A stretch of DNA of 64,000 nucleotides from positions 715,561-779,560 of the forward strand of contig NZ_LMKK01000002.1 in NCBI RefSeq assembly GCF_001421485.1, in the 5' to 3' direction. Shown here one piece after another: positions 1 to 64,000 of this stretch. The notes under the pieces were generated by a model that was not told where the DNA came from, did not search any database, and saw nothing but the letters and a program-made list of their open reading frames with translations. The DNA comes from Agreia sp. Leaf210. GTDB lineage: Bacteria; Actinomycetota; Actinomycetes; Actinomycetales; Microbacteriaceae. Made by a program: the position numbers and the translations under genes. Position 1 is the first letter of the stretch; each line of letters starts with the position of its first letter.

Positions 1-2
1 AT

Positions 3-803
3 GCGCCGGCACCCTCGAGCACCCTGTGGTTCAACGGCGCGGTTGCTTTCGTGCTGGCGGGCATCGTCGCGATCTCCATCCACGAGCTCGCCCGATTCGT
101 GACCGCGGTGGCGCTGCAGTCGCCGGCCACGCTCTATCCGAGTTATCTCGAGTTCGACATCACGCAGACGCGAACGCTCATTCTCACCTCGACCGTCGCC
201 GCCATCACCAGCCTCGTGACAGGTCTCGCACTCATCTTCGCGGCGCGCATCTGGGGAGCCGGCATCATCCGGCTGTTCGTCACCTGGCTCGGCTTCATCA
301 GCGTGCAGCTCGTCTTCACCTCGCTTCTTCTCGCGCCCCTCACGGGCGCCGGCGACGCGGCCACTCTGCTCTTCTGGTTCGGCGCGCCCGCGTGGCTCTA
401 CTGGACAGGATTCGCGGTCGGCGTTGCCGGCACCATCCTTCTCGCGCGCCTGTTCGCTACCCGGGTGACGGCCTATGCCGACGGCTCCGTCAGCTCGATG
501 CGCTCCCTCGGGATCGGCTCGTGGGCCGCCGGCACCGCCGTGCTCGTGTTCGTCTACGCGCTCACCTTCACGTTCACGACCCGAAGCCACGCCATCGAGA
601 TGGTGAGCGACACGCTCCTCGGCGTCGCGGCATCGGGGCTCTTCGCGCCTCTGTTCTACCCGTTCAAGGGAAAAGTACGCATCGTCAACGAGTTCCTGCA
701 CTTTCGCAAGCCGACGGTCGCTCTGCTCTGCATCGTCGCCGTGGGACTCGTACTCGTGTTCATTGTGAACAACGGCGTGGAGTTCAGCCCGAGCGTCGCC
801 TGA
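3..803 (+). CDS. Polytopic membrane protein, 5' partial
   Basis: The reading frame is open from base 3, so the start lies outside the window; the GTG at 51 is only an internal possibility. The visible part is about 266 residues with six or more hydrophobic segments and a short C-terminal tail. An early segment carries HELAR, which recalls the HExxH zinc motif of site-2 proteases but lacks the second histidine, so I do not claim protease activity. No family is recognised with confidence. It converges on the glycosyltransferase at 831, with only 27 bases between the stops. Confidence 0.6.
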   Translation, partial: APAPSSTLWFNGAVAFVLAGIVAISIHELARFVTAVALQSPATLYPSYLEFDITQTRTLILTSTVAAITSLVTGLALIFAARIWGAGIIRLFVTWLGFISVQLVFTSLLLAPLTGAGDAATLLFWFGAPAWLYWTGFAVGVAGTILLARLFATRVTAYADGSVSSMRSLGIGSWAAGTAVLVFVYALTFTFTTRSHAIEMVSDTLLGVAASGLFAPLFYPFKGKVRIVNEFLHFRKPTVALLCIVAVGLVLVFIVNNGVEFSPSVA

Positions 804-830
804 GCAGCCGCCGGTCCAGCTGCAGCGAGC

Positions 831-2117
831 TCAGCGCGCCGAGCGGTCGGCGACCGCGGTCGCCAATTCCTCTTCGATGATCGCGAGCGTGTCGAGCCCG
901 GCCAGGCCGTGGGCGAAGCGCTCTGCCCGGGCACGGTAGCGCTCGTCGGCCAGCACGGCCCGCACGGCCGAACCCACGGCATCCGCAGATGGGGTGCCCG
1001 TACGCAGATCGACACCCGCGCCCGACCAGCTGACGCGCGCCGCGACCTCGGGCTTGTCTTCGGTGCTCCCCGCGACCACCAGGGGCGAGCCGGCCGCCAG
1101 CGCGGCCTGCACTTCGCCGAATTCGCCGTTCGTCACGACGACGTCGGTGAGGGGCAGCAGCCTGCCGGTGGGCAGATCTTCAGCGACGCGCACATTCGGG
1201 GCGACCGCGCCGAGACTCTCGACCGCGCGGCCCCCGGTCGACACCACGACGAGCACGTCGTCGTTCGCCAGCGCTGTGATCGTGGGCCTGACGAGCCGGT
1301 CGAAGTCGTGATTGTCGATCGTTCCCTGGGTCACGTACACGACGCGACGCGAACCATCGAGTTCGTTCCACCACGAAGGGAGACCGCCGCCGCCTTCGCT
1401 GGGTAAGGAGCCGATGAAACGCACATTCGGCGAGAGGTCGGTGCGCGGATACTCGAGTGTGGCCGGGCCGAGTTGGAGAAAGCGGTCGAAGGCGGCCGAG
1501 ATGTCCATCACGAACAGAGACGACCTGCGCGCCCCGATCTCGGCGAACGCCTCCTGCGCGGCGCGTTGGGTGTCGCGAAAGAACACCGTGCGCGCGAGAG
1601 CGTTGAGCGTGCGGTTGCGAAGGCGGCCCAGCGTGCTCGACGAGGGCGCCATGGCGAGGCCGACGGGTGCGGTGTCACGGCTGAGCTGGGTCAGCGTGAT
1701 CACGCCGATCGCCAGGATCGGCGGCCTTGGCGCGTTGGAGAGGAGCGCCGGCGAGATGCCTCCGAAGGCGCCGTCGACCAGCACGGCGTCGATCCGCTCG
1801 CGCTGCAGGATGGCGCGGGCCGAGCGGAACTGCGCGGGCATGGTCTTGACGAAGATGTTCTGCACGTCGTACTGCGTCTGGGCCATACCTCGGTAGCGGT
1901 CGCGATAGGGCAGGTAGCTCGGAACATCTCGGTCGTCGAAGTCGGCGCGACCCTCGAAGGCGACGAACTCCATACCCGCTCGCTCGATCTCTTGGGCGAA
2001 CCGCGAGCCGGTGAGCATGATCACCCGATGGCCCCGAGACGCGAGATGGGTGCCGATCGCGATCATGGGCGTGGCGTGGTGATGCACCGGCGTACTGCAG
2101 ATCAGGTAGTTCGCCAT
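831..2117 (-). CDS. UDP-glycosyltransferase of the MGT/GT1 type
   Basis: Predicted soluble GT-B fold glycosyltransferase (428 aa) that would move a sugar from a nucleotide donor to a small acceptor, as macrolide and flavonoid glycosyltransferases do. The N-terminus (ANYLICSTPVHHHATPM) is the typical acceptor-domain start with a conserved His. The C-terminal half has the donor domain, with VVYVTQGT followed by a NGEFGE...AGSPLVV stretch that takes the place of the usual HGG donor loop. I chose the ATG at 2117 because the protein then begins right at the first beta strand; an in-frame ATG at 2156 adds 13 residues without homology value. It stands alone, so the acceptor cannot be inferred. Confidence 0.8.
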   Translation of the reverse strand: MANYLICSTPVHHHATPMIAIGTHLASRGHRVIMLTGSRFAQEIERAGMEFVAFEGRADFDDRDVPSYLPYRDRYRGMAQTQYDVQNIFVKTMPAQFRSARAILQRERIDAVLVDGAFGGISPALLSNAPRPPILAIGVITLTQLSRDTAPVGLAMAPSSSTLGRLRNRTLNALARTVFFRDTQRAAQEAFAEIGARRSSLFVMDISAAFDRFLQLGPATLEYPRTDLSPNVRFIGSLPSEGGGGLPSWWNELDGSRRVVYVTQGTIDNHDFDRLVRPTITALANDDVLVVVSTGGRAVESLGAVAPNVRVAEDLPTGRLLPLTDVVVTNGEFGEVQAALAAGSPLVVAGSTEDKPEVAARVSWSGAGVDLRTGTPSADAVGSAVRAVLADERYRARAERFAHGLAGLDTLAIIEEELATAVADRSAR

Positions 2118-2195
2118 GCGCTTGCCCCCGATGTCGCGACCAATGGCTCTGTGCACATTTTAGTGAGGTGAGGTCGCCTCATCACACTGTCGGGC

Positions 2196-3857
2196 TCAGT
2201 TGTGCCGGCGCCTACGCAGCGAGGTCAGGGCGATGTACGCACTCAGGGCACCGCTGGCGCCCAGGCCGATGCCCATGAGCGGGCCGCTCCAGTGACCGAA
2301 GCGCTTGCTGTCGCTCACGGCCAGTTCGCCGATACCCCGGATGAACGCGGCCGCGATCACCCCGGCGACCACACGGTTGCCCACCTTCTCGACGCGCGCC
2401 ACCAGCGGGTCGAGTTCGGTGGCACGCAGATGGACCTCGATGCCGTTGCGGTCGATCACGTCGAAGACCTTGCGGATCTTGTCGGGCAGTTCGATGCCGA
2501 GCTCCGCCGCCTCGAGCCCGGCTGCCGCGAGTCGTTTCGCTATGGCCGCGGGCGAGAACTTCGACAGCGCGAGTTTCGTCGCGTACGGCCTGAGCGCATC
2601 CCCCAGGCTGAAAGACGGATCGAGCAGCACCCCCATTCCCTCGACCATGAGCAGCATGCGCAGCAGCATCACGATCGAGGGCTGCAGCTGCAGCCGATTG
2701 TGCCGCAGAACGGCGAGCAGCTTGTTGATGAGCGCGGCCATGTCGACCTCGCCGAGGCCCTTGCCCCGGTAGATGTCGATGAAACCCACGAGGTCCGCCC
2801 GCAACGACTCCTGATCGATCGATGCCTTCGAACTCGACAGCGCGATGAGCGCTGAGGCCATGCGATCGGGGTCGTGCCTGCTCAGCGCCATGAACAGGTC
2901 GGCGAGCTGTCCGCGCAGCGTCTCGTCGATCTGGCCGACCATGCCGAAGTCGATCAGCCCGATGCGGGCGTTCGGCTCGACGAACAGGTTGCCCGGGTGC
3001 GGGTCGGCGTGGAACACACCGTCGACGAAGACCATCTGCGCGATGGCGTCAACGGCGTTGGTGACGATGGTCGCGCGGTCGATTCCGGCAGCATCGAGGG
3101 CGGCGAGGTCGTCGACCTTGATGCCGGTGATGCGCTCGAGGGTCAGCACCCGGGTGGTGCTCGTATCCCAGAAAACGCGGGGAATATGGATCGTCTCGTC
3201 GCCGGCGAAGTTGGCGGCGAAGGTCTCGGCGTTGCGGCCCTCGTGCGTGTAGTCGAGCTCCTCGCGCAGCGTTCGGGCGAACTCGTCCGTGATCCCGGTG
3301 ATGTTGTAGTCGGCGGCGAGCTTCCACTGCCGAGACGCCCGCACGGCGAGCGTGTGCAGGATCTCGAGATCGATGGCGATGTTCGTGGCGATGTCGGGGC
3401 GCTGCACCTTGACGACGACCTCGGTTCCGTCGTGCAGCGTAGCCAGATGCGCTTGACCGATCGACGCGCTGGCGAGTGGCTTGAGTTGGAAACTCGCGAA
3501 CACCTTGTCCGGCTGGTCTCCGAGCTCCTCGACGATGAGGCGCTTGATCACGGCGGCGGGAACGACCGGCGCCCTGTCCTGCAGCTTCGCCAGCTCGGTG
3601 AGATAGGCGGGCGGAAGGATGTCGGAGCGCGTCGACAGCACCTGACCGAGCTTCACGAACGTCGGGCCGAGTTCCTCGAGCGCGCGTCTGAGATTCTCAG
3701 GATTGCTCGCTCGCGCCTGCTCCTGAGCGGCCGGCTCGAAGCGGTCGAGCCCGGTCGCCCCGATGATGAAGCTGAGCCCGTGCCGACTCAGCACGCTTGC
3801 GATCTCCCGGTAGCGTTCGAGCCGCGTTCCGACGGCTGCGGCGATCGGATTAGCCAC
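2196..3857 (-). CDS. ABC1/UbiB (AarF) family atypical kinase
   Basis: A 553-aa member of the UbiB/ABC1 atypical kinase family, which in other bacteria supports quinone or lipid metabolism. Visible marks are the KxGQ region (FVKLGQVLSTRSD, about residue 68), the Ala-rich nucleotide loop ASASIGQAH in place of the glycine loop, the lysine strand VVVKVQRP, the catalytic DPHPGN and the metal-binding IDFGM. The C-terminus has hydrophobic stretches consistent with a membrane anchor, followed by an RRRR tail. It starts with ATG at 3857 and is divergent from the permease at 4055. The substrate is unknown. Confidence 0.9.
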   Translation of the reverse strand: MANPIAAAVGTRLERYREIASVLSRHGLSFIIGATGLDRFEPAAQEQARASNPENLRRALEELGPTFVKLGQVLSTRSDILPPAYLTELAKLQDRAPVVPAAVIKRLIVEELGDQPDKVFASFQLKPLASASIGQAHLATLHDGTEVVVKVQRPDIATNIAIDLEILHTLAVRASRQWKLAADYNITGITDEFARTLREELDYTHEGRNAETFAANFAGDETIHIPRVFWDTSTTRVLTLERITGIKVDDLAALDAAGIDRATIVTNAVDAIAQMVFVDGVFHADPHPGNLFVEPNARIGLIDFGMVGQIDETLRGQLADLFMALSRHDPDRMASALIALSSSKASIDQESLRADLVGFIDIYRGKGLGEVDMAALINKLLAVLRHNRLQLQPSIVMLLRMLLMVEGMGVLLDPSFSLGDALRPYATKLALSKFSPAAIAKRLAAAGLEAAELGIELPDKIRKVFDVIDRNGIEVHLRATELDPLVARVEKVGNRVVAGVIAAAFIRGIGELAVSDSKRFGHWSGPLMGIGLGASGALSAYIALTSLRRRRHN

Positions 3858-3913
3858 GAGTAACCCCCTGTGCCTCGGTCATGCGCCCATCCTCCCACGC
3901 GCGTCGTGACCAA

Positions 3914-3970
3914 TTCAGGAGGACAGGTCGGCCGACGCCACTATCCACACGATGACCGGCTCCTCCTGAA
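3914..3970. promoter_or_regulatory. 10-bp perfect inverted repeat between ubiB-like gene and permease
   Basis: TTCAGGAGGA at 3914-3923 is repeated in reverse complement at 3961-3970, separated by 37 bases, in the 197-base divergent gap. It may be an operator or an mRNA structure; the arms contain a ribosome-binding-like GGAGG that the second arm could mask. Function is inferred only from position. Confidence 0.35.
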
Positions 3971-4054
3971 ACAGTCGCGCACCACTACTCTCGGAGAAGC
4001 CCAGTGCAGGGCATGGAACGACCGGCGCGCAGCCGGGCAAGGGGAACGAACGAG

Positions 4055-5350
4055 ATGACACAACTCTGGACACTTCACGGCGACGGCAAGAACGTCGAAG
4101 CGGATGCCGTGGTCAAGCCCGGTGAGCGACTCACCTGGCCCCGCATGATCGGTCTGGGCGGCCAGCACGTGGTGGCCATGTTCGGCGCGACGTTCCTCGT
4201 GCCGGTGCTCACCGGATTCCCGCCCGCGACGACTCTGCTCTTCTCCGGTATCGGCACCCTCCTGTTCCTCCTCATCACCAAGAACCGGCTTCCGAGCTAT
4301 CTCGGTTCGTCGTTCGCCTTCATCGCGCCGATCACCGCCGCCGTCGCCAGCACGGGAATGGGCGGGGCCCTCTTCGGAATCCTCGCGGTCGGCGCCCTGC
4401 TCGCCCTCGTCGGCGTGGTCGTTCTGATCACCGGCATCGGCTGGATCAACGCCCTCATGCCGCCCGTCGTCTCGGGCGCCATCGTCGCTCTGATCGGCTT
4501 CAACCTGGCCCCCGCGGCCAAGAACAACTTCCAGATCGCGCCGCTGACGGCACTCATCACCCTGGCCGCGGTCATCTTCTCGACCGTGCTGTTCAAGGGC
4601 ATGCTCGCCCGACTCTCGATCTTCATCGGTGTCGTCGTGGGCTACATCGCCGCGGTCATCGCTGGCGAGGTCGACTTCTCGAAGGTCGCCGACGCCGCCT
4701 GGGTCGGACTCCCCCAGTTCTCGCTGCCCGGCAATCCCTTCGCCGATTCCGCCCTCTGGGGCGTGCTCCCCGCCTTCCTGCCCGTCGTCCTGGTGCTGGT
4801 CGCTGAGAACGTGGGCCACATCCGCGGCGTCGCCCAGATGACCGAGTCACCCGAGGTGAACAAGCTCACGGGTCGCGCGCTGCTGGCCGACGGCCTCGCC
4901 ACCGTGCTCGCCGGCTTCGGCGGAGGCTCGGGAACCACGACCTACGGCGAGAACATCGGTGTCATGGCCGCGACGCGCATCTACTCCACCGCCGCGTACT
5001 GGATCGCCGGCGCCGTCGCCATTCTGCTCGGGCTCTCGCCCAAGGTCGGCGCCATTATCAACACGATCCCCGCCGGTGTGCTGGGAGGCGTGACCACCGC
5101 GCTCTACGGCCTGATCGGCATCATCGGTGTGAAGATCTGGCTCGACAACAAGGTCGACTTCTCGAAGCCCGTCAACCAGTTCACCGCGGCGACCGCGCTG
5201 ATCATCGGTATCGCGGACTTCACGATGAACGCGGGCTCGGTCACCTTCAACGGAATCGCTCTCGGCACGGTCGCCGCCATCGTCATCTACCACGCGATGA
5301 CCGCGGTCGCACGTCTCCGCGGCACGGATGGCGGCAGGCGCGACGCCTGA
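4055..5350 (+). CDS. NCS2 family uracil/xanthine permease
   Basis: A 431-aa membrane transporter of the nucleobase:cation symporter 2 family, importing uracil or a related base with protons. It has about 12-14 hydrophobic segments. The family signatures are visible: VAENVGHI (the conserved Glu of helix 8) and a GFGGGSGTTTYGENIG loop close to that of UraA, which favours uracil over xanthine. The ATG at 4055 is preceded by AAGGGG about ten bases upstream, so I prefer it to the in-frame ATG at 4004, which would add 17 arginine-rich residues. It is monocistronic and converges on moeA. Confidence 0.88.
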   Translation: MTQLWTLHGDGKNVEADAVVKPGERLTWPRMIGLGGQHVVAMFGATFLVPVLTGFPPATTLLFSGIGTLLFLLITKNRLPSYLGSSFAFIAPITAAVASTGMGGALFGILAVGALLALVGVVVLITGIGWINALMPPVVSGAIVALIGFNLAPAAKNNFQIAPLTALITLAAVIFSTVLFKGMLARLSIFIGVVVGYIAAVIAGEVDFSKVADAAWVGLPQFSLPGNPFADSALWGVLPAFLPVVLVLVAENVGHIRGVAQMTESPEVNKLTGRALLADGLATVLAGFGGGSGTTTYGENIGVMAATRIYSTAAYWIAGAVAILLGLSPKVGAIINTIPAGVLGGVTTALYGLIGIIGVKIWLDNKVDFSKPVNQFTAATALIIGIADFTMNAGSVTFNGIALGTVAAIVIYHAMTAVARLRGTDGGRRDA

Positions 5351-5384
5351 CGACCCGAGGGCCGGCCGGCTCACGCCGCGCCGA

Positions 5385-6578
5385 TCACACCCAGGGAAGC
5401 GGAACGAACTCCACCTCGTCGCCCACCTCCGCGCCGCCGTCCGCGCAGAGCAGCACGCCGGATGCGTCGGCCAGACCGCGCAGCATCGCCGAGCCGGTGA
5501 AGCCGCTCGGCTGTGCACGACCGTCGACCAGTCGAAAGGGAACGAGCCGGGTCTCGCCGCGCCCGGCGGCTATCGGCGCGCCGAGCCGGATGCGCGACAG
5601 CTCGGGCATGCCTCGGCCTCCGAGTGCGGCCAGCGCCGGTGCCGCGAGCGTGAGCAGGCCCATCATCGCCGCGAGCGGATTGCCCGGCAGCCCGATCAGC
5701 AGCCGCCCATCGTCGAGTCGTGCCAGCAGACTCGGCCCGCCCGGCCGCATCGCCACTCCGTCGATCAGGATGCCGGCGCCGAGTCGATCGAGCGCCCCGC
5801 GCAGATGATCGGCAGACGAATCGCCCGTACCGCCCGTCGTGATGACGACGTCGCTCGTCGAGGCGTCAGCTAGCAGCGCGCCCACGAGTGCGTCCTGGTC
5901 GTCGCCGATTCTCGCCTGAGCGGCGACCTCACCTCCCAGCAGTTCGACGAACGCGGGCAGCTGGGGCCCGAAGCTGTCGCGCACCGTGCCCGGTGCGGGG
6001 ATGCCGTGGGTCACCACTTCGTCGCCCGTGAACACGAGAGACACCCGCCCCCGCGCCAGCACCTCGACCTCGTCGACGCCGCACGCGGCAGCCACGGCGA
6101 TGTGCGCAGGATTCAGGCGAGCCCCCGCTTCGATACCTACTTCCCCGCGGGCGAACTCCTCGCCCCGCGGCCGGATGTGTTGGCCCGCCCAGGGCGCGAG
6201 GGTCGACCGAAGCACAGGCCCTCCGGCATCCCCGCCGTCAGCCGCGACCTCTCCGACCTCGCTGCGCAGAACGGCCTCGGCGCCCGAGGGGATGAGCCCA
6301 CCCGTCACGATCTCTCGCGCCTCGTTCGGCTCGAGAGCCGAGGCATCTCGCGCGGCCCCGCGCAGCACCCAGGGTCCGGGCCCGCGCACGGCCCAGCCAT
6401 CCATCGCCGACGACGCGTAATGCGGCACGTCGCACAGGGCGAGCACCGGTTCGGCGAGCACGCGCCCGACCGCGTCACGAAGCGCCACCCTGGTCGCGGG
6501 CCGCGGATCTGCGGCACCGAAGGCCGCCTCGCGGGCCCGCGCCCACGGCATCCGGGGCGCGCCCGACGCAGCACTCAT
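5385..6578 (-). CDS. moeA: Molybdopterin molybdotransferase MoeA
   Basis: A 397-aa enzyme inserting molybdate into adenylylated molybdopterin, the last step of Mo-MPT synthesis. The MoeA N-domain carries SAMDGWAVRG near residue 57. The central MoaB/MogA-like domain has VFTGDEV and TTGGTGDSSADHL, and LPGNPLAA precedes the C-terminal beta domain. The ATG at 6578 overlaps the end of the next gene upstream by 4 bases. It forms a leftward unit with the small protein and mobA, back to back with fdhD and a molybdoenzyme that would need its product. Confidence 0.93.
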   Translation of the reverse strand: MSAASGAPRMPWARAREAAFGAADPRPATRVALRDAVGRVLAEPVLALCDVPHYASSAMDGWAVRGPGPWVLRGAARDASALEPNEAREIVTGGLIPSGAEAVLRSEVGEVAADGGDAGGPVLRSTLAPWAGQHIRPRGEEFARGEVGIEAGARLNPAHIAVAAACGVDEVEVLARGRVSLVFTGDEVVTHGIPAPGTVRDSFGPQLPAFVELLGGEVAAQARIGDDQDALVGALLADASTSDVVITTGGTGDSSADHLRGALDRLGAGILIDGVAMRPGGPSLLARLDDGRLLIGLPGNPLAAMMGLLTLAAPALAALGGRGMPELSRIRLGAPIAAGRGETRLVPFRLVDGRAQPSGFTGSAMLRGLADASGVLLCADGGAEVGDEVEFVPLPWV

Positions 6579-6907
6579 GCCGTAGGGCGCCGCGCGAGCT
6601 GCGAGGCCGCGTCGAACGCGCGCGCGGTGGCCTCGGCCTCATTCGCCCCGTCGAGGGCCGCGGCACGACCCGCCGCGTAGCCCACCAGATAGGTGGTCAG
6701 CGGAGCGGCCGGCCGCAGCACGGCATGTGCGGCGACACCGGCGAGAGCGAGCACCCTATCGATGTCGACGTCGAGTCCGGCGAGGTCGAGCTCGGCAGAG
6801 AGTGAGGCGGTCCAGCGTTCGAGCACCTCGAGCATCTCCGCCTTCTCTGCGTCCGACCTCGCGGGCTTCGCCGACGCCTCGGGCTGTGCGGTCGTGTCGT
6901 CACTCAT
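6575..6907 (-). CDS. Small MobA/MoeA-linked protein (DUF6457-like)
   Basis: A 110-aa protein with an acidic, Ala-rich N-terminal tail and a helical core (EMLEVLERWTASLSAEL ... TTYLVGYAAGRAA). I recall DUF6457 proteins of this size and location beside mobA in actinobacteria; that family name is from memory. It overlaps moeA by 4 bases and mobA by 4 bases, so the three are translationally coupled. A role in molybdenum cofactor synthesis or delivery is inferred from this context only. Confidence 0.75.
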   Translation of the reverse strand: MSDDTTAQPEASAKPARSDAEKAEMLEVLERWTASLSAELDLAGLDVDIDRVLALAGVAAHAVLRPAAPLTTYLVGYAAGRAAALDGANEAEATARAFDAASQLARRPTA

Positions 6908-7608
6908 GATCTACTCCTTGTCGCGAGGTGGGGCGGTGTCTCTGACGTCGGCAGGGCGTCGTCGGGCCGCTCGATTCCGAAGGCGGCGGCGTCGTTCCAG
7001 GTGTCGACGTCGCGGGTCGACTCGATCTCGTCGGGCAGCTCGATCAGGTCGAGCGACGAGATCAGCGCCCGCATAGACGCGCCGTCGAGGGTCGAGGATG
7101 CGCGCGCGGCGTCGACCGCCCCGGCCAGCGCAGAGCGGGTGTACATCGCCGCGAGCGGCTGCCGCATTCCCGCGGCGTCGACCACGACGGCGCCGTCGAC
7201 GCCGTCGACGCCGTCGACGCCGTCGACGCCGTCGACGCCGTCGCCACCGCCGAGCAGATGCCCCGCGCCGACGAGCCGCGACACCGCGTCGGCGACCCGC
7301 GGCATATCGCAGGCGAACACCAGCACCTGATCACCGCGCGGATCGTCGAAATGTTCGAGCGCGTGCATTCCTGCCGCGACGGCGGCGGCAGGCCCCCCGA
7401 ACGGCGGATCCTCGCGCGCCATCAGGACCCGAGCATCCGACACCGGCGCATCCGGGCCGACGACGACCACGCGGCGCGTCCCGGCCTTGAGAACCGCATC
7501 GACCGTGTTCTGCAGCAGCGTCGAGCCTCGCCACTCCAACCGCGCTTTGGGCACGCCGAAGAGACGGGAGGACTTTCCGCCCGCGAGGACGATCGCGTCG
7601 AGCAGCAT
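6904..7608 (-). CDS. mobA: Molybdenum cofactor guanylyltransferase MobA
   Basis: A 234-aa nucleotidyltransferase that would attach GMP to Mo-molybdopterin to give the MGD form used by formate dehydrogenase-type enzymes. The N-terminus has the GTP-binding signature LAGGKSSRLFGVPKA. A PPFGGPAAAVAAG stretch and FACDMPRV, with the metal-binding Asp, follow. Near residues 120-140 there is an unusual VDG tripeptide repeat encoded by a 9-bp DNA repeat, an insertion the family does not need. The final 30 residues look like a disordered tail. It is first in the mobA-DUF-moeA unit and divergent from fdhD. Confidence 0.9.
   Translation of the reverse strand: MLLDAIVLAGGKSSRLFGVPKARLEWRGSTLLQNTVDAVLKAGTRRVVVVGPDAPVSDARVLMAREDPPFGGPAAAVAAGMHALEHFDDPRGDQVLVFACDMPRVADAVSRLVGAGHLLGGGDGVDGVDGVDGVDGVDGAVVVDAAGMRQPLAAMYTRSALAGAVDAARASSTLDGASMRALISSLDLIELPDEIESTRDVDTWNDAAAFGIERPDDALPTSETPPHLATRSRS
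7192..7243. repeat. 9-bp tandem repeat inside mobA
   Basis: GCCGTCGAC is repeated five times without a mismatch from 7192 to 7236, followed by a partial copy to 7243. On the coding (minus) strand it encodes Val-Asp-Gly units. Nine bases keep the frame, so copy-number change would alter protein length without breaking mobA. Confidence 0.95.
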
Positions 7609-7703
7609 GCAGCCAGCCTACGACCGGGCATCGACCCGACGATCCTCTGCCAGGCCCCGGCCAGCCCTGTCGGCAGCGGAGAATCGGTGATAAGCCTGAC
7701 TGT

Positions 7704-8585
7704 ATGGGCAGAATCACCGTACGTCGTCGCGTCACCCGCCTCACGGTCGGGGGCAGCAAGAGGGTGCGTGAAGACGTGCTCGCCGCCGAGGAGCCGCTCG
7801 AGATCAGGGTGGGCGGCCAGTCGCTCGCGATCACGATGCGCACCCCGGGCAACGACATCGACCTGGCGGCGGGCTTTCTCGTCTCCGAGGGCGTGATCTC
7901 GAGTGGAGAGCACTTCGCCGCCGCCCGCTACTGCGCGGGCACAGACGACGACGGCATGAACACCTACAACGTGCTCGACGTCACGCTCGCGCCGGGCGTC
8001 GCCCCGCCCGATCCGAGTCTGCAGCGCAACTTCTTCACCACGAGTTCGTGCGGGCTCTGCGGCAAGGCGTCGATCGACGCCGTGCGCACGACCTCGGCGT
8101 ACACGAGCGAGTCGGATGCCCTCCGCATCGAGGCATCGTTGCTCACGACGTTCCCCGATCGGCTTCGCGAGCAGCAGGACGTGTTCGACAAGACCGGCGG
8201 ACTGCACGCCGCAGCGCTCTTCGACGGCACGACCGGCGAGCTGCTCGTGCTGCGCGAAGACGTGGGTCGACACAACGCGGTCGACAAGGTGATCGGCTGG
8301 GCGACGCGCGAGAACCTCCTGCCGTTGCGCGGAACCGTGCTCATGGTCTCCGGCCGCGCGAGCTTCGAGCTGATGCAGAAGGCCTCCATGGCCGGCATCC
8401 CGATGCTCGCCGCGGTCTCGGCACCGTCGTCTCTCGCCGCGGAACTCGCGAGCGAACTCGGCATCACGCTCGTCGGCTTCCTCCGCGGCGATTCCATGGT
8501 CATCTACTCCCGCGCCGAGCGCATCCTCGAATCCGACCTCCCCCCTGTCGAGAACGTCCCCAGTGAAAGCATCGGTGTCGCATGA
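7704..8585 (+). CDS. fdhD: Formate dehydrogenase accessory sulfurtransferase FdhD
   Basis: A 293-aa protein that passes sulfur from a cysteine desulfurase to the bis-MGD cofactor before insertion into formate dehydrogenase. The cysteine motif SSCGLCGK, which carries the persulfide, is at about residue 115. The GRASFELMQKA and TLVGFLRG segments typical of FdhD are also present. The ATG at 7704 lacks a strong ribosome-binding site. The last four bases overlap the start of the molybdoenzyme gene (ATGA), coupling chaperone and client. Confidence 0.93.
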   Translation: MGRITVRRRVTRLTVGGSKRVREDVLAAEEPLEIRVGGQSLAITMRTPGNDIDLAAGFLVSEGVISSGEHFAAARYCAGTDDDGMNTYNVLDVTLAPGVAPPDPSLQRNFFTTSSCGLCGKASIDAVRTTSAYTSESDALRIEASLLTTFPDRLREQQDVFDKTGGLHAAALFDGTTGELLVLREDVGRHNAVDKVIGWATRENLLPLRGTVLMVSGRASFELMQKASMAGIPMLAAVSAPSSLAAELASELGITLVGFLRGDSMVIYSRAERILESDLPPVENVPSESIGVA

Positions 8586-10885
8586 CCACCATCCCGCCCC
8601 GCGAAGACGACAGCCAGCTCGAGGTCGGAGAACGCGAGACGTGGGCCGTCGGAGTGCCCGGCATCGTGCACTCGATGGTGCCCGCGATCGAGGGCATGGG
8701 CGTGGCCCGCACGGCGAAGCTGATGCTCGGCCTCAACCAGAAAGACGGCTACGACTGCCCGAGTTGCGCCTGGCCAGACCCCGACCGCCGAAAGGCTGCC
8801 GAGTTCTGCGAGAACGGCGCCAAGGCGGTCACGTGGGAGGCCACTCCCATCGCGGTTCCGCGCAGTTTCTGGGGGCAGCACTCCATCGACGACCTGCTGA
8901 CCCGCAGCGAGCACTGGCTCGGAATGCAGGGGCGACTCGTCGAGCCCGTCTACAAGCCGGCGGGCAAGAACCACTACGAGCCGGTGAGCTGGGAGAAGGC
9001 GTTCGCGATCATCGCCGAGCGTCTGAACGAGCTGGACTCCCCCGACGAGGCGGCCTTCTACACGAGCGGCCGCACCGCCAATGAGACGGCCTTCGCCTAT
9101 CAGCTCTTCGTGCGTGCGTTCGGCACGAACAACCTGCCCGACTGCTCCAACATGTGCCACGAGTCCACCGGTACCGCCATGGGCGAGACCCTCGGCGTGG
9201 GCAAGTCCACAATCGCCTACGACGATTTCGAAGACACCGACCTGATCATCGTGATGGGCCAGAACCCGGGCACGAACCACCCGCGCATGCTCACTGCTCT
9301 CGAAGACGCCAAGCGCAAGGGCGCCAAGATCGTCGCGATCAATCCGCTGCCCGAGGCGGGACTCATGCGTTACAAGAACCCGCAGCGGCCGCGCGGCATC
9401 GTCGGTCACGGCACGAAGATCGCCGACCAGTTCGTGCACATCCGGCTCGGCGGCGACATGGCGCTGATGCAGGCCCTCTCGAAGCGGGTTCTGGATGCCG
9501 AACGCAAGGCACCGGGAACGGTTCTGGACCACGAATTCCTGGCGGAGCACTGCTCCGGTCTCGAGGAGTTCATGGCGCACATCGAGAACCTCGACGAGGC
9601 CGAGGTCCTCGAGGCGACCGGCCTCACGGCATCAGACATCGACGAACTGGCCGAGCGCTACATCAAAGCCGACCGCGTGATCATCACGTGGGCCATGGGC
9701 ATCACACAGCAGAAGAAGGCCGTCGGCACGATCAAAGAGATCGTGAACCTGCTGCTGCTTCGCGGCAACATGGGCAAGCCGGGTGCGGGGGCGTCGCCCA
9801 TCCGGGGTCACAGCAACGTGCAGGGTGACCGCACGATGGGCATCTGGGAGAAGATGCCGGATGCGTTCATGAACGCGCTGCAGGCGGAGTTCGGCTTCGA
9901 CCCGCCCCGCAAGCACGGCCTCGACGCGGTCAATTCCATGAAGGCGATGGCCCGTGGCGACATCAAGGTGTGGTTTGCGATGGGCGGCAACCTCGTGGCC
10001 GCCATCTCAGACAGCCAGGTAGCCGAGAAAGCGATGCGGGGTACCCGGCTCACGGTTCAGGTCTCGACCAAGCTCAACCGTTCGCACGCGGTGATCGGCG
10101 AGGAGGCTCTCATCCTTCCCACGAAGGGGCGCACCGAGCTCGATCGGCAGGCGTCGGGTCTGCAGTTCGTGAGCGTCGAAGACACGGTCTGCGCCGTGCA
10201 CGCGTCGAACGGCAAGGTCGATCCGATCTCGAACCACGTCTTGTCTGAGATCGCGATCGTGACCCGACTCGCGCGTGCCGTTCTCGGAGAAGACTCGCCC
10301 ATCGACTGGGCCGGTTTCGAGGCGAACTACGATCTGATCCGCGACCACATCGCCAACGTCGTTCCCGGCTTCGAGAACTTCAACGAGCGCATCCGCAATA
10401 TCAACGGGTTCGTGCTGCCGAATGGGCCGCGAGACAGCCGCACCTTCGACACGCTCACGGGCAGGGCGATGATCACGGTGAACCATCTCGAACCGGTCGT
10501 GCGACCGGAGGGCACTCTGCTGTTGCAGACGCTGCGCGCCCACGACCAGTACAACACCACGATCTACAGCCTCAACGATCGCTACCGCGGAATCAAGAAG
10601 GGCCGCAGCGTGGTGTTCGTGAACCCGCTCGACCTCGACGAGCTCGGCCTGGAAGACGGACAGCTCGTCGACGTGTTCAGCGACTGGAACGACGGCATCG
10701 AGCGCGTTCTGCGCTCGTATCGGGTCGTGTCGTATCCGAGCGCCAGAGGATGCGCGGCGGCGTACTACCCCGAGGCCAACGTGCTGGTGCCGCTCGACTC
10801 GGTGACCGACGAGAGCAACACCCCGGTCTCGAAGGCCGTCGTGGTGCGCCTCGTTCCAGCGGCCCAGCCCGCGCTGGTCGAGTGA
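8582..10885 (+). CDS. FdhF/YdeP-type molybdopterin oxidoreductase (formate dehydrogenase-like)
   Basis: A 767-aa bis-MGD enzyme of the FdhF/YdeP family. It has a short N-terminal cysteine cluster (CPSCAWP near residue 60 and FCENGAK about 20 residues on) instead of a full four-Cys [4Fe-4S] motif. The molybdopterin domains and a C-terminal dinucleotide-binding domain follow. SNMCHES near residue 190 is the likely Mo-proximal Cys position; there is no selenocysteine. No Tat signal is seen, so it is cytoplasmic. Family members are often annotated as formate dehydrogenase although YdeP itself acts in acid resistance, so the substrate is not certain. fdhD upstream and the formaldehyde dehydrogenase nearby favour formate. 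Confidence 0.85.
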   Translation: MTTIPPREDDSQLEVGERETWAVGVPGIVHSMVPAIEGMGVARTAKLMLGLNQKDGYDCPSCAWPDPDRRKAAEFCENGAKAVTWEATPIAVPRSFWGQHSIDDLLTRSEHWLGMQGRLVEPVYKPAGKNHYEPVSWEKAFAIIAERLNELDSPDEAAFYTSGRTANETAFAYQLFVRAFGTNNLPDCSNMCHESTGTAMGETLGVGKSTIAYDDFEDTDLIIVMGQNPGTNHPRMLTALEDAKRKGAKIVAINPLPEAGLMRYKNPQRPRGIVGHGTKIADQFVHIRLGGDMALMQALSKRVLDAERKAPGTVLDHEFLAEHCSGLEEFMAHIENLDEAEVLEATGLTASDIDELAERYIKADRVIITWAMGITQQKKAVGTIKEIVNLLLLRGNMGKPGAGASPIRGHSNVQGDRTMGIWEKMPDAFMNALQAEFGFDPPRKHGLDAVNSMKAMARGDIKVWFAMGGNLVAAISDSQVAEKAMRGTRLTVQVSTKLNRSHAVIGEEALILPTKGRTELDRQASGLQFVSVEDTVCAVHASNGKVDPISNHVLSEIAIVTRLARAVLGEDSPIDWAGFEANYDLIRDHIANVVPGFENFNERIRNINGFVLPNGPRDSRTFDTLTGRAMITVNHLEPVVRPEGTLLLQTLRAHDQYNTTIYSLNDRYRGIKKGRSVVFVNPLDLDELGLEDGQLVDVFSDWNDGIERVLRSYRVVSYPSARGCAAAYYPEANVLVPLDSVTDESNTPVSKAVVVRLVPAAQPALVE

Positions 10886-10892
10886 ACCGGAC

Positions 10893-10942
10893 CGTTCCCT
10901 GAGCTTGTCGAAGGGGCTGCCCTTCGACAAGCTCAGGGAACG
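10893..10942. terminator. 23-bp perfect inverted repeat, bidirectional terminator of a dispersed repeat family
   Basis: Two perfect 23-base arms (10893-10915 and 10920-10942) with a 4-base loop sit between convergent genes. The core CTGAGCTTGTCGAAGGG belongs to a repeat I recall as very common between genes in actinobacteria and other high-GC bacteria. A related half-copy lies at 53121-53142. It can act as a terminator on both strands. Confidence 0.85.
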
Positions 10943-10950
10943 GCGACGTC

Positions 10951-12138
10951 TTACAGGCCGAAGGCCGCGCCCGCCTTGGCGAGCGGCTTCGTGCCGCCCT
11001 CAGCCGTGAGGCCGGTCCACACGTCTTCGCCGTCGACGTGGGTGGATGCGACGGCGCCCTTCGCGAGGGCCGCGGCGACGCGCTCGGCGTGGCTCGGCGG
11101 GTTGCTCGGAACGTGCGCCGGACGGGCCGCCTCGTTGATGGTGCGGAGCGCGGGAACGATGTCCTCGGCGAGGATGTCGATCTGCTCGAGCACCGTCTTC
11201 AGCGGCAGGCCGGCGTGGTCGATGAGGAACAGCTGGCGCTGGTAGTCGCCCACGTGCTCGCGCATCGTGGCGTAGCGGTCGATGACCTCCTGCGGCGATC
11301 CCACGGTGAGCGGGGTCTGCGCGGTGAAGTCCTCCATCGACGGGCCGTGTCCGTAGACGGGCGCGTTGTCGAAGTACGGGCGGAACTCGTCTTTCGCGGC
11401 CTGCGAGTTCTTGCGGGCGAAGAACTGCCCGCCGAGACCGACGATCGCCTGGTCGGCGCGGCCGTGGCCGTAGTTCTCGTAACGGCTGCGGTAGAGCTTG
11501 ACCATCTGCTCGGTGTGCTGGATCGGCCAGAAGATGTTGTTGTGGAAGAAGCCGTCGCCGTAATACGCGGCCTGCTCGGCGATCTGCGGCGTGCGGATCG
11601 ATCCGTGCCAGACGAACGGGGCGACTCCGTCGAGGGGGCGAGGCGTCGAGGTGAAGCCCTGCAGCGGCGTGCGGAAGTTGCCCGCCCAGTCGACCACGTC
11701 TTCCTCCCAGAGGCGGCGAAGCAGCGCGTAGTTCTCTGTCGCGAGCTCGAGGCCCTTGCGGATGTCCTTGCCGAACCAGGGGTAGACCGGGCCGGTGTTG
11801 CCACGGCCCATCATGAGGTCCATACGGCCGTCGCTGATGACCTGGAGCATCGCATAGTCTTCGGCGATCTTCACGGGGTCGTTTGTGGTGATGAGCGTGG
11901 TCGCCGTGGAGAGCACGATGTTCTTTGTGGTGCCGGCCAGATAGCCGAGCATCGTCGTGGGCGACGATGTCATGAACGGCGGATTGTGGTGCTCACCGGC
12001 GGCGAAGACGTCGAGCCCGGCCTGGTCGGCATGCTCGGCGATGGCGATCATGGCCTTGGTGCGCTCGGTGTCGCTGGGGGTCTTCCCGGTGGTCGGGTCC
12101 GTCGTGACGTCTCCGACGCTGAAGATTCCGAACTGCAT
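10951..12138 (-). CDS. LLM class flavin-dependent monooxygenase
   Basis: A 395-aa luciferase-like TIM-barrel flavoenzyme, probably using FMNH2 supplied by a separate reductase (family knowledge). Typical elements are the N-terminal MQFGIFSVGD strand, AAGEHHNPPF, the DGRMDLMMGRGN loop and a VGSPQEVIDRYATMREHVG segment near the C-terminus. The ATG at 12138 has AGGAG nine bases upstream; the GTG at 12144 would be only three bases from that site, so I reject it. It lies downstream of the formaldehyde dehydrogenase on the same strand, separated by a hairpin. The substrate is unknown. Confidence 0.87.
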   Translation of the reverse strand: MQFGIFSVGDVTTDPTTGKTPSDTERTKAMIAIAEHADQAGLDVFAAGEHHNPPFMTSSPTTMLGYLAGTTKNIVLSTATTLITTNDPVKIAEDYAMLQVISDGRMDLMMGRGNTGPVYPWFGKDIRKGLELATENYALLRRLWEEDVVDWAGNFRTPLQGFTSTPRPLDGVAPFVWHGSIRTPQIAEQAAYYGDGFFHNNIFWPIQHTEQMVKLYRSRYENYGHGRADQAIVGLGGQFFARKNSQAAKDEFRPYFDNAPVYGHGPSMEDFTAQTPLTVGSPQEVIDRYATMREHVGDYQRQLFLIDHAGLPLKTVLEQIDILAEDIVPALRTINEAARPAHVPSNPPSHAERVAAALAKGAVASTHVDGEDVWTGLTAEGGTKPLAKAGAAFGL

Positions 12139-12195
12139 GTTCACTCACTCCTAAACTTTTCTATGCGTTTGCATATATGTGAGTGAGAACGTGGG

Positions 12196-12221
12196 GTGGG
12201 GCGGGGTTATTCCCGCCCCAC
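12196..12221 (-). terminator. GC-rich hairpin between formaldehyde dehydrogenase and LLM genes
   Basis: Ten-base arms GTGGGGCGGG (12196-12205) and CCCGCCCCAC (12212-12221) with a 6-base loop lie just after the dehydrogenase stop. There is no clear T-run, so it may be a partial terminator or an mRNA stabiliser. Confidence 0.6.
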
Positions 12222-12226
12222 CTCAG

Positions 12227-13438
12227 CTACGCCGCGTCGAGGTAGCCGTTCGGGTTGAGCACGTACTTCGTGGCCGCCCCCGCGTCGAACTCCGCGTAGC
12301 CGCGCGGCGCGTCGTCGAGCGTGATCGCCTTGGCGTTGACGTTCTTGGCGATGTGCACGCGGTCGTGCAGGATCGCCTGCATGAGGCCGTAGTTGTACTT
12401 CATCACGGGGCACTGACCCGTGGTGAACGACAGCGACTTGGCCCATCCGGTGCCGAGGCTCAGGCTGAGCGAGCCCTTCTGCGCCGCCTCGTCGACCCCG
12501 CCCGGGTCACCCGTGACGTAGAGCCCCGGAATACCCAGCGCACCTCCGGCCGCGGTCACATCCATCAGCGAGTTCAGCACCGTCGCAGGAGCCTCACCGC
12601 CGCCGTGCCCTCTGGCCTCGAAGCCAACGGCGTCGACGCCGCAGTCGACCTCGGGAACGCCGAGGATCTGCTCGATCTGGTCGACGAGCTCGCCGGCACC
12701 CAGGTTGACCGTCTCGCATCCGAAGCTGCGCGCCTGCGCCAGGCGATCGTCGTTGAAGTCGCCCACGATCACCGCCGCCGCCCCGAGAAGCAGCGCACTC
12801 GTCGCCGCCGCGAGGCCGACGGGGCCGGCCCCGGCGACGTACACGGTCGAGCCCACTCCGACGCCGGCCGTGACCGCGCCGTGGAATCCGGTCGGGAAGA
12901 TATCGGACAGCATCGTCAGATCCATGATCTTCTCGAGGGCCTGGTCGCGATCGGGGAACTTCAGCAGGTTCCAGTCGGCGTACGGAACGAGGACGAACTC
13001 GGCCTGGCCGCCGACCCATCCGCCCATGTCGACGTAGCCGTAGGCGCTGCCGGGTCGATCGGGATTCACATTGAGGCAGATGCCCGTCTTGCGCTCCTTG
13101 CAGTTGCGACAGCGACCGCAGGCGATGTTGAAGGGAACGCTCACGATGTCGCCGACCTTGATGAACTCGACCCCGGGGCCGACCTCGACGACCTCGCCGG
13201 TGATCTCGTGGCCGAGAACGAGATTCACGGGAGCGGTCGTGCGGCCTCGAACCATGTGCTGATCGGAGCCGCAGATGTTGGTGGCGATCGTTCTGATGAT
13301 CGCCCCGTGCGGCACCTTGCGTCCGACGTTCGCGGGGTTCACCCCGGGGCCGTCCTTCAGCTCGAAGACGGGATAGTCGATGTCGATGACCTCGACTTCG
13401 CCCGGTCCTTTGTATGCGACTGCTCTGTTTGATGCCAT
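12227..13438 (-). CDS. fdhA: Glutathione-independent formaldehyde dehydrogenase (Zn, NAD)
   Basis: A 403-aa zinc medium-chain dehydrogenase that oxidises formaldehyde to formate without a thiol cofactor. Catalytic zinc ligands are Cys56 in NICGSDQH and His77-Glu78 in LGHE. The structural zinc cysteines are at 107, 110, 113 and 121. The NAD-binding motif AGAGPVGLAAA follows. GWVGGQAEFVLVPYADWN and the long C-terminal insert match the Pseudomonas-type enzyme rather than glutathione-dependent AdhC. AGGAG precedes the ATG at 13438. With the FdhF-like enzyme about 2 kb away it gives a plausible formaldehyde-formate-CO2 route. Confidence 0.88.
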   Translation of the reverse strand: MASNRAVAYKGPGEVEVIDIDYPVFELKDGPGVNPANVGRKVPHGAIIRTIATNICGSDQHMVRGRTTAPVNLVLGHEITGEVVEVGPGVEFIKVGDIVSVPFNIACGRCRNCKERKTGICLNVNPDRPGSAYGYVDMGGWVGGQAEFVLVPYADWNLLKFPDRDQALEKIMDLTMLSDIFPTGFHGAVTAGVGVGSTVYVAGAGPVGLAAATSALLLGAAAVIVGDFNDDRLAQARSFGCETVNLGAGELVDQIEQILGVPEVDCGVDAVGFEARGHGGGEAPATVLNSLMDVTAAGGALGIPGLYVTGDPGGVDEAAQKGSLSLSLGTGWAKSLSFTTGQCPVMKYNYGLMQAILHDRVHIAKNVNAKAITLDDAPRGYAEFDAGAATKYVLNPNGYLDAA

Positions 13439-13493
13439 GCGGATCTCCTTTGATCGTGTGCCCCGAAACGAGGGACATCGCTAGTGTGAGTCT

Positions 13494-14162
13494 ATGTCGC
13501 ACACATGGAATTCAGCAGGAAACTCCTCGATTCGGATCCTCCTCATACGGCACGCCGAGTCCACTGCGAACGAGTCGGGCATCCTGTCGACGACGCAGCC
13601 CGGCCCCGACCTCACCGCCCGCGGCCGCGAGCAGGCCGAAGCGCTGCCCGACGCCCTGCGCGACGTGCGTCTCGACGGCCTCTACGCATCCACCCTGCGT
13701 CGAACCCAACTCACGGCGGAGCCCCTCTCTCGCGCGACGGGCCTGCCCGTCTCGGTGATCGAGGGCATCCACGAGATCGAAGCGGGCGACCTCGAAGACC
13801 GCGCCGACCTCGAGGCGATGTCTGCTTACGCGCAGCCGTTCCGGGTCTGGGCGCAGGGCGACTTCACGGCGGCCGTTCCCGGCGGCTTCAGTGGCGACCA
13901 CTTCTTCGAGCGCTTCGACCGTGGCATCGCCGAGATCTGGCAGGCGCACCAGACCCCGTCGAGCGATCGGCCGGATGGCGACACGGTCGCGATCGTCGAC
14001 CACGACGCCGCCATCCGCGTGTGGGTGGCCGGCCGGGCCGACAACCTCGGGCCGGACTTCACCTCGACGCACGGCCTGGACAATACGGGGATCGTGGTGC
14101 TGACCGGCAGCCCCGCCGCCGGATGGCACGTCGAGACCTGGCAGGGCGAGCCGGTCGCGTAG
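13494..14162 (+). CDS. Histidine phosphatase family protein
   Basis: A 222-aa phosphoglycerate mutase-like phosphatase. The catalytic phosphohistidine motif is LIRHAEST near residues 17-24, the second arginine is in LRRTQLTAEPLS, and the second His appears as VDHDAAIRVW instead of the common SHGG. The ATG at 13494 has no ribosome-binding site, and a TAGTGT box lies a few bases upstream, so the transcript could be leaderless. It is divergent from the formaldehyde dehydrogenase and ends six bases before the beta-lactamase stop. The substrate cannot be told. Confidence 0.85.
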   Translation: MSHTWNSAGNSSIRILLIRHAESTANESGILSTTQPGPDLTARGREQAEALPDALRDVRLDGLYASTLRRTQLTAEPLSRATGLPVSVIEGIHEIEAGDLEDRADLEAMSAYAQPFRVWAQGDFTAAVPGGFSGDHFFERFDRGIAEIWQAHQTPSSDRPDGDTVAIVDHDAAIRVWVAGRADNLGPDFTSTHGLDNTGIVVLTGSPAAGWHVETWQGEPVA

Positions 14163-14168
14163 CCCCGG

Positions 14169-15119
14169 TCAGTAGCCCAGGCCGGCCAGGGTAGCCTCGG
14201 CCGCGCGGGAGATCAGAGCGTTGTCGTAGTCGGCGTCTTCGGTGGGACGGTTCGACATCACCACGAGCACGATCGGTGAACCGCTCGGAGGCCACAGGAC
14301 CGCGATGTCGTTGCGCGTGCCGTACGCCCCGGCACCCGACTTGTCGGCGACCGCCCACCCGGCGTCGAGACCCGCGGTGATCAACTCGGCACCGGTGGCA
14401 TTGCCGGTCATCCAATCGATGAGCTGCGCCTGCTGGGCCGCACCCAACGCATCGGTGGTGAGCAGCGTCGCGAGATCGAGCGCGAACGCGCGCGGGGTGG
14501 TCGTGTCCCGCAGATCTCCCGGAATGGCGCTGTTGAGCTCCGTCTCGACGCGGTCGGAGCTGGTGGTGGTATCGCCGAGCTCGCGCAGAGCCTGGGTGAA
14601 CCCCTCCGGCCCGCCCAGACGCTCGAGCATGATGTTGCCCGCGGTGTTATCACTGAACCGCACGGCGGCCTCGGCCACCGCGCGCAGCGTCATGCCGTCG
14701 GCGACGTTCTCTTCGGTGACAGGAGAATTGGGCAGCAGCTCGCTCGAGTCATAGCTGACGATCTCGTCGAGCTCGTCGTCGGGCACCGTCTTCAGCAGGA
14801 TGCCGGCCGCGAGCGCCTTGAATGTCGACGCATACGCGAACCTCTCGTCGGCCCGGTACGCGACCTCGGCTCGGGTCTGCGGGTCGAGTGCGTAGACGCC
14901 GATGCGGGCATCGAACTCCTGCTCGAGCTGCGCGAAAGCGGGGGCAGGGTCACTCGGAATCGTCGGAGTCGGGGAGGCCGCGGGCGCCGACGTCGCCTGC
15001 GGGGCGGCCGGAACCTGCGGCGCCGCACACCCGCCCAGGAGAACGAGAACGGTCGCCCCAGCCGCGACGACAAGGCCACCCGATCGGATGCGACGCGCAA
15101 GGCGAGAGCTCATTCTCAT
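14169..15119 (-). CDS. Class A beta-lactamase, lipoprotein
   Basis: A 316-aa serine beta-lactamase anchored outside the cell membrane. The lipobox LGGC places the lipid Cys at residue 31, followed by a Pro/Ala-rich linker. Catalytic elements are Ser98-Thr-Phe-Lys101, Ser156-Asp-Asn158, Glu192-x-x-Leu-Asn196 (the E166 loop equivalent) and Lys260-Ser-Gly262, where most family members have KTG. The GTRNDIAV segment confirms the family. A second in-frame ATG at 15113 is an equally good start. No BlaI/BlaR regulator is adjacent, so expression is probably constitutive. Confidence 0.92.
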
Positions 15120-15174
15120 TCATCGAGTGTGCCAGCCCTGCCGCGAGCTGTCACATGGGGCTTGCGCCCGGCAC

Positions 15175-15582
15175 CTACCGAGGCGTCAGCCTGAACGCCG
15201 GAATGAGGCGCGACCCCGCCTTCACCTGATAGTCGGCGAACCCCGGAGCGGCGGCTACGACCTGAGCCCACGCGGCGTCACGGTCGTCGCCGCGCAGCTC
15301 GCGAGCCGTGACCTCGACCACGCCCTGCGGGGTCTCGATCGTGAGGTCGGGATCGTGGACCAGATTGAAGTACCACGCCGGATTGTCGGGCGCCCCGGCC
15401 TTCGAGGCGTAGATGAGCCAGGAGTCCTCGTCGCGGAGTGCCATCGTCGGCACCACTCTCTCCTCGCCGGTACGCGCACCCCGCGTGTGCAGCAAGATCA
15501 GCTTGTCGCCGAACCCGGCGGTCTCGACGTGGCCGCCGTTGGCGCGGAACTCCTCGATGATCTGGTCGTTGAAGCTGCTCAT
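15175..15582 (-). CDS. Deazaflavin (F420)-dependent nitroreductase-family protein
   Basis: A 135-aa split-barrel protein of the Ddn type. Marks are the N-terminal helix, LLHTRGARTGEERVVPT, the WLIYASKAGAPDNPAWYFNL core and a C-terminal AAAPGFADYQVKAG. Family members use F420 or bind flavin and reduce quinones or nitro compounds. The gene ends the leftward stretch before the beta-lactamase and begins four bases before the DeoR gene stop, so it could be co-transcribed with that regulator. Confidence 0.88.
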   Translation of the reverse strand: MSSFNDQIIEEFRANGGHVETAGFGDKLILLHTRGARTGEERVVPTMALRDEDSWLIYASKAGAPDNPAWYFNLVHDPDLTIETPQGVVEVTARELRGDDRDAAWAQVVAAAPGFADYQVKAGSRLIPAFRLTPR

Positions 15583-15586
15583 GCTC

Positions 15587-16432
15587 CTATTCTGCGACAG
15601 AGAGCGACGGTGGCAGAAGCACCTCGACGCCGTTCTCGCGAAGCGCCTCGCCGAGCCCCGCCGGCGGGGCGGCGTCTGTGACCAGATAGTCGACGCTGGC
15701 CAGATCGGCCACCTGCGCGAAGAGTCGACGATCGAACTTCGTGGAGTCGGCGAGGATGGCGACCTTCGTGGCGCGGGAGATCATCTCGCTCATCATGAGA
15801 GCCTCGGCCAGATTGCTCGTGGAGAACCCGCTCTCGGCAGACACCGCGCCCACCGAGATGAGGGCGAGATCGCAGTGAAGGTCGAGGTCGTTCCCCGAAT
15901 CCGAGAACTGGAACCCGATCGGGCCGATCGTGGCCTGCCCGCTCAGCCTCACGGCTCCGCCGAACACATAGAGGTCTCGGCACACCTTGGGAGAGATCTC
16001 GGTCGGAATACGCAGATTGTTGGTCGCGATCGTCAGCTCGCGGTGGTCTTCGAGATGCCTCACCACCGAGAGCGTCGTCGTTCCGGCGTTGATCATGACG
16101 ACCGAGCCGTTCTCGACGAGGCCGGCAGCCACGGCTCCGATCTTCTCCTTCGCCGACCGTTGCAGCCGAAGCCGCACATCGAGCTTCTTCTCGGTCGACG
16201 GCATCACCGCGATACTCACGGCCCCGCCGTGCGTTCGCACGAGAAATCCGTCAGCGTCGAGCTGATCGAGATCTCTCCGGATCGTATCGGCCGAGACGCC
16301 GAATCGGGAGGCCAACGCAGACACCGTGACCTCGCCCACCTCGGTGACGTACGCGGCGAGATCCGCCTTGCGTCCGGCCGGCAGCCGAAGAGGTTGATCG
16401 TCGCCGTCTGGGGAATAGGAGGAGTCGGCCAC
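15587..16432 (-). CDS. DeoR/GlpR family repressor of the adjacent sugar operon
   Basis: A 281-aa regulator with an N-terminal winged helix (VTVSALASRFGVSADTIRRD, then the RTHGGA hinge) and a C-terminal sugar-phosphate isomerase-like sensor domain (INAGTTTLSV, LADSTKF). The start is uncertain. The open frame reaches a TTG at 16534, but those first 34 residues look non-coding, so I take the GTG at 16432, which gives a normal length. It is divergent from the binding-protein gene. The shared 203-base gap contains an inverted repeat over the operon promoter, the likely operator. The effector is probably a phosphorylated sugar. Confidence 0.85.
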   Translation of the reverse strand: MADSSYSPDGDDQPLRLPAGRKADLAAYVTEVGEVTVSALASRFGVSADTIRRDLDQLDADGFLVRTHGGAVSIAVMPSTEKKLDVRLRLQRSAKEKIGAVAAGLVENGSVVMINAGTTTLSVVRHLEDHRELTIATNNLRIPTEISPKVCRDLYVFGGAVRLSGQATIGPIGFQFSDSGNDLDLHCDLALISVGAVSAESGFSTSNLAEALMMSEMISRATKVAILADSTKFDRRLFAQVADLASVDYLVTDAAPPAGLGEALRENGVEVLLPPSLSVAE

Positions 16433-16523
16433 GTCTGATTTGTAGCAGAACACCGCAGAAATCTGCAAGCCGCTGCCCGACGGCGAGACATTTGTGCTTA
16501 GCGCTATCAGAATCCCGCACAAG

Positions 16524-16551
16524 AACGCAATCAAATGCGGTTACTTGCGTT
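16524..16551. promoter_or_regulatory. Inverted repeat AACGCAA-N14-TTGCGTT, probable DeoR operator
   Basis: Perfect 7-base arms at 16524-16530 and 16545-16551. The right arm covers the -35 box of the sugar operon promoter, as expected of a repressor site. A direct repeat of GCGCA at 16586-16590 and 16596-16600 could be a second contact. Confidence 0.5.
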
Positions 16552-16573
16552 AAACCCAGCATAGGACTACTGT
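16545..16573 (+). promoter_or_regulatory. Promoter of the sugar uptake operon
   Basis: TTGCGT at 16545-16550 and TACTGT at 16568-16573 are spaced by 17 bases and lie 63 bases before the ATG. The same two hexamers and spacing occur upstream of the LacI gene at 50622-50650. Confidence 0.55.
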
Positions 16574-16635
16574 CACAACGATAAGGCGCACAAAAGCGCA
16601 CTCAACAGCACGATCCCGCATCTCATAGGAGAGAC

Positions 16636-17925
16636 ATGAGCAAAGAAGCTCGTTTTAGAAGAGGCGTCACCACAGCCGTGGCCGCCGCCGCGGCCCTCAC
16701 CCTCATCACCGGCTGCTCGTCCGGCGCCGGAAGCGACGCCTCCACCTCCGGCGGCGATGTCACCATCGAGCTCGCCCAGTGGTGGGAACCCGAGCTGCCC
16801 GACGGCGCGCTGCGCACGCTGATGGACACCTTCGAGTCGGAGAACCCTGGCATCAAGGTCAAGCTCCTCAGCGGCCCCTATGCCTCGACGAAAGAACAGC
16901 TCTTCGCCGGTGCGGCGGCGGGCACGATGTCCGACGTCGTCGGCCTCGACGGCGCATGGGTCAGCGACTTCGCCAAGCAGGGCGCACTCGCCGACCTCAG
17001 CACCCTGATGAAAGACGCCAAGTACGACGACAGCGAACTCGCCAGCACCATCAAGGTCGACGGCAAGACCCAGATGATCCCGGTGGTCAACTTCGTCTAC
17101 CCGCTCTTCACGAACGACGATCTGCTGGCGAAGGCCGGCATCACCACGCCACCGTCGACCCGCACCGAATTCGAGACCGCGGCGAAAGCCGTGACGGCGC
17201 TCGGCGACAACACGAGCGGATGGGTCTTGCCGCTCTCGAGCGAGGCGCCCAACGGCATCCAGAACGACGTCATGTCGTGGGTCTGGTCGTCGGGCGGAAC
17301 CATGCTGGACGACGGCAAGCCCGACGTGACCAACAAAGACGTCACCGGAGCCGTGAAGTACATCAAGGATCTGAACGACGCCGGAGTCATCGCACCCGGA
17401 TCGGCCACGATGAAGGAACAGGACAAGGTCGAGGAGTTCACCAACGGTCGCGTCGGCATGATGATCGACTCTCTGTCGCACATCGACCTGATCCGCACGT
17501 CGAACCCCGACCTCAAGTTCAGCATCTCCGCCATTCCCGCGAAAGACGGCTTCACCGGCGAACGCGGCATCCCCTACGCGTCGTGGGGTGTGGGCGTGTC
17601 CGCCAGCAGCAAGCACCCGGCGGAGTCGTGGAAGCTCGTGCAGTTCCTCATGAACGAGAAGACGAACTCCGAGCTGTCGACCCTCGCGAACGCCTTCCCC
17701 GGCAACACGAAGAGCGTGCCCGACTTCACGTCGAGCGACCCGCTGTTCAAGCAGGCCTTCGACATCTACTCCGAGGGCAAGCCCGCCAACGAGTTCGTCG
17801 GACTGCCCGTCGCGGAGCAGCTGATGCGTCTCTTCGACGAGCAGCTGCAGGCGATTCTGCAGGGAGACGAGTCGGTCGACGACGGCCTCAAGAAGGCTCA
17901 GGATGCGTGGGTCGGGGAGTTCTAG
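16636..17925 (+). CDS. Sugar ABC transporter substrate-binding lipoprotein
   Basis: A 429-aa extracellular solute-binding protein of family 1. It has a lipoprotein signal peptide with lipobox LITGC (Cys27), a Ser/Gly-rich linker, then the typical VTIELAQWWEPE start. AGGAG precedes the ATG by six bases. It opens the operon SBP-permease-permease-aldolase-kinase. A large hairpin separates it from the first permease, which should keep its mRNA abundant. No ATPase gene is present, so a shared MsiK-type ATPase encoded elsewhere is likely. The ligand is a sugar or polyol that I cannot name. Confidence 0.92.
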   Translation: MSKEARFRRGVTTAVAAAAALTLITGCSSGAGSDASTSGGDVTIELAQWWEPELPDGALRTLMDTFESENPGIKVKLLSGPYASTKEQLFAGAAAGTMSDVVGLDGAWVSDFAKQGALADLSTLMKDAKYDDSELASTIKVDGKTQMIPVVNFVYPLFTNDDLLAKAGITTPPSTRTEFETAAKAVTALGDNTSGWVLPLSSEAPNGIQNDVMSWVWSSGGTMLDDGKPDVTNKDVTGAVKYIKDLNDAGVIAPGSATMKEQDKVEEFTNGRVGMMIDSLSHIDLIRTSNPDLKFSISAIPAKDGFTGERGIPYASWGVGVSASSKHPAESWKLVQFLMNEKTNSELSTLANAFPGNTKSVPDFTSSDPLFKQAFDIYSEGKPANEFVGLPVAEQLMRLFDEQLQAILQGDESVDDGLKKAQDAWVGEF

Positions 17926-17957
17926 CCTCCCCGCTTCACAACCACCCGTCGATTGAC

Positions 17958-18003
17958 GGCCGCGCCGCGGACCCCTCTTAGAGGGAGACCCCGCGGCGCG
18001 GCC
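17958..18003 (+). terminator. Two-tier hairpin after the binding-protein gene
   Basis: A perfect 13-base stem (17958-17970 with 17991-18003) encloses a second palindrome, CCCTCT-T-AGAGGG (17973-17985). It starts 32 bases after the stop codon. No T-run follows, so it more likely protects the upstream mRNA and reduces read-through than ends transcription. Confidence 0.75.
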
Positions 18004-18027
18004 ACCCCTCACAGAAAGGCTTCTGCA

Positions 18028-18963
18028 GTGGCCTCGACCAACACCGTCGTCAGACCTGGCAGCACGAAGAGCCGCACCTCCGGGTGGGCCCCCACCGCAC
18101 GCAAGCTGACCCCCTACGCATTCCTCTCGCCGACCGTCATCGTGATGCTCGTGCTCATGCTCATTCCGGTGATCATGGTCATCGGGTACTCGTTCATGGA
18201 CAACGTGATCACGAACAAGAACCCAGTGTTCGTCGGTATCGACAACTACGTCGAGGTGCTGAGCGACCCTGTCTTCCGCACCGCGACCGGCAACACCCTC
18301 TTCTTCACGCTGGTCAGCGTCGCAGCGCACCTGCTGCTGGGTCTCGGCTTCGCCATGCTGCTGAACTCGCCGCTCGTCGGCAACGTCACCAAGGCGCTCT
18401 TCCGAGTCGTCTACATCTTGCCGTGGCTGTTCACGGTGGCCATCATCGCGGTGCTCTGGCGCCTGATGCTGAACCCGAATGGGGTCGTCAACTACATCCT
18501 CATCTCCCTCGGCCTGACCGACAAGGGCATCGAGTGGCTGTCGTCTCCCGACACAGCGCTGCTCGCCGTGACGTTCATCAACATCTGGGCCGGCTACTCG
18601 TTCTACATGGTCACCCTGCTGGCCGGCCTGCAGGGCGTGCCCGCAGATCTGTACGAGGCGGCCCGGGTCGACGGCGCATCCGCATTTCAGCGTTTCTGGA
18701 ACGTGACCCTGCCGCAGCTCAAACCGATCATCATCAGCATGAGCGTGCTCGACATCATCTGGACCTCGCAGCAGTTCGCCCTCATCTGGATGACCACCGG
18801 CGGAGGCCCCGTGAACGTCACGGAGATGCTCAGCACCTACACCTACAAGCTCGCCTTCAGCCGCTACGAGTTCTCCGTCGCCTCCGCGAGCGCCGTGCTC
18901 ATCCTTCTCCTCACCATGGTGCTCGCGTTCTTCTACGTGCGTCACCAGAAAGCGCGTGACTGA
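18028..18963 (+). CDS. Sugar ABC transporter permease (MalF type)
   Basis: A 311-aa inner-membrane permease with six predicted helices and the EAA loop (DLYEAARVDGASAFQRFWNV) that docks the ATPase. I take the GTG at 18028, preceded by AGAAAGG eight bases upstream; the in-frame ATG at 17953 would fall inside the hairpin and add 25 arginine-rich residues. The stop overlaps the region of the next start. It pairs with the following permease. Confidence 0.9.
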   Translation: MASTNTVVRPGSTKSRTSGWAPTARKLTPYAFLSPTVIVMLVLMLIPVIMVIGYSFMDNVITNKNPVFVGIDNYVEVLSDPVFRTATGNTLFFTLVSVAAHLLLGLGFAMLLNSPLVGNVTKALFRVVYILPWLFTVAIIAVLWRLMLNPNGVVNYILISLGLTDKGIEWLSSPDTALLAVTFINIWAGYSFYMVTLLAGLQGVPADLYEAARVDGASAFQRFWNVTLPQLKPIIISMSVLDIIWTSQQFALIWMTTGGGPVNVTEMLSTYTYKLAFSRYEFSVASASAVLILLLTMVLAFFYVRHQKARD

Positions 18964-18964
18964 C

Positions 18965-19882
18965 ATGACGACATTCGCCCAGAAACAGAGCCCCGCCGTT
19001 CGAACGACACCGGATGGCGCACGACGCTCGCCCGCGCAGAAGCCGCGGCGCCGGCCGAAGGATCGACTCGCGAAAGTCGTCATCATCCTGCTGCTGCTGA
19101 CCGGCGCGGCGTTCGCCGCCTTCCCGATCATCTGGATGGCCTCGAGCTCGTTCAAGCCGAACACCGAGATCTTCGCCTACCCGCCGCAGCTGATCACCTC
19201 GAACTTCTCGTTCGACGCGTACATCACGATCCTCACCGATCCCACGAAGGTGCGCTTCTTCATCAACAGCTACGTCGTGTCGCTGGCCGTCACGGCACTC
19301 ACCCTGCTCGTGGCCATCCTCGCCTCGTACGCATTCAGCCGATACGAGTTCAAGGGCAAGCGCCCGATCAACATGATCATCGTGAGCATCCAGGCCGTTC
19401 CGCCCATCACGCTGCTGATCCCGTTCTTCGGCCTCATGGTGGTGCTCGGTCTCTACAACACCTATCAGGGCCTGATCCTCACCTATCTGGTGTTCACGCT
19501 TCCCTACGCGATCATCATGATGACCGGCTACTTCAACACTCTGCCGAAGGAGCTCGACGAGGCGGCCCGCATGGACGGGGCCGGACCGCTCACCGTGCTC
19601 TGGCGCATCCTCGTGCCGATCTCGATTCCCGGCATCGTCTCTGTCGGTGTCTACACGTTCATGATCGCGTGGAACGAGTATCTGTTCGCCCTCACTCTGA
19701 CCCGCACCGAGGACATGCGCACGGTGCCCATCGGCATCCAGCTGCTCATGGGCCAGAACTCCTACGAGTGGAACGAAATGATGGCGATGAGCATCCTCGG
19801 CTGCATCCCCGTGCTCATTCTCTTCCTCTTCTTCCAGCGCTACTTCATCGGCGGCATGACCGCCGGCGCCGTCAAGAGTTGA
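18965..19882 (+). CDS. Sugar ABC transporter permease (MalG type)
   Basis: A 305-aa second permease with a cytoplasmic basic N-terminus, six helices and the EAA loop (ELDEAARMDGAGPLTVLWRI). It ends in the family GGMTAGAVKS-type tail. The ATG at 18965 lies directly after the upstream stop; an overlapping GTG at 18956 is the alternative start. The SBP and two permeases form one importer lacking a local ATPase gene. Confidence 0.9.
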   Translation: MTTFAQKQSPAVRTTPDGARRSPAQKPRRRPKDRLAKVVIILLLLTGAAFAAFPIIWMASSSFKPNTEIFAYPPQLITSNFSFDAYITILTDPTKVRFFINSYVVSLAVTALTLLVAILASYAFSRYEFKGKRPINMIIVSIQAVPPITLLIPFFGLMVVLGLYNTYQGLILTYLVFTLPYAIIMMTGYFNTLPKELDEAARMDGAGPLTVLWRILVPISIPGIVSVGVYTFMIAWNEYLFALTLTRTEDMRTVPIGIQLLMGQNSYEWNEMMAMSILGCIPVLILFLFFQRYFIGGMTAGAVKS

Positions 19883-19931
19883 CCCCCTTCTTTCCGACCT
19901 TCCGCACCACAACACAAGGAGAAAACCCATA

Positions 19932-20792
19932 ATGCTCGTTTCCGGAAAAGACCTTCTCGACGTCGCCAACGCGAACAACTTCGCGGTGCCGGCCTTCAAC
20001 GTCAGCGACTACGCCATGATGAACGGCCTCTTCGAGATCAGCGAAGAGAAGCAGTCGCCGCTGCTCATCGCCATCCACCCCGACGAGTTGAGCCACATCG
20101 GCACCGACGTGCTGCACGCGATCATCGCTCGGGCGAACCGCTCGAGCGTTCCGGTGACCATCCACCTCGACCACGGCGCGAGCTACGAGCAGGTGCTGCT
20201 CGCGATCCAGAGCGGCTTCACCTCGGTGATGATCGACGGCTCGATGCTGCCGTTCGACGAGAACATCGCCATCACGAAGCGGGTCGTCGACACCGCACAC
20301 GCCGTGGGGGTCTCGGTCGAGGGAGAACTCGGCACCATCGGCAAGACAGACAACGAGGCCGAAGACGGGGCCGCATCCATCATCTACACCGAGCCCGACG
20401 AGGCCGTGACGTTCGTCGAGGCCACCGGAGTCGACAGCCTGGCCATCGCCATCGGCACCAGCCACGGCATCTACCCGGCGAGCATGAAGCCCGAACTCAA
20501 GCTCGAGCTGCTCAAGCGCATCAAGGCGAAGGTCAACATCCCCCTCGTTCTGCACGGCGGATCGAACAACCCCGACAACGAGATCGGCGAGTCCGTGAAG
20601 CTCGGAGTCAACAAGATCAACATCTCATCCGACATCAAGGCGAGTTACCACAACAAGATGCGCGAGGTGCTGGCCGACGCGAGCGTGCGCGAGCCGAACA
20701 CCATTCAGCCCCCGTCGATCGCCGCCATGAAAGAGACCGCCGCCCAGAAGATCGATCTGTTCGGCGCGGCCGGAAAGGCCACACTGTACTGA
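19932..20792 (+). CDS. Class II ketose-bisphosphate aldolase
   Basis: A 286-aa zinc aldolase of the fructose/tagatose-bisphosphate family (FbaA, GatY, KbaY group) that splits a ketose 1,6-bisphosphate into triose phosphates. Catalytic and zinc residues are visible as His78-Leu-Asp80-His81, GTSHG and LVLHGGSN, with the phosphate loop NKINISSDIK. AAGGAG precedes the ATG at 19932. Followed by a sugar kinase, it would act on the kinase product. Whether the ketose is fructose, tagatose or another cannot be decided from the sequence. Confidence 0.9.
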   Translation: MLVSGKDLLDVANANNFAVPAFNVSDYAMMNGLFEISEEKQSPLLIAIHPDELSHIGTDVLHAIIARANRSSVPVTIHLDHGASYEQVLLAIQSGFTSVMIDGSMLPFDENIAITKRVVDTAHAVGVSVEGELGTIGKTDNEAEDGAASIIYTEPDEAVTFVEATGVDSLAIAIGTSHGIYPASMKPELKLELLKRIKAKVNIPLVLHGGSNNPDNEIGESVKLGVNKINISSDIKASYHNKMREVLADASVREPNTIQPPSIAAMKETAAQKIDLFGAAGKATLY

Positions 20793-20832
20793 TCGACGAC
20801 CCCACCCGTCAGCCAAGGAATGCGACGACACG

Positions 20833-22038
20833 ATGAATGAGAAGCTCGTACTGGGCCTCGGCGGAACCGTGGACTACGAGATCGTCTGGGACTCTCGGGT
20901 GATCGACGACCTGGTCATCGAGTACGCCATCCAGCCCTCCGAGCTCTCTCGCCTCATCGCGATCCGCAGCGAACGCGATCTGGTGATCGCCCTGCTGGCA
21001 TTCGTGAAAGACGGTGCGGGAGGAGAGAGATTCGTCTCCTACTCCCGCATCGTCGAGCAGTTCGCCGCCCGTTTCGACAAACGCATCACCCTCGGCGGAA
21101 CGGGCGTGCGGGCGGCCTACGCGATGGAGGCCGTGGGAGTCACGTGCACGCTGCACCTCGTCAGCATCGACGACAACGTGCGCAGACTCCTCCCCCGCGG
21201 TTCGGCATACATCTCGAGCGCCGAGCGCGACACGCTCGACCCCCACCTCATCGTGCAGTTCGTCGAGGGCAGCCGCGTGCGCATCGGCGAGCTCGAACTC
21301 CGCTCACCCCACGCGAACCGCGTGATCTTCGCCAACGATCCTCCGAATGCCGAGCTCGTGCTCAGCGCCGATCTCGGGGCGAGCCTCGAACGGGCCGAGC
21401 TGTTCATGATCTCGGGGTTCAACAGCATGCAGAGCGAGGAGTCGCTGGTGCGGCGGCTCGACGACATGCGTCGACACTTGACCCGGCTGCCGGCCGACGC
21501 GCTGGTGTTCTACGAAGACTCCGGCTTCCACGTGCCCGCGCTCAGTCGTCATGTGCGCGAGGCCCTGCTCGATCGCATCGACGTCTACAGCATGAACGAA
21601 GACGAGATGCAGGCCTATGTCGGCAGGCCTCTCGACCTGCTCGACGTCGACGTGATGGCTGCGGCGCTCGGCGAACTCCACGAGCTCATTCCCGCCGCTG
21701 TGCTGGTCGTGCACACGAAGTTCTGGTCGCTCGCGCTGGGCGAGCGCGCCGCCGACTACGAGGATGCGCTTCGCGGTGCGATCCAGATGGCCAGCACACG
21801 CTATGTGCGCGGCGACGGCTTCACCGAGCGCAACTACGAGCAGACGGGACTCCTGCCGGTCAATCCGTTGGGCGCCGACTTCGCCCTCGGCATCCAGGCA
21901 CGGCTCGGAGCCGAGGTCTGCTGTGTGCCCGCTTTTCTGCTCACGGTCGCGCGGCCCACCACCATCGGCCTGGGCGACACGTTCGTCGGCGGCTTCATCG
22001 CGGCGATCGCCCGCCGCGCCCAGCCCCCCAGCACCTAG
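20833..22038 (+). CDS. ADP-dependent phosphofructokinase/glucokinase family kinase
   Basis: A 401-aa ribokinase-fold kinase resembling the ADP-dependent PFK/glucokinase family, which uses ADP rather than ATP as donor and is best known from archaea. Matching features are length, an N-terminal GLGGTVDYEI strand, TLGGTGVRAAYAM, the FMISGFNSM segment, Asn255-Glu-Asp-Glu258 (NExE motif) and GLGDTFVGG with catalytic Asp382. An ordinary PfkB protein would be about 300 aa with DTTGAGD. It follows the class II aldolase by 40 bases, suggesting a ketose-6-phosphate 1-kinase. Its stop TAG overlaps the opposite-strand stop at 22035. Confidence 0.8.
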   Translation: MNEKLVLGLGGTVDYEIVWDSRVIDDLVIEYAIQPSELSRLIAIRSERDLVIALLAFVKDGAGGERFVSYSRIVEQFAARFDKRITLGGTGVRAAYAMEAVGVTCTLHLVSIDDNVRRLLPRGSAYISSAERDTLDPHLIVQFVEGSRVRIGELELRSPHANRVIFANDPPNAELVLSADLGASLERAELFMISGFNSMQSEESLVRRLDDMRRHLTRLPADALVFYEDSGFHVPALSRHVREALLDRIDVYSMNEDEMQAYVGRPLDLLDVDVMAAALGELHELIPAAVLVVHTKFWSLALGERAADYEDALRGAIQMASTRYVRGDGFTERNYEQTGLLPVNPLGADFALGIQARLGAEVCCVPAFLLTVARPTTIGLGDTFVGGFIAAIARRAQPPST

Positions 22039-23132
22039 CCGCGCAGCGCCTCGAGCACCTTCACGCGCGCACCTGTACGCAGCAGCGAGTTGGCGTAGAT
22101 CTTCGATCCGAAGAGCACGACCAGCACGGTCGTCGCGAGAATGACCACGAGCGACAGCAGCGGCTCCCACCACTCGGCCGTTCCCAGATAGATGCGCATA
22201 GGCATGCCGATCGGGGCCGAGAACGGCACGTACGACATGATCGTGAGCACCAGATCGTTGTCCCACGCGAACACGATCAAGAAGTACGGGATCATCACGA
22301 GCATCATCACCGGCGTGGTCACCGATCCGATGTCCTCCTGACGCGAGACCAGCGCCGCGGCCGACGCGAACATCGCGGCCAGCAGCACGAAGCCCACGGC
22401 GAAGAACACCACGAACCAGACGATCGCCGACCCCAGGTCGCCGAGCAGCGCATCCTGCCCGGTGACCATCAGCCCCACGATGGCCGCCGCGGCGATCAGC
22501 ACGATCTGACCGAACGCGAGGATCGTGTTGCCGATCACTTTGCCCGCCAGCAGCGCGCGAGCCGAGATGGCCGACATCAGGATCTCGACCACCCGGGTCG
22601 ACTTCTCTTCGACGACGCTCTGCGCGATGGTCGTTCCGAACAGGGTCGCGGCCATGAAGAACACGATTCCGAAGCCGAGCCCCACGAGGTAGGCGAGCCC
22701 GGAGTTCTGGTCGGCAGGCTCGAGCAGCGTGACCTCGGGGCTGGCGCTGAGCAGTTGAACGAGGTCGCCGGGCGCCTCGTCGAGGGCCAGAACCCGGATG
22801 CCCGTGGGCCCGTCGCCCGGAACGATCGCGGCGGCGACATCCCCGTCGCGCACGAGCTGCTCGGCGTCGGCGACGCTGCCAGCCTCCGTGATCTCGAGCG
22901 ACGGCACCTGCGCGAACGGTCGGGAGTCGCCGACCACGGCCACGCGGGTCGTCTCGTTCGAGGCCGATGCGCCGACGATGCTGCCGGCGACGATCGAGGC
23001 GATGACCGCGAGCAGCAGGATCACGGACGAGATGATGAAGGCCTTGCTGCGCAGGCGCATCCGCACCTCGCGGTCGGCGACGAGCGCGGCGCTCTGAGCG
23101 AAGGTGTTGGCTCTCGTGTCGGCGATGATCAT
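22035..23132 (-). CDS. NatB-like ABC-2 type exporter permease
   Basis: A 365-aa membrane protein: one N-terminal helix, a roughly 130-residue extracellular domain, then five or six helices, the layout of NatB/ABC2_membrane_3 proteins. A conserved TIAQSVVEEKSTRVVEIL coupling segment lies in the middle. The start overlaps the ATPase gene by 4 bases (23129-23132). With that ATPase it probably exports sodium, a drug or a peptide; the substrate is not evident. Its stop codon shares CTAG with the convergent kinase gene. Confidence 0.87.
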   Translation of the reverse strand: MIIADTRANTFAQSAALVADREVRMRLRSKAFIISSVILLLAVIASIVAGSIVGASASNETTRVAVVGDSRPFAQVPSLEITEAGSVADAEQLVRDGDVAAAIVPGDGPTGIRVLALDEAPGDLVQLLSASPEVTLLEPADQNSGLAYLVGLGFGIVFFMAATLFGTTIAQSVVEEKSTRVVEILMSAISARALLAGKVIGNTILAFGQIVLIAAAAIVGLMVTGQDALLGDLGSAIVWFVVFFAVGFVLLAAMFASAAALVSRQEDIGSVTTPVMMLVMIPYFLIVFAWDNDLVLTIMSYVPFSAPIGMPMRIYLGTAEWWEPLLSLVVILATTVLVVLFGSKIYANSLLRTGARVKVLEALRG

Positions 23133-24013
23133 TTCACGACCTCCGTGAAGATCTCGGTGAGCGATCGATGTCTCGGCGCGAAGCTCGCGACCGGACCCAG
23201 CTGCAGCGCCCGCCGCAGCACTCCCTGCGCGACCTCGTCATCGTCGGCCTCGAAGAGCGCATAGCCGCCGTCGAAGTCGAGAACGGTGACACCCGGCATC
23301 TCCCGCACCCACGCGGCGTCGGATGCGACGAGCAGCTCGAACTGACGCACCGCGTTGTCGTCGTGCAGCTTCTGCTTCGATCCACTCGCCCTGATGCGGC
23401 CGTTCGCGATCACGACGACGTCGTCGCAGAGCCGCTCGACGACGTCGAGCTGGTGAGACGAGAACAGCACGGGCGCGCCCTGCTTCGCGACGTCGTGCAG
23501 CACGCCGAGCACCGTCTCGACGGCCATCGGGTCGAGACCGGAGAAGGGCTCGTCGAGGATGAGCACCTCGGGCGAGTGCACGAGCGCGGCGGCGATCTGC
23601 GCGCGCTGCTGGTTTCCGAGCGACAGGCTCTCGACGGTGTCGTCGCGGCGCTCGGCCAGTTCGAGCCGTTCGAGCAGATCGGTGGTGCTCGCCTCGGCGT
23701 CGCGCCGAGAGACACCGTGCAGGCGGGCCAGGTAGACGAGCTGTTCGGCGACCTTCATCTTGGCGTAGAGCCCGCGCTCCTCGGGCATGTATCCGAAACG
23801 GCGGCGATCGGCCGGCCCCAGAACCGAGCCGCCCAGGCGCACGACTCCCGAGTCGGCGCTGAGCACGCCCAGGATGATGCGCATGGTCGTGGTCTTGCCG
23901 GCCCCGTTGCCGCCCACGAAACCGGTGAGCCGGCCGTCGCCGACCTCGAAGCTCACCTCGTCGAGGGCGGTGCGGTCGCCGTATCGCTTGGTGACACCGT
24001 CGATCTGCAGCAT
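23129..24013 (-). CDS. ABC exporter ATP-binding protein (NatA-like)
   Basis: A 294-aa ATPase with Walker A GGNGAGKTT, signature LSLGNQQRAQIAAA and Walker B VLILDEPFSGLDP, followed by the H-loop SSHQLD. A C-terminal regulatory extension of about 80 residues ends near the permease start. I start at the ATG at 24013, which matches the family N-terminus (LQIDGVTKRYGDRTAL); the frame stays open to 24064 but those residues look unrelated. It pairs with the permease immediately downstream. Confidence 0.9.
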   Translation of the reverse strand: MLQIDGVTKRYGDRTALDEVSFEVGDGRLTGFVGGNGAGKTTTMRIILGVLSADSGVVRLGGSVLGPADRRRFGYMPEERGLYAKMKVAEQLVYLARLHGVSRRDAEASTTDLLERLELAERRDDTVESLSLGNQQRAQIAAALVHSPEVLILDEPFSGLDPMAVETVLGVLHDVAKQGAPVLFSSHQLDVVERLCDDVVVIANGRIRASGSKQKLHDDNAVRQFELLVASDAAWVREMPGVTVLDFDGGYALFEADDDEVAQGVLRRALQLGPVASFAPRHRSLTEIFTEVVK

Positions 24014-24146
24014 GGAGGATCCTTCCGTCGCCTCAACGCTATGCACGCGTCCACGAGGCCACATCCCCCGCGAGGCGGGCGCGTGTGCTCGCGCCTCCGA
24101 CCCGTTCTCCTCCCCGAGGTGGAGAGGAGAGTCGCCGCCGCTGTGC

Positions 24147-24899
24147 CTACTGGCGGGGCACCGCGATGCCGTGCTCGTAGGCGAACACCACGGCCTGGAT
24201 GCGATCTCGTACGCCGAGCTTCTGCAGCACCTTCGACACGTGGGTCTTCACCGTGGCCTCGCCCAGGAACAGCGCCGCCGCGATCTCGGCGTTGCTCATC
24301 CCGCGCGCGACGAAGTCCAGAACGTCGCGCTCCCGTGCGGTGAGCTCGGCGACCATCGCGGCCGCGCTGTGTGCCGCCTCCGCGTCGGCCGCACCCGCCG
24401 CATCTGAATTCGTCGACGCGGCGACCGGTCCGCCGTCGCGCTGTGCGAAGCGCTCGATGACGCGTCGCGTCACATCCGGGCTCAGCAGGGCGTCGCCGCG
24501 CGCGACGATCTGAACCGCGTCGACGAGCTGTTCCGGCGTGCTGTTCTTGAGCAGGAAGCCGCTGGCTCCGCCCTCGAGCGCCGCGAAGAGATAGTCGTCG
24601 CGGTCGAAGGTGGTGAGGACGAGTACGGCGGGGGGATTCTCAAGGGCCGTGATCAGGCGCGTCGCGGTGAGGCCGTCCATGCCGGGCATCTGCACGTCGA
24701 GGCAGACGACGTCGGGAGAGAGCTGCTTGATGCGCTCGAGGGCGCCGTGGCCGTCGCGGGCCTCGCCCACCACCACGATGCCCGGCTCGCTCTCGAGAAT
24801 GATGCGGATGCCGCTGCGCAGCAGGTCCTGGTCGTCGACGAGCAACACCCTGATCTCTTCATCGTCGCGACGATCGGATCGCTCGATCGTGACTGTCAT
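24147..24899 (-). CDS. NarL/LuxR family response regulator
   Basis: A 250-aa regulator. The receiver domain has acidic pair DD in VLLVDDQD, phospho-acceptor Asp in VVCLDVQMPG, Thr in LTTFD and Lys in FLLKNSTP. A flexible Ala-rich linker of about 35 residues is longer than usual. The C-terminal LuxR helix-turn-helix runs LTARERDVLDFVARG to VRDRIQAVVFAYE. The ATG at 24899 overlaps the kinase gene by 4 bases. It may control the NatAB-like exporter on its downstream side, a common arrangement, but no binding site was found. Confidence 0.93.
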   Translation of the reverse strand: MTVTIERSDRRDDEEIRVLLVDDQDLLRSGIRIILESEPGIVVVGEARDGHGALERIKQLSPDVVCLDVQMPGMDGLTATRLITALENPPAVLVLTTFDRDDYLFAALEGGASGFLLKNSTPEQLVDAVQIVARGDALLSPDVTRRVIERFAQRDGGPVAASTNSDAAGAADAEAAHSAAAMVAELTARERDVLDFVARGMSNAEIAAALFLGEATVKTHVSKVLQKLGVRDRIQAVVFAYEHGIAVPRQ

Positions 24900-26239
24900 C
24901 GTGCCCCGCTCTCGGTGAGTGTCGTCGTGGCCGTCGCGGGCGCGGCCCCGGCGGGGATGTCGGCGCGCACCAGGTACCCGCCGCGCGTGCGAGGTCCGGC
25001 CTCGAGCGTGCCGCCCACGGCCGAGAGGCGCTCGCGCATGCCCACGATGCCGAGCCCCGAGCCCTGACCGGCGCCGCGCTTCGGCGTGCCCCCGGAGTCG
25101 GTGACCTCCACCTCGACAGACAGGTCACGGTAACGCAGCCTCACGTCGATGGCGGCCGACGTGCCCGCGTGCTTGATGGCATTCGTGATCGCCTCCTGCA
25201 CCACGCGATACAGGGTGATCGAGACCAGCGCCGACAGTGGTCGAGGCTCGCCGACCACGGTCAGCTGAGCCGCGAGTCCCGCCGATCGCGCGTCGTCGAG
25301 CAGGTCGTGGAGCTGCTCGACCCCGTGCGTACTCGGCTCGTCTGCGGGCCCGGACGCATCGCCGCTCGGGCTGCTGTCGTCGCGCAGCGTGGTGAGCATT
25401 CGATGCAACTCGTCGACGGCCTCGCGCGCGCTCGACTCGATGGCCGAGAGCGACTCGGCGGCCTGCTGCGGGTCGCGCTGGAGCACCCGGCGGGCGGCGC
25501 CCGCTTGGACTCCCATGACCGACACGTGGTGCGCGACGACGTCGTGGAGCTCGCGGGCGATGCGCAGGCGCTCGAGCGACACGGCCTGCGCGGCGGTGCG
25601 TTCGCGCTCCTCGGCGAGCTGGTCGGTGCGGTCTTGCAGCGCCGCCCTCTCGCGGGCCGCCGTCCACGCGCGGTTTCCGAAGTAGTAGGCGCCCCCGAAG
25701 TAGAGAAGATTCTGCACAACCGTCACGAGGCCGATCGCGAGCGCCGGAGTGACCGAACCGACGACATCCATATCGGCGACGGCCTGCGCGAACGCCGTGC
25801 CGAGCAGTGCCGAGAACAGCCAGACGAACATGGCGACGATCACGATGACCCGGGAGACCATCGCGCGACGCCGGTGGCCGCTCCACGCCCCCACCGTGTA
25901 CATCGCGATGAAGAAGGCGATATTGCTGAAGAGCACCTCGGGCACCTGCAGAATCTGCACGCCCATGAAGACGACCGCGCTGACAATGAGTACCCAGACC
26001 GGAAAGCGGCGTCGCCACGCGAGGCATCCGCTCTGCAGGAAGACCATGATGACGCCGAGCCAGGGCGGAGCCGGGTCGGGGTAGAACCCTGCCGAGTCGT
26101 AGAGCTCGAGGCTGCCGAGGCTGAGCGCGAAGATGACGATCGCCAGAATGACGTCGGCGCGATACTCACGCCGCGACGGTCGAGGGCGCAGCCATCCGTC
26201 GTCGAGCGCATCCACCCTGCTGTTGGTCACGGCACCCAC
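24896..26239 (-). CDS. NarL-type sensor histidine kinase
   Basis: A 447-aa membrane kinase with about six N-terminal hydrophobic segments and no large extracellular loop, a coiled region, a HisKA_3 box (RELHDVVAHHVSVM, with the phosphorylated His) and a HATPase domain (QEAITNAIKHAG, GSGLGIVGMRERL). The missing sensor domain suggests a signal felt within the membrane. It is coupled to the response regulator by a 4-base overlap. Confidence 0.92.
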   Translation of the reverse strand: MGAVTNSRVDALDDGWLRPRPSRREYRADVILAIVIFALSLGSLELYDSAGFYPDPAPPWLGVIMVFLQSGCLAWRRRFPVWVLIVSAVVFMGVQILQVPEVLFSNIAFFIAMYTVGAWSGHRRRAMVSRVIVIVAMFVWLFSALLGTAFAQAVADMDVVGSVTPALAIGLVTVVQNLLYFGGAYYFGNRAWTAARERAALQDRTDQLAEERERTAAQAVSLERLRIARELHDVVAHHVSVMGVQAGAARRVLQRDPQQAAESLSAIESSAREAVDELHRMLTTLRDDSSPSGDASGPADEPSTHGVEQLHDLLDDARSAGLAAQLTVVGEPRPLSALVSITLYRVVQEAITNAIKHAGTSAAIDVRLRYRDLSVEVEVTDSGGTPKRGAGQGSGLGIVGMRERLSAVGGTLEAGPRTRGGYLVRADIPAGAAPATATTTLTESGAR

Positions 26240-26257
26240 GCTAGCGAATGCCGCGCC

Positions 26258-26289
26258 GCGGCACCTCCGTCTGCGGAGGGAGGTGCCGC
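26258..26289 (-). terminator. Hairpin between the 94-aa gene and the histidine kinase
   Basis: Eleven-base perfect arms GCGGCACCTCC (26258-26268) and GGAGGTGCCGC (26279-26289), with an alternative inner CCTCCG/CGGAGG pairing. It lies just after the stop of the small gene and separates it from the kinase-regulator unit. Confidence 0.6.
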
Positions 26290-26297
26290 CGCTGCGA

Positions 26298-26582
26298 CTA
26301 CTTCTTCTCGGAGTTGTATCCCGCGTTGTGCAGCAGGTGACGCAGGTCGAGCACCATCTGCTCGTCGACGTCTTTGTGCTTGGGCTTCGTCAGGACGATG
26401 CGCCCCTCCCCCAGCTTGACGACGAACTTTCCATCGTGCTCCTCGCGCACGTCGGCGATCTCGTCGAGGAGGCCGATCACGTCGTTCCACTCGAGGTTGT
26501 GCGTGGTGGGGTGGCGCTCGATGTGCTCGAGCGTCGTGCGGTGATGCTGGCTCACGTGCAGGGGTTCGGTGGCGTCGGTCAT
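26298..26582 (-). CDS. Small conserved actinobacterial protein, function unknown
   Basis: A 94-aa soluble protein starting MTDATEPLHVSQHHRTTLEHI with a central ERHPTTHNLEWNDVIGLLDE and a beta strand pair (GKFVVKLGEGRIVLTKPKHKD). The pattern of helix, short strands and a conserved His is reminiscent of the HicA/YcfA double-stranded RNA-binding fold, but no HicB partner is next to it, so a toxin role is not supported. Separate transcription from the downstream kinase is suggested by the hairpin at 26258. Confidence 0.7.
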   Translation of the reverse strand: MTDATEPLHVSQHHRTTLEHIERHPTTHNLEWNDVIGLLDEIADVREEHDGKFVVKLGEGRIVLTKPKHKDVDEQMVLDLRHLLHNAGYNSEKK

Positions 26583-26639
26583 GGTGGTGCTGCTTTCTCT
26601 CGAGGGTCTTCGGATGCGTGCGGCCGGACGGCCGCCCGA

Positions 26640-27686
26640 TCACACGGGGTCGCTGGGGTTGCTCTTGGCCACGAGCAGCGGGTCTGTGGGCGTGAACGGG
26701 AACGCCGGCAGCGTGGCCTCGTCGACGCTGAACGTGGCGGCGAGCACCGGTCGCGAGAACGCCGACACCGACGCCCGATAGCCGATATCGCCCGGGGTGG
26801 GCTGGTCGAAGAAGATCAGAAAATGGATCTCCTCGTCGCCGATGACCTCGATCTGGTGCGGATAGGCCTTGGGGATGAAGTACACATCGCCGGGCCCGAG
26901 CAGATAGGTGTCGACCGTGCCGTCGGGGTCGAGGATCGACATGCGCGCGTTGCCCTTGTGCACGTAGCCCATCTCGGCGGTCTTGGGGTGCCAGTGCGGC
27001 TCCCGCATGCCGGTGTCCTCGATGGTCAGCGAGTACATCGAGAGGTGCTCGAGCGCCGGCCAGAACTGGCTGCGAGCAAGCTTCACGAACGCGTACGGGT
27101 GCTGCAGCGGCGGATTCTGCGCTTCGACGTCGAACTTGTGCGGGTTGTTGAAGCCCGCCGTGTCGGGAACGACCGCCGACCCCGAGCGCTTGACGATGTC
27201 GCGCGATGTCGTGTCGCGCACGAGAGGCGTGAATTCGGATGCCTCGAGGTCGTAGGTGTTGCCGAGCACGGCATCCGACATCGTGCCGAAGGCGGCCTGG
27301 AGCGAGAAGTCCTCGGGCCTCTCGTGCGAGAACACCACCACGATCTCGGCCTCGTCGTCACCGATGTTCTCGATGTGGTGCAGCGAGCCCGAGTCGATCA
27401 CGAACATCTGGCCCGACTCGATCGTGAACGACGAGAAGCTGCTGCCGTTGTCGAGGATCGAGATGAGCACGCTGCCACTGAGGCAGTAGCCGATCTCGTC
27501 GGCGTTGGCGTGCCAGTGCGGCTCCCGGATGCTGCCGGGTTGCAGCAGCAGACGCTTGATCGACAGTCCCTTCAGTATCGGGAAGGTGTCTGCGGTGAGG
27601 CGCGTGATCGACCCGAGCTCGCTGTCGTGCTGAGATTCGCCGTCGATCAGCGACCTCACATGTCGTGATCCGGTGGGGTTCGTCAT
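26640..27686 (-). CDS. Bicupin, oxalate decarboxylase-like
   Basis: A 348-aa protein of two cupin domains. Each holds the metal motif: EPHWHANADEIGYCLSG near residues 55-71 and EPHWHPKTAEMGYVHKG in the second half, both with the His-x-His, Glu and later His of Mn-dependent oxalate decarboxylases. No signal peptide is seen, unlike fungal enzymes. The ATG at 27686 begins the first region that reads as protein; the frame stays open far upstream but that part is a shadow of the MFS gene. It is divergent from an MFS transporter, which may carry its substrate or product. Confidence 0.85.
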   Translation of the reverse strand: MTNPTGSRHVRSLIDGESQHDSELGSITRLTADTFPILKGLSIKRLLLQPGSIREPHWHANADEIGYCLSGSVLISILDNGSSFSSFTIESGQMFVIDSGSLHHIENIGDDEAEIVVVFSHERPEDFSLQAAFGTMSDAVLGNTYDLEASEFTPLVRDTTSRDIVKRSGSAVVPDTAGFNNPHKFDVEAQNPPLQHPYAFVKLARSQFWPALEHLSMYSLTIEDTGMREPHWHPKTAEMGYVHKGNARMSILDPDGTVDTYLLGPGDVYFIPKAYPHQIEVIGDEEIHFLIFFDQPTPGDIGYRASVSAFSRPVLAATFSVDEATLPAFPFTPTDPLLVAKSNPSDPV

Positions 27687-27750
27687 GCTTCGAACGTATG
27701 AGTCCGTGCACGTATCCGCACTAGACATTCGTCGAAGACCGGGCCGAGGG

Positions 27751-27776
27751 ACCGTCGGATCGTCGGCACCGACGGT
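27751..27776. promoter_or_regulatory. 8-bp inverted repeat before the MFS gene
   Basis: ACCGTCGG (27751-27758) and CCGACGGT (27769-27776) lie 12 bases before the transporter start in the divergent gap with the bicupin gene. They may be an operator or a hairpin that affects initiation; no local regulator gene is present. Confidence 0.3.
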
Positions 27777-27788
27777 AGCGTCGAGTCC

Positions 27789-29021
27789 ATGCCCCGTCGC
27801 GTCCCCACCGTTCGACACGGTGCAGGTTTCTGGATCGTCGCCGTCACCTTTCTGCTGGTGATGGCGTACTCGACCGTGCCCACTCCGCTGTACCCGCTGT
27901 ATCAGCAGCGTGACGGCTTTCCGGCATTCGTCATCACCATGATCTTCGCCGCCTACGCGGTGGGCGTGATCGTGAGCCTGTATCTCGCGGGCCATGTGAG
28001 CGACTGGCTCGGTCGCCGTCGAGTGCTCGTGGTGGCGGTCCTCATCTCCGCCCTGTCTGCGGTCCTCTTCCTGCTCTTTCCCGAGGTTCCCGGGTTCATC
28101 GTCGCCCGCCTCATCAACGGCGCGAGCATCGGCATGCTCACGGCCACCGCCACGGCGCACCTCGGAGAGCTGCGCGCCACGGCCCGGCCCAACGAGAACG
28201 CGGTGGTGGCGGCATCCGTGTCGGGTGCGGCCAACCTGGGCGGTCTGTCGCTCGGGCCCCTCATCGGCGGCATCTTCGCCGAGTTCCTGCCTGATCCCCT
28301 CATGCTGCCTCACCTGGTCTTCCTCTTCGTTCTGATCGTGGCCGCGGTCGCCCTGATGCTCGTACCCGAGACGGTCGACGTTCCCGACGAGCGCCCCTCG
28401 TATCACCCGCAGAAGCTCTCGGTTCCCGAAGGCGCGAAGCGGCCGTTCATCATCGCGGCGTTCGGTGCCTTCTCCGGCTTCGCCGTCTTCGGGCTCTTCA
28501 CCTCGCTGGCCCCGACTTTCCTCGTCGTGACCTTCCAGGCCGGCGACCACCTGCTCGCCGGGGCCACCTCGTTCGCCGTCTTCGCTGCCGCGGCCGCCGG
28601 GCAGATCCTTCTCACCCCGGTCGCCGTGCACCGGCAGTTCACCATCGCCATCGCGGCGTGCAGCACAGGCCTCGTGCTGGTGGCTCTCGGAGCCGTGCTG
28701 CCGCAGATCGTGCTGTTCATCGGGGGCGGCATCGTCGCGGGCCTCGGCGTCGGCCTGCTGTTCAAAGGGGCGATCGGCACCGCGGTCTCGCTCGCCGATC
28801 CGAAGCGCAAGGGCGAGACGCTCGCCCTCATCTTCCTCGTGGCCTACGCGGGTCTCGCACTGCCCGTTCTCATCGTCGGTGCGGCCCTCGCGTTCGAGCC
28901 CGCGACGCCCGTGCTGCTCGTCTTCGTAGCGATCGTGCTCGCGGCCACGGTCACCGCCGGAACCCTGATGCGTCGTCGGGCTCGCGCCTCTGTGCAGGCG
29001 AAAGCCCCATCGACGCAGTAG
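27789..29021 (+). CDS. MFS transporter
   Basis: A 410-aa major facilitator with 12 predicted helices, the loop 2-3 motif GHVSDWLGRRRVL and PLYQQRDG after helix 1. The central cytoplasmic loop (DERPSYHPQKLSVPEGAKR) is moderately long. The family suggests drug or small-metabolite export, but the substrate is not encoded in a recognisable way. It is divergent from the bicupin, so a carboxylate is possible. Confidence 0.88.
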   Translation: MPRRVPTVRHGAGFWIVAVTFLLVMAYSTVPTPLYPLYQQRDGFPAFVITMIFAAYAVGVIVSLYLAGHVSDWLGRRRVLVVAVLISALSAVLFLLFPEVPGFIVARLINGASIGMLTATATAHLGELRATARPNENAVVAASVSGAANLGGLSLGPLIGGIFAEFLPDPLMLPHLVFLFVLIVAAVALMLVPETVDVPDERPSYHPQKLSVPEGAKRPFIIAAFGAFSGFAVFGLFTSLAPTFLVVTFQAGDHLLAGATSFAVFAAAAAGQILLTPVAVHRQFTIAIAACSTGLVLVALGAVLPQIVLFIGGGIVAGLGVGLLFKGAIGTAVSLADPKRKGETLALIFLVAYAGLALPVLIVGAALAFEPATPVLLVFVAIVLAATVTAGTLMRRRARASVQAKAPSTQ

Positions 29022-29027
29022 AGGGGT

Positions 29028-29056
29028 TTGTCCGCGCCACCGGGAGCGTTTAGGGC
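29028..29056 (+). promoter_or_regulatory. Possible promoter of the sulfite-oxidase-fold cassette
   Basis: TTGTCC (29028-29033) and TAGGGC (29051-29056) are spaced by 17 bases, 54 bases before the ATG at 29111. The -10 box is weak. Confidence 0.35.
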
Positions 29057-29110
29057 AGAATCGATACAGGCGTTCGCGATCCATCCGACCACTTCACAAA
29101 GGAGCACACC

Positions 29111-29704
29111 ATGGCAGTCTTCTCCCGAGGTTTCGGGGCTCGCAGGCGCGAGTCCGACCCGGAGCTTCCCCCGGGCCAGTACCTCACCGAAGACTTTCCC
29201 GTTCTGTCGGCGGGGCCCACGCCCCGCATCGACACCGCCGACTGGAGCTTCAGCATCACCACCGAGTCCGGTGCCGTGACGACCTGGAGCTGGGACGAGC
29301 TCATGGCTCTGCCCATCGAGGACGTGCACACCGACATCCATTGCGTGACCCGCTGGTCGAAGCTCGGCACCACCTGGCGCGGAGTATCGCTCGACACCCT
29401 CTTCGCCGACATCGAGACGTCGGATGCATACACGATGATCGAGTCGTACGGCGGCTACACGACGAACGTGCCGCTCGAAGACCTTCTCGATGGCAAGGCG
29501 TGGATCGCGTTCGAGTTCGACGGCGAGCCGCTCGACCCCGAACACGGCGGGCCCGCTCGTCTTCTCGTTCCCCACCTCTACTTCTGGAAGAGCGCGAAGT
29601 GGGTGCACGGCATCCGCATGCACTCCGACGACGACCCGGGATTCTGGGAGCAGAACGGCTACAACATGTACGGCGACCCCTGGAAAGAGCAGCGGTACTG
29701 GTAG
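29111..29704 (+). CDS. Cytoplasmic sulfite oxidase-fold molybdopterin enzyme (MsrP-like)
   Basis: A 197-aa molybdopterin-binding protein of the sulfite oxidase/MsrP fold (PF00174). Cys78 in DIHCVTRWS is the expected Mo ligand. Other family segments are TTWRGVSLDTLF, ESYGGYTTNVPLEDLL and PHLYFWKSAKWVHGIR. It has no Tat signal and no heme or dimerisation domain, so it differs from exported MsrP. AAAGGAG precedes the ATG. It overlaps the flavin reductase gene by one base, suggesting the two form an electron-transfer pair. The substrate is unknown. Confidence 0.87.
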   Translation: MAVFSRGFGARRRESDPELPPGQYLTEDFPVLSAGPTPRIDTADWSFSITTESGAVTTWSWDELMALPIEDVHTDIHCVTRWSKLGTTWRGVSLDTLFADIETSDAYTMIESYGGYTTNVPLEDLLDGKAWIAFEFDGEPLDPEHGGPARLLVPHLYFWKSAKWVHGIRMHSDDDPGFWEQNGYNMYGDPWKEQRYW

Positions 29705-30429
29705 TGGCGATCGTCGCCGGCTGGCTGGTCGCAACGGTGGCCCGGGCCATGCGTGTCACGCCGCAGGGCCGAGTCCTCGTTCTCGACGTGCCCGAGTGGC
29801 CCGGCAACCTCGCCGGGCAGCACCTCGATCTGCGCCTCACAGCCGAAGACGGCTACCAGGCCGTGCGCTCGTACTCGATCGCCTCGTTCGGCGACGGCAC
29901 CAGCGTCGAGCTCGCCGTCGACATGCTTCCCGATGGCGAGGTCTCGCCGTACCTGGTCGACGACGTCGAGCCGGGCGACATGCTCGAGGTGCGGGGGCCG
30001 CTCGGCAACTTCTTCGTCTGGAGAGAATCGCAGACCGAGCCCGTGCAGCTCATCGCGGGAGGTTCGGGAATCGTTCCGCTCGTGTCGATTGCCCGGGCTC
30101 ATCAGGCCGCCGCGAGCGCCGCGAAATTCCGGATGCTGTACTCGGTTCGGGCGCCGGAGGACGCGTACTACGCGTCAGAGCTCGAGAGACTCGTCAACGA
30201 CAGCTTCGCCCTGGACTGGGTCTACACCCGCACTGCGCCCGAAGGCTGGGCGCGCCCAGCGGGGCGGATCACGCGTGTCGACATCGAGGCATCCACCCTG
30301 CCCGTCGCCGAGAACCCGCTCGTCTACGTCTGCGGGCCGACCGGTTTCGTCGAGGCGGTCGCGCGCATCCTCGTCGACCTCGGGCATCCTGCCGAGCGCA
30401 TCAAGACCGAGCGATTTGGAGGCAAATGA
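29704..30429 (+). CDS. FAD/NAD(P)-binding ferredoxin reductase-type protein
   Basis: A 241-aa FNR-like reductase: FAD motif RSYSIAS, the NAD(P) loop GGSGIVPLVS and the C-terminal CGPTGFVE. It lacks a 2Fe-2S domain, so electrons go from NAD(P)H through FAD to a partner, most likely the molybdoenzyme upstream. I start at the GTG at 29704, which overlaps the previous stop (TAGTG) by one base. The frame is open further upstream but only as a shadow of the molybdoenzyme gene. Confidence 0.87.
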   Translation: MAIVAGWLVATVARAMRVTPQGRVLVLDVPEWPGNLAGQHLDLRLTAEDGYQAVRSYSIASFGDGTSVELAVDMLPDGEVSPYLVDDVEPGDMLEVRGPLGNFFVWRESQTEPVQLIAGGSGIVPLVSIARAHQAAASAAKFRMLYSVRAPEDAYYASELERLVNDSFALDWVYTRTAPEGWARPAGRITRVDIEASTLPVAENPLVYVCGPTGFVEAVARILVDLGHPAERIKTERFGGK

Positions 30430-30430
30430 C

Positions 30431-30715
30431 ATGCCCGAGCACGCGCATCAGGTGAACGTGCCCGTGACCCGGGTCGATGGCAACGCGGCCGCGGGCCCGC
30501 TCGGCGAGATCCTGCGCCTCGACATCACCACCGCAGTCGGCACGTGCCGGCACTGCGGTTCTGCGGGCCCCCTGAGCGAGGCGATCGTCGAACGTGACGA
30601 CGACGGCGTGATCCTGCTCTGCCGCACCTGCGGGCACACCCTGGTCACGTACCTCAGCCGCGCCGGCCGACAGTACCTGGAGTTCGCGGGCCTCAAGAGC
30701 CTGAGCACCGCGTAG
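30431..30715 (+). CDS. Zinc-ribbon small protein (DUF6510-like)
   Basis: A 94-aa protein with two CxxC knuckles, CRHCG and CRTCG, separated by about 27 residues, consistent with one zinc ribbon. GGAGG lies nine bases before the ATG, and only one base separates it from the reductase stop. I recall DUF6510 proteins in this position after MsrP-like and reductase genes, but the family name is from memory. It may be a scaffold or electron-transfer partner in the three-gene cassette. Confidence 0.75.
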   Translation: MPEHAHQVNVPVTRVDGNAAAGPLGEILRLDITTAVGTCRHCGSAGPLSEAIVERDDDGVILLCRTCGHTLVTYLSRAGRQYLEFAGLKSLSTA

Positions 30716-30848
30716 CGACGCAGCCGCCGGGCAGCCGCCGGCAGCCTCGAGGCATCCGCGCCATTTCGGCGCATCCGCTGCCGGTCGACCAGGCGCCGAT
30801 GCTCCCCAGCGGCGCGGATACGCCGATCAGCGCTGGTACCCTGCCTCA

Positions 30849-31538
30849 ATGGCCTCCGCAGTAACGATCTACGACCTGCGCGGCGCATCACTGATGGCGC
30901 CGTTCAGCGACGAGCAACTCGATTCTCTCGCCGCGGAGAGCTTCGTCGTGAGCCTCAGCCGCGGTGAACTGCTGTTCGAGGAGGGCACGGCCAGCGCGCA
31001 CTTCTACATCGTGCGTTCGGGGCGCATCCGCATCGCGCGGCGCTCGCCCGAGGGCACCGAGCTCGGTCTCTCCGTCGTCGACGGCGGGGGAACCATCGGA
31101 GACCTGTCGGTGATGGACGGCCTCGCACGCTCGGCGACGGCCGAGTCGATCGACGATGCCGAGGTGATCGCGGTGCCGGCCGATCGCATCCGGAGCCTGT
31201 TGACGAGCTCGCCCGAGGCCCTGATGTCGGTGGTCGAAGAGCTCGCCTCGATCGTGCGTCGACTCACGGGAACGCAGAGCGACCTCGTGTTCCTCGACCT
31301 GCCGAGGCGGCTGGCGAAGCTTCTGCTGACCTACATCCCCGAGTGGCGCCACGATGCGAACCAGGTCAGCGTCGAGTTGCCGATGAGTCAGGCCGGCATC
31401 GCCGCACAGCTCGGCGTGGCACGGCAGTCGCTCAATACGGCGCTGCGCACCCTCACCCGAGACGGACGCATCACGGTCGACGGCCGGCGCGTGACCCTCA
31501 CCGATGTCGCGGCGCTGAAGAGCTACGTCGGCTCGTAA
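30849..31538 (+). CDS. Crp/Fnr family transcriptional regulator
   Basis: A 229-aa regulator with an N-terminal cyclic-nucleotide-binding barrel (RGELLFEEGTASAHFYIVRSG, IGDLSVMDG) and a C-terminal winged helix (SQAGIAAQLGVARQSLNTALR). No cysteine cluster is present, so it is not an oxygen-sensing Fnr. The ATG at 30849 lacks a ribosome-binding site and a TACCCT box lies a few bases upstream, so the mRNA may be leaderless. The 133-base gap before it shows no clear operator. It converges on the cyclase-domain gene, which could make its ligand. Confidence 0.88.
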   Translation: MASAVTIYDLRGASLMAPFSDEQLDSLAAESFVVSLSRGELLFEEGTASAHFYIVRSGRIRIARRSPEGTELGLSVVDGGGTIGDLSVMDGLARSATAESIDDAEVIAVPADRIRSLLTSSPEALMSVVEELASIVRRLTGTQSDLVFLDLPRRLAKLLLTYIPEWRHDANQVSVELPMSQAGIAAQLGVARQSLNTALRTLTRDGRITVDGRRVTLTDVAALKSYVGS

Positions 31539-31544
31539 CAGCGG

Positions 31545-33842
31545 TCAGCCCGTGACCGAGGTCGAGACGACCTCGCGCGCGAGCTCCTCGAGATCGCGCA
31601 CCGTTCTGCCGTCGGCATCGCGACCGGCCGGGTTCGCCAGCGGCCACACGTCGATGGCCTGCTCGTAGAGGCGACGAGCCGCACTCGCGGCCCCCAGCCG
31701 GCGCGCCGAATCGGCGGCGGCGAGCAGCCAGTGCACGGCACGTCGCGCCGCAGACTCGGTGGATGCGGAGGGCGCGGTCTGCAGCTGCAGCGCGTCGACG
31801 AGGTGCTGGGCGATGACCGCCGCAGACCTCGAGCCCTCGTCTGACGAGGACTCGAGGAACTCGACCGTGGCGAGGTGACGATCGCTGCGTGATCGGCGCG
31901 ACTGCATCTCGTAGGCCACCTGCCGGATGAGCGGGTGGCTGAACACGTACTGCCCGCGCTCCGACGACAGCGGGTCGGTGATCGAGATCAGGATGCCGCG
32001 GGTCTCGAGCGTCGAGACATCGCCGGCGAGCTCGCCCGCTGCACGCCGCGAGACGGCAGCCAGGGCGGGCATCGAGAACGAGAAGCCGAGCACCGAGGCG
32101 AGCTGGGCCACGAGCCGCGCGCCCGGCTCGAGGGAGTCGAGGCGTGACGCGATGAGCACCCTCAAGCTGGCGGGCGGCTCCGCGACCGCGAGCGTGTCTG
32201 CACTGACACCGGAGGCCAGTCGCAGACCGGAGGCCGTGTCGTGCAGCAGACCGTCATCGACGAGACTGCGCAGAAGCTCGCGCGCGTACAGCGGCACCCC
32301 GCCGACCCTCGCCGAGAGAAGACGCAGGATGTCGCGGGGCAGCTCGGGCGCGAGCCCCGCGATGAGCGCGACGATCGATTCGTCGTCGAGCGGACCGAGT
32401 TCGAGCACCGTGGTGCTCTCGCTCGCTCCGAGGTCGGGGCGGCGCGTGAGCAGCTCGGGGCGCGTGACGATCACGATGAGAACTGGAGACGGGTTGGCGC
32501 GCTGAAGGTGCTGCACGAAGTCGAGCAGGCCGTCGTCGGCCCAGTGCGCGTCTTCGATCACCCAGACGACCGGGGCGTTCTCGCCGGCGGACATGCGCTC
32601 GAACCAGAGCGACCAGGCCGTGAAGAATTCATCACGACCGTATTCGGCAGAGCCCGAACTCAGCAGCGGCGCACCCGCGGAGTCGACGCCGAGCAGCGGC
32701 GCCAGGCGCTCGCACATCCAGTCGAGGTGCGCCGGCTCGGCGGTTCCCGCCGAGGTCCAACTCACCAGTTTTGTGCGCAGACGACCGAGGGCGACCGCTT
32801 CACCCTCCCCCTCGACGGCTCCGATGCGCGAGCGCACGGCCGACGACAGCGCGGAGTAGGCGACGCCCTCGCCATACGAGAGGCAGCGCGCCGAGTGCCA
32901 CATGATGGCCATGGGCACGTGGTCGAGGTGGTCGCGCAGTTCGAGCACCAGGCGGCTCTTGCCCACACCGGCGTCGGCCGACACCACGGCCAGATGAGGT
33001 CGACCCGTGGCGACGACGCGGTCGAAGGATGCGATCAGCACGTCTCGCTCCGCGTCACGACCGACGAGGGTGGTGAGGATCTCGGCAGCGGGGGCGGCGC
33101 CCGAGCCCGTCTCGGAGATGACACGCAGCGCCGGGTAGGCCGACACCTCGTCGGCGATGCCCTTGATGTCGACGCGCGTCTCGCGCCCGAAGTCGATGCG
33201 GTCGACGGTGAGCGTACGGGTGTGTGCGTCGGTCAGAACTGTCGCGGGCGCGGCCGCGGCCTGCAGGCGCGCGGCGAGGTTGACGGCGGCTCCGGTGACC
33301 ATGCCCTCGCCGGCGGCGCCGAGCATCACGGCGACCTCATCGGTGACGACGCCGACGCGCACGGCGAGCGCTCCCAGGGCAGACGCCCGACCGTAGTCGC
33401 CGACCACCCTCGTCAGCTCGAGGGCCGCCCGAACGGCGCGTTCCGCGTCGTCTTCACGGGTGCGGGTGGCGCCCCAGACGGCCATCACCGCGTCGCCGAT
33501 GAACTTCTCGACCACCCCGCCGAGAGACTCGATGGTGGTGCGGCAGAGGGCGAAGTATCCCGAGAGCAGCTCGCGCACGTCTTCGGCGTCGGTGCGCTCG
33601 GCGAGTTCGGTGAAGCCGACGAGGTCGGCGAACAGGATGCTGGTGTAGCGCCGCTCGGCCCGCGGCGGCTCCGTGTCGGTCGGCAGCGCCGCGCCGCACT
33701 GCGAGCAGAAATTCGCCGCGTCGGTCGATCGCGTGGAGCAGGACGCGCAGATGCGGACACCGGATTCCGGCGACGCTCCTCGATCCGGGCTCGCCGTGGG
33801 ACCGGCGCTCCCTGAATCGGCGTGTGACCACATGCCCCTCAT
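31545..33842 (-). CDS. Zinc ribbon, adenylate/guanylate cyclase and AAA-type ATPase fusion
   Basis: A 765-aa signalling protein. Residues about 29-48 hold a CxxC...CxxC zinc ribbon (CASC, CSQC). A class III cyclase domain follows (SILFADLVGFTELAERTDAE, later FIGDAVMAVWGA). Next is an ATPase module with Walker A SADAGVGKSRL near residue 290 and VVWVIEDAHWADD as Walker B, then a helical C-terminal region. I use the ATG at 33842; an ATG at 33833 is almost equivalent. Such proteins often lead to transcriptional or stress control, but the C-terminus has no DNA-binding domain. The neighbouring Crp-type gene may respond to its product. Confidence 0.88.
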   Translation of the reverse strand: MRGMWSHADSGSAGPTASPDRGASPESGVRICASCSTRSTDAANFCSQCGAALPTDTEPPRAERRYTSILFADLVGFTELAERTDAEDVRELLSGYFALCRTTIESLGGVVEKFIGDAVMAVWGATRTREDDAERAVRAALELTRVVGDYGRASALGALAVRVGVVTDEVAVMLGAAGEGMVTGAAVNLAARLQAAAAPATVLTDAHTRTLTVDRIDFGRETRVDIKGIADEVSAYPALRVISETGSGAAPAAEILTTLVGRDAERDVLIASFDRVVATGRPHLAVVSADAGVGKSRLVLELRDHLDHVPMAIMWHSARCLSYGEGVAYSALSSAVRSRIGAVEGEGEAVALGRLRTKLVSWTSAGTAEPAHLDWMCERLAPLLGVDSAGAPLLSSGSAEYGRDEFFTAWSLWFERMSAGENAPVVWVIEDAHWADDGLLDFVQHLQRANPSPVLIVIVTRPELLTRRPDLGASESTTVLELGPLDDESIVALIAGLAPELPRDILRLLSARVGGVPLYARELLRSLVDDGLLHDTASGLRLASGVSADTLAVAEPPASLRVLIASRLDSLEPGARLVAQLASVLGFSFSMPALAAVSRRAAGELAGDVSTLETRGILISITDPLSSERGQYVFSHPLIRQVAYEMQSRRSRSDRHLATVEFLESSSDEGSRSAAVIAQHLVDALQLQTAPSASTESAARRAVHWLLAAADSARRLGAASAARRLYEQAIDVWPLANPAGRDADGRTVRDLEELAREVVSTSVTG

Positions 33843-33933
33843 TTTAGGCACGCGGCAGTCGCAGACATTACACCTCGTATCTGCACTGTGCCTGGTGAGG
33901 TTCGTCCGAGCTACGGATCGATAAACTGCACGG

Positions 33934-34524
33934 ATGGCTCGTACGCGTGAGTTCGACGATGAGGTGCTCCGTGCTGCCTCTCGCGAACTGTTCTGGAGCA
34001 ATGGTTTCGCGAACACCTCTATCGGCGACATCTCTGCCGCGACCAAGGTGGGCAACGGCAGCATCTACGCCGCCTACGGAAGCAAGTTCGATCTCTTCTT
34101 CACGATTCTCGAGTCGTACTGCCGAACGCGCATCGACACGGTGGCCTCGGCCATGTCGGTCGGTCACACGGCCGCGGAGTCGATCCGCGAGTTCTTCGAC
34201 GTGATCGTGGCGGATTGCGCCAACCAGGTGGGCCGCCGCGGATGCCTCATGCTCAACAGCATCGCGGAATTCGGCGGCAGGGACGAGCGCGTCATCGCGC
34301 TGTGCCGCACCACGACCGACACCATGGAGCGCCGAGTCGCCCGGCGCATCGAGGCCGCCATCGCGGCCAACGAGATCGAGCGTGTCGAGGTCGACCCGCT
34401 CGCGGCGCAGATCATCCTCGTCTCTCAGGGCCTCATCCAGATGAGCCGCCTGGGCACACCGCGCGAGAAACTCGTGGCCGTCGCCGACGCCTACCTCGAG
34501 ACCCTGCCCATCCGCGCACTCTGA
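33934..34524 (+). CDS. TetR/AcrR family regulator
   Basis: A 196-aa regulator whose N-terminal helix-turn-helix reads AASRELFWSNGFANTSIGDIS through NGSIYAAYGSKFDLF. The C-terminal ligand domain contains LMLNSIAEFG and GLIQMSRLGTPREKL. It is divergent from the cyclase gene, with 91 bases between. The dehydrogenase at 34619 lies 94 bases downstream on the same strand and may be co-regulated, but no clear operator was found. Confidence 0.88.
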   Translation: MARTREFDDEVLRAASRELFWSNGFANTSIGDISAATKVGNGSIYAAYGSKFDLFFTILESYCRTRIDTVASAMSVGHTAAESIREFFDVIVADCANQVGRRGCLMLNSIAEFGGRDERVIALCRTTTDTMERRVARRIEAAIAANEIERVEVDPLAAQIILVSQGLIQMSRLGTPREKLVAVADAYLETLPIRAL

Positions 34525-34618
34525 CGAATTCGCGCTGCATTCGCGCCGGGTTCAGCGGTAGCGTGACTCATGGGGCGGCCGTGGCCGTGGCCCCTCCACG
34601 ACCGTGAGGAGCAGTTCG

Positions 34619-36127
34619 ATGACAGACACCACCGAGAAGCAGCCCGTTGTGAACCACTGGGTCGACGGAGCCGAGTACCCGTCGTCGTCTGGTCGCACCG
34701 CTCCCGTGTACGACCCCGCGCAGGGAATCGTCACCAAGCAGGTCGCCCTCGCGGATCAGGCCGAGATCGACGCCGCCGTCGCGAGCGCCAAGGCGGCATT
34801 CCCCGGTTGGCGCGATACGTCGATCACGAAGCGGCAGCAGGTTCTGTTCTCGTTCCGCGAGCTGCTCGCGTCGCGCAAGGCAGAGCTGGCCGAGATCCTC
34901 ACCTCCGAGCACGGCAAGGTGCTCTCCGATGCCATGGGAGAGATCACCCGTGGCCTCGAGGTCGTCGAGCTCGCGACCGGGTTCCCGCACCTGATCAAGG
35001 GCGAGTACTCCGAGAACGTCTCGACGGGCGTCGACGTGTACTCGCTGCGGCAGCCGCTCGGAGTCGTCGGAGTCATCAGCCCCTTCAACTTTCCGGCGAT
35101 GGTGCCCATGTGGTTCTTCCCGATCGCGATCGCGGCCGGCAACACCGTGGTGCTAAAGCCCAGCGAGAAAGACCCCTCCGCGGCCAATTGGCTCGCGGCC
35201 CTCTTCAGCGAGGCCGGCCTGCCCGACGGCGTGCTCAACGTGCTGCACGGCGACAAGGTGGCCGTCGACGGCCTTCTCGAGCACCGCGATGTGAAGAGCA
35301 TCTCGTTCGTCGGGTCGACTCCGATCGCGCAGTACATCTACGAGACGGCGTCGAAGAACGGCAAGCGCGTCCAGGCGCTCGGCGGCGCGAAGAACCACAT
35401 GCTGGTTCTGCCCGACGCCGACCTCGACCTCACGGCCGACGCCGCCATCAACGCGGGCTTCGGCTCTGCCGGAGAGCGCTGCATGGCGATCTCGGTCGTC
35501 GTAGCGGTCGAACCCGTGGCCGACGAACTGATCGAGAAGATCACCCAGCGCATGAAGGGTCTGAAGACCGGCGACGGCCGGCGCAACTGCGACATGGGGC
35601 CGCTCGTCACCGAGGCGCACCGCGACAAGGTCGCCGGCTACATCGACATCGCCGCGACCGATGGAGCGACGGTGGTGGTCGACGGCCGGGGCATCGAGGT
35701 CGACGGCGCGGCAGAGGGATTCTGGCTCGGCCCGACGCTCCTCGACAACGTGCCCGTGTCGAGTCGCGCCTACACCGAGGAGATCTTCGGTCCCGTGCTG
35801 TCCGTCGTGAGGGTGAGTTCGTACGAGGAGGGCGTCGCCCTCATCAACGACGGCGCGTTCGGCAACGGCACCGCGATCTTCACGAACGACGGCGGGGCTG
35901 CGCGCCGGTTCCAGAACGAGATCGAGGTGGGCATGATCGGCATCAATGTGCCGATCCCCGTGCCCGTGGCGTACTACTCATTCGGCGGGTTCAAGGACTC
36001 GATCTTCGGCTCGAACAAGGCCTACGGGGTGCACGGCTTCGACTTCTTCACCCGCGAGAAGGCGGTGACGAGTCGCTGGCTCGACCCGTCGCACGGCGGC
36101 ATCAACCTGGGCTTCCCCCAGAACTAG
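34619..36127 (+). CDS. mmsA: CoA-acylating methylmalonate-semialdehyde dehydrogenase
   Basis: A 502-aa aldehyde dehydrogenase converting methylmalonate or malonate semialdehyde to propionyl- or acetyl-CoA, as in valine, beta-alanine and inositol breakdown. Typical features are GVISPFNFPAMVPMWFFPIA, the catalytic Cys in AGERCMAI, and PVAYYSFGGFKDSIFG near the end. GAGGAG lies eight bases before the ATG at 34619; an in-frame GTG at 34604 precedes that site and is unlikely. No other inositol or valine genes are adjacent, so the physiological pathway is open. Confidence 0.92.
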   Translation: MTDTTEKQPVVNHWVDGAEYPSSSGRTAPVYDPAQGIVTKQVALADQAEIDAAVASAKAAFPGWRDTSITKRQQVLFSFRELLASRKAELAEILTSEHGKVLSDAMGEITRGLEVVELATGFPHLIKGEYSENVSTGVDVYSLRQPLGVVGVISPFNFPAMVPMWFFPIAIAAGNTVVLKPSEKDPSAANWLAALFSEAGLPDGVLNVLHGDKVAVDGLLEHRDVKSISFVGSTPIAQYIYETASKNGKRVQALGGAKNHMLVLPDADLDLTADAAINAGFGSAGERCMAISVVVAVEPVADELIEKITQRMKGLKTGDGRRNCDMGPLVTEAHRDKVAGYIDIAATDGATVVVDGRGIEVDGAAEGFWLGPTLLDNVPVSSRAYTEEIFGPVLSVVRVSSYEEGVALINDGAFGNGTAIFTNDGGAARRFQNEIEVGMIGINVPIPVPVAYYSFGGFKDSIFGSNKAYGVHGFDFFTREKAVTSRWLDPSHGGINLGFPQN

Positions 36128-36155
36128 CCGCTCGCGCCGACGATGTGGCGCCTCG

Positions 36156-38522
36156 TCACGAGGCGACGACGCGGCGACGCACGATGAACGCGGTGACGCC
36201 GAGCAGCAGGAGCATGCCCGCGAGGGCGAGCCGACCCGTCGCATCCAGGCCCGTGAGACCGAGCATCCCCGCGACATCCGCGCCGTCTCCGGGCGTGGGC
36301 GACGAGCCCGCGCCCGCGCCGGCGCCCGCGCCGTCACCCCCCGCGCCGTCGCCGCCGCCCGGAACGGTCGGGTCGACGCCCGACTCGACGGTCGTGAGAA
36401 ACACGTCGCCGGAACCGGCGTTCGATGCGTCATCGAGGGCGCCGTACGTGAGGCCCTGCACATAGGCCGTTCCGTCGCCTCGCGCCGACGCGAACAGGTT
36501 GCCCTCGTCGTACTCGTCGGCTCCGTCGCGCTGCGGGGTGCCGAACTGGGTGCGAGCGGTCTGGGCACCGTCGGCGTCGAGCGATGCGGTGAACACGTCG
36601 ACTCCGCCCGCGCCGCCGTCGGCGAAGCGGCCGGCGGTGTGCCCGATGGCCAGCAGACCGCCGCCCGCCCCGGGCACGAGCGCGGCAGCCCTGTCGTCCT
36701 CCGGCGTTCCGAGTTGCGTCGTGAAGAGCGCCGTGCCGAGAGCATCGAACGAGCGGACGAAGGCGTCGTTGCCGCCGGCCGAGTCGGCTCCCGAGAGGGA
36801 GCCGCCCGTGAAGCCCGCCGCCGCGACGCCCCCCGACGTCGCGAGCAGCGTCGACACCTGGTCGCCCGCCTCGGTGCCGAACTGCTGCAGCCACTCCCGC
36901 GTTCCATCGGCCGAGTACTTCGCGACCCACGCGTCGTAACCGCCCGAGCTCGCCGCTCCGGGCATCGCGGCTCCGGCCGTTCCCGCGACATACACGCCGC
37001 CGTCGGGTGCGAGCGCTGCCGCGAACGCCTTGTCCTCGCCCGAGCTGCCGAACTGGTGCGACCACGAGACCGCACCCTCGGCATCCACCCGCGTGATCAT
37101 CGCGTCTTTGTCGCCGGCGCTCGTCTCGCCATCGAGGGTCCCCGAGGTGTAGCCGGCGAGATACGCTCCCCCGTCGGCGTCGGCCGTCACTCCGTAGGCA
37201 CGATCGGCAGCCGCGGCGGATCCCGCGGAGGCCTGCCACTGCACGGTTCCGTCCGCTCCGACCCGAGCGGCGAGCACGTCGTCGTTCACCGCCCCGCCGT
37301 GGTCGCGCTTCGAATAGCCGCCCACGATCACGGAGTCGTCAGCAGCGGCGACCACCCCGTAGGCCCGGTCGTCACGCTCCGACGCGATGGCCGCCGCGAA
37401 CACCTCGGAGCCGTCGCCCGCGAATCGCTGCACCACGATGTCGAGGCCGCCCGCCCCCGCGACGCCGCCGAGCGCGCCGGCGGCGTTCACCGCCTGCACT
37501 CCCCCGCCGTCGGAGAGCGCGAGCACTCCCCCGGCTCGGTCGTCGCCCGCGGTGCCGAGCTGCGTTCCCTCGAACGGCGCACGCGGCGTCGTCTGCAGAT
37601 AGCCGGCGATGTCCTGGATGCCCTCGCGGAATCCTTCGCGCCACACGCCCCAGTCGTGTCCGCGGTTGTAGACCCGGAACTCCGCGGTGATGCCCGGCAC
37701 GCGCTTGGCGGCGTTGTAGAGCGTGGCCGACTCGTAGTCGATGTCGTGGTTCACGTCGGACGGGTCGGGGTTCACGTACTCGTCGTCGCCGACCGCGATG
37801 AACATGTGCAGCGGCGACGCGGGGTCGAAGGCGGCGAATGTCGACGGGTAGTTCAGCGACAGGTAGCGCTGCTCGTCGAAGGCCTGGTCGCCCACCCCGT
37901 AGGCGCCGAACTCCCGGGCCGACGAGTCGACGGGAGGCGTGGGTGTGTAGACGGCCGGGCTCAGGATGAGCGCGTTTGCGAAGAGGTCTTGGTGGGCCGT
38001 GGCGTAGCGCAGTGCGCCTGCCGCTCCCATGGAGTACCCGCCCACCACCCGCGAGGCGCGGTCGTCGATCGTGGCGTAGGTCGAGTCGATCGTGGGGATG
38101 AGCTCGGTCGTGAACGCGGTCTCGACGGCGACTCCGGGAGTCGCTCCGCCGGTGTACTGCGAGTCGACGTAGTAATTGCCGCGCTCGTTCCAGGGCGCAT
38201 CCGGCATCACGACCACCATCGGCGGGATGCTGCCGGCGGCGATCAGCTCGTCGAGGTCGGGACCGACCTGCTGCCAGGCCGCCTGCGTGTCGCCGCGGCC
38301 ATGCAGCAGATAGAGGGTCGGATAGCGCGTGGCCCCCGACGCGTCATAGCCCTCGGGCAGGTAGACCGTGTAGTCCACCGGACCTCCGATGGCCGAGCTC
38401 TCGAACGAGCCCGCCTCGAAGGTGCTGCCGGCGGCCTGGGCCGGTGCGGCGGGCAGGGCGAGGATGCCAGCCCCCGCGAGTGCGAGCGCGGCGATGGCCG
38501 CGGTCTTCGACGTCCACATCAT
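36156..38522 (-). CDS. Secreted esterase fused to beta-propeller-like repeats, C-terminal membrane anchor
   Basis: A 788-aa exported protein. A signal peptide with PAQAAG cleavage comes first. An esterase D/feruloyl esterase-like alpha/beta hydrolase follows (about 35-320): VDYTVYLPEGYD, nucleophile Ser in GGYSMG near residue 161, and a His in YNRGHDWGVW. Next are about seven SBBP-like repeats (about 330-720), each with a GxxxDAxVxxxDxxGxxxWxxxxG pattern. A Gly/Pro linker and a terminal helix with RRRVVAS follow; there is no clear LPxTG. AGAGAGG precedes the ATG. It may hydrolyse esters in plant cell wall or polymers at the cell surface. Confidence 0.82.
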   Translation of the reverse strand: MMWTSKTAAIAALALAGAGILALPAAPAQAAGSTFEAGSFESSAIGGPVDYTVYLPEGYDASGATRYPTLYLLHGRGDTQAAWQQVGPDLDELIAAGSIPPMVVVMPDAPWNERGNYYVDSQYTGGATPGVAVETAFTTELIPTIDSTYATIDDRASRVVGGYSMGAAGALRYATAHQDLFANALILSPAVYTPTPPVDSSAREFGAYGVGDQAFDEQRYLSLNYPSTFAAFDPASPLHMFIAVGDDEYVNPDPSDVNHDIDYESATLYNAAKRVPGITAEFRVYNRGHDWGVWREGFREGIQDIAGYLQTTPRAPFEGTQLGTAGDDRAGGVLALSDGGGVQAVNAAGALGGVAGAGGLDIVVQRFAGDGSEVFAAAIASERDDRAYGVVAAADDSVIVGGYSKRDHGGAVNDDVLAARVGADGTVQWQASAGSAAAADRAYGVTADADGGAYLAGYTSGTLDGETSAGDKDAMITRVDAEGAVSWSHQFGSSGEDKAFAAALAPDGGVYVAGTAGAAMPGAASSGGYDAWVAKYSADGTREWLQQFGTEAGDQVSTLLATSGGVAAAGFTGGSLSGADSAGGNDAFVRSFDALGTALFTTQLGTPEDDRAAALVPGAGGGLLAIGHTAGRFADGGAGGVDVFTASLDADGAQTARTQFGTPQRDGADEYDEGNLFASARGDGTAYVQGLTYGALDDASNAGSGDVFLTTVESGVDPTVPGGGDGAGGDGAGAGAGAGSSPTPGDGADVAGMLGLTGLDATGRLALAGMLLLLGVTAFIVRRRVVAS

Positions 38523-38572
38523 TGTGTTGCCTCTCTGGGTGGTGCTGAATCGAGCTTCGTGATTACTGAGGT

Positions 38573-39421
38573 CTAGGCGAACGGCTGCGCCGCGCGGAGG
38601 ATCGATCGCGCCCGGCCGAGCATGGCCGCGTCGACCATCTCTCCGTTGCCGAGTGTGGTGACTCCTCCGGCCTCGCCGACCGAGAGCACCTCGCGTGCCC
38701 AGTCGAGCTCGGCATCGGTCGGAGCGAACGCCTCGTGGATCACGGGCAGCTGGCTCGGGTGGATGGCCGAGCGGCCGAACCAGCCCGACTCGCGGCCGCG
38801 CAGGGTGTCGGCACGCAGGGCATCCAGATTGCGGATGTCGGGGAACGCCGACATCATCGGCGCCTCGAGCCCCGCCGACCGTGCCGCGTACAGCAGGCGG
38901 ATGCGGGCGTAGTCGAGCACGCCGACAGCTCGGGTGCCGAGCTCGCTCGCGAGGTCGGATTCGCCGAGCGCGAGCCGGGTGACCGACGGATGCGCGGCGA
39001 TCGCATAGGAGTTCTCGACCCCGAGCGCGGACTCGACGAGCGCGGTCACCGGAATCCCTGGGGCGAGGTCCGCGAGCACGTCGAGCTGCCCCGCCGTCTC
39101 GACCTTGGGCACGCGCAGCTCGATCGGCGTGGAAGAGCCGGCCAGTGCACGCACGTCATCGAGCCCGTGTTCGCCGCTGTTGATGCGCACCTGCACGACG
39201 GTGAGCGCCGGATGCGTCTCGTCGCCTGGGGTGAACGCGGCGAGCCAGTCGAGAACGGCGTCGCGAGCGAACTCCTTGCGTTCCGGCCTGACCGCGTCTT
39301 CGAGATCGAGGATCACCATGTTCGCGCCACTGGCAGCGGCCGTGCCGAAGCGGTCGGGCCTGTCTCCCGGAACATACAGGGCCGCGACGATCGGCAGCGC
39401 GCCGGATGCGCCGGCGCTCAC
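38573..39421 (-). CDS. CitE/HpcH-type CoA-ester lyase
   Basis: A 282-aa TIM-barrel lyase of the citrate lyase beta/malyl-CoA lyase family. Visible are ALYVPGDRPDRF, DLEDAV with the Mg-binding acids, VRINSGEHG, LRVPKVE and ALVESALGVENSY, with the family C-terminal GWFGRSAIHPSQLP. The GTG at 39421 overlaps the CoA transferase stop by 4 bases. Stand-alone members cleave citramalyl-CoA or malyl-CoA-type esters, which fits the adjoining CoA transferase. It is the last gene of the LacI-controlled unit. Confidence 0.85.
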   Translation of the reverse strand: MSAGASGALPIVAALYVPGDRPDRFGTAAASGANMVILDLEDAVRPERKEFARDAVLDWLAAFTPGDETHPALTVVQVRINSGEHGLDDVRALAGSSTPIELRVPKVETAGQLDVLADLAPGIPVTALVESALGVENSYAIAAHPSVTRLALGESDLASELGTRAVGVLDYARIRLLYAARSAGLEAPMMSAFPDIRNLDALRADTLRGRESGWFGRSAIHPSQLPVIHEAFAPTDAELDWAREVLSVGEAGGVTTLGNGEMVDAAMLGRARSILRAAQPFA

Positions 39422-40617
39422 AGGATGCCCCGTTCGCGCAGCGCAGCCCTTTGCTCGGCCGTGATGCCGATCTCGTCGAGCACCTCCTCGGTGTCGTGGC
39501 CGTGGGGTCGTCCGGTGAATCGGATCGCTCCCGGCGTCTCGGACAGTCGGAACAGCACGTTCTGCATCTTGACCTGTCCCAGTTCGTCGTCGTCGACGGT
39601 CTGCACCGTGCCGAGCGCCGCATATTGAGGATCGGCGAGGATGCCGCGCACGTCGTAGACGGGGGCCACGGCGGCCTGCGCCCTTTCGAACTCCTCGAGC
39701 ACCACGGCGGTGGGGCGCGCGGCGACCCAGGATGCGACGGCCTCGTCGAGTTCGTCGGCGTGCTGAGCCCTGCTGTGCCCACTCGAGAACCACGGCTCGT
39801 CGACGAGTTCGGGGCGGCCCACGAGGGTCATCACGCGCTCGGCGATCGACTGCGAGCTGGTCGACACGGCCACCCACTCGTCGTCGGCCGTTCTGTACAC
39901 ATTGCGCGGCGCGTTGTTCACGCTTCTGTTGCCCGTTCGGGGCTGCACGGTGCCGAGCTGATCGAACGCGGTGATCTGACCGCCGAGCAGCATCAGGATG
40001 GGCTCGATGATCGCCATGTCGACCACCTGGCCGCGGCCGGTCGCCTCGGCCGAGCGCAGCGCCACCATCACGGCGTAGCTCGTGGCGAGGGCGGCGATGC
40101 CGTCGGCCAGACCGAACGGGGGCAACGTCGGCGGGCCGTCGGGCTCACCCGTGAGCGCGGCGAATCCGCTCATCGCCTCGGCGAGACTGCCGAAGCCGGG
40201 CCGCGCGGAGTACGGGCCGAACTGGCCGAACGCGGTGACGCGAGCGATCACGAGGGCCGGGTTGGCGGCGAGCAGCTCATCCGGACCCAATCCCCACCGC
40301 TCGAGCGTGCCGGGCCTGAAGTTCTCGATCAGAACGTCGGCGGAGCGCACGAGCTCGAGGAGCACGGCGGCGCCGTCGGCCTGCCCGAGGTTCAGCGTGA
40401 CCGTGCGCTTGTTGCGGCCGAGCGTCTTCCACCAGAGATTGACGCCGTCTTTGGCCGGACCGTGCCCGCGCGACGCGTCGGGCTTCGACGGATGCTCGAC
40501 CTTGATCACGTCGGCCCCGAAGTCACCGAGGAAGGTGGCCGCCAGCGGCCCCGCGAAGAGCGTCGAGATGTCGAGGACGCGCACGCCGTACAGGGGTGCT
40601 CTGCCTGGCGCACTCAC
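39418..40617 (-). CDS. CaiB/BaiF family CoA transferase
   Basis: A 399-aa class III CoA transferase: VLDISTLFAGPLAATFLGDFGADVIKVE at the N-terminus (quoted in parts elsewhere), ENFRPGTLERWGL, and GQVVDMAIIE with the catalytic Asp that forms the acyl anhydride. It moves CoA between carboxylates. The GTG at 40617 overlaps the upstream stop by 4 bases, and its own stop overlaps the lyase start. Paired with a CitE-type lyase it would activate then split a hydroxy-dicarboxylate. Confidence 0.9.
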   Translation of the reverse strand: MSAPGRAPLYGVRVLDISTLFAGPLAATFLGDFGADVIKVEHPSKPDASRGHGPAKDGVNLWWKTLGRNKRTVTLNLGQADGAAVLLELVRSADVLIENFRPGTLERWGLGPDELLAANPALVIARVTAFGQFGPYSARPGFGSLAEAMSGFAALTGEPDGPPTLPPFGLADGIAALATSYAVMVALRSAEATGRGQVVDMAIIEPILMLLGGQITAFDQLGTVQPRTGNRSVNNAPRNVYRTADDEWVAVSTSSQSIAERVMTLVGRPELVDEPWFSSGHSRAQHADELDEAVASWVAARPTAVVLEEFERAQAAVAPVYDVRGILADPQYAALGTVQTVDDDELGQVKMQNVLFRLSETPGAIRFTGRPHGHDTEEVLDEIGITAEQRAALRERGIL

Positions 40618-42722
40618 GAGCCGTCCTCCAGATCCCACGCCAGGCGGAAGCCGATGTTCGGCGACCTCGAGATCCCCAGCCCGCTGAGCAGGTACTTGAG
40701 ACTGAATTCGGGGTCGCGACGGCCACCGTCGACGTACCAGTCGGAGCCCTGCGCCTCGTAGTCGGCGCCGCCCTTCAGCTGTACGAAGCGGGTGACGCCG
40801 TCGCTGTGCTCGCTCTCGGTCCAGTTCCAGACCCACGGCTCCGCCCGCTCGAAGGTCGCATCGGATGCCGCCAGCTGCCACTCGAATTCGGTGGGCAGGC
40901 GGGCCCCGGCCCAGCGGGCGTAGGCGCGCGCGTCGTCGAGATCGACGCAGGTCACGGCGTCGCCATCGGATTGAGGGGCGACGAGGAAGCGGTTGTCGCT
41001 CGCCGGCGTGTAGCCGGTGGCGGCGACGAAACGGTCGAACTCGGCGCGGGTGACCTCGCGCCCCGCGACGGCCACGCGGCCGGTCTCGACGGCGACCTCG
41101 ACGCTGCGGTCGTCGTGCAGTCGGGGAGGAAGCGGCTTCCACTCCTCGACATAGGGCGCCTCTGCGTAGAGACCCGTCTCGCGGCGACGGAACCGCACGA
41201 CGAGTTGGTGCGTCGTCGCATCGATCGCGATCGACCCCTCGGGGGCCGAAGCGGCGGGAGCGGGTGCCGGCACCCGGCGCACGGTCTCGCGTGCGGGGAA
41301 CGTGGAGTCGGTGCTCTGGGCGTCGGGGCTCTGCGCGTCGGGGCTCTGGGCGTCTGCCGAGGCCTCGGCGAGGAGCGCGCGCAGACGATCGGAGCGCGGG
41401 GCAGCCGCATCCGGGGCAGCCGTCTGCGTCTTCTCGGCGACGATAGCGGTGATGCCGCGGGCCGGAACGACGACGCCCTCGGGGCCGATGCCGCGCCCGG
41501 CCGTCACATCCCACAGCGGTCGTGCGCTGTGCTCGGAGGCGAGTGCGGGCCCGGAGTAGTCGACCTGCGAGCGGTTGACGAGGGTGAACACGTCGACCTC
41601 GTCGGTCGACCACCGCGAGACGTAGACCCCGTGGTCGAGGGCGTGCTCGGATGCGCCGTCGAGCGGCGCCCACTCTGCGTCGATGAAGACATCGCCGAGC
41701 GCGCGCTGCACCCGCAGCATGCGCCGAAGCGTGGACTGATCGCGTGCGTTCCAGCCGACCCAGACCCCGAAGACGGTGTCCCAGACCAGCATGCCCGTGC
41801 CGTTCATGAAAGCGGACTGCAGCTCGGAGCTGTGGTCCCTGTTCCAGCGGCGGGTCGAGTGCATCATGTGTCGACGCTCGAACCAGTGGGCGCGCATCAC
41901 GCCCGGAGCCTCACTGTCGTCGAACCACTGCGCCCAGCTCAGCTGGTGGTCTTCGATGCGCACGTTGGGAACGCGAGACTCGCCCTCGAGTGCGCGCGGC
42001 GGCGACGACTCGCGGAGCGCCGAGACGAGCGCGCTGTCGCCCTCCTTCATGGTGTCGAGGAAGACGCCGTCGACACCCAGCTCATCGACGATCAACGCGA
42101 GTTCTCGCGCGTCGTCGTGCTGGGCGCGGCGCGTTCCCGTGTCCCACGGGTTGTAGTCGATGAACACGCGGATGCCGCGCTGCTGGAACTCGGCGATCAG
42201 CTCGGCGATGCCCGGTACGTCGCGATAGAAATCGAACTGGTTACGGTCGTCGATGCCGATCACGGGGTAGGCGTGCCAGAGCACCACTCCGTCGAAACCT
42301 CCGAAGTCGGCCGTCGCATCGACGAGGCGCTGCACGTCGAAGCGCCCCGCCTCGACGTCGAAGAGCCGCTCGTCCCAGAGCCAGACCAGGGCGACGCTCG
42401 CACAGTGCTGGGTCCATCGAGACGACACGTCGCCGTAGGCTGCGCCCGAGTACCGGATGCGTTCGCGCGCGTCGTCGCGCCAGGCCGCGAGGGCCTCGCG
42501 CCAGGCAGGCCACTCCGAGCGATCGGCGGGAGCGGCGAAGATCTTGGCGATGTCGCCGACGGTGGGGTCGAGCCCGCCGGTCAGCGGCAGCTCCGTGGCG
42601 CGGTCGATCGGCCGGGGCACCAGCGGGTCGAACTCGTTGGTATTGGCTTCGTCGGGGTCGTGCACGGGAGTCTGATCGACCACGTGCACACCGTCGTCGA
42701 CGACGTCAGAGCGATGAGACAA
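40614..42722 (-). CDS. TIM-barrel glycosidase-like / FGE-sulfatase-fold fusion protein
   Basis: A 702-aa protein. The N-terminal about 430 residues look like a TIM-barrel glycosidase: FDGVVLWHAYPVIGID, RVFIDYNPWD near residue 186 and GVFLDTMKEG near 221, with acids at strand ends. A Pro/Ala/Ser linker with a DAQSP repeat (about 455-470) follows. The C-terminal part has the formylglycine-generating-enzyme fold (VTRAEFDRFVAATGY, ARLPTEFEWQLA, SPNIGFRLA) but without the catalytic Cys pair, so it may bind sugar rather than oxidise Cys. The TTG at 42722 has AAGGAG ten bases upstream and overlaps ribokinase. There is no signal peptide. Substrate unknown. Confidence 0.75.
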   Translation of the reverse strand: MSHRSDVVDDGVHVVDQTPVHDPDEANTNEFDPLVPRPIDRATELPLTGGLDPTVGDIAKIFAAPADRSEWPAWREALAAWRDDARERIRYSGAAYGDVSSRWTQHCASVALVWLWDERLFDVEAGRFDVQRLVDATADFGGFDGVVLWHAYPVIGIDDRNQFDFYRDVPGIAELIAEFQQRGIRVFIDYNPWDTGTRRAQHDDARELALIVDELGVDGVFLDTMKEGDSALVSALRESSPPRALEGESRVPNVRIEDHQLSWAQWFDDSEAPGVMRAHWFERRHMMHSTRRWNRDHSSELQSAFMNGTGMLVWDTVFGVWVGWNARDQSTLRRMLRVQRALGDVFIDAEWAPLDGASEHALDHGVYVSRWSTDEVDVFTLVNRSQVDYSGPALASEHSARPLWDVTAGRGIGPEGVVVPARGITAIVAEKTQTAAPDAAAPRSDRLRALLAEASADAQSPDAQSPDAQSTDSTFPARETVRRVPAPAPAASAPEGSIAIDATTHQLVVRFRRRETGLYAEAPYVEEWKPLPPRLHDDRSVEVAVETGRVAVAGREVTRAEFDRFVAATGYTPASDNRFLVAPQSDGDAVTCVDLDDARAYARWAGARLPTEFEWQLAASDATFERAEPWVWNWTESEHSDGVTRFVQLKGGADYEAQGSDWYVDGGRRDPEFSLKYLLSGLGISRSPNIGFRLAWDLEDGS
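41314..41358. repeat. 15-bp tandem repeat in the fusion linker
   Basis: Three 15-base units from 41314 to 41358 (CTCTGGGCGTCGGGG with small changes) encode DAQSP-type units of the linker between the two domains on the minus strand. They keep the frame. Confidence 0.85.
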
Positions 42723-43605
42723 AAGAATCGATCTCCTTGCGGTGGGGTATGGAGGGCACGGCGCCTGCGCGCTGCACCGAGAGTGCGGATGCGGCCGTGG
42801 CAAAGCGCGCGGCCGAGGCCAGGTCGAGCCCCTCGTCGAGGGCGCTCGCGAGGGCTCCGCAGAACGTGTCGCCGGCGCCGGTGGTGTCGACCGCCTGGAC
42901 CTCGTGGGCCTCGACCCGGGTGAGCTCGGCGTCGCCACGGTGCAGCAGGATCGATCCGGCGGAGCCGAGAGTGATGATGACGCTGGGAACGGAACGGGTG
43001 AGCGCCTGGGCGCGCGAGAACAGATCCGTCGCGTCGTCGCCGGCGAGCTGCGCCGCCTCGGTCTCGTTCACGATGAGCACGTCGACGAGCGCCAGCACCT
43101 CGGAGGGCAGCGGGCGCACGGGAGCCGCGTTGAGCAGCACCCGCGTTCCGGCTGCGCGGGCCACGGCAGCGGAGGCGCGCACCGTCTCGAGCGGAATCTC
43201 GAGCTGCAGCACCAGCAGCTCGGCGTCGCGGATGAGCTGCGCCTGGTCGTCGGTCAGCGAGGTGAAGAGCGCGTTCGCTCCCGAGTTCACCACGATGGTG
43301 TTCTCGGCACGAGCGTCGACGGTGATGAGCGCGGTGCCCGTCTCGCCCGCGGTGATGCGCGTCGCATCCACCACCCCGGCGCCCCGCAGACTGTCGCGCA
43401 GCAGTGCGCCGCCGTCGTCGTCGCCGAGCAGCGCGACGAAGGTCGTGGCCGCGCCGGCACGGGCCGCCGCGATGGCCTGATTGGCACCCTTGCCGCCCGG
43501 ATGCCGGCTGCCGCCCGTGGCGATCACCGTCTCGCCGGGCGCCGGAATAGCCGCGACCGTGTAGACGAGGTCGACGTTGGCGCTTCCGACCACGACCACG
43601 CTCAT
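42706..43605 (-). CDS. rbsK: Ribokinase
   Basis: A 299-aa PfkB-family kinase. NVDLVYTVAAIPAPGET, HPGGKGANQAIAAARAGA and DTTGAGDTFCGAL with catalytic Asp match ribokinase rather than fructokinase or adenosine kinase. It would phosphorylate ribose, or a close pentose, at O5. Its ATG overlaps the upstream ADP-ribosylglycohydrolase stop by 4 bases and its 3' end overlaps the fusion gene by 17 bases. The context suggests the pentose comes from a ribosyl compound cleaved by the upstream enzymes. Confidence 0.88.
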   Translation of the reverse strand: MSVVVVGSANVDLVYTVAAIPAPGETVIATGGSRHPGGKGANQAIAAARAGAATTFVALLGDDDGGALLRDSLRGAGVVDATRITAGETGTALITVDARAENTIVVNSGANALFTSLTDDQAQLIRDAELLVLQLEIPLETVRASAAVARAAGTRVLLNAAPVRPLPSEVLALVDVLIVNETEAAQLAGDDATDLFSRAQALTRSVPSVIITLGSAGSILLHRGDAELTRVEAHEVQAVDTTGAGDTFCGALASALDEGLDLASAARFATAASALSVQRAGAVPSIPHRKEIDSFVSSL

Positions 43606-44993
43606 CGCGTCACCCCCACGACACTCGGAACCAGCGCCGCGGTGCGGGCCGCGAGCTCGTCGAACCCGATGCCGTCGAAGCCCGGGATCGACGTGGCGAG
43701 ACGGTTGTGCAGCGGGGCTATCCAGTTCGACGGCAGCGAAGCGGCCCCCGTGAGGGCTCCCGCGATCGCGCCGGCGGTCGCTCCGACGGAGTCGGTGTCC
43801 CAGCCACCCGCCACGGCGATCGAGATGGCGGTCGCGAAGTCTCCGTCGGAGCGCACGAGCGCGAACGCCAGCAGCGCGCTGTTGTTGAGCGCGTGCACCC
43901 AGTGCAGGTGCCCGAATTCGGCGGCCAGAGCGTCGAGCGCTTCGTCGACCGAGAGCTCGGATGCGCCCAGCTCGGCGCCGCGCAGGATGGCCGCGGCGAA
44001 ACGGCTGCCCTCGGGCACCGCCGAGAGCCCGGCCGCGAGCACCTCGTGCACCGACGAGGCGACGAGCGCCGCGGAGCTGGCCGCGGCCACGAACAAGGCC
44101 CCGTACAGGCCGCTCCGGCGGTGGCTGAGCCATGCGTCTCGATAGGCCAGAGCGGCAGCGGCGTGCGGGTCGCCCGGCCGGGCCCAGCCGTAGACATCGG
44201 TACGGATCTGCGCGCCGATCCACTCCTGGAACGGGTTCTGGATGCCGGCTGCCTCGTCGGGCTCGTAGCCCTCCAGCAGATTGCGGTAGACGATCCGCTC
44301 CGCCGTGAACACGCGGCCTCCGGGCAGATTGGCGAGCCACGAGAGTGCCACGTCGTCGGTCGTGAAGTCGGCACCCGCGCGCTCGAGCAGGTCGAGGGCG
44401 ATCAGCGGGAAGTTGAGGTCGTCGTCTTCGGGCATGCCGTCGATGTTCTCGACGAGGCTCGTCGGGCGGCTTCGCCTGTTCCACGGATACCGGGCGGCCA
44501 CGGCGGGATCGAGTCCGCGCTCGGTGAAGTACGACGCGATCGGCCAGTTGCCGGTCGATTGCGCGATGGCGCGGATGCCCTCGCGCGAGATCTTCTCCAC
44601 GGGCTTGCCGAGCAAGCAGCCGGCGGCCCTGCCCAGCCAGGCCCCCAGCATCCGGTCGCCGAGCGACGAGCCCGACTGATCGGAACCCGACACGGCGGGC
44701 AGCTCGGGCGGCTGCGGGGCGAGGTCGAGGATCGCCGCTAAGCCGTCGGGCTCGGCTGCGAGAAGCGGGTCGGGCAGCGGCAGCTCGTCGATGCGGGCGA
44801 GCAGCCTGCGGCCCAGGTCGCGGAGCTCCGGCGATGCGGCGACCGGCGACGCCCCGCTCACTGCAGCGATCGGCGAGCCGCCAGCGTTCGCCCACTCGTC
44901 GCGCAGAGCCGACACGTCGACCCCGTCGAGTTCGGCGGCGGCCAGAGCGTGCGGCACCAGGTCTTCGGGCTGGGTCCAGCTCAGTCGCAGCAT
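43602..44993 (-). CDS. ADP-ribosylglycohydrolase family protein (first copy)
   Basis: A 463-aa all-helical hydrolase of the DraG/ARH fold. An N-terminal extension of about 120 residues precedes GAWLGRAAGCLLGKP. The acidic motif is DDDLNFP in place of TDDT, and the second metal motif is GGWDTDSVGATAGAIAGAL. Family members break an N- or O-glycosidic bond to ribose, with two Mg ions. The ATG at 44993 overlaps the upstream copy by 4 bases, and the stop overlaps ribokinase. It differs enough from the neighbouring copy to act on another bond or substrate. No ADP-ribosyltransferase is nearby. Confidence 0.85.
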   Translation of the reverse strand: MLRLSWTQPEDLVPHALAAAELDGVDVSALRDEWANAGGSPIAAVSGASPVAASPELRDLGRRLLARIDELPLPDPLLAAEPDGLAAILDLAPQPPELPAVSGSDQSGSSLGDRMLGAWLGRAAGCLLGKPVEKISREGIRAIAQSTGNWPIASYFTERGLDPAVAARYPWNRRSRPTSLVENIDGMPEDDDLNFPLIALDLLERAGADFTTDDVALSWLANLPGGRVFTAERIVYRNLLEGYEPDEAAGIQNPFQEWIGAQIRTDVYGWARPGDPHAAAALAYRDAWLSHRRSGLYGALFVAAASSAALVASSVHEVLAAGLSAVPEGSRFAAAILRGAELGASELSVDEALDALAAEFGHLHWVHALNNSALLAFALVRSDGDFATAISIAVAGGWDTDSVGATAGAIAGALTGAASLPSNWIAPLHNRLATSIPGFDGIGFDELAARTAALVPSVVGVTR

Positions 44994-46135
44994 CACAGCG
45001 CTCGCGTCAGCGCCGACATTCCGGCTGTGCGCTCCTCGGCACGCGCGCAGTCCTTCGCGAAAACCTCGCGCGCGACGGCCGCGATGCGCGGGCCGGTCGC
45101 CGTGATGTCGAGGCGGCTTCCCTGGGTGACGGCGTCGACCCACTCTGCGGGAACCGCCTCGAGGCCGTGCAGTGCACCCGCGATCGAGCCGGCCATCACG
45201 GCGATGGAGTCGGAGTCGCGGCCGTAGTTGATCGAGCCGAGGACGGCCTCGCTGTAGTCTCCGCCGCCGACCACGAGCATGCCCAGGGCGATCGGGAGCT
45301 CCTCGATCGACTTGGTGCGGCTCGGGATGCGGGCATCACGCGCGGGTGCCCGGTAGTTCGGGCCGACGGTGTCGAACGGCTCGACGGCCGCTCGCAGGTG
45401 GGCGAGCGAGTCGCGCCAGTCGCTGCGGCCGGATGCGGCGTCGACCACCGATTCGATCGCGTCGCGCGTGCCGTCTTTCGCGAGCCTGAGGGCCACGTCG
45501 AGCACGCTCGACACGGTGGCGCCGACGCGCATCGCCTCGGCGACGGCGGCGGCGTAGACACCGGCCGCCTCGCGTCCGTAGCTGGACTGGTGCGCCCCGG
45601 CGACGTCGATGGCCTCGGCGTAGGCCGTGTCGGGCGAGCCGGCGTTGATGATGCCGATGGGAGCTGCGTACATCGTGGCTCCGCAGTTCACGATGTTGCC
45701 GACGCCCGCCTCGCGGGGATCGATGTGGCCGTAGTGGATGCGCGCGACGAGCCACTTCTCGGCCAGGAAGATGCGCTGCAGCAGAATCGCGTCTGTCTCG
45801 AGCTCGGGAATCCACTGCCGCTCGCCGATCAGGCGGGGAACGAACTTCTCGGCGATCGCGTACGCGTCGAGGTGATCGCGCACCTCGTCGTAGACGTCGA
45901 CGAGGGCGTTCGTCATGAGGGTGTCGTCTGTGATGTGCCCGTCGCCCTTGTGGTACGGCGCGATGGGTCGGGCGTTGCGCCAGTCCTCGAGGAAGGGTGG
46001 CACCACGCCGGTGATGAACCCGTCGTAGCGCTCCTGGATGGCCTCGGGGGTGTTGCCCTCCGCGGCCCCTCCCAGGGCATCGCCCACGGCGGCACCCGCG
46101 AGGGCGCCTGTCGCCTTGTCTTCGAGCAGATCCAT
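44993..46135 (-). CDS. ADP-ribosylglycohydrolase family protein (second copy)
   Basis: A 380-aa ARH-fold enzyme with the canonical motifs GAAVGDALGGAAE near the start, HITDDTLMT about residue 67 and NYGRDSDSIAVMAGSIAGAL. Only the short form of the family fold is present. AAGGAG precedes the ATG at 46135. It is the first of six genes joined by 4-base or slightly larger overlaps, and lies 130 bases after the binding-protein gene, with a stem-loop between. Paired with a ribokinase, a ribosyl hydrolase role is inferred. ADP-ribosyl-protein hydrolysis is possible but less likely in a sugar operon. Confidence 0.88.
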   Translation of the reverse strand: MDLLEDKATGALAGAAVGDALGGAAEGNTPEAIQERYDGFITGVVPPFLEDWRNARPIAPYHKGDGHITDDTLMTNALVDVYDEVRDHLDAYAIAEKFVPRLIGERQWIPELETDAILLQRIFLAEKWLVARIHYGHIDPREAGVGNIVNCGATMYAAPIGIINAGSPDTAYAEAIDVAGAHQSSYGREAAGVYAAAVAEAMRVGATVSSVLDVALRLAKDGTRDAIESVVDAASGRSDWRDSLAHLRAAVEPFDTVGPNYRAPARDARIPSRTKSIEELPIALGMLVVGGGDYSEAVLGSINYGRDSDSIAVMAGSIAGALHGLEAVPAEWVDAVTQGSRLDITATGPRIAAVAREVFAKDCARAEERTAGMSALTRAL

Positions 46136-46218
46136 CCTGAAGTCTCCTTGCGTTCCGGCGGTCGTCGCCGGGTGGGTGTGTGTGTCGTGTCGTGTGTAGT
46201 CGTTGAGCGCGATGAGCC

Positions 46219-46251
46219 GGAGCGCGGGGCGGGGGGACAGCCCCGCGCTCC
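46219..46251 (-). terminator. GC-rich hairpin after the binding-protein gene
   Basis: Perfect 12-base arms 46219-46230 and 46240-46251 with a 9-base loop lie 15 bases after the binding-protein stop on the minus strand. No T-run is seen, so partial termination or mRNA protection is more likely than full stop. Confidence 0.7.
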
Positions 46252-46265
46252 GACGTGCGGTGGCG

Positions 46266-47558
46266 TCAGCCGATCGACGACCAGCCGTCGGTGAGCTTCT
46301 GCTTCAGCTCGTCGAGGGTGATCGAGTTGGCGAAGTACTGCTGAAGCAGCGGCGTCGCGTACTGGTCTTTCCACTGCGGGTAGTTCGCGGCCTTCTGGAA
46401 CGGGGCTCCGGTGAGGTCTTCACCGGTGGCCAGCAGTTCCTGCCACCCGTTCTCGCCGTTCGTGTTGGTCTCTACGGCGGTGCGCGCGGCATCCGTCGAC
46501 GGGATCAGCCAGTCGCCCTCGGCGACCGAGGCCAGGTTGTCGGCGCTCATGAAGTAGTCGATGAACTTCGCCGAAGCCTCCACATTCTTGCTCTCGGCGG
46601 CGACGGAGAGGGTCTGCGGGTTGGCGGCCTGCACCGGCCCGGCCGTTCCGGCGAGCGGAGGAAGCACCGTCCAGTTGAAGCCCTCCGGAGCGGACTCACT
46701 GATCTGCTGCGCCAGGAAGTTGCCGCCCACGTACATGGCGTAGGTTCCGCCGAGGAAGCCGGGGAGGACATCCGAACCGCTCTGGGTGAGCGTGATGGGG
46801 TCGAGCGACGCGTCTTCGTACGCCATATCGTGCACGTACTTCGGTACGGCGAGCTCGTCGTCACCGACATCGATCTTGGCGGTGCCGTCGTCTTCGACAT
46901 CGAAGAAGGTGCCGTCGAATCCGAGGGCGGTGTTCATGACCGCTGCCGTGGGCTGCTTGAGGCCCCAGCCGACGCCGAACTTGCCGTCGACGGTCAGCTT
47001 CTTCGAGACATCCTGCAGCTGATCCCAGGTGAGCTCGTCGCCCGTGGGCACCTCGACGCCGGCTGCCGCGAACGCGTCGGTGTTGGCGTAGACGACATAG
47101 GTCTGCAGCAGCGTCGGCGCCGCGACGATCTTGCCATCGGCCGTCGAGACCGTCTTCCAGACGTCGTCGGAGACGCTGGACTTCACGTCGTCGCTGAGGT
47201 GGTCGCTCAGGTCGGCCAGGTAGCCCTGGTTCGCGAAGCCGAGGATGTCGCTCGACTCGTCCTGGATCACGTCGGGAGCGGTCCCTCCCTGGAACTGGGT
47301 GACGAGCTGGTCGTGCACGTTGTCCCAGCTGCCCTGGGTGAGTTTGACCTGGATATCGGGGTTGTCGGCGTTCCAGCTGTCGACGATCTTCTTCGTCGCG
47401 GCCACCGTGGAGTCCTGGTAGGCGAGACTCTGGAACGTGATCTCGACGGGGCCGTCGCTCGACGAGCTGTCGCTCGTTCCGCCGCCGCCGAAGGCGCATC
47501 CGGTCATCATGCCGACGATCGCGACGGCGCCGACGGCGACCGAAATCTTTCTTCTCAT
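46266..47558 (-). CDS. Sugar ABC transporter substrate-binding lipoprotein
   Basis: A 430-aa family 1 solute-binding protein with signal peptide and lipobox MMTGC, then a Gly/Ser linker and VEITFQSLAYQDST. AAGGAG precedes the ATG at 47558 by about eight bases; an upstream in-frame codon at 47591 would lie before that site. It follows two permease genes and precedes the ARH-fold enzymes. It is the third gene of the importer, whose ATPase must be encoded elsewhere. The ligand is presumably the compound cleaved by the downstream enzymes. Confidence 0.9.
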   Translation of the reverse strand: MRRKISVAVGAVAIVGMMTGCAFGGGGTSDSSSSDGPVEITFQSLAYQDSTVAATKKIVDSWNADNPDIQVKLTQGSWDNVHDQLVTQFQGGTAPDVIQDESSDILGFANQGYLADLSDHLSDDVKSSVSDDVWKTVSTADGKIVAAPTLLQTYVVYANTDAFAAAGVEVPTGDELTWDQLQDVSKKLTVDGKFGVGWGLKQPTAAVMNTALGFDGTFFDVEDDGTAKIDVGDDELAVPKYVHDMAYEDASLDPITLTQSGSDVLPGFLGGTYAMYVGGNFLAQQISESAPEGFNWTVLPPLAGTAGPVQAANPQTLSVAAESKNVEASAKFIDYFMSADNLASVAEGDWLIPSTDAARTAVETNTNGENGWQELLATGEDLTGAPFQKAANYPQWKDQYATPLLQQYFANSITLDELKQKLTDGWSSIG

Positions 47559-47642
47559 GGGTGAAACTCCTTTGTTTTCTGGTGAGGGCACTGCACTGTG
47601 TGGGGTCGGAGGAGGTGGGTGGGGTCGGATGAGGTGGGTGGG

Positions 47643-48545
47643 TCAGCCCTTGACGGCGCCGCTGAGCAGGCCCGAGGTGAGCCGCTTCTGGATGAGCGCG
47701 AAGAACACGAGGCTGGGGATCGTGGCGAGCAGGGAGGCCGCGGCCAGCTGGCCGAGTTGCACCTGCCCCTCCGCGCCGACGAAGCGGGCGAGGGTCAGTG
47801 GCAGAGTCTGCAGCGCCGGATCCTGGATGAGCACGAGGGCGAAGAAGAACTCGTTCCAGGCCGAGATGAAGGTGAAGAGGCTCGTCGCGACGAGGCCGGG
47901 GGCGAGCAGCGGAAGGATGATCTTGCGCAGCACGAGAAAGCGCGAGCCGCCGTCCATCGCCCCGGCCTCCTCGAGCTCGACGGGGATTCCGGCGACGTAG
48001 CCCTGCAGCATCCACAGCGCGAACGGCAGCGACCACACCGTGTAGACCAGGATCAGCCCGACGAGGCTGTTGATGAGCCCGATCTGCTTCAGCACCAGGA
48101 ACAGCGGAATGATGATGAGGATGAACGGGAACACCTGGCTGAGCAGGATCCAACCGGTGGCCACCGTGCGCAGCTTCGTCTTGAACCGCGCCAGGGCGTA
48201 GGCGGCCGGCAACGAGATCACCGTCACGATCAGTGTGGTGGCGACCGACACGATGAGGCTGTTGAGTGCCGCGGGAATCAGGTTGGCCTTCTCGGTGGCC
48301 TGCGTGAAGTTGTCGAAGTTGAGCGTCTGCGGCAGAAACGACGGTGTCGCCGACTGCAGCTCCTGCGGCGTCTTGAACGCCGTGATGAGAAGGAACAGCA
48401 GGGGGAACCCGAGGAACACGATGTATCCGGCCAGCGCGAGGTACTGCAGCGGACGTGTGACTCGACGGGTGCGCGTGGCCGACGACAACCGGCGGGGCGC
48501 GGGGGCGGGGCGGTCTGTCTGAGGGCGGTCGATGGTGGCGGTCAT
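47643..48545 (-). CDS. Sugar ABC transporter permease (MalG type)
   Basis: A 300-aa permease with a basic Pro-rich N-terminus, six helices and an EAA loop (ELEEAGAMDGGSRFLVLRKI). It ends LTSGLLSGAVKG, the usual MalG-type tail. The ATG at 48545 overlaps the upstream permease stop by 4 bases. The frame is open further upstream only as a shadow of that permease. Confidence 0.9.
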   Translation of the reverse strand: MTATIDRPQTDRPAPAPRRLSSATRTRRVTRPLQYLALAGYIVFLGFPLLFLLITAFKTPQELQSATPSFLPQTLNFDNFTQATEKANLIPAALNSLIVSVATTLIVTVISLPAAYALARFKTKLRTVATGWILLSQVFPFILIIIPLFLVLKQIGLINSLVGLILVYTVWSLPFALWMLQGYVAGIPVELEEAGAMDGGSRFLVLRKIILPLLAPGLVATSLFTFISAWNEFFFALVLIQDPALQTLPLTLARFVGAEGQVQLGQLAAASLLATIPSLVFFALIQKRLTSGLLSGAVKG

Positions 48546-49498
48546 GAGAGTCGGCTCCTCGCCTGGCTGCGCAGATAGAAGAACAGGAAGATGCCGATCA
48601 CGATGACCATCACATTTCCCATGGCGGCGGCGTAGCCGAAGTTGCCGTAGCGGAACGCCTCGTTGTAGGCGAAGAGCATGGGCAGCATCGTCTGGCCTCC
48701 CGGACCACCCGCCGTGAGCACGTAGACGAGGGCGAAGCTGTTGAAGTTCCAGATCAGGTCGAGCGTGGTGATCGCCACGATGATGGGGCGCAGCGCCGGC
48801 AGCGTCACGTGCCAGAAGCGCTTCACCGCGCCGGCGCCGTCGATGGATGCGGCCTCGTGCAGCTCGGTCGGCACGTTCTGCAGCCCGGCCAGCAGGGTGA
48901 TGGTCGTCTGCGGCATGCCCGCCCAGACGCCCACGACGATCACGGCGGGCAGCGCCGTCGAGAAGTCGCCGAGCCAGTTGATGTCGCCCGGCAGCCCGAC
49001 CGCTCGCATGCCCTCGTTGATCGGGCCGTACGTGGGGTTCAGCATCAGTCGCCACATGATGGCGATGATCACCGGAGGCATGGCCCACGGCACCAGCGCG
49101 AGGGTGCGGGCGAGCCAGCGGATCTTGAGGTCGAGGTTCAGCAGCAGCGCGAGCCCGAGCGAGGCGAAGAACTGCAGGATGGTGACGCCGAAGGCCCAGA
49201 TGAGCCCGATGCGGAACGAGTTCCAGAAGAGCTCGTTGCCCATCAGCTGCGTGTAGTTGTCGACACCGTTGAAGCTCACCGTGGCGTTCAGCCCGGCCTT
49301 CGAGTCGGTGAATCCCAGCAGCAGGCCCTGCGCGAGCGGGTAGACGCTGAACAGCAGAACGGGGATCAGAGCTGGCAGCACGAGGAGCCAAGCGTCGCGC
49401 CCTCCGCCTCCGCCGACGCGCGAACGTCGCCGCTTCTTCGGTGGGGCCGCGGGCGCGGGAGAGCCCGCTCTCGAGCGGCTATCGAGTGTGCTCGTCAT
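48542..49498 (-). CDS. Sugar ABC transporter permease (MalF type)
   Basis: A 318-aa permease with an N-terminal cytoplasmic basic stretch, six helices and an EAA loop (ELHEAASIDGAGAVKRFWHV). AGAGGA precedes the ATG at 49498. It is 37 bases downstream of the LacI gene, close enough for co-transcription. The LacI site upstream of that gene probably controls the whole unit. Confidence 0.9.
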   Translation of the reverse strand: MTSTLDSRSRAGSPAPAAPPKKRRRSRVGGGGGRDAWLLVLPALIPVLLFSVYPLAQGLLLGFTDSKAGLNATVSFNGVDNYTQLMGNELFWNSFRIGLIWAFGVTILQFFASLGLALLLNLDLKIRWLARTLALVPWAMPPVIIAIMWRLMLNPTYGPINEGMRAVGLPGDINWLGDFSTALPAVIVVGVWAGMPQTTITLLAGLQNVPTELHEAASIDGAGAVKRFWHVTLPALRPIIVAITTLDLIWNFNSFALVYVLTAGGPGGQTMLPMLFAYNEAFRYGNFGYAAAMGNVMVIVIGIFLFFYLRSQARSRLS

Positions 49499-49535
49499 CG
49501 TGCATCCTCTTCGATTGGGGGGAAGGTGGGTCTGG

Positions 49536-50555
49536 TCAGGGGTGGGGAGTCGGTGCGCTCGGTGTCGATTCGCGCACCGTCAACGATGGTTTGATCACGA
49601 CCTGCTCGACCGGCGCATCCGGGTTCTCGAGACGCCGGATGAGCAGCTTCGCTGCGGCTCGCGCACGCTTGACGGAGCCGAGATCGACACTGGTGATCGA
49701 GGGGTTGGCGAGTTCGGCGATATCGGTGTCGTCCATGCCGACCACCGCCACCTCGTCGGGCACGCGGATGCCGCGCGAGCTGAGCTCCTTCATCGCCGCG
49801 ACCGCGAGCAGGTCGTTCGCGCACACCACAGCGTCGGGGGTGGACTGCGCGAACAGTTCGCGGGCCGCGTCGAGGCCGGCACGATAGGTGAAGTCGTCTG
49901 CGCTCGCCTGCATGTCGGCGACCAGCGGAAGGTCGTGCTTGCCCATGGCGCGCACATAACCGGCGAGACGCGCGGCGCCGGGCACCGTGTCGACCGGTCC
50001 GTTGATGAACGCGATGCGCTCGCGCCCCGCCTTCACGAGGTGCTTCACGGCCAGTCCGATGCCCTTGGCCGAGTCGGCGCGCACGTTGTCGAACTCGACG
50101 CCGGCGGGCAGCGATCCGATGATCACGACGGGCACGCGCGTCTCTTGCAGCGCCGCGACGAGCTCGTCGGTCACCCGGAGGGGGCTCATGATGAGACCGT
50201 CGGCGAAGCCTCTGTTGAGGCCCGCGAGAAAGTCGATCTGGGCGGCGGGGTCGCTACCGGTCGACGAGAGAACCAGCCGGTAGCCGGCTTCTGTGACGAC
50301 ACGAGAGACCTCGTGCATCATCGCGACGTAGACGGGGTTTCCCACGTCGGCCACGGCGAGGGCGATCTGCATGGTCTTGCCGACCTTCAGAGAACGGGCG
50401 GTGGCCGACGGCACATAGCCGAGCGCGGAGGCCGCCTCACGCACCCGCTCGGTCACGCCATCCGATGCCGGCAGACCGTTGAGCACCCGCGAGACGGAGG
50501 CGATCGACACCCCGGCGCGCTCGGCGACGAGCACGAGTGTGGACTTCTTCGTCAC
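49536..50555 (-). CDS. LacI family repressor of the ribosyl-type operon
   Basis: A 339-aa regulator. The N-terminal headpiece is TLVLVAERAGVSIASVSRVL with the hinge helix SATARSLKVGKT, followed by a periplasmic-binding-like sensor domain. The GTG at 50555 has AGAGGA four to eight bases upstream. Its own promoter (50622-50650) and operator-like site (50593-50618) lie just ahead, so it is autoregulated and probably sensitive to the imported sugar or its product. Confidence 0.92.
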   Translation of the reverse strand: MTKKSTLVLVAERAGVSIASVSRVLNGLPASDGVTERVREAASALGYVPSATARSLKVGKTMQIALAVADVGNPVYVAMMHEVSRVVTEAGYRLVLSSTGSDPAAQIDFLAGLNRGFADGLIMSPLRVTDELVAALQETRVPVVIIGSLPAGVEFDNVRADSAKGIGLAVKHLVKAGRERIAFINGPVDTVPGAARLAGYVRAMGKHDLPLVADMQASADDFTYRAGLDAARELFAQSTPDAVVCANDLLAVAAMKELSSRGIRVPDEVAVVGMDDTDIAELANPSITSVDLGSVKRARAAAKLLIRRLENPDAPVEQVVIKPSLTVRESTPSAPTPHP

Positions 50556-50592
50556 GAGGTTCCTCTGCGTCGTCGGGAGATTCGGTTGCGCG

Positions 50593-50618
50593 TGTAATCG
50601 TTTACAAGAACGTTTACA
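50593..50618 (-). promoter_or_regulatory. LacI-type operator plus half-site
   Basis: TGTAATCGTTTACA (50593-50606) is a near-palindrome of the form TGTAANCGNTTACA with a central CG, the pattern of LacI-family sites. A second CGTTTACA lies at 50611-50618. Both are just downstream of the promoter boxes, where a repressor would block transcription. Confidence 0.75.
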
Positions 50619-50621
50619 GGA

Positions 50622-50650
50622 ACAGTAGCCCGGCCCACGTCGAGACGCAA
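50622..50650 (-). promoter_or_regulatory. Promoter of the LacI-led operon
   Basis: On the minus strand TTGCGT (50645-50650) and TACTGT (50622-50627) are 17 bases apart. The same boxes and spacing precede the other sugar operon at 16545. Confidence 0.6.
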
Positions 50651-50753
50651 CCCCAGGCGAACGGTTCGTGAACAGACACCGCTGTCCCCGCTGAGGTGAG
50701 CATCCCTCGTTACGCTCGGAGCCGCCAGAGCTCGTCACACATCGGAGAAACAC

Positions 50754-51863
50754 ATGCACCCCGCCCTCAAGAAGATCGCCGTCGCAGCCGTCGTCGCGAC
50801 CGCATTCGGCGCCGTCGCGCCCGTCGTCGCCGGCTCGGCCAGCGCGGCCGACGCCACCGGAACCGTGACCGTGACCCAGTTCGACGACCGCTACCCGGAC
50901 GGCCTCTTCGACACGACCCTCGTCGCCCCCGACGGCCGCACAGACGAGAAGCGCACCTCTTCGTACGTCTACCTGCACGACGTCAATGGAAAGTGGTGGG
51001 CCACCAACACGAACGCCAGCGGCGACTACGTCTTTCCGAACATTCCCGTCGGCGCTGCACAGGTGTACGTGGGCGGCCCGAACAGCGGCGTGAGCGCAGC
51101 GTTCTTCGACGCGACGGGCGCCACCGGGGTCGCCGACCTCGAGCGACTGCCCGACGAGAGCATCTCGTTCTCCAACGGCACATTCATCTTCCAAGACGGC
51201 ACGACGATCGACACGCTCAGCGGCCCGAGCAGCGTGCAGGCCGAGGCATCTCTCACCGTGACCGCCGCCAGCCAGTCGAAGCTCATCGGCATGTCGGCCT
51301 TCAAGGCCGGGGTGCAGACCGTTCTGGCCGACGATCCCGAGACGCTCGTGACCGGCTACGGCGTGCCGACGGTCTATTCGAACTCCGACTCGTTCACGAC
51401 GGTCGAGTGGCAGACCGGAAACTTCTATGTCGCCGGCACCGACGGCGAGGCGTACTTCTTCCCGTCGCGCTTCGGCATCAAGGTCGAGCCCGTCGAGGGC
51501 TACGTCGTGACGAACGTGGAGGCCCGCTCGTCGATCGACCAGACGCGCACCCTTCCCGTGACCGAGACCGATGGCTTCTACGGCGTCGACCTCGTCGGCG
51601 CGGCGAGCTATTTCGACCGTATCAACTTCGTCGTGACCCTCGACGTCGCTCCGCCCGCACCGGTCGATCCGCCCACCACCACGCCGGGCACCACAACGCC
51701 TCCCGTTGTCGGTGGCACCGACGTCACGCCTGGCGCCACTCCGGCGGCGGGCGGCAAGGCGCTCGCCGCGACGGGCGTGGATGTCACGGCATCCGTCGTC
51801 GCCGCCGGCGCCCTGCTCACGGTCGGCGGCTTCGCACTGCTCCGCCGCCGCCGCACCGCCTAG
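50754..51863 (+). CDS. Secreted cell-wall-anchored protein with LAATG sortase signal
   Basis: A 369-aa exported protein: signal peptide ending GSASA, then a beta-sandwich region with repeated strand patterns (VTVTQFDDRYPDG, GDYVFPNIPVGAAQVYV, later GFYGVDLVG) similar to SdrD/Cna-B-type wall domains. A Pro/Thr linker, LAATG, a hydrophobic helix and RRRR follow. The sorting motif differs from LPxTG but is common in this kind of actinobacterium (recollection). No sortase gene is nearby. GGAGA precedes the ATG. Function is probably structural or adhesive. Confidence 0.78.
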   Translation: MHPALKKIAVAAVVATAFGAVAPVVAGSASAADATGTVTVTQFDDRYPDGLFDTTLVAPDGRTDEKRTSSYVYLHDVNGKWWATNTNASGDYVFPNIPVGAAQVYVGGPNSGVSAAFFDATGATGVADLERLPDESISFSNGTFIFQDGTTIDTLSGPSSVQAEASLTVTAASQSKLIGMSAFKAGVQTVLADDPETLVTGYGVPTVYSNSDSFTTVEWQTGNFYVAGTDGEAYFFPSRFGIKVEPVEGYVVTNVEARSSIDQTRTLPVTETDGFYGVDLVGAASYFDRINFVVTLDVAPPAPVDPPTTTPGTTTPPVVGGTDVTPGATPAAGGKALAATGVDVTASVVAAGALLTVGGFALLRRRRTA

Positions 51864-51880
51864 AGCTCAGGCACCTCGCG

Positions 51881-51944
51881 CACTGAGGTGCGGAAAATGG
51901 CCGCTTCCATGCAGATGGAGGCGGCCATTTTTCGCACCTCAGTG
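51881..51944. terminator. Long bidirectional terminator hairpin
   Basis: Arms 51881-51904 and 51921-51944 pair over 24 bases with a single mismatch, and the loop forms a further TCCAT/ATGGA stem. A run of A on one arm and T on the other gives a classical rho-independent terminator after the wall-protein gene. Confidence 0.9.
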
Positions 51945-52087
51945 GCGCTACGCCGGCACCCCGGGGGCTACTGCTCGCCCGTTTTCAGGAATAACGTCGT
52001 AGGCGAGCGGTTGTCGTACACGCCACCTCGTTTCTTCCTGCGTTGTGGCGACGGCACCGTCGGTATCACGACAGAAAGAGGCACATC

Positions 52088-53113
52088 ATGCGCGCGATCA
52101 CCTACGACCGCACCGGAGATTCGAGCGTTCTCGCTCTCACCGAACGCGAGAAGGTCGAGCCGCAGAGCGGCGAGATCCGCGTGCGCGTCGTCGTCTCGGG
52201 CGTGAACCCGACCGACTGGAAGTCCCGCGCCGGCGCCGGTGCCGGCAGCGGCGACTTCGACGAGCCGAAGGTTCCGAACCAGGATGGCGCGGGCGTCGTC
52301 GATGCGGTCGGCGAGGGCGTGACGCAGTTCTCGGTCGGCGACCGGGTCTGGCTCTGGGACGTGGCCTTCGGCACGAACATCGGCACGGCCCAGGACTTCG
52401 TGACCCTGCCCGCCTCCCATGCCGTCGAACTGCCCGAGAACGCGACCTTCGACGACGGCGCGAGCCTCGGCATCCCGGCTCTGACCGCGGCTCTGGCGCT
52501 TGCTGCCAACGAGAACCTGCCGCGACGGTTGTCGCCGGGCTCGCTCGAGGGCCGCGTCATCCTCGTGTCGGGAGGAGCGGGCGCGGTGGGTCACGCTGCC
52601 ATCCAGCTCGCAACCTGGGCCGGCGCGCTCGTCATCACCACGGTCTCCTCCGACGAGAAGGCCGAGCTCGCCCGCCGCGCCGGAGCCGAGCACATCATCG
52701 ACTACACGACCGACGACGTGGCCGCGGCCGTCAAAAAGCTCGCGCCGAAGGGCGTCGACACGATCGTCGAGGTCAATCTGCAGGCCAATGCCGAGCTCGA
52801 CGAGAAGATCATCTCGCGCGGCGGCACCATCGTGAGTTACGCCTCCGACGCAGACGATCGTGTGTCGCTGCCGATCGGACCGGCGATGGGTCGCAACGTA
52901 CGGCTGCGTTTTCTGCTCACCTACACGGTGAGCGACGCCGAGAAACAGGATGCGCTGGGCTCGGTCTCCGAGGCGCTAGCCGCGGGCGTCTTGGGCGCCG
53001 GCGAGAAGGCCGGGCTGCCGATCACACGGTTCTCGCTCGAGGAGACCGCGGCGGCGCATGACGCGGTGGAGTCGGGCGTCGTCGGCAAGGTGCTCATCGA
53101 CGTCGCGGAGTAG
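52088..53113 (+). CDS. NADPH:quinone reductase-like zinc-free MDR protein
   Basis: A 341-aa medium-chain reductase of the quinone oxidoreductase/zeta-crystallin group: GVNPTDWKSRAG, PNQDGAGVV and the NADPH motif SGGAGAVGHAA. No zinc-binding cysteine pattern is present. AAAGAGG precedes the ATG at 52088. It stands alone after a strong terminator. Its likely role is reduction of quinones or reactive carbonyls. Confidence 0.88.
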   Translation: MRAITYDRTGDSSVLALTEREKVEPQSGEIRVRVVVSGVNPTDWKSRAGAGAGSGDFDEPKVPNQDGAGVVDAVGEGVTQFSVGDRVWLWDVAFGTNIGTAQDFVTLPASHAVELPENATFDDGASLGIPALTAALALAANENLPRRLSPGSLEGRVILVSGGAGAVGHAAIQLATWAGALVITTVSSDEKAELARRAGAEHIIDYTTDDVAAAVKKLAPKGVDTIVEVNLQANAELDEKIISRGGTIVSYASDADDRVSLPIGPAMGRNVRLRFLLTYTVSDAEKQDALGSVSEALAAGVLGAGEKAGLPITRFSLEETAAAHDAVESGVVGKVLIDVAE

Positions 53114-53120
53114 CCCTCCG

Positions 53121-53142
53121 CGCCCTGAGCCTGTCGATAGGG
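53121..53142. repeat. Half-copy of the dispersed CTGAGCCTGTCGA repeat
   Basis: CCCTGAGCCTGTCGATAGG matches one arm of the inverted repeat at 10893-10942 with few changes, but the second arm is missing. It lies 8 bases after the reductase stop and may be a decayed terminator. Confidence 0.6.
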
Positions 53143-53167
53143 AGCACGGATCCCATACATTGATCTC

Positions 53168-53662
53168 ATGCCGACCTTCTCGACGACCGTCTCCGAGTCA
53201 GACCTCTCACACCTGCGCCGCGCCATCTTCGTGTCGATCGAGGCGAAGCAGCATGGCAACCACCCCTTCGGCGCCGTGCTCACCGACGAGGCCGGCGCGC
53301 AGGTGCTCGAGGCCGAGAACACCGTGGTCACGCACTCCGACGTCACGGGCCACGCCGAGACCAACCTCGTGCGCCTCGCGACGAAGCGGTATTCGCTCGC
53401 CGAGTTGCGCGGCTTCACCCTCTACACGAGCTGCGAGCCCTGCGCCATGTGCTCCGGCGCGATCTACTGGGCGGGCATCGGGCGCATGGTCTACGCCCTT
53501 CCCGAGCAGGATCTCATCCCCCTCACCGGCGACGACCCACAGAACCCGACCCTCGATCTGCCGAGCAGAGAGGTACTGTCCCGCGGCCAGCGCACCGTCG
53601 TGGTCGCCGGGCCTGCACTCGAAGAGCAGGCCGCCGAGCCCCACCGCGGCTTCTGGAGCTGA
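53168..53662 (+). CDS. Nucleoside/nucleobase deaminase (CMP/dCMP deaminase fold)
   Basis: A 164-aa zinc deaminase. His and catalytic Glu are in GHAETNLVRLA, and the two zinc cysteines are in TSCEPCAMCSGAI. The length and the absence of a tRNA-binding C-terminal helix pattern suggest a guanine or nucleoside deaminase rather than TadA, but TadA cannot be excluded. It is convergent with the DUF805 gene. ATG at 53168. Confidence 0.85.
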   Translation: MPTFSTTVSESDLSHLRRAIFVSIEAKQHGNHPFGAVLTDEAGAQVLEAENTVVTHSDVTGHAETNLVRLATKRYSLAELRGFTLYTSCEPCAMCSGAIYWAGIGRMVYALPEQDLIPLTGDDPQNPTLDLPSREVLSRGQRTVVVAGPALEEQAAEPHRGFWS

Positions 53663-53686
53663 CCCGCGTCTACCGCGGCCGCTCCG

Positions 53687-54127
53687 TCAGACGATCGGCG
53701 CGTCCCGAACCGGCGCATCCTGCGCGGGTGCCGACGGCTTCGAGGGGTCGCACATCCGAATGGCCATCAGGATCAGACCGACGACAGGCAGAAGCAGCCA
53801 GAAGAGCTGGGCCCACGAGTTGCCGCCGTCGCGCAGTCGGCGCACCGCAACGGCCAGCACGGGAACGAGGGTTCCGAGCGCCCACAGCGCAGAGAAGGGC
53901 CCATCGGCGGCGCCGTAGGGAACCAACGGCACCGCGTCGAACACCGCGAGTGAGTGCGGAAGCATCGTGTCGAAGAACCGGGTCGCGGCATTCACGAGAA
54001 CGACGAAGAGAATGAACCACCAGAACTCTGCGACCCCTGCACGACCGTTGAAGTCGGCGTACTTGCGAAAGCCGGTGCCGATAGCGGTTCCGAAAGACAT
54101 GCGGGGCGATGTTGTCGTGAAGCTCAT
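53687..54127 (-). CDS. DUF805 family membrane protein
   Basis: A 146-aa protein with a short N-terminus, FNGRAGVAEFWWFILF, two more hydrophobic segments and VRRLRDGGNSWAQLFWLLLP, the hallmarks of DUF805. The function of the family is unknown. I start at the ATG at 54127; the open frame runs to 54352 but those residues are arginine-rich shadow sequence. Confidence 0.82.
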   Translation of the reverse strand: MSFTTTSPRMSFGTAIGTGFRKYADFNGRAGVAEFWWFILFVVLVNAATRFFDTMLPHSLAVFDAVPLVPYGAADGPFSALWALGTLVPVLAVAVRRLRDGGNSWAQLFWLLLPVVGLILMAIRMCDPSKPSAPAQDAPVRDAPIV

Positions 54128-54137
54128 GTCTGGCACC

Positions 54138-55172
54138 CTACCGAACGCCTGTCGCGGCCGGCAGGTCGTCGGGCTCCGCCGATCCGCGAGGCAATCCGAC
54201 GTAACCGACGATGGCCGAGCTGTCTGCACTGTCCCCCACGGGCGACACGACCTGAAACGACGGTCGGCCCGATCCCTGCGTCCAGTACCGCTGATCGACG
54301 AGTCCTGCGAGACGATCCGCGAGCTTCTCGGCGTCGGCGCTCGTCTCGACATCCACGGTCACCGACGACCGCTCCGCGGCGGCATGGCCCGTCGGCAGGA
54401 GAGCCTCTCCCGAGGAGAACGAGATCGAGCGCACCGTGCGCTCTGCGGCGAGCCGGGTGATTTCCTCGATCATCGAAGGCGAGGGCGTCCGGGCCCCGAG
54501 TTCGAGGTGCACCCCGTCTGAGCCATCGCCCGACCACGACTCACCCGAGTCGATCGGAGCGATGAGAGACGGGTTCTGCAACGCGCCGACGCCGAACCCG
54601 GGGACCGCGCGGATCGCCGTCGCCACCTCGGGCCACTCGTCGAGCCCGACCGCCTCCAACCTCGGAGGCTTGTCATCTCGCCCGACAGTCACCCGGCTCA
54701 CACCGTCGACGGCCGACAACTCTCGCGCGGCCGTCACCCGTTCGGCCGCGACCCCGGCGTGCAGGTCCTCGTCGAAGAGGATCTCGGCATCCACGTCACC
54801 CGCCAGCTGCGGCGCGACGATCACCGCGGTGATGTGCGCATCCGTCCGAGCCTGCACGAGCGCGTCGACGACCTCGTCGGCCGCACGCTCGAGGTCGCGC
54901 CCACCCGTGGCGGCGTTGACCGTGAGGATCACCACCCAGGCGTCGGGTTCGGAGATCGACCCCTCGCCTCGGTAGTCGCGCAGAGTCACCTCGGTCGAGA
55001 CCGATGCGACGCCGGGCACTCCCGAGAGCGACTCCTCGGCGGTGGCAGCTGCCGCCGACACGGACTCGGGTGCCTTGGGCAGCAGAACAGAGCATCCGGC
55101 GAGGCCCGACGCGAGCACCGTCGATCCGAGAAGAACAGCGGCGAACACTCTTGCCCTGCGTCGCCACGTCAT
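54138..55172 (-). CDS. Exported lipoprotein of unknown function
   Basis: A 344-aa lipoprotein with signal peptide and lipobox LAGC (Cys near residue 27). The mature part alternates charged strands and helices with no domain I recognise: DAWVVILTVNAATGG, ELSAVDGVSRVTVGRDDKPP, GDSADSSAIVGYVG. The repeated pattern suggests two or more alpha/beta modules. The ATG at 55172 is the only start consistent with a signal peptide; the frame continues upstream as a shadow of the photolyase. It lies 38 bases downstream of the photolyase gene and could be co-transcribed. Confidence 0.75.
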   Translation of the reverse strand: MTWRRRARVFAAVLLGSTVLASGLAGCSVLLPKAPESVSAAAATAEESLSGVPGVASVSTEVTLRDYRGEGSISEPDAWVVILTVNAATGGRDLERAADEVVDALVQARTDAHITAVIVAPQLAGDVDAEILFDEDLHAGVAAERVTAARELSAVDGVSRVTVGRDDKPPRLEAVGLDEWPEVATAIRAVPGFGVGALQNPSLIAPIDSGESWSGDGSDGVHLELGARTPSPSMIEEITRLAAERTVRSISFSSGEALLPTGHAAAERSSVTVDVETSADAEKLADRLAGLVDQRYWTQGSGRPSFQVVSPVGDSADSSAIVGYVGLPRGSAEPDDLPAATGVR

Positions 55173-55210
55173 GATTCGACCGTATCGAAGAACCGGCGGC
55201 ACCTGCACCG

Positions 55211-56695
55211 TCACCACGAGTCGCGGTGCAGCTCCTGATCGACGACCGCCTCGCGATCGGCCAGCCGTCGCAGCCCGCTGAGCGGCTGCGCCATGCGGTG
55301 GTTGTGCCGGATGCGCGGCTCGACCCGGTCGAGAAACGCCCAGTACCCGGCGGTGAACGGACACGCGTTCTCGCCGAGGCGCACCTTGGGATTGAACTCG
55401 CACCCGCCGCAATAGTCCGACATGCGGTCGATGTACGCCCCACCCGAGACGTAGGGCTTCGTCGCCACGATGCCTCCGTCGGCGTGCTGCGACATGCCGA
55501 TCACGTTCGCGGGCATCACCCACGGCGTGCCGTCGACGAACATGTCGACGAACCAGTCGTTCAGCTCTACCGGGTCGTAGCCGTGCTGCAACGCCCAGTT
55601 TCCGAGCACCATCAGGCGCTGGATGTGATGGGCCCAGCCGTGCCTGCGCATCCCGTCGATCGTCTCCCGCAGACAGTTCGACCGGATGGCCGCCGCGTCG
55701 AGAAGCCGGAATTGCTCGGGAAGCGGCCGGCGCGCATCCAGGGCGTTGTTGCCGGTGCGGTACCCCTCGCCGAGATACCAGTAGAGGTGCCAGACATAGT
55801 CGCGCCATCCCATGATCTGGCGCACGAAGCCCTCGACGCTCGAGAGCGGAGCGCGGCCGGCGGCGTGCTCGGCCTCGACGGTCTCGATGGCGTGCATCGG
55901 GTCGAGCAGGCCGAGGTTCATCGGGGCGCTGAGCAGGGAGTGCGACATCGTCCAATCGCCCGAGAGCATGGCGTCTTCGAAGGGGCCGAAGTCGTTCAGG
56001 CGCACCTCGACGAAGTCGGCGAGCGCCTGCTCCGCCTCGGCGGCGGTTGCGGCGAAGCGACGCGGGCCGTCGTCGCCGACGAGCTGCACGGCACCCTCGC
56101 TCTGCCAGCGGTCGAGGTCGGCACGCACCTCGTCGTCGATCTCGTCTTCGACGGGCCACCACGGATCGGGAAGCCCGAGACCGGCGGCGTTCTTCGGCGG
56201 CGGATTTCGGTTGTCGTGATCGAAGTTGAACTTGCCGCCCTCGGGCTGATCGCCGCGCATCAGCACGCCCGTTCGCTCGCGCACGCCGCGATAGAAGTCC
56301 TCGAGCAACAGGCGTTTGCCCTGACGCGAGTCGGCCCAGACGGCGAAGTCGGCCTCGCTCGTGACGAAGCCGCGGCTCGGCAGAACATGGATGCCTCGCT
56401 CGCGCACGAAGCGTCGCGCGGCCCACGAGGTGGGATCGATCACCTCGAGGTCGTCGCCGCTGCTTCTACTGTCGAGCACGTCGGAGTAGCGCTCGACCCG
56501 GTGGTACTCGACGCGATCGCCGAGGTCGGCGGCACGGTGCCGCATGGCTGAGAGCAACAGATGCGCCTTCGCCCGGTGCATGGGTCGCCGCCCGAACACG
56601 GAGCGGGCCTCGATGATCATCATCGGGCCGCCATCGTCGAAGAGGGGGCCGAGCTGTCCGGCGAAGATCCAGCGGGTGCGGGCAGAGGAGGTCAC
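55211..56695 (-). CDS. Iron-sulfur bacterial cryptochrome/photolyase (FeS-BCP, PhrB-like)
   Basis: A 494-aa FAD-binding photolyase-related protein of the PhrB/CryB class. Four cysteines are placed at 341, 429, 432 and 445, the 88-3-13 spacing I recall for the [4Fe-4S] cluster of Agrobacterium PhrB. Other family segments are WIFAGQLGPLF, LMRGDQPEGGKFNFDHDNR, QIMGWRDYVWHLYW and YDPVELNDWFVDMFVDGTPW. The class repairs (6-4) photoproducts in DNA and uses a lumazine antenna (family knowledge). The ATG lies at 56695. Confidence 0.92.
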   Translation of the reverse strand: MTSSARTRWIFAGQLGPLFDDGGPMMIIEARSVFGRRPMHRAKAHLLLSAMRHRAADLGDRVEYHRVERYSDVLDSRSSGDDLEVIDPTSWAARRFVRERGIHVLPSRGFVTSEADFAVWADSRQGKRLLLEDFYRGVRERTGVLMRGDQPEGGKFNFDHDNRNPPPKNAAGLGLPDPWWPVEDEIDDEVRADLDRWQSEGAVQLVGDDGPRRFAATAAEAEQALADFVEVRLNDFGPFEDAMLSGDWTMSHSLLSAPMNLGLLDPMHAIETVEAEHAAGRAPLSSVEGFVRQIMGWRDYVWHLYWYLGEGYRTGNNALDARRPLPEQFRLLDAAAIRSNCLRETIDGMRRHGWAHHIQRLMVLGNWALQHGYDPVELNDWFVDMFVDGTPWVMPANVIGMSQHADGGIVATKPYVSGGAYIDRMSDYCGGCEFNPKVRLGENACPFTAGYWAFLDRVEPRIRHNHRMAQPLSGLRRLADREAVVDQELHRDSW

Positions 56696-56757
56696 CGGCT
56701 CAGACTAGGCCGAGCGCACCGCGCGGCCGCCGCCGTTGACAAGGTGGCGCCGGCGCT

Positions 56758-57648
56758 TCACAGCCGGTAGGCACGCGTCGCCGTCGCCACGAACAGCTCG
56801 TGTCTCTCTTCGTCGGACAGGTCCGTCGTGAGCTCGTCGAAAGCATCGAACAGTTCGCCGAAGCTCGAGTAGAGGCTGTCGACAGGAAAGTTGCTGCCGA
56901 ACATCGTGCGCGACGGCCCGAAGATCTCTATGGTCTCGAGCACGAAGGGCGTGATCGACTCCCTGGTCCAGTCGTGATCGTTCGTTCCCAGCGCCGACAC
57001 CTTGGTCACCACGTTCTCGCGGGCCGCAAGCGATCTCATTCCCGTCGCCCACTCCGCGCGCGACGACCGATCGCGCCCGATGGGCATGCCCGCGTGGTCG
57101 AGCACGATGCTCACCTCGGGGTGCTCGGCGGCCAGCTCGGCGGCCTCCAGCAGCTGCGACGGAAACACCTGCAGATCGAACGACAGCCCGAGGCCGGACA
57201 GCGAGGCGAAGTTCGTTCGCCACACGGGGTCGGTCATGATGTCGGCGCGATCGCGGTGCGTGTAGACCGGGTCGGGGTGCCAGTTGAGGATGTCGCGGAT
57301 GCCGCGCACGATGCCGACCTCTGCGTGCGCGCGCAACTGCGCCGCGGCATCCGGGTCGAGCAGCGAGACCTTCGCGACGTGAGCGCTCGGCAGGCCCCGC
57401 TCGGCGGCCACGGCGGCGATCCAGCGGGTCTCGTCTTCAGGCGAGAGGGCGCCGTTCTCGATGTGCACCGAGCCGATGAGCTCGAAGCCGCGCGTGTCGG
57501 CGAGGTAGTCGTCGAGCGAGTACGAGCGGCGCAGCGGGCGGTCGTCGCCGTGATAGCGAAAAGGTTCTGCTGGCCCCTCGAGCCAGGGATACGACCGACT
57601 CAGGTCGGTGAGGTGGTGGTGCGCGTCGACGATCTGCAGCTCAGCCAT
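56758..57648 (-). CDS. COG3618-type amidohydrolase/lactonase
   Basis: A 296-aa TIM-barrel metal hydrolase. The start IVDAHHHLTDLSRSYPWLEG and the later IVLDHAGMP and MFGSNFPVD match the COG3618 group, which includes sugar lactonases such as those of the L-fucose and L-rhamnose pathways. The metal ligands are the HxH near residue 10 and the later His and Asp. The ATG at 57648 overlaps the next gene by 8 bases. In a sugar cluster it probably opens a lactone. Confidence 0.85.
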   Translation of the reverse strand: MAELQIVDAHHHLTDLSRSYPWLEGPAEPFRYHGDDRPLRRSYSLDDYLADTRGFELIGSVHIENGALSPEDETRWIAAVAAERGLPSAHVAKVSLLDPDAAAQLRAHAEVGIVRGIRDILNWHPDPVYTHRDRADIMTDPVWRTNFASLSGLGLSFDLQVFPSQLLEAAELAAEHPEVSIVLDHAGMPIGRDRSSRAEWATGMRSLAARENVVTKVSALGTNDHDWTRESITPFVLETIEIFGPSRTMFGSNFPVDSLYSSFGELFDAFDELTTDLSDEERHELFVATATRAYRL

Positions 57649-58561
57649 TCTTCACTCCGTGCTCCTCGATAGTCAGGTAGACCCCCGTGTGGTCGAGCTC
57701 GCCGCGACCCGAGTCGATCATCTCCTCGAACAGCCCGGTCACGGCCGAGGTGACCGGCAGTTCGAGCCCCCGCGCCCGCGCGGCCTCATCGATGAAGCGC
57801 AGATCCTTCAGCTGATTCGTGGCGCTGCCCCCGGCCGCGAAGTCCTCGTCGATGAAGTTCTGCCCCTTCTGCTGCACCACCGCCGTGGCGGCCAGCCCCC
57901 CTTGCAGAAGCTCACGCAGCACGGCGAGGTCGAGCCCCGCCGAGCGCGCCAGCAGCATCGCCTCCGACACCGCGGTCACTACCCCCGCGACGACGATCTG
58001 GTTGCACGCCTTCGCCAGGGCGCCGGCTCCGCTCGGGCCCAGAAAGCGCACGGTCGTGCCCATGTGGCCGAAGAGAGGAAGCACCCGGGGCAGCACCGCC
58101 TCGTCTGCCCCGACCATGATGCTGAGCGTGCCGTCGCGCGCGCCGATCGTGCCACCGCTCAGCGGCGCATCCACGACAGAGACGCCGTGCAGCCGCATCA
58201 TCTCGGCGGCGAAGTCGGCGACAGCCACGGCCGAGACCGTTCCGTGCACCACGAGTACCGGATGCTCGATGCCGCGTTCCGCCCATCCGGCCAGCAGGCC
58301 GTCGGCGCCGTCCAACAGCCCGCGAACCTGCGCGAGATCGGGCAACACGGTCAGCGTCACCTCGGCAGCGGCCTCGCGGGGTGTTCCCGCGACGACCGCG
58401 CCGAGAGCAGCCAGTCCGTCGGCCTTGGATGCCGTGCGGTTCCACACGGTCAGCTTTCCGAGGGCGGCCAGCAGGCTGCGCGCCATCGGCTCGCCCATCG
58501 GGCCGAGCCCGAGCAGCGAGACCGGTGCCGACGAGCGGCCGGATGCCTCGGCGACGGTCAC
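57641..58561 (-). CDS. NAD(P)-dependent beta-hydroxyacid dehydrogenase (HIBADH family)
   Basis: A 306-aa Rossmann enzyme: LLGLGPMGEPMARSLLAA, VVDAPLSGGTIGARDGTLSI (substrate loop) and the catalytic Lys in AKACNQIVVAG. The family includes 3-hydroxyisobutyrate, tartronate semialdehyde and L-threonate dehydrogenases. The GTG at 58561 overlaps the upstream gene by 4 bases. It is in a sugar-catabolic cluster, so a sugar acid is the likely substrate. Confidence 0.87.
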   Translation of the reverse strand: MTVAEASGRSSAPVSLLGLGPMGEPMARSLLAALGKLTVWNRTASKADGLAALGAVVAGTPREAAAEVTLTVLPDLAQVRGLLDGADGLLAGWAERGIEHPVLVVHGTVSAVAVADFAAEMMRLHGVSVVDAPLSGGTIGARDGTLSIMVGADEAVLPRVLPLFGHMGTTVRFLGPSGAGALAKACNQIVVAGVVTAVSEAMLLARSAGLDLAVLRELLQGGLAATAVVQQKGQNFIDEDFAAGGSATNQLKDLRFIDEAARARGLELPVTSAVTGLFEEMIDSGRGELDHTGVYLTIEEHGVKNG

Positions 58562-59520
58562 GCGCGCACCTCGCCCTCGGCGCCCGGATCGACGGCGGTC
58601 AGGTCGACGAGCTGATCGGACGCCACCTCGTCGAGCAGAACAGACGCCTCGAAGCCCAGCAACTCACGCGAACGACCGAGATCGAGTCCGACTCCGCGCC
58701 CCGCGATGGGTCGACGCGGCACAGACCGAGCGAACAGATCGAGCGCCTCCTCGGTGGGAGTCGTCAGATAGGTGAGGGGCGCGGCCACCAGGATCCCCGG
58801 CGCGGGCGGTGTGTCACCGAGGAGCGCGGCGACGATCGAGCGCCCCGCATCCGAGACATCGAGGTAGCTCCAGCCCTCGGCCGCCTGCCGCCGAGGGTCG
58901 CCCGCAAGAGCGGCCCTCAGGTGCGCGCCGAAGACGCGCCCGCCGTCGGCGGTGATGTCGCGCACCAGCGGAAAGCGCAGCCCCGTGACGGAGACGCCCC
59001 AGCGGGCCGCGACCATGCGGGCGGCGTCTTCACCGGCCAGCTTCGAGAGGGAGTACTCGTCGGAGATGTGCGGGGCCGCGTCTTCGTCGTAGGGGAAGAC
59101 GGGAGGCAGCACCTCGTCGCTTCCGAGCGGGTACCCGTTCGCGTTGATGCTCGACGCGTAGACGATCTTGCGCACTCCCGCAGCGGCGGCCTCGGCCAGC
59201 ACCGTGAACGTTCCGATCGTGTTGACCCGGTAGGTCTCGACGGCGTCGGCCATGCCCAGGCCTGCGTACCCGCCCAGATGCACCACGGCATCCATGTCTG
59301 CGACCGCGGAACGCACGGCGGCCTGCTCGGTGACGTCGCCCGCGATGAACGTGACCGACTCACGCTCGGAACCCGGGGCATCCGCACGATCGAAGACCGT
59401 GACCCGAGCGGCCTCGGCGAGCAGCGCCGACACGGCCGCCCGGCCGATGAGCCCGGAGCCGCCGGTCACGAGGACGGCGGCGCCGTTGAGCGACGCGAGC
59501 GGCCCGGCCGCGCCCGTCAC
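58558..59520 (-). CDS. NAD-dependent epimerase/dehydratase family protein
   Basis: A 320-aa extended short-chain dehydrogenase: NAD motif TGGSGLIG, YASSINANGYP, and catalytic YSLSK. The size and position next to a lactonase suggest a sugar or uronate dehydrogenase that makes a lactone, but an epimerase cannot be excluded. The GTG at 59520 overlaps the ABC permease stop by 4 bases. Confidence 0.82.
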   Translation of the reverse strand: MTGAAGPLASLNGAAVLVTGGSGLIGRAAVSALLAEAARVTVFDRADAPGSERESVTFIAGDVTEQAAVRSAVADMDAVVHLGGYAGLGMADAVETYRVNTIGTFTVLAEAAAAGVRKIVYASSINANGYPLGSDEVLPPVFPYDEDAAPHISDEYSLSKLAGEDAARMVAARWGVSVTGLRFPLVRDITADGGRVFGAHLRAALAGDPRRQAAEGWSYLDVSDAGRSIVAALLGDTPPAPGILVAAPLTYLTTPTEEALDLFARSVPRRPIAGRGVGLDLGRSRELLGFEASVLLDEVASDQLVDLTAVDPGAEGEVRA

Positions 59521-60560
59521 GAACGCACGGCCGAGGTCGACGCGGTCGGCGGAGCCGCGGTGAGATCTTTCTTGTTGCTGCGCTTCAGCATGGGCCAGCC
59601 CTTGCTGCCCTGATCGAGCGACACGGCGATGAGCACCACGAGTCCGGTGACGATCTGCTCGTAGAAGCTCGGAACGTTCAGCAGAACGAGGCCGTTGGTG
59701 AGCGCGCCGAGGATGACGGCGCCGACGAGGGTTCCCGCGATGCGGCCCTCACCGCCCATCAGGTTCGCGCCGCCGATCACGGCCGCGGCGATGGCGGTCA
59801 GCTGATACGGCGACCCTGCGTCGGGTTGCGCCGCGTTGATGCGGGCCACGATCACGAGTCCGCCCAGCGCCGAGAGGCCGCCGGCCAGGCAGTACACGGC
59901 GATCTTGACGCGGTGCACGCGCACCCCCGAGAGCCAGGCCGTCTCTTCGCTGCCACCCACGGCGATCACGTTCTGGCCGAAAACGGTCTTGCGCAGCAGC
60001 AACCCCGCGCCGACGGCGACGACCGCGACCACGATGACCACGACGGGGATTCCGAGAACGTAGCTGTTCAGCAGCAGAACGAACTCCTTCGGCACGTCGT
60101 AGACCGGCTTTCCGTTCGTCGCGACGTAGGCGCAGCCCTGAAAGACGCTCATCGTTCCGAGGGTGGCGATGAACGGAGGAAGCCGGAGCTTGGTGATCAG
60201 CAGCCCGTTCACGGCGCCGCACACGATGCCGAGGATGATGCCCGCGATCAGGCCCATGGCCGGAGGGATCCCGCCGTTCACCATGAGCGTCGCGCTGACG
60301 ATGCCGACGAAGCTGGCGATGGCGCCGACCGACAGGTCGATGCCGCCTGTGATGATCACGAAGGTGAGACCGATGCCGATGATGGCGTTGACGCTGGCCG
60401 AGACCGCGACATCGCGCAGGTTGCCCGCGGTCAGGAAGTTGGGATTGAGAAGCCCCAGCACGATGAAGAGAACGATCGCCGCGATGTAGATGCCGAACGC
60501 CTGGAAGTTGATCTGCCTGCGGGGTCGCAGGGCGATCCCGTCTGGGGTTGCGCTGCTCAT
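59517..60560 (-). CDS. Ribose-type sugar ABC transporter permease
   Basis: A 347-aa RbsC-like permease of about ten helices. GGIDLSVGAIASFVGIV, TLGTMSVFQGCAYV and GEGRIAGTLVGAVILGALTNGL are family segments. The ATG at 60560 overlaps the ATPase gene by 4 bases. It completes an RbsABC-type importer. Confidence 0.92.
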   Translation of the reverse strand: MSSATPDGIALRPRRQINFQAFGIYIAAIVLFIVLGLLNPNFLTAGNLRDVAVSASVNAIIGIGLTFVIITGGIDLSVGAIASFVGIVSATLMVNGGIPPAMGLIAGIILGIVCGAVNGLLITKLRLPPFIATLGTMSVFQGCAYVATNGKPVYDVPKEFVLLLNSYVLGIPVVVIVVAVVAVGAGLLLRKTVFGQNVIAVGGSEETAWLSGVRVHRVKIAVYCLAGGLSALGGLVIVARINAAQPDAGSPYQLTAIAAAVIGGANLMGGEGRIAGTLVGAVILGALTNGLVLLNVPSFYEQIVTGLVVLIAVSLDQGSKGWPMLKRSNKKDLTAAPPTASTSAVRS

Positions 60561-62158
60561 GATGTTCCTTTCGCTGCGCCGAAAGCGTCGGCGCCGGTGT
60601 CTGCGGGGTCAGTACGTTCTGGGGAGGGGACGGAAGCTGCGAGTGCCGCCTCGTTCTGCGGCGACACCGACGAGACGCCCATGGCATTGGCCACGATGCT
60701 GTGCTCGTTGATGTCGGCGCCGGTGTGCTCGGAGACGAACTCTCCGGCCCGCATCACGAGCACGCGGTCGCTGATCGAGATGATCTCGGGAAGGTCGCTC
60801 GAAACTACGATCACGGCGTTGCCCTCTGAGGCGAGCTGGTCGATGAGCTCGTAGATCTCGACCTTGCCTCCCACGTCGACGCCCTTGGTGGGCTCGTCGA
60901 AGAGGTAGACGGTGGCGCCCAGCCAGATCCACTTGGCGATCACCAGCTTCTGCTGGTTTCCGCCCGAGAACTGCCGGGCGTTGAGCGTGACGTTCGCCGG
61001 CCGCAGCGACATACGCTTGCCCATCGCCTCGGCCATCGCGATCTGCTTCTTCTTGCTGATGAAGGGGCCGAAGCCGTTGAGCTGACCGTCGGCGGTGAGG
61101 GCGACGTTGGCGTAGGCCGGAGTCTGCAGCACGAGGCCCTGCGCCTTGCGATCCTCGGGGATGAAGGCGATGCCGGCCGTGCGGCTGTCGCGCGGTGAGC
61201 GGATCTTCACCGACTTGCCCGCGATGGTCACGTTGCTGCGCGACCCCTCGTCGGCACGGATGATCGACCGCAGGAACTCGGTGCGACCCGAGCCGACGAG
61301 CCCGGCGATGCCCACGACCTCGCCCTTTCTGACCGAGATCGACAGCGGTGCGCTGGAGGTGGGGTGGCTCACCTCACTCGCCTCGAAGTGCACGGGCGCC
61401 GCGGGATCGACCGGATGCTGCCGCTCGAACGAGAGCAGTTCGCGGCCGACCATGCGCCGGACGATGTCGTCAGACGAGGTCTCGGTGATCGGCCTGTCGA
61501 AGGCGGGTTTGCCGTCGCGCAGCACGACGACGGTGTCGGAGACGCTCATGACCTCGGGCATCTTGTGCGACACATAGATCACGCCGACACCGCGACCGTG
61601 GGCGATCTCGCGAACCCGCGAGAGCACCTCGGCCACGTTGTGCTCGAGCATGCTCGTGGTCGGCTCGTCGAGCGCGACGATCTTCGCGCCGAAGGCGAAG
61701 GCCCGGGCGATCGTGAGCGCATGCCGCTGTGCGGGGCTCAGCCGCGAGACGGGCGTGCGCGCATCCATCGGGAAGCCCATCTGCGCCACGTCTTTCAGCG
61801 CCCGGTCGATGTCGTCGGCCGACGCCTTGCGCTGCTGGCGGGTGAGACCGAGCAGCAGATTCTGTTCGACGCTCAGCTGCGGCACGATGGCCGGCTCCTG
61901 CTGGGCGATGCGCACACCCTCGGCGAGGGCGCGGCGCGAGGTGTACTCCATGCGGCGCACACCGTCGATGGTGATCGAGCCGCGGTCGGGCCGCAACGCG
62001 CCGCCGAGGATTCCCAGGAGGGTGCTCTTGCCTGCGCCGTTCTCTCCGGCCAGGGTGCGGATCTCCCCTCGTTCGAGCGTGAAGCTCACGCCGTCGAGTG
62101 CGCGCACTCCCGGAAATGATTTGGCGATGTCGCGAACCACGAGCAAGTGCTCGGCCAT
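60557..62158 (-). CDS. Ribose-type sugar ABC transporter ATPase (two NBDs)
   Basis: A 533-aa protein with two nucleotide-binding domains. The first has Walker A GENGAGKST near residue 40, LSPAQRHALTIARA and LDEPTTSM. The second has the degenerate VGSGRTEFLRS, FSGGNQQKLVIAKW and FDEPTKGVDVG, as usual for RbsA/MglA. It is 115 bases downstream of the binding-protein gene. No fourth transporter component is seen. Confidence 0.93.
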   Translation of the reverse strand: MAEHLLVVRDIAKSFPGVRALDGVSFTLERGEIRTLAGENGAGKSTLLGILGGALRPDRGSITIDGVRRMEYTSRRALAEGVRIAQQEPAIVPQLSVEQNLLLGLTRQQRKASADDIDRALKDVAQMGFPMDARTPVSRLSPAQRHALTIARAFAFGAKIVALDEPTTSMLEHNVAEVLSRVREIAHGRGVGVIYVSHKMPEVMSVSDTVVVLRDGKPAFDRPITETSSDDIVRRMVGRELLSFERQHPVDPAAPVHFEASEVSHPTSSAPLSISVRKGEVVGIAGLVGSGRTEFLRSIIRADEGSRSNVTIAGKSVKIRSPRDSRTAGIAFIPEDRKAQGLVLQTPAYANVALTADGQLNGFGPFISKKKQIAMAEAMGKRMSLRPANVTLNARQFSGGNQQKLVIAKWIWLGATVYLFDEPTKGVDVGGKVEIYELIDQLASEGNAVIVVSSDLPEIISISDRVLVMRAGEFVSEHTGADINEHSIVANAMGVSSVSPQNEAALAASVPSPERTDPADTGADAFGAAKGTS

Positions 62159-62232
62159 GGTTCACCTTTCTATGCGTCGGTCTGGTGCGTCGGGTGCGGT
62201 CAGCCCGCGCCGGGTGACGAGGGGCCTGGATG

Positions 62233-62262
62233 CCGGTGGGCGCCGGGTCGGGCGCCCACCGG
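62233..62262 (-). terminator. GC-rich hairpin after the binding-protein gene
   Basis: Perfect 12-base arms (62233-62244 and 62251-62262) with a 6-base loop stand 11 bases after the binding-protein stop. It is the third instance in this window of such a stem after a sugar-binding protein gene. Confidence 0.7.
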
Positions 62263-62273
62263 ATCATGGATGG

Positions 62274-63329
62274 TTACGGCATGCCGGTCGGGTAGTCGGC
62301 GACGTTCGCGCTGTCGACGATGAACGCGGGCACGTCGACCCAGCCGGGAACCTTCTTGCCGGCGAGCAGCCAGAGCGCCACGTCGACGCCGGTCGCGCCC
62401 TCGGTGGTCGGCAGCTCGCTCACCGTGGCGGTGAACCCGCCCGAGGCGATCTGCTTCTTGGCCTGGGGAATGCCGTCGGTGCCGACGAGCAGAACCTGGC
62501 CGGTGAGCCCCTTGGCGTCGATGGCGGCCTGCACGCCCAGGGCCATCCCGTCGTTCTGCGAGTAGAACGCCTTGATGTCGGGGTTGGCGGTGAGCATCGT
62601 GGTGGCGATCTCCTGGGCCTTCGTCTGATCCCACGACGCCGTCTGCGAGGCGACGATCTGCAGGTTCGGGTGTGTGGCGATCTGCTTGGTGAAGCCGTCG
62701 CCGCGGTTGATCGCGTTGCTCGAGCCGGGGTCGCCCTCGATCATCGCGACCTTGCCGCCGTCGGGCAGCTTCTCGGCGATGTAGTCGGCCGCCGTGGCGC
62801 CGATCGTGGTCGCATCGGGGCCGACGTACACGACTCCGGGCACCGAGCTCTTGGCGTCGTTGAGCACGACGGCGGGGATGCCGTCGGCCAGGGCGGACTC
62901 GAACACGGAGTCGAGGCCGGTCGCCGAGATCGGCGAGGCGAGGAGGGCGGAGCAGCCCTGGTTCATGGCGCTCTTGGCCTTGTCGAGCTGTTCGGTGATC
63001 GACGACTCGTCGGTCACGTCGAACGTCTGGTAGTCGACGCCGAGTTCCTTGGCGCGCTTCTCGAAGCCGTCGCGCTCGTAGCCCCAGAACTCGTTCGAGA
63101 GTGTGCGGGTCACGTAGCAGAGCTTGGCTCCGTCGGGAACGGAGGGCTTGCCGAGCTCGGCGGTGACGTCGTCGACCTTGGTGGTCTTCGACGCGTCGAC
63201 GAGCGAGACGATCGAACCGGCTGAGCCGGTCGCCGACCCGGTGTCGCCGTCGGGTGTGGCGGTGCAGCCGGCGAGCAGAACGAGTGCTGCTCCTCCGGCC
63301 AGGGCGACGCCGAGGGTGCGGATCTTCAT
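62274..63329 (-). CDS. Ribose-type sugar-binding lipoprotein
   Basis: A 351-aa substrate-binding protein of Peripla_BP_4 type (RbsB-like) with lipobox LLAGC and the fold start KLCYVTRTLSNEFWGYERDG. AAAGGGA precedes the ATG at 63329. It opens the importer genes rbsB-A-C, followed by the dehydrogenase, hydroxyacid dehydrogenase and lactonase genes. Confidence 0.92.
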   Translation of the reverse strand: MKIRTLGVALAGGAALVLLAGCTATPDGDTGSATGSAGSIVSLVDASKTTKVDDVTAELGKPSVPDGAKLCYVTRTLSNEFWGYERDGFEKRAKELGVDYQTFDVTDESSITEQLDKAKSAMNQGCSALLASPISATGLDSVFESALADGIPAVVLNDAKSSVPGVVYVGPDATTIGATAADYIAEKLPDGGKVAMIEGDPGSSNAINRGDGFTKQIATHPNLQIVASQTASWDQTKAQEIATTMLTANPDIKAFYSQNDGMALGVQAAIDAKGLTGQVLLVGTDGIPQAKKQIASGGFTATVSELPTTEGATGVDVALWLLAGKKVPGWVDVPAFIVDSANVADYPTGMP

Positions 63330-63450
63330 GAGGTCCCTTTCTTCATTGGAAGGTTGTCGTGCCGTGGGTGTTGAGGGTGAGAATGCCGCACGCCGACTGC
63401 TCGAAATCGATTCTGGCAGTCGCATCCGGTGCGGGTGTTCAGGGGAGGAC

Positions 63451-63470
63451 GATCCCCGGATGATCCCCGG
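63451..63470. repeat. Direct repeat GATCCCCGG before the importer operon
   Basis: GATCCCCGG occurs at 63451-63459 and 63462-63470, 11 bases apart (one helical turn), between the binding-protein gene and the SAF-domain gene. It may be an activator or repressor contact; no regulator gene is visible in the window. Confidence 0.3.
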
Positions 63471-63478
63471 TTGACTCT

Positions 63479-63505
63479 GAGCTATGCGGCTCTGAGCCGC
63501 AGCTC
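63479..63505 (-). terminator. Hairpin after the SAF-domain oxidoreductase gene
   Basis: GAGCT (63479-63483) and GCGGCT (63486-63491) pair with AGCCGC (63495-63500) and AGCTC (63501-63505), with a two-base bulge. It stands 12 bases after the stop on the minus strand. No T-run follows, so termination is uncertain. Confidence 0.4.
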
Positions 63506-63516
63506 TTCCGCTCGGG

Positions 63517-64000
63517 TCAGCGGGAGGGTGAGGAGTCGACGAGCAGCGCTTCGGTTTCGCGGCGCAGTTCGAGGGCTTCGGCGAGGGAGTCGTCCATGAT
63601 CACGTCGTCCCAGCCGACGGTCTCGCCCTGGGCGACGTCGTTGCGGAGTTCGACGTGGTGGGCGAGGGCGACAGGCAGCGCACCGGTGGCCACGGAGTGC
63701 TTCGCCGAGACGAGCTTGCCGTAGACGGTGTAGCCCCCTTCGCCGTCGAGGAACTCGCCGGCCTTCAGATCCTTCTTCGCGGTCGCGACGACGTCTCCGT
63801 AGAAGCCGTCGGGCTGGCCGGTCGAGATGCCGCGCAGCGCGGCGTTCGCGATCGACACGTTCAGCTCGAGACCCACGTAGTGATAGGGGCGGTAGAGCGC
63901 CGCGTACTGCTTGGTGGGGTCTGGATGCCACGGGTACTCGTCGAAGCAGGTCGAGACGTAGGCGTTGGTCGCCTTCACGACCACGTAGACACCCTCCTGG
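63517..64000 (-). CDS. SAF-domain NAD(P)H-dependent oxidoreductase, C-terminal part
   Basis: The frame is open to the window edge (about 161 residues visible), so the N-terminal NAD-binding half is missing. The segment AALYRPYHYVGLELNVSIAN, KKDLKAGEFLDGEGGYTVYG and ALPVALAHHV match the C-terminal region of large homoserine dehydrogenase-like oxidoreductases with an SAF domain, often found in sugar acid clusters (recollection). Its reaction is not known. It lies upstream of and reads toward the importer operon, 187 bases away. Confidence 0.75.
   Translation of the reverse strand, partial: QEGVYVVVKATNAYVSTCFDEYPWHPDPTKQYAALYRPYHYVGLELNVSIANAALRGISTGQPDGFYGDVVATAKKDLKAGEFLDGEGGYTVYGKLVSAKHSVATGALPVALAHHVELRNDVAQGETVGWDDVIMDDSLAEALELRRETEALLVDSSPSR

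Follow-up and report, generated by a model that had tools for sequence, protein, structure and literature searches.

The operon in the window

The window, that is, the whole 64,000-nucleotide stretch of Agreia sp. Leaf210 DNA analysed here, contains a divergent DeoR regulator gene followed by genes for an ABC transporter sugar-binding protein (SBP), two permeases, a class II aldolase and a kinase, in this order. The features are:

15587..16534, minus strand: DeoR-family repressor, divergent (HTH_DeoR, 1.5e-15 at 55-108; DeoRC, 4.5e-38)
16516..16635, no strand assigned: upstream control region and candidate operator, with a 19-nt direct repeat in two copies and GCA-phased repeats
16636..17925, plus strand: ABC transporter sugar-binding protein (SBP_bac_1, 4.4e-34)
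17953..18963, plus strand: ABC permease 1 (BPD_transp_1, 2.4e-19)
18956..19882, plus strand: ABC permease 2 (BPD_transp_1, 1.8e-21)
19932..20792, plus strand: class II ketose(-bis)phosphate aldolase family protein, 286 aa (PF01116, 2.7e-92)
20833..22038, plus strand: ADP-type sugar kinase (PF04587), 401 aa, ATG to stop, identified by Pfam, PDB profile and predicted fold

The DeoR open reading frame as listed starts at a TTG codon, and alignments with distant relatives mostly omit its first part; the true start may lie further in. The two copies of the direct repeat (16516-16534 and 16587-16605) are 84% identical, and similar strings were recognised by eye 5' of the SBP genes at certain related loci, such as L022, L026 and L077. 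The repeats before the SBP gene are a candidate DeoR operator. No match to the sigma-70 consensus was found in 16400-22400. At the other end, the kinase reading frame and the convergent next gene share four bases (22035-22038), and the kinase is thus the last gene of the operon. The six operon genes include neither a second kinase nor a PTS gene. The operon also has no isomerase, and neither the ManA-like gene nor the DUF4432 gene found beside related operons (see below); a search of the genome with the ManA-like protein of one relative, run without a positive control, gave no match. Elsewhere the genome encodes a class I phosphomannose isomerase. A PfkA and another class II aldolase are likewise encoded in the genome, and the aldolase-kinase pair of the window thus need not serve glycolysis.

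The ADP-dependent kinase family, whose members use ADP in place of ATP as phosphate donor, is best known from heat-loving archaea. An earlier note had proposed a member of this family in an actinobacterial sugar operon, arranged as in aldolase-kinase pairs, and much of that description stands. The aldolase gene lies directly 5' of the kinase gene, the reading frame has exactly the extent proposed, the tetrapeptide Asn-Glu-Asp-Glu occupies residues 255-258, and GLGDTFVGG is present at residues 379-387, its first four residues being the ADP-type donor signature. The note had also named a profile search against PF04587 as a check, with a match to PfkB only as the contrary outcome. In the Pfam scan PF04587 matches residues 4-261 with E = 2.4e-26 (92.9 bits, cut-off 27), while PfkB comes second on the same protein (E = 2.5e-8, 34.1 bits, cut-off 25.8). 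Given this difference in score, and a Leu as the X of GXGD, the kinase is not placed with the ATP-type ribokinases of PfkB. Membership of PF04587 is firm, and this is the sole PF04587 match in the genome. The NCBIfam models for ADP-glucokinase give 56.8 bits against a cut-off of 387 and 17.6 against 554; as the equivalog cut-off for ADP-dependent glucokinase is far from reached, the kinase is a divergent member of the family. A chance reading frame is excluded, since relatives are encoded at 61 loci of other genomes.

Related loci and distribution

The scan that yielded these 61 loci detects close relatives only, and the kinases of the 36 loci aligned with the window (alignment A1) are 41-93% identical. 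The loci belong to three phyla, coming from Actinobacteria, three Chloroflexota and a Treponema (L080); the operon is present in Agreia, Microbacterium and Arthrobacter strains. Genes around the loci were predicted with a small codon-model script. The aldolase gene lies directly 5' of the kinase gene in 60 of the 61, the order SBP-permease-permease-aldolase-kinase is found in 57, and 54 have the divergent DeoR gene in addition; the three Chloroflexota loci show the full order without DeoR. Among the loci lacking the full order, contig ends truncate two (L033 and L035), and L066 has a partial aldolase gene, with no match to the transporter genes in the available DNA. In Treponema the kinase is accompanied by a different aldolase (39% identity, lacking the HPDE motif described below) and a downstream DeoR-type gene (28%).

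Beyond flanks common to close relatives, the recurrent additions recognised were a ManA-like protein and DUF4432. The ManA-like gene lies just 3' of the kinase gene in 35 of the 61 loci, often overlapping its stop codon, and adjoins DeoR in three more. The two ManA-like proteins scanned score 63.5 and 56.2 bits, with a manA cut-off of 116.2. DUF4432 adjoins the kinase in three loci. Together these additions suggest aldose/ketose interconversion, and no particular sugar; likewise, neither the neighbours of the 61 loci nor the operons near FGGY kinases (see below) indicated the identity of the sugar.

Of 199 genomes sampled from the family Microbacteriaceae, 18 gave kinase matches, and of 396 from the order 34 did so (E = 1e-10, counting the own genome); the aldolase (E = 1e-60) was found in 19 and 38, respectively. 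Both genes occur together in 32 genomes of the order sample, the kinase alone in two, the aldolase alone in six and neither in 356, a co-occurrence with a Fisher p of 1e-38, uncorrected for shared descent. The kinase-only genomes are G875, whose match covers 79 residues only, and G646, whose match begins at base 369 of its contig. A phylum-wide sample (n = 396, profile A1, four candidates scored per genome) returned the own genome and one weak match of 53 residues, and the distribution of the kinase gene is thus patchy. Plasmid records gave no kinase match at 1e-5.

Aldolase copies of 66-76% identity also occur apart from this kinase and its transporter genes (L137:6337-7194, L146:3793-4656, and L147:7183-8043). 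The first of these loci retains a DeoR gene, and PTS genes and another aldolase gene lie nearby.

Trees of the kinase and the aldolase (59 rows each, leaving out L035, L066, and L076) both group the Agreia sequences and group the Chloroflexota. In a Rathayibacter locus (L077, 7126-9176) the aldolase is 89% identical to that of the window and sits with Agreia, while the kinase reaches 56% identity and is placed elsewhere; the positions of L046, L050 and L078 also differ between the two trees. The kinase either evolves faster than the aldolase or undergoes replacement inside the operon.

Fold, substrate pocket and donor site

A profile of 37 kinase sequences, run against the PDB, matched at E < 0.01 only entries of ADP-dependent glucokinases (ADP-GK) and phosphofructokinases (ADP-PFK), these being archaeal, ancestral and mouse enzymes (best E = 5.2e-16), and aligned the P. 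furiosus ADP-GK over kinase residues 6-384. Adenosine kinases appeared at E = 0.05 or worse, over 36-54 C-terminal residues. An AlphaFold2 model of the kinase has a mean pLDDT of 93.7. In VIA-align, ADP-dependent kinases fill the best 17 of 50 rows, with Z from 36.8 to 27.5 and 347-397 residues aligned, headed by 1ua4 (Z 36.8, rmsd 3.2, 387 aligned), and the first row outside the family is of PfkB/adenosine-kinase type (Z 23.6, 276 aligned); in Foldseek, rows 1-22 are ADP-dependent kinases. The predicted fold is ribokinase-like and matches the solved ADP-dependent kinases end to end. Foldseek ranks an ADP-PFK (P. horikoshii) first by E-value, whereas the VIA Z-score ranks an ADP-GK first, and given this disagreement fold rank was not used to choose between the two classes.

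Single residues were mapped from profile alignments of distant proteins (14-20% identity in structural alignments) and counted over the window and all 61 loci:

21025..21027, plus strand: E65, glucose-type, opposite Glu88 of P. furiosus ADP-GK in the alignment (E90 in AncMsPFK), 62/62
21244..21246, plus strand: H138, opposite the His of glucokinase type in the alignment, for which F6P enzymes have N181, 62/62
21319..21321, plus strand: R163, opposite the catalytic Arg in the alignment (R206 in AncMsPFK), 62/62
21595..21606, plus strand: NXXE motif, N255-E258, with N255 and E258 in 62/62
21967..21978, plus strand: GXGD (G379-L380-G381-D382), with the catalytic base and the donor residue of ADP type, 61/61 covered rows

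The lower total for GXGD reflects the kinase of L076, which ends early and lacks the C-terminus. E228 and H294 are, like R163, N255 and E258, invariant in all 62 sequences. E228 is the Glu of the HXE motif, and the glutamates have been named as the essential residues (PMC6028617). The His of HXE is found in none of the 62 kinases, being replaced by Tyr (33), Phe (20) or others, and for this reason we describe the protein as a divergent PF04587 homologue and a putative ADP-dependent enzyme. Compared with the ADP-GKs of Pyrococcus/Thermococcus and mouse (1ua4, 4b8s, and 5ccf), it shares the full-length fold, GXGD, NXXE, the HXE Glu, the catalytic Arg and the glucose-type Glu and His, but is 16-20% identical, about 50 residues shorter and devoid of the HXE His. 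It also differs from ADP-GK in lying in a bacterial ABC transporter-aldolase operon and below the NCBIfam equivalog cut-offs.

For the acceptor, Munoz et al. report that conservation of K179, N181 and R212 is confined to F6P-using enzymes, that these residues matter for F6P, and that E90 is conserved in glucose-using enzymes, the T. litoralis ADP-GK having His at N181 (PMC7948494). In our alignments D136, H138, R163 and D169 of the kinase face K180, N182, R207 and R213 of the ancestral enzyme 5k27, which we equated by motif with the published K179, N181, R206 and R212. The residues that mark F6P use are absent: position 136 is Asp in 55 of 62 sequences and Lys in none, H138 is invariant and D169 is kept in 60 of 62. 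The Glu and His of the glucose site are present, E65 and H138 corresponding to Glu88 and His176 in P. furiosus numbering (counted from the alignment); for Q116 in the sugar site an obvious counterpart is lacking (Thr 90), and Gly/Thr predominate in place of N32/N34. With E65 and H138 invariant, D169 nearly so and no Lys at 136, the pocket appears to be of the free-sugar type.

These residues could also be read as those of a plain ADP-dependent gluco- or mannokinase, which would phosphorylate an aldohexose at C6, leaving isomerisation to the ManA-like protein and the aldolase step to follow a second kinase. The three class-marking residues are all glucokinase-like, the VIA rows at the top, within one Z unit of each other, are ADP-glucokinases, and the frequent ManA-like gene would suit such a route. 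We nevertheless hold it to be rather unlikely, as the ManA-like gene is optional and missing from the window operon, the two ManA-like proteins scanned fall well under the manA cut-off, and the near-constant neighbour is the aldolase gene. Glucose needs no dedicated aldolase.

The aldolase itself comes near the NCBIfam family PRK08185 (396.6 bits, cut-off 405), and its relatives in the PDB are KbaY, FBA and YdjI (6ofu). Two segments set it apart:

20076..20087, plus strand: HPDE motif, aldolase residues 49-52, replacing in alignments the LSEG/GTPG-type Ser segment of bisphosphate aldolases
20691..20699, plus strand: EPN, aldolase residues 254-256, replacing in alignments the D-P-R of bisphosphate aldolases

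H49 is found in 61 of the 62 aldolases, P50 and D51 in 60 and E52 in all. At position 256, where KbaY and Thermus FBA have Arg, none of the 62 has Arg and 56 have Asn. The pair D278 and R280 of Giardia FBPA shows strict conservation, R280 being a substrate-binding residue (PMC6692403); we equated the D-P-R (D-x-R) segment with this pair by motif. The aldolase keeps D80, H178, H208, GGS and the KINISSD segment. With the class II tagatose- and fructose-bisphosphate aldolases KbaY (1gvf) and Thermus FBA (1rv8) it therefore shares the family and the metal-site and DHAP-side residues, but differs in having E-P-N for D-P-R and the HPDE segment. These aldolase residues point the same way as the kinase pocket.

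Taken together, kinase pocket and aldolase residues favour a single phosphorylation of a free sugar over a second phosphorylation of one already phosphorylated. The earlier note had instead supposed that the acceptor is a ketose 6-phosphate (fructose-6-P or tagatose-6-P), and this part of it finds no support, with the F6P-type residues absent and Asn replacing the Arg of D-P-R in the aldolase. Judged from these residues, F6P and T6P are unlikely substrates. The corresponding scheme, an ADP-dependent kinase that converts ketose 6-phosphate into the 1,6-bisphosphate for the aldolase, draws on the presence of ADP-PFK in the family, on the Foldseek E-value ranking and on the placement of the aldolase in a ketose-bisphosphate aldolase family. 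The kinase shares its fold and donor-site motifs with ADP-PFK (1u2x and 6xio), but carries D136, H138 and D169 in place of the K179, N181 and R212 tied to F6P use; the aldolase lacks the Arg usual at the C6 end, and no further kinase or PTS among the six operon genes would supply the 6-phosphate. We consider this scheme improbable.

The phosphate donor can be approached through the second residue of GXGD, which according to Nagata et al. is small in ATP-, Ile/Leu in ADP- and Arg in PPi-dependent ribokinase-fold enzymes (PMC5931981). The motif reads GLGD in the window and in the 60 loci that cover it (61/61 rows), and also in 25 of 25 kinases from further related stretches, whose genomes may overlap with the former (e.g., L170 and L079). 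As a control, the eight PfkB matches of the own genome (E = 1e-10 or better) read GAGD in seven cases and GCGD in one, and never GLGD. Two residues ahead of GLGD lies a Thr, and not the RXGRGD arrangement of PPi enzymes. ADP is thereby supported, indirectly, as the probable donor. A member of the fold family that has switched to ATP or PPi would account for the HXE His lost in all 62 sequences; the kinase sequence is distant from tested members, and a PPi-dependent ribokinase-fold enzyme does exist (PMC5931981). Yet GLGD has neither the small residue of the ATP enzymes nor the RXGRGD of the PPi enzymes, and such a switch seems to us as doubtful as the use of a ketose 6-phosphate. That the protein is no sugar kinase at all, having decayed or taken on a moonlighting role, is scarcely credible, for despite the faster divergence of the kinase (e.g., the 56% versus 89% of Rathayibacter) its catalytic residues persist throughout 61-62 sequences of three phyla.

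A proposed route and related cassettes

We put forward that a free imported sugar is phosphorylated once, with ADP, and then cleaved to DHAP and an aldehyde, a reading of the whole route to which we give a probability of about 0.5. The ABC system would import an unphosphorylated sugar, probably a ketose, or else an aldose that the ManA-like protein of many relatives would turn into a ketose; DUF4432, where present, would presumably interconvert anomers. The kinase would move one phosphate from ADP, releasing AMP, onto a primary hydroxyl, such that the DHAP half would carry the phosphate, which for a ketose means position 1. The class II aldolase would cleave this monophosphate to DHAP and an unphosphorylated aldehyde, and DeoR would keep the operon repressed as long as both the sugar and its phosphate are lacking. 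Here we infer the donor, the free state of the sugar, phosphorylation at C1, the products and the regulation. A glucokinase-type pocket would predict phosphorylation at C6 of an aldose, unlike what a DHAP-forming aldolase needs, and reading the product as a ketose phosphorylated at C1 resolves this clash by assumption. The proposed route resembles those of YdjH-YdjI and IolC-IolJ, in which one kinase and one class II aldolase act on a monophosphate to give DHAP, but the kinases of these systems are ATP-type PfkB proteins.

A second, divergent PF04587 kinase, KIN2, occurs in related operons of five of the 396 genomes of the order:

L138:9881-11143, L139:4132-5358, L140:4390-5625, L156:5942-7195, L163:7614-8831: KIN2 (PF04587 for L138 and L163)
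L138:1089-2507, L139:12536-13984, L140:12835-14280, L156:12387-13826: sulfatase-type gene beside DeoR (Pfam for L138, sequence start only for the others)

The assignment of KIN2 to the family is based on PF04587 (4.1e-13 and 2.7e-13 for L138 and L163, respectively), on a best PDB profile match to P. furiosus ADP-GK (2.5e-6) and on the motifs, with HLE (as HXE), NXXE and GLGD in all five sequences examined. KIN2 is about 25-32% identical, over local stretches, to the kinase of the type found in the window (KIN); a model built from the five sequences has a pLDDT of 42.7. In L138, L139 and L140 the order is SBP-permease-permease-ALD'-ALD-KIN-KIN2-SDR, with a sulfatase-type gene beside DeoR, whereas L156 and L163 have ALD'-KIN2-SDR in an operon lacking KIN, which is encoded elsewhere in both genomes. 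ALD' of L138 carries GPKEG and D-P-R, while ALD carries HPDE and E-P-N. A sulfatase-type gene was seen in four of the five KIN2 operons, the exception being L163, hinting that a sulfated sugar may be the source. Eight further related SBP-permease-permease operons (L152-L155 and L157-L160), with aldolases 49-52% identical, gave no match to KIN or KIN2; in all six inspected, a gene of ~460 aa whose product starts like an FGGY kinase lies near (Pfam for L152 only), as does another class II aldolase gene. In view of these KIN, KIN2 and FGGY-like variants, transporter-aldolase cassettes appear to swap kinase families, the ADP type being among the choices.

From this material we advance, tentatively and as a proposal somewhat more likely to fail than to stand, a hitherto unrecognised bacterial branch of the ADP-dependent kinases that makes ketose 1-phosphates by ADP-dependent phosphorylation at C1. 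Its partner aldolase would have been rebuilt at the C6 end of the substrate (HPDE/EPN), and the cassette would have spread through Actinobacteria and Chloroflexota, the Treponema kinase lying next to another aldolase; a KIN2 lineage in further genomes of the order would be joined by a second aldolase, an SDR and, in most cases, a sulfatase.

ADP-dependent kinases are usually treated as an archaeal and animal peculiarity. Their occurrence in bacteria has been stated (PMC7948494), and one survey reports none in CPR bacteria (PMC7304191). Among the open-access papers that our searches listed, we found no description of a bacterial pathway for them. The present results caution against annotating such kinase genes as phosphofructokinases. 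The compact operon, with its transporter, regulator, aldolase and kinase, makes a role for a bacterial ADP-dependent kinase testable. If the proposal is true, it would define a new activity, an ADP:ketose 1-phosphotransferase, and give ADP-dependent phosphorylation a physiological role in ordinary mesophilic bacteria.
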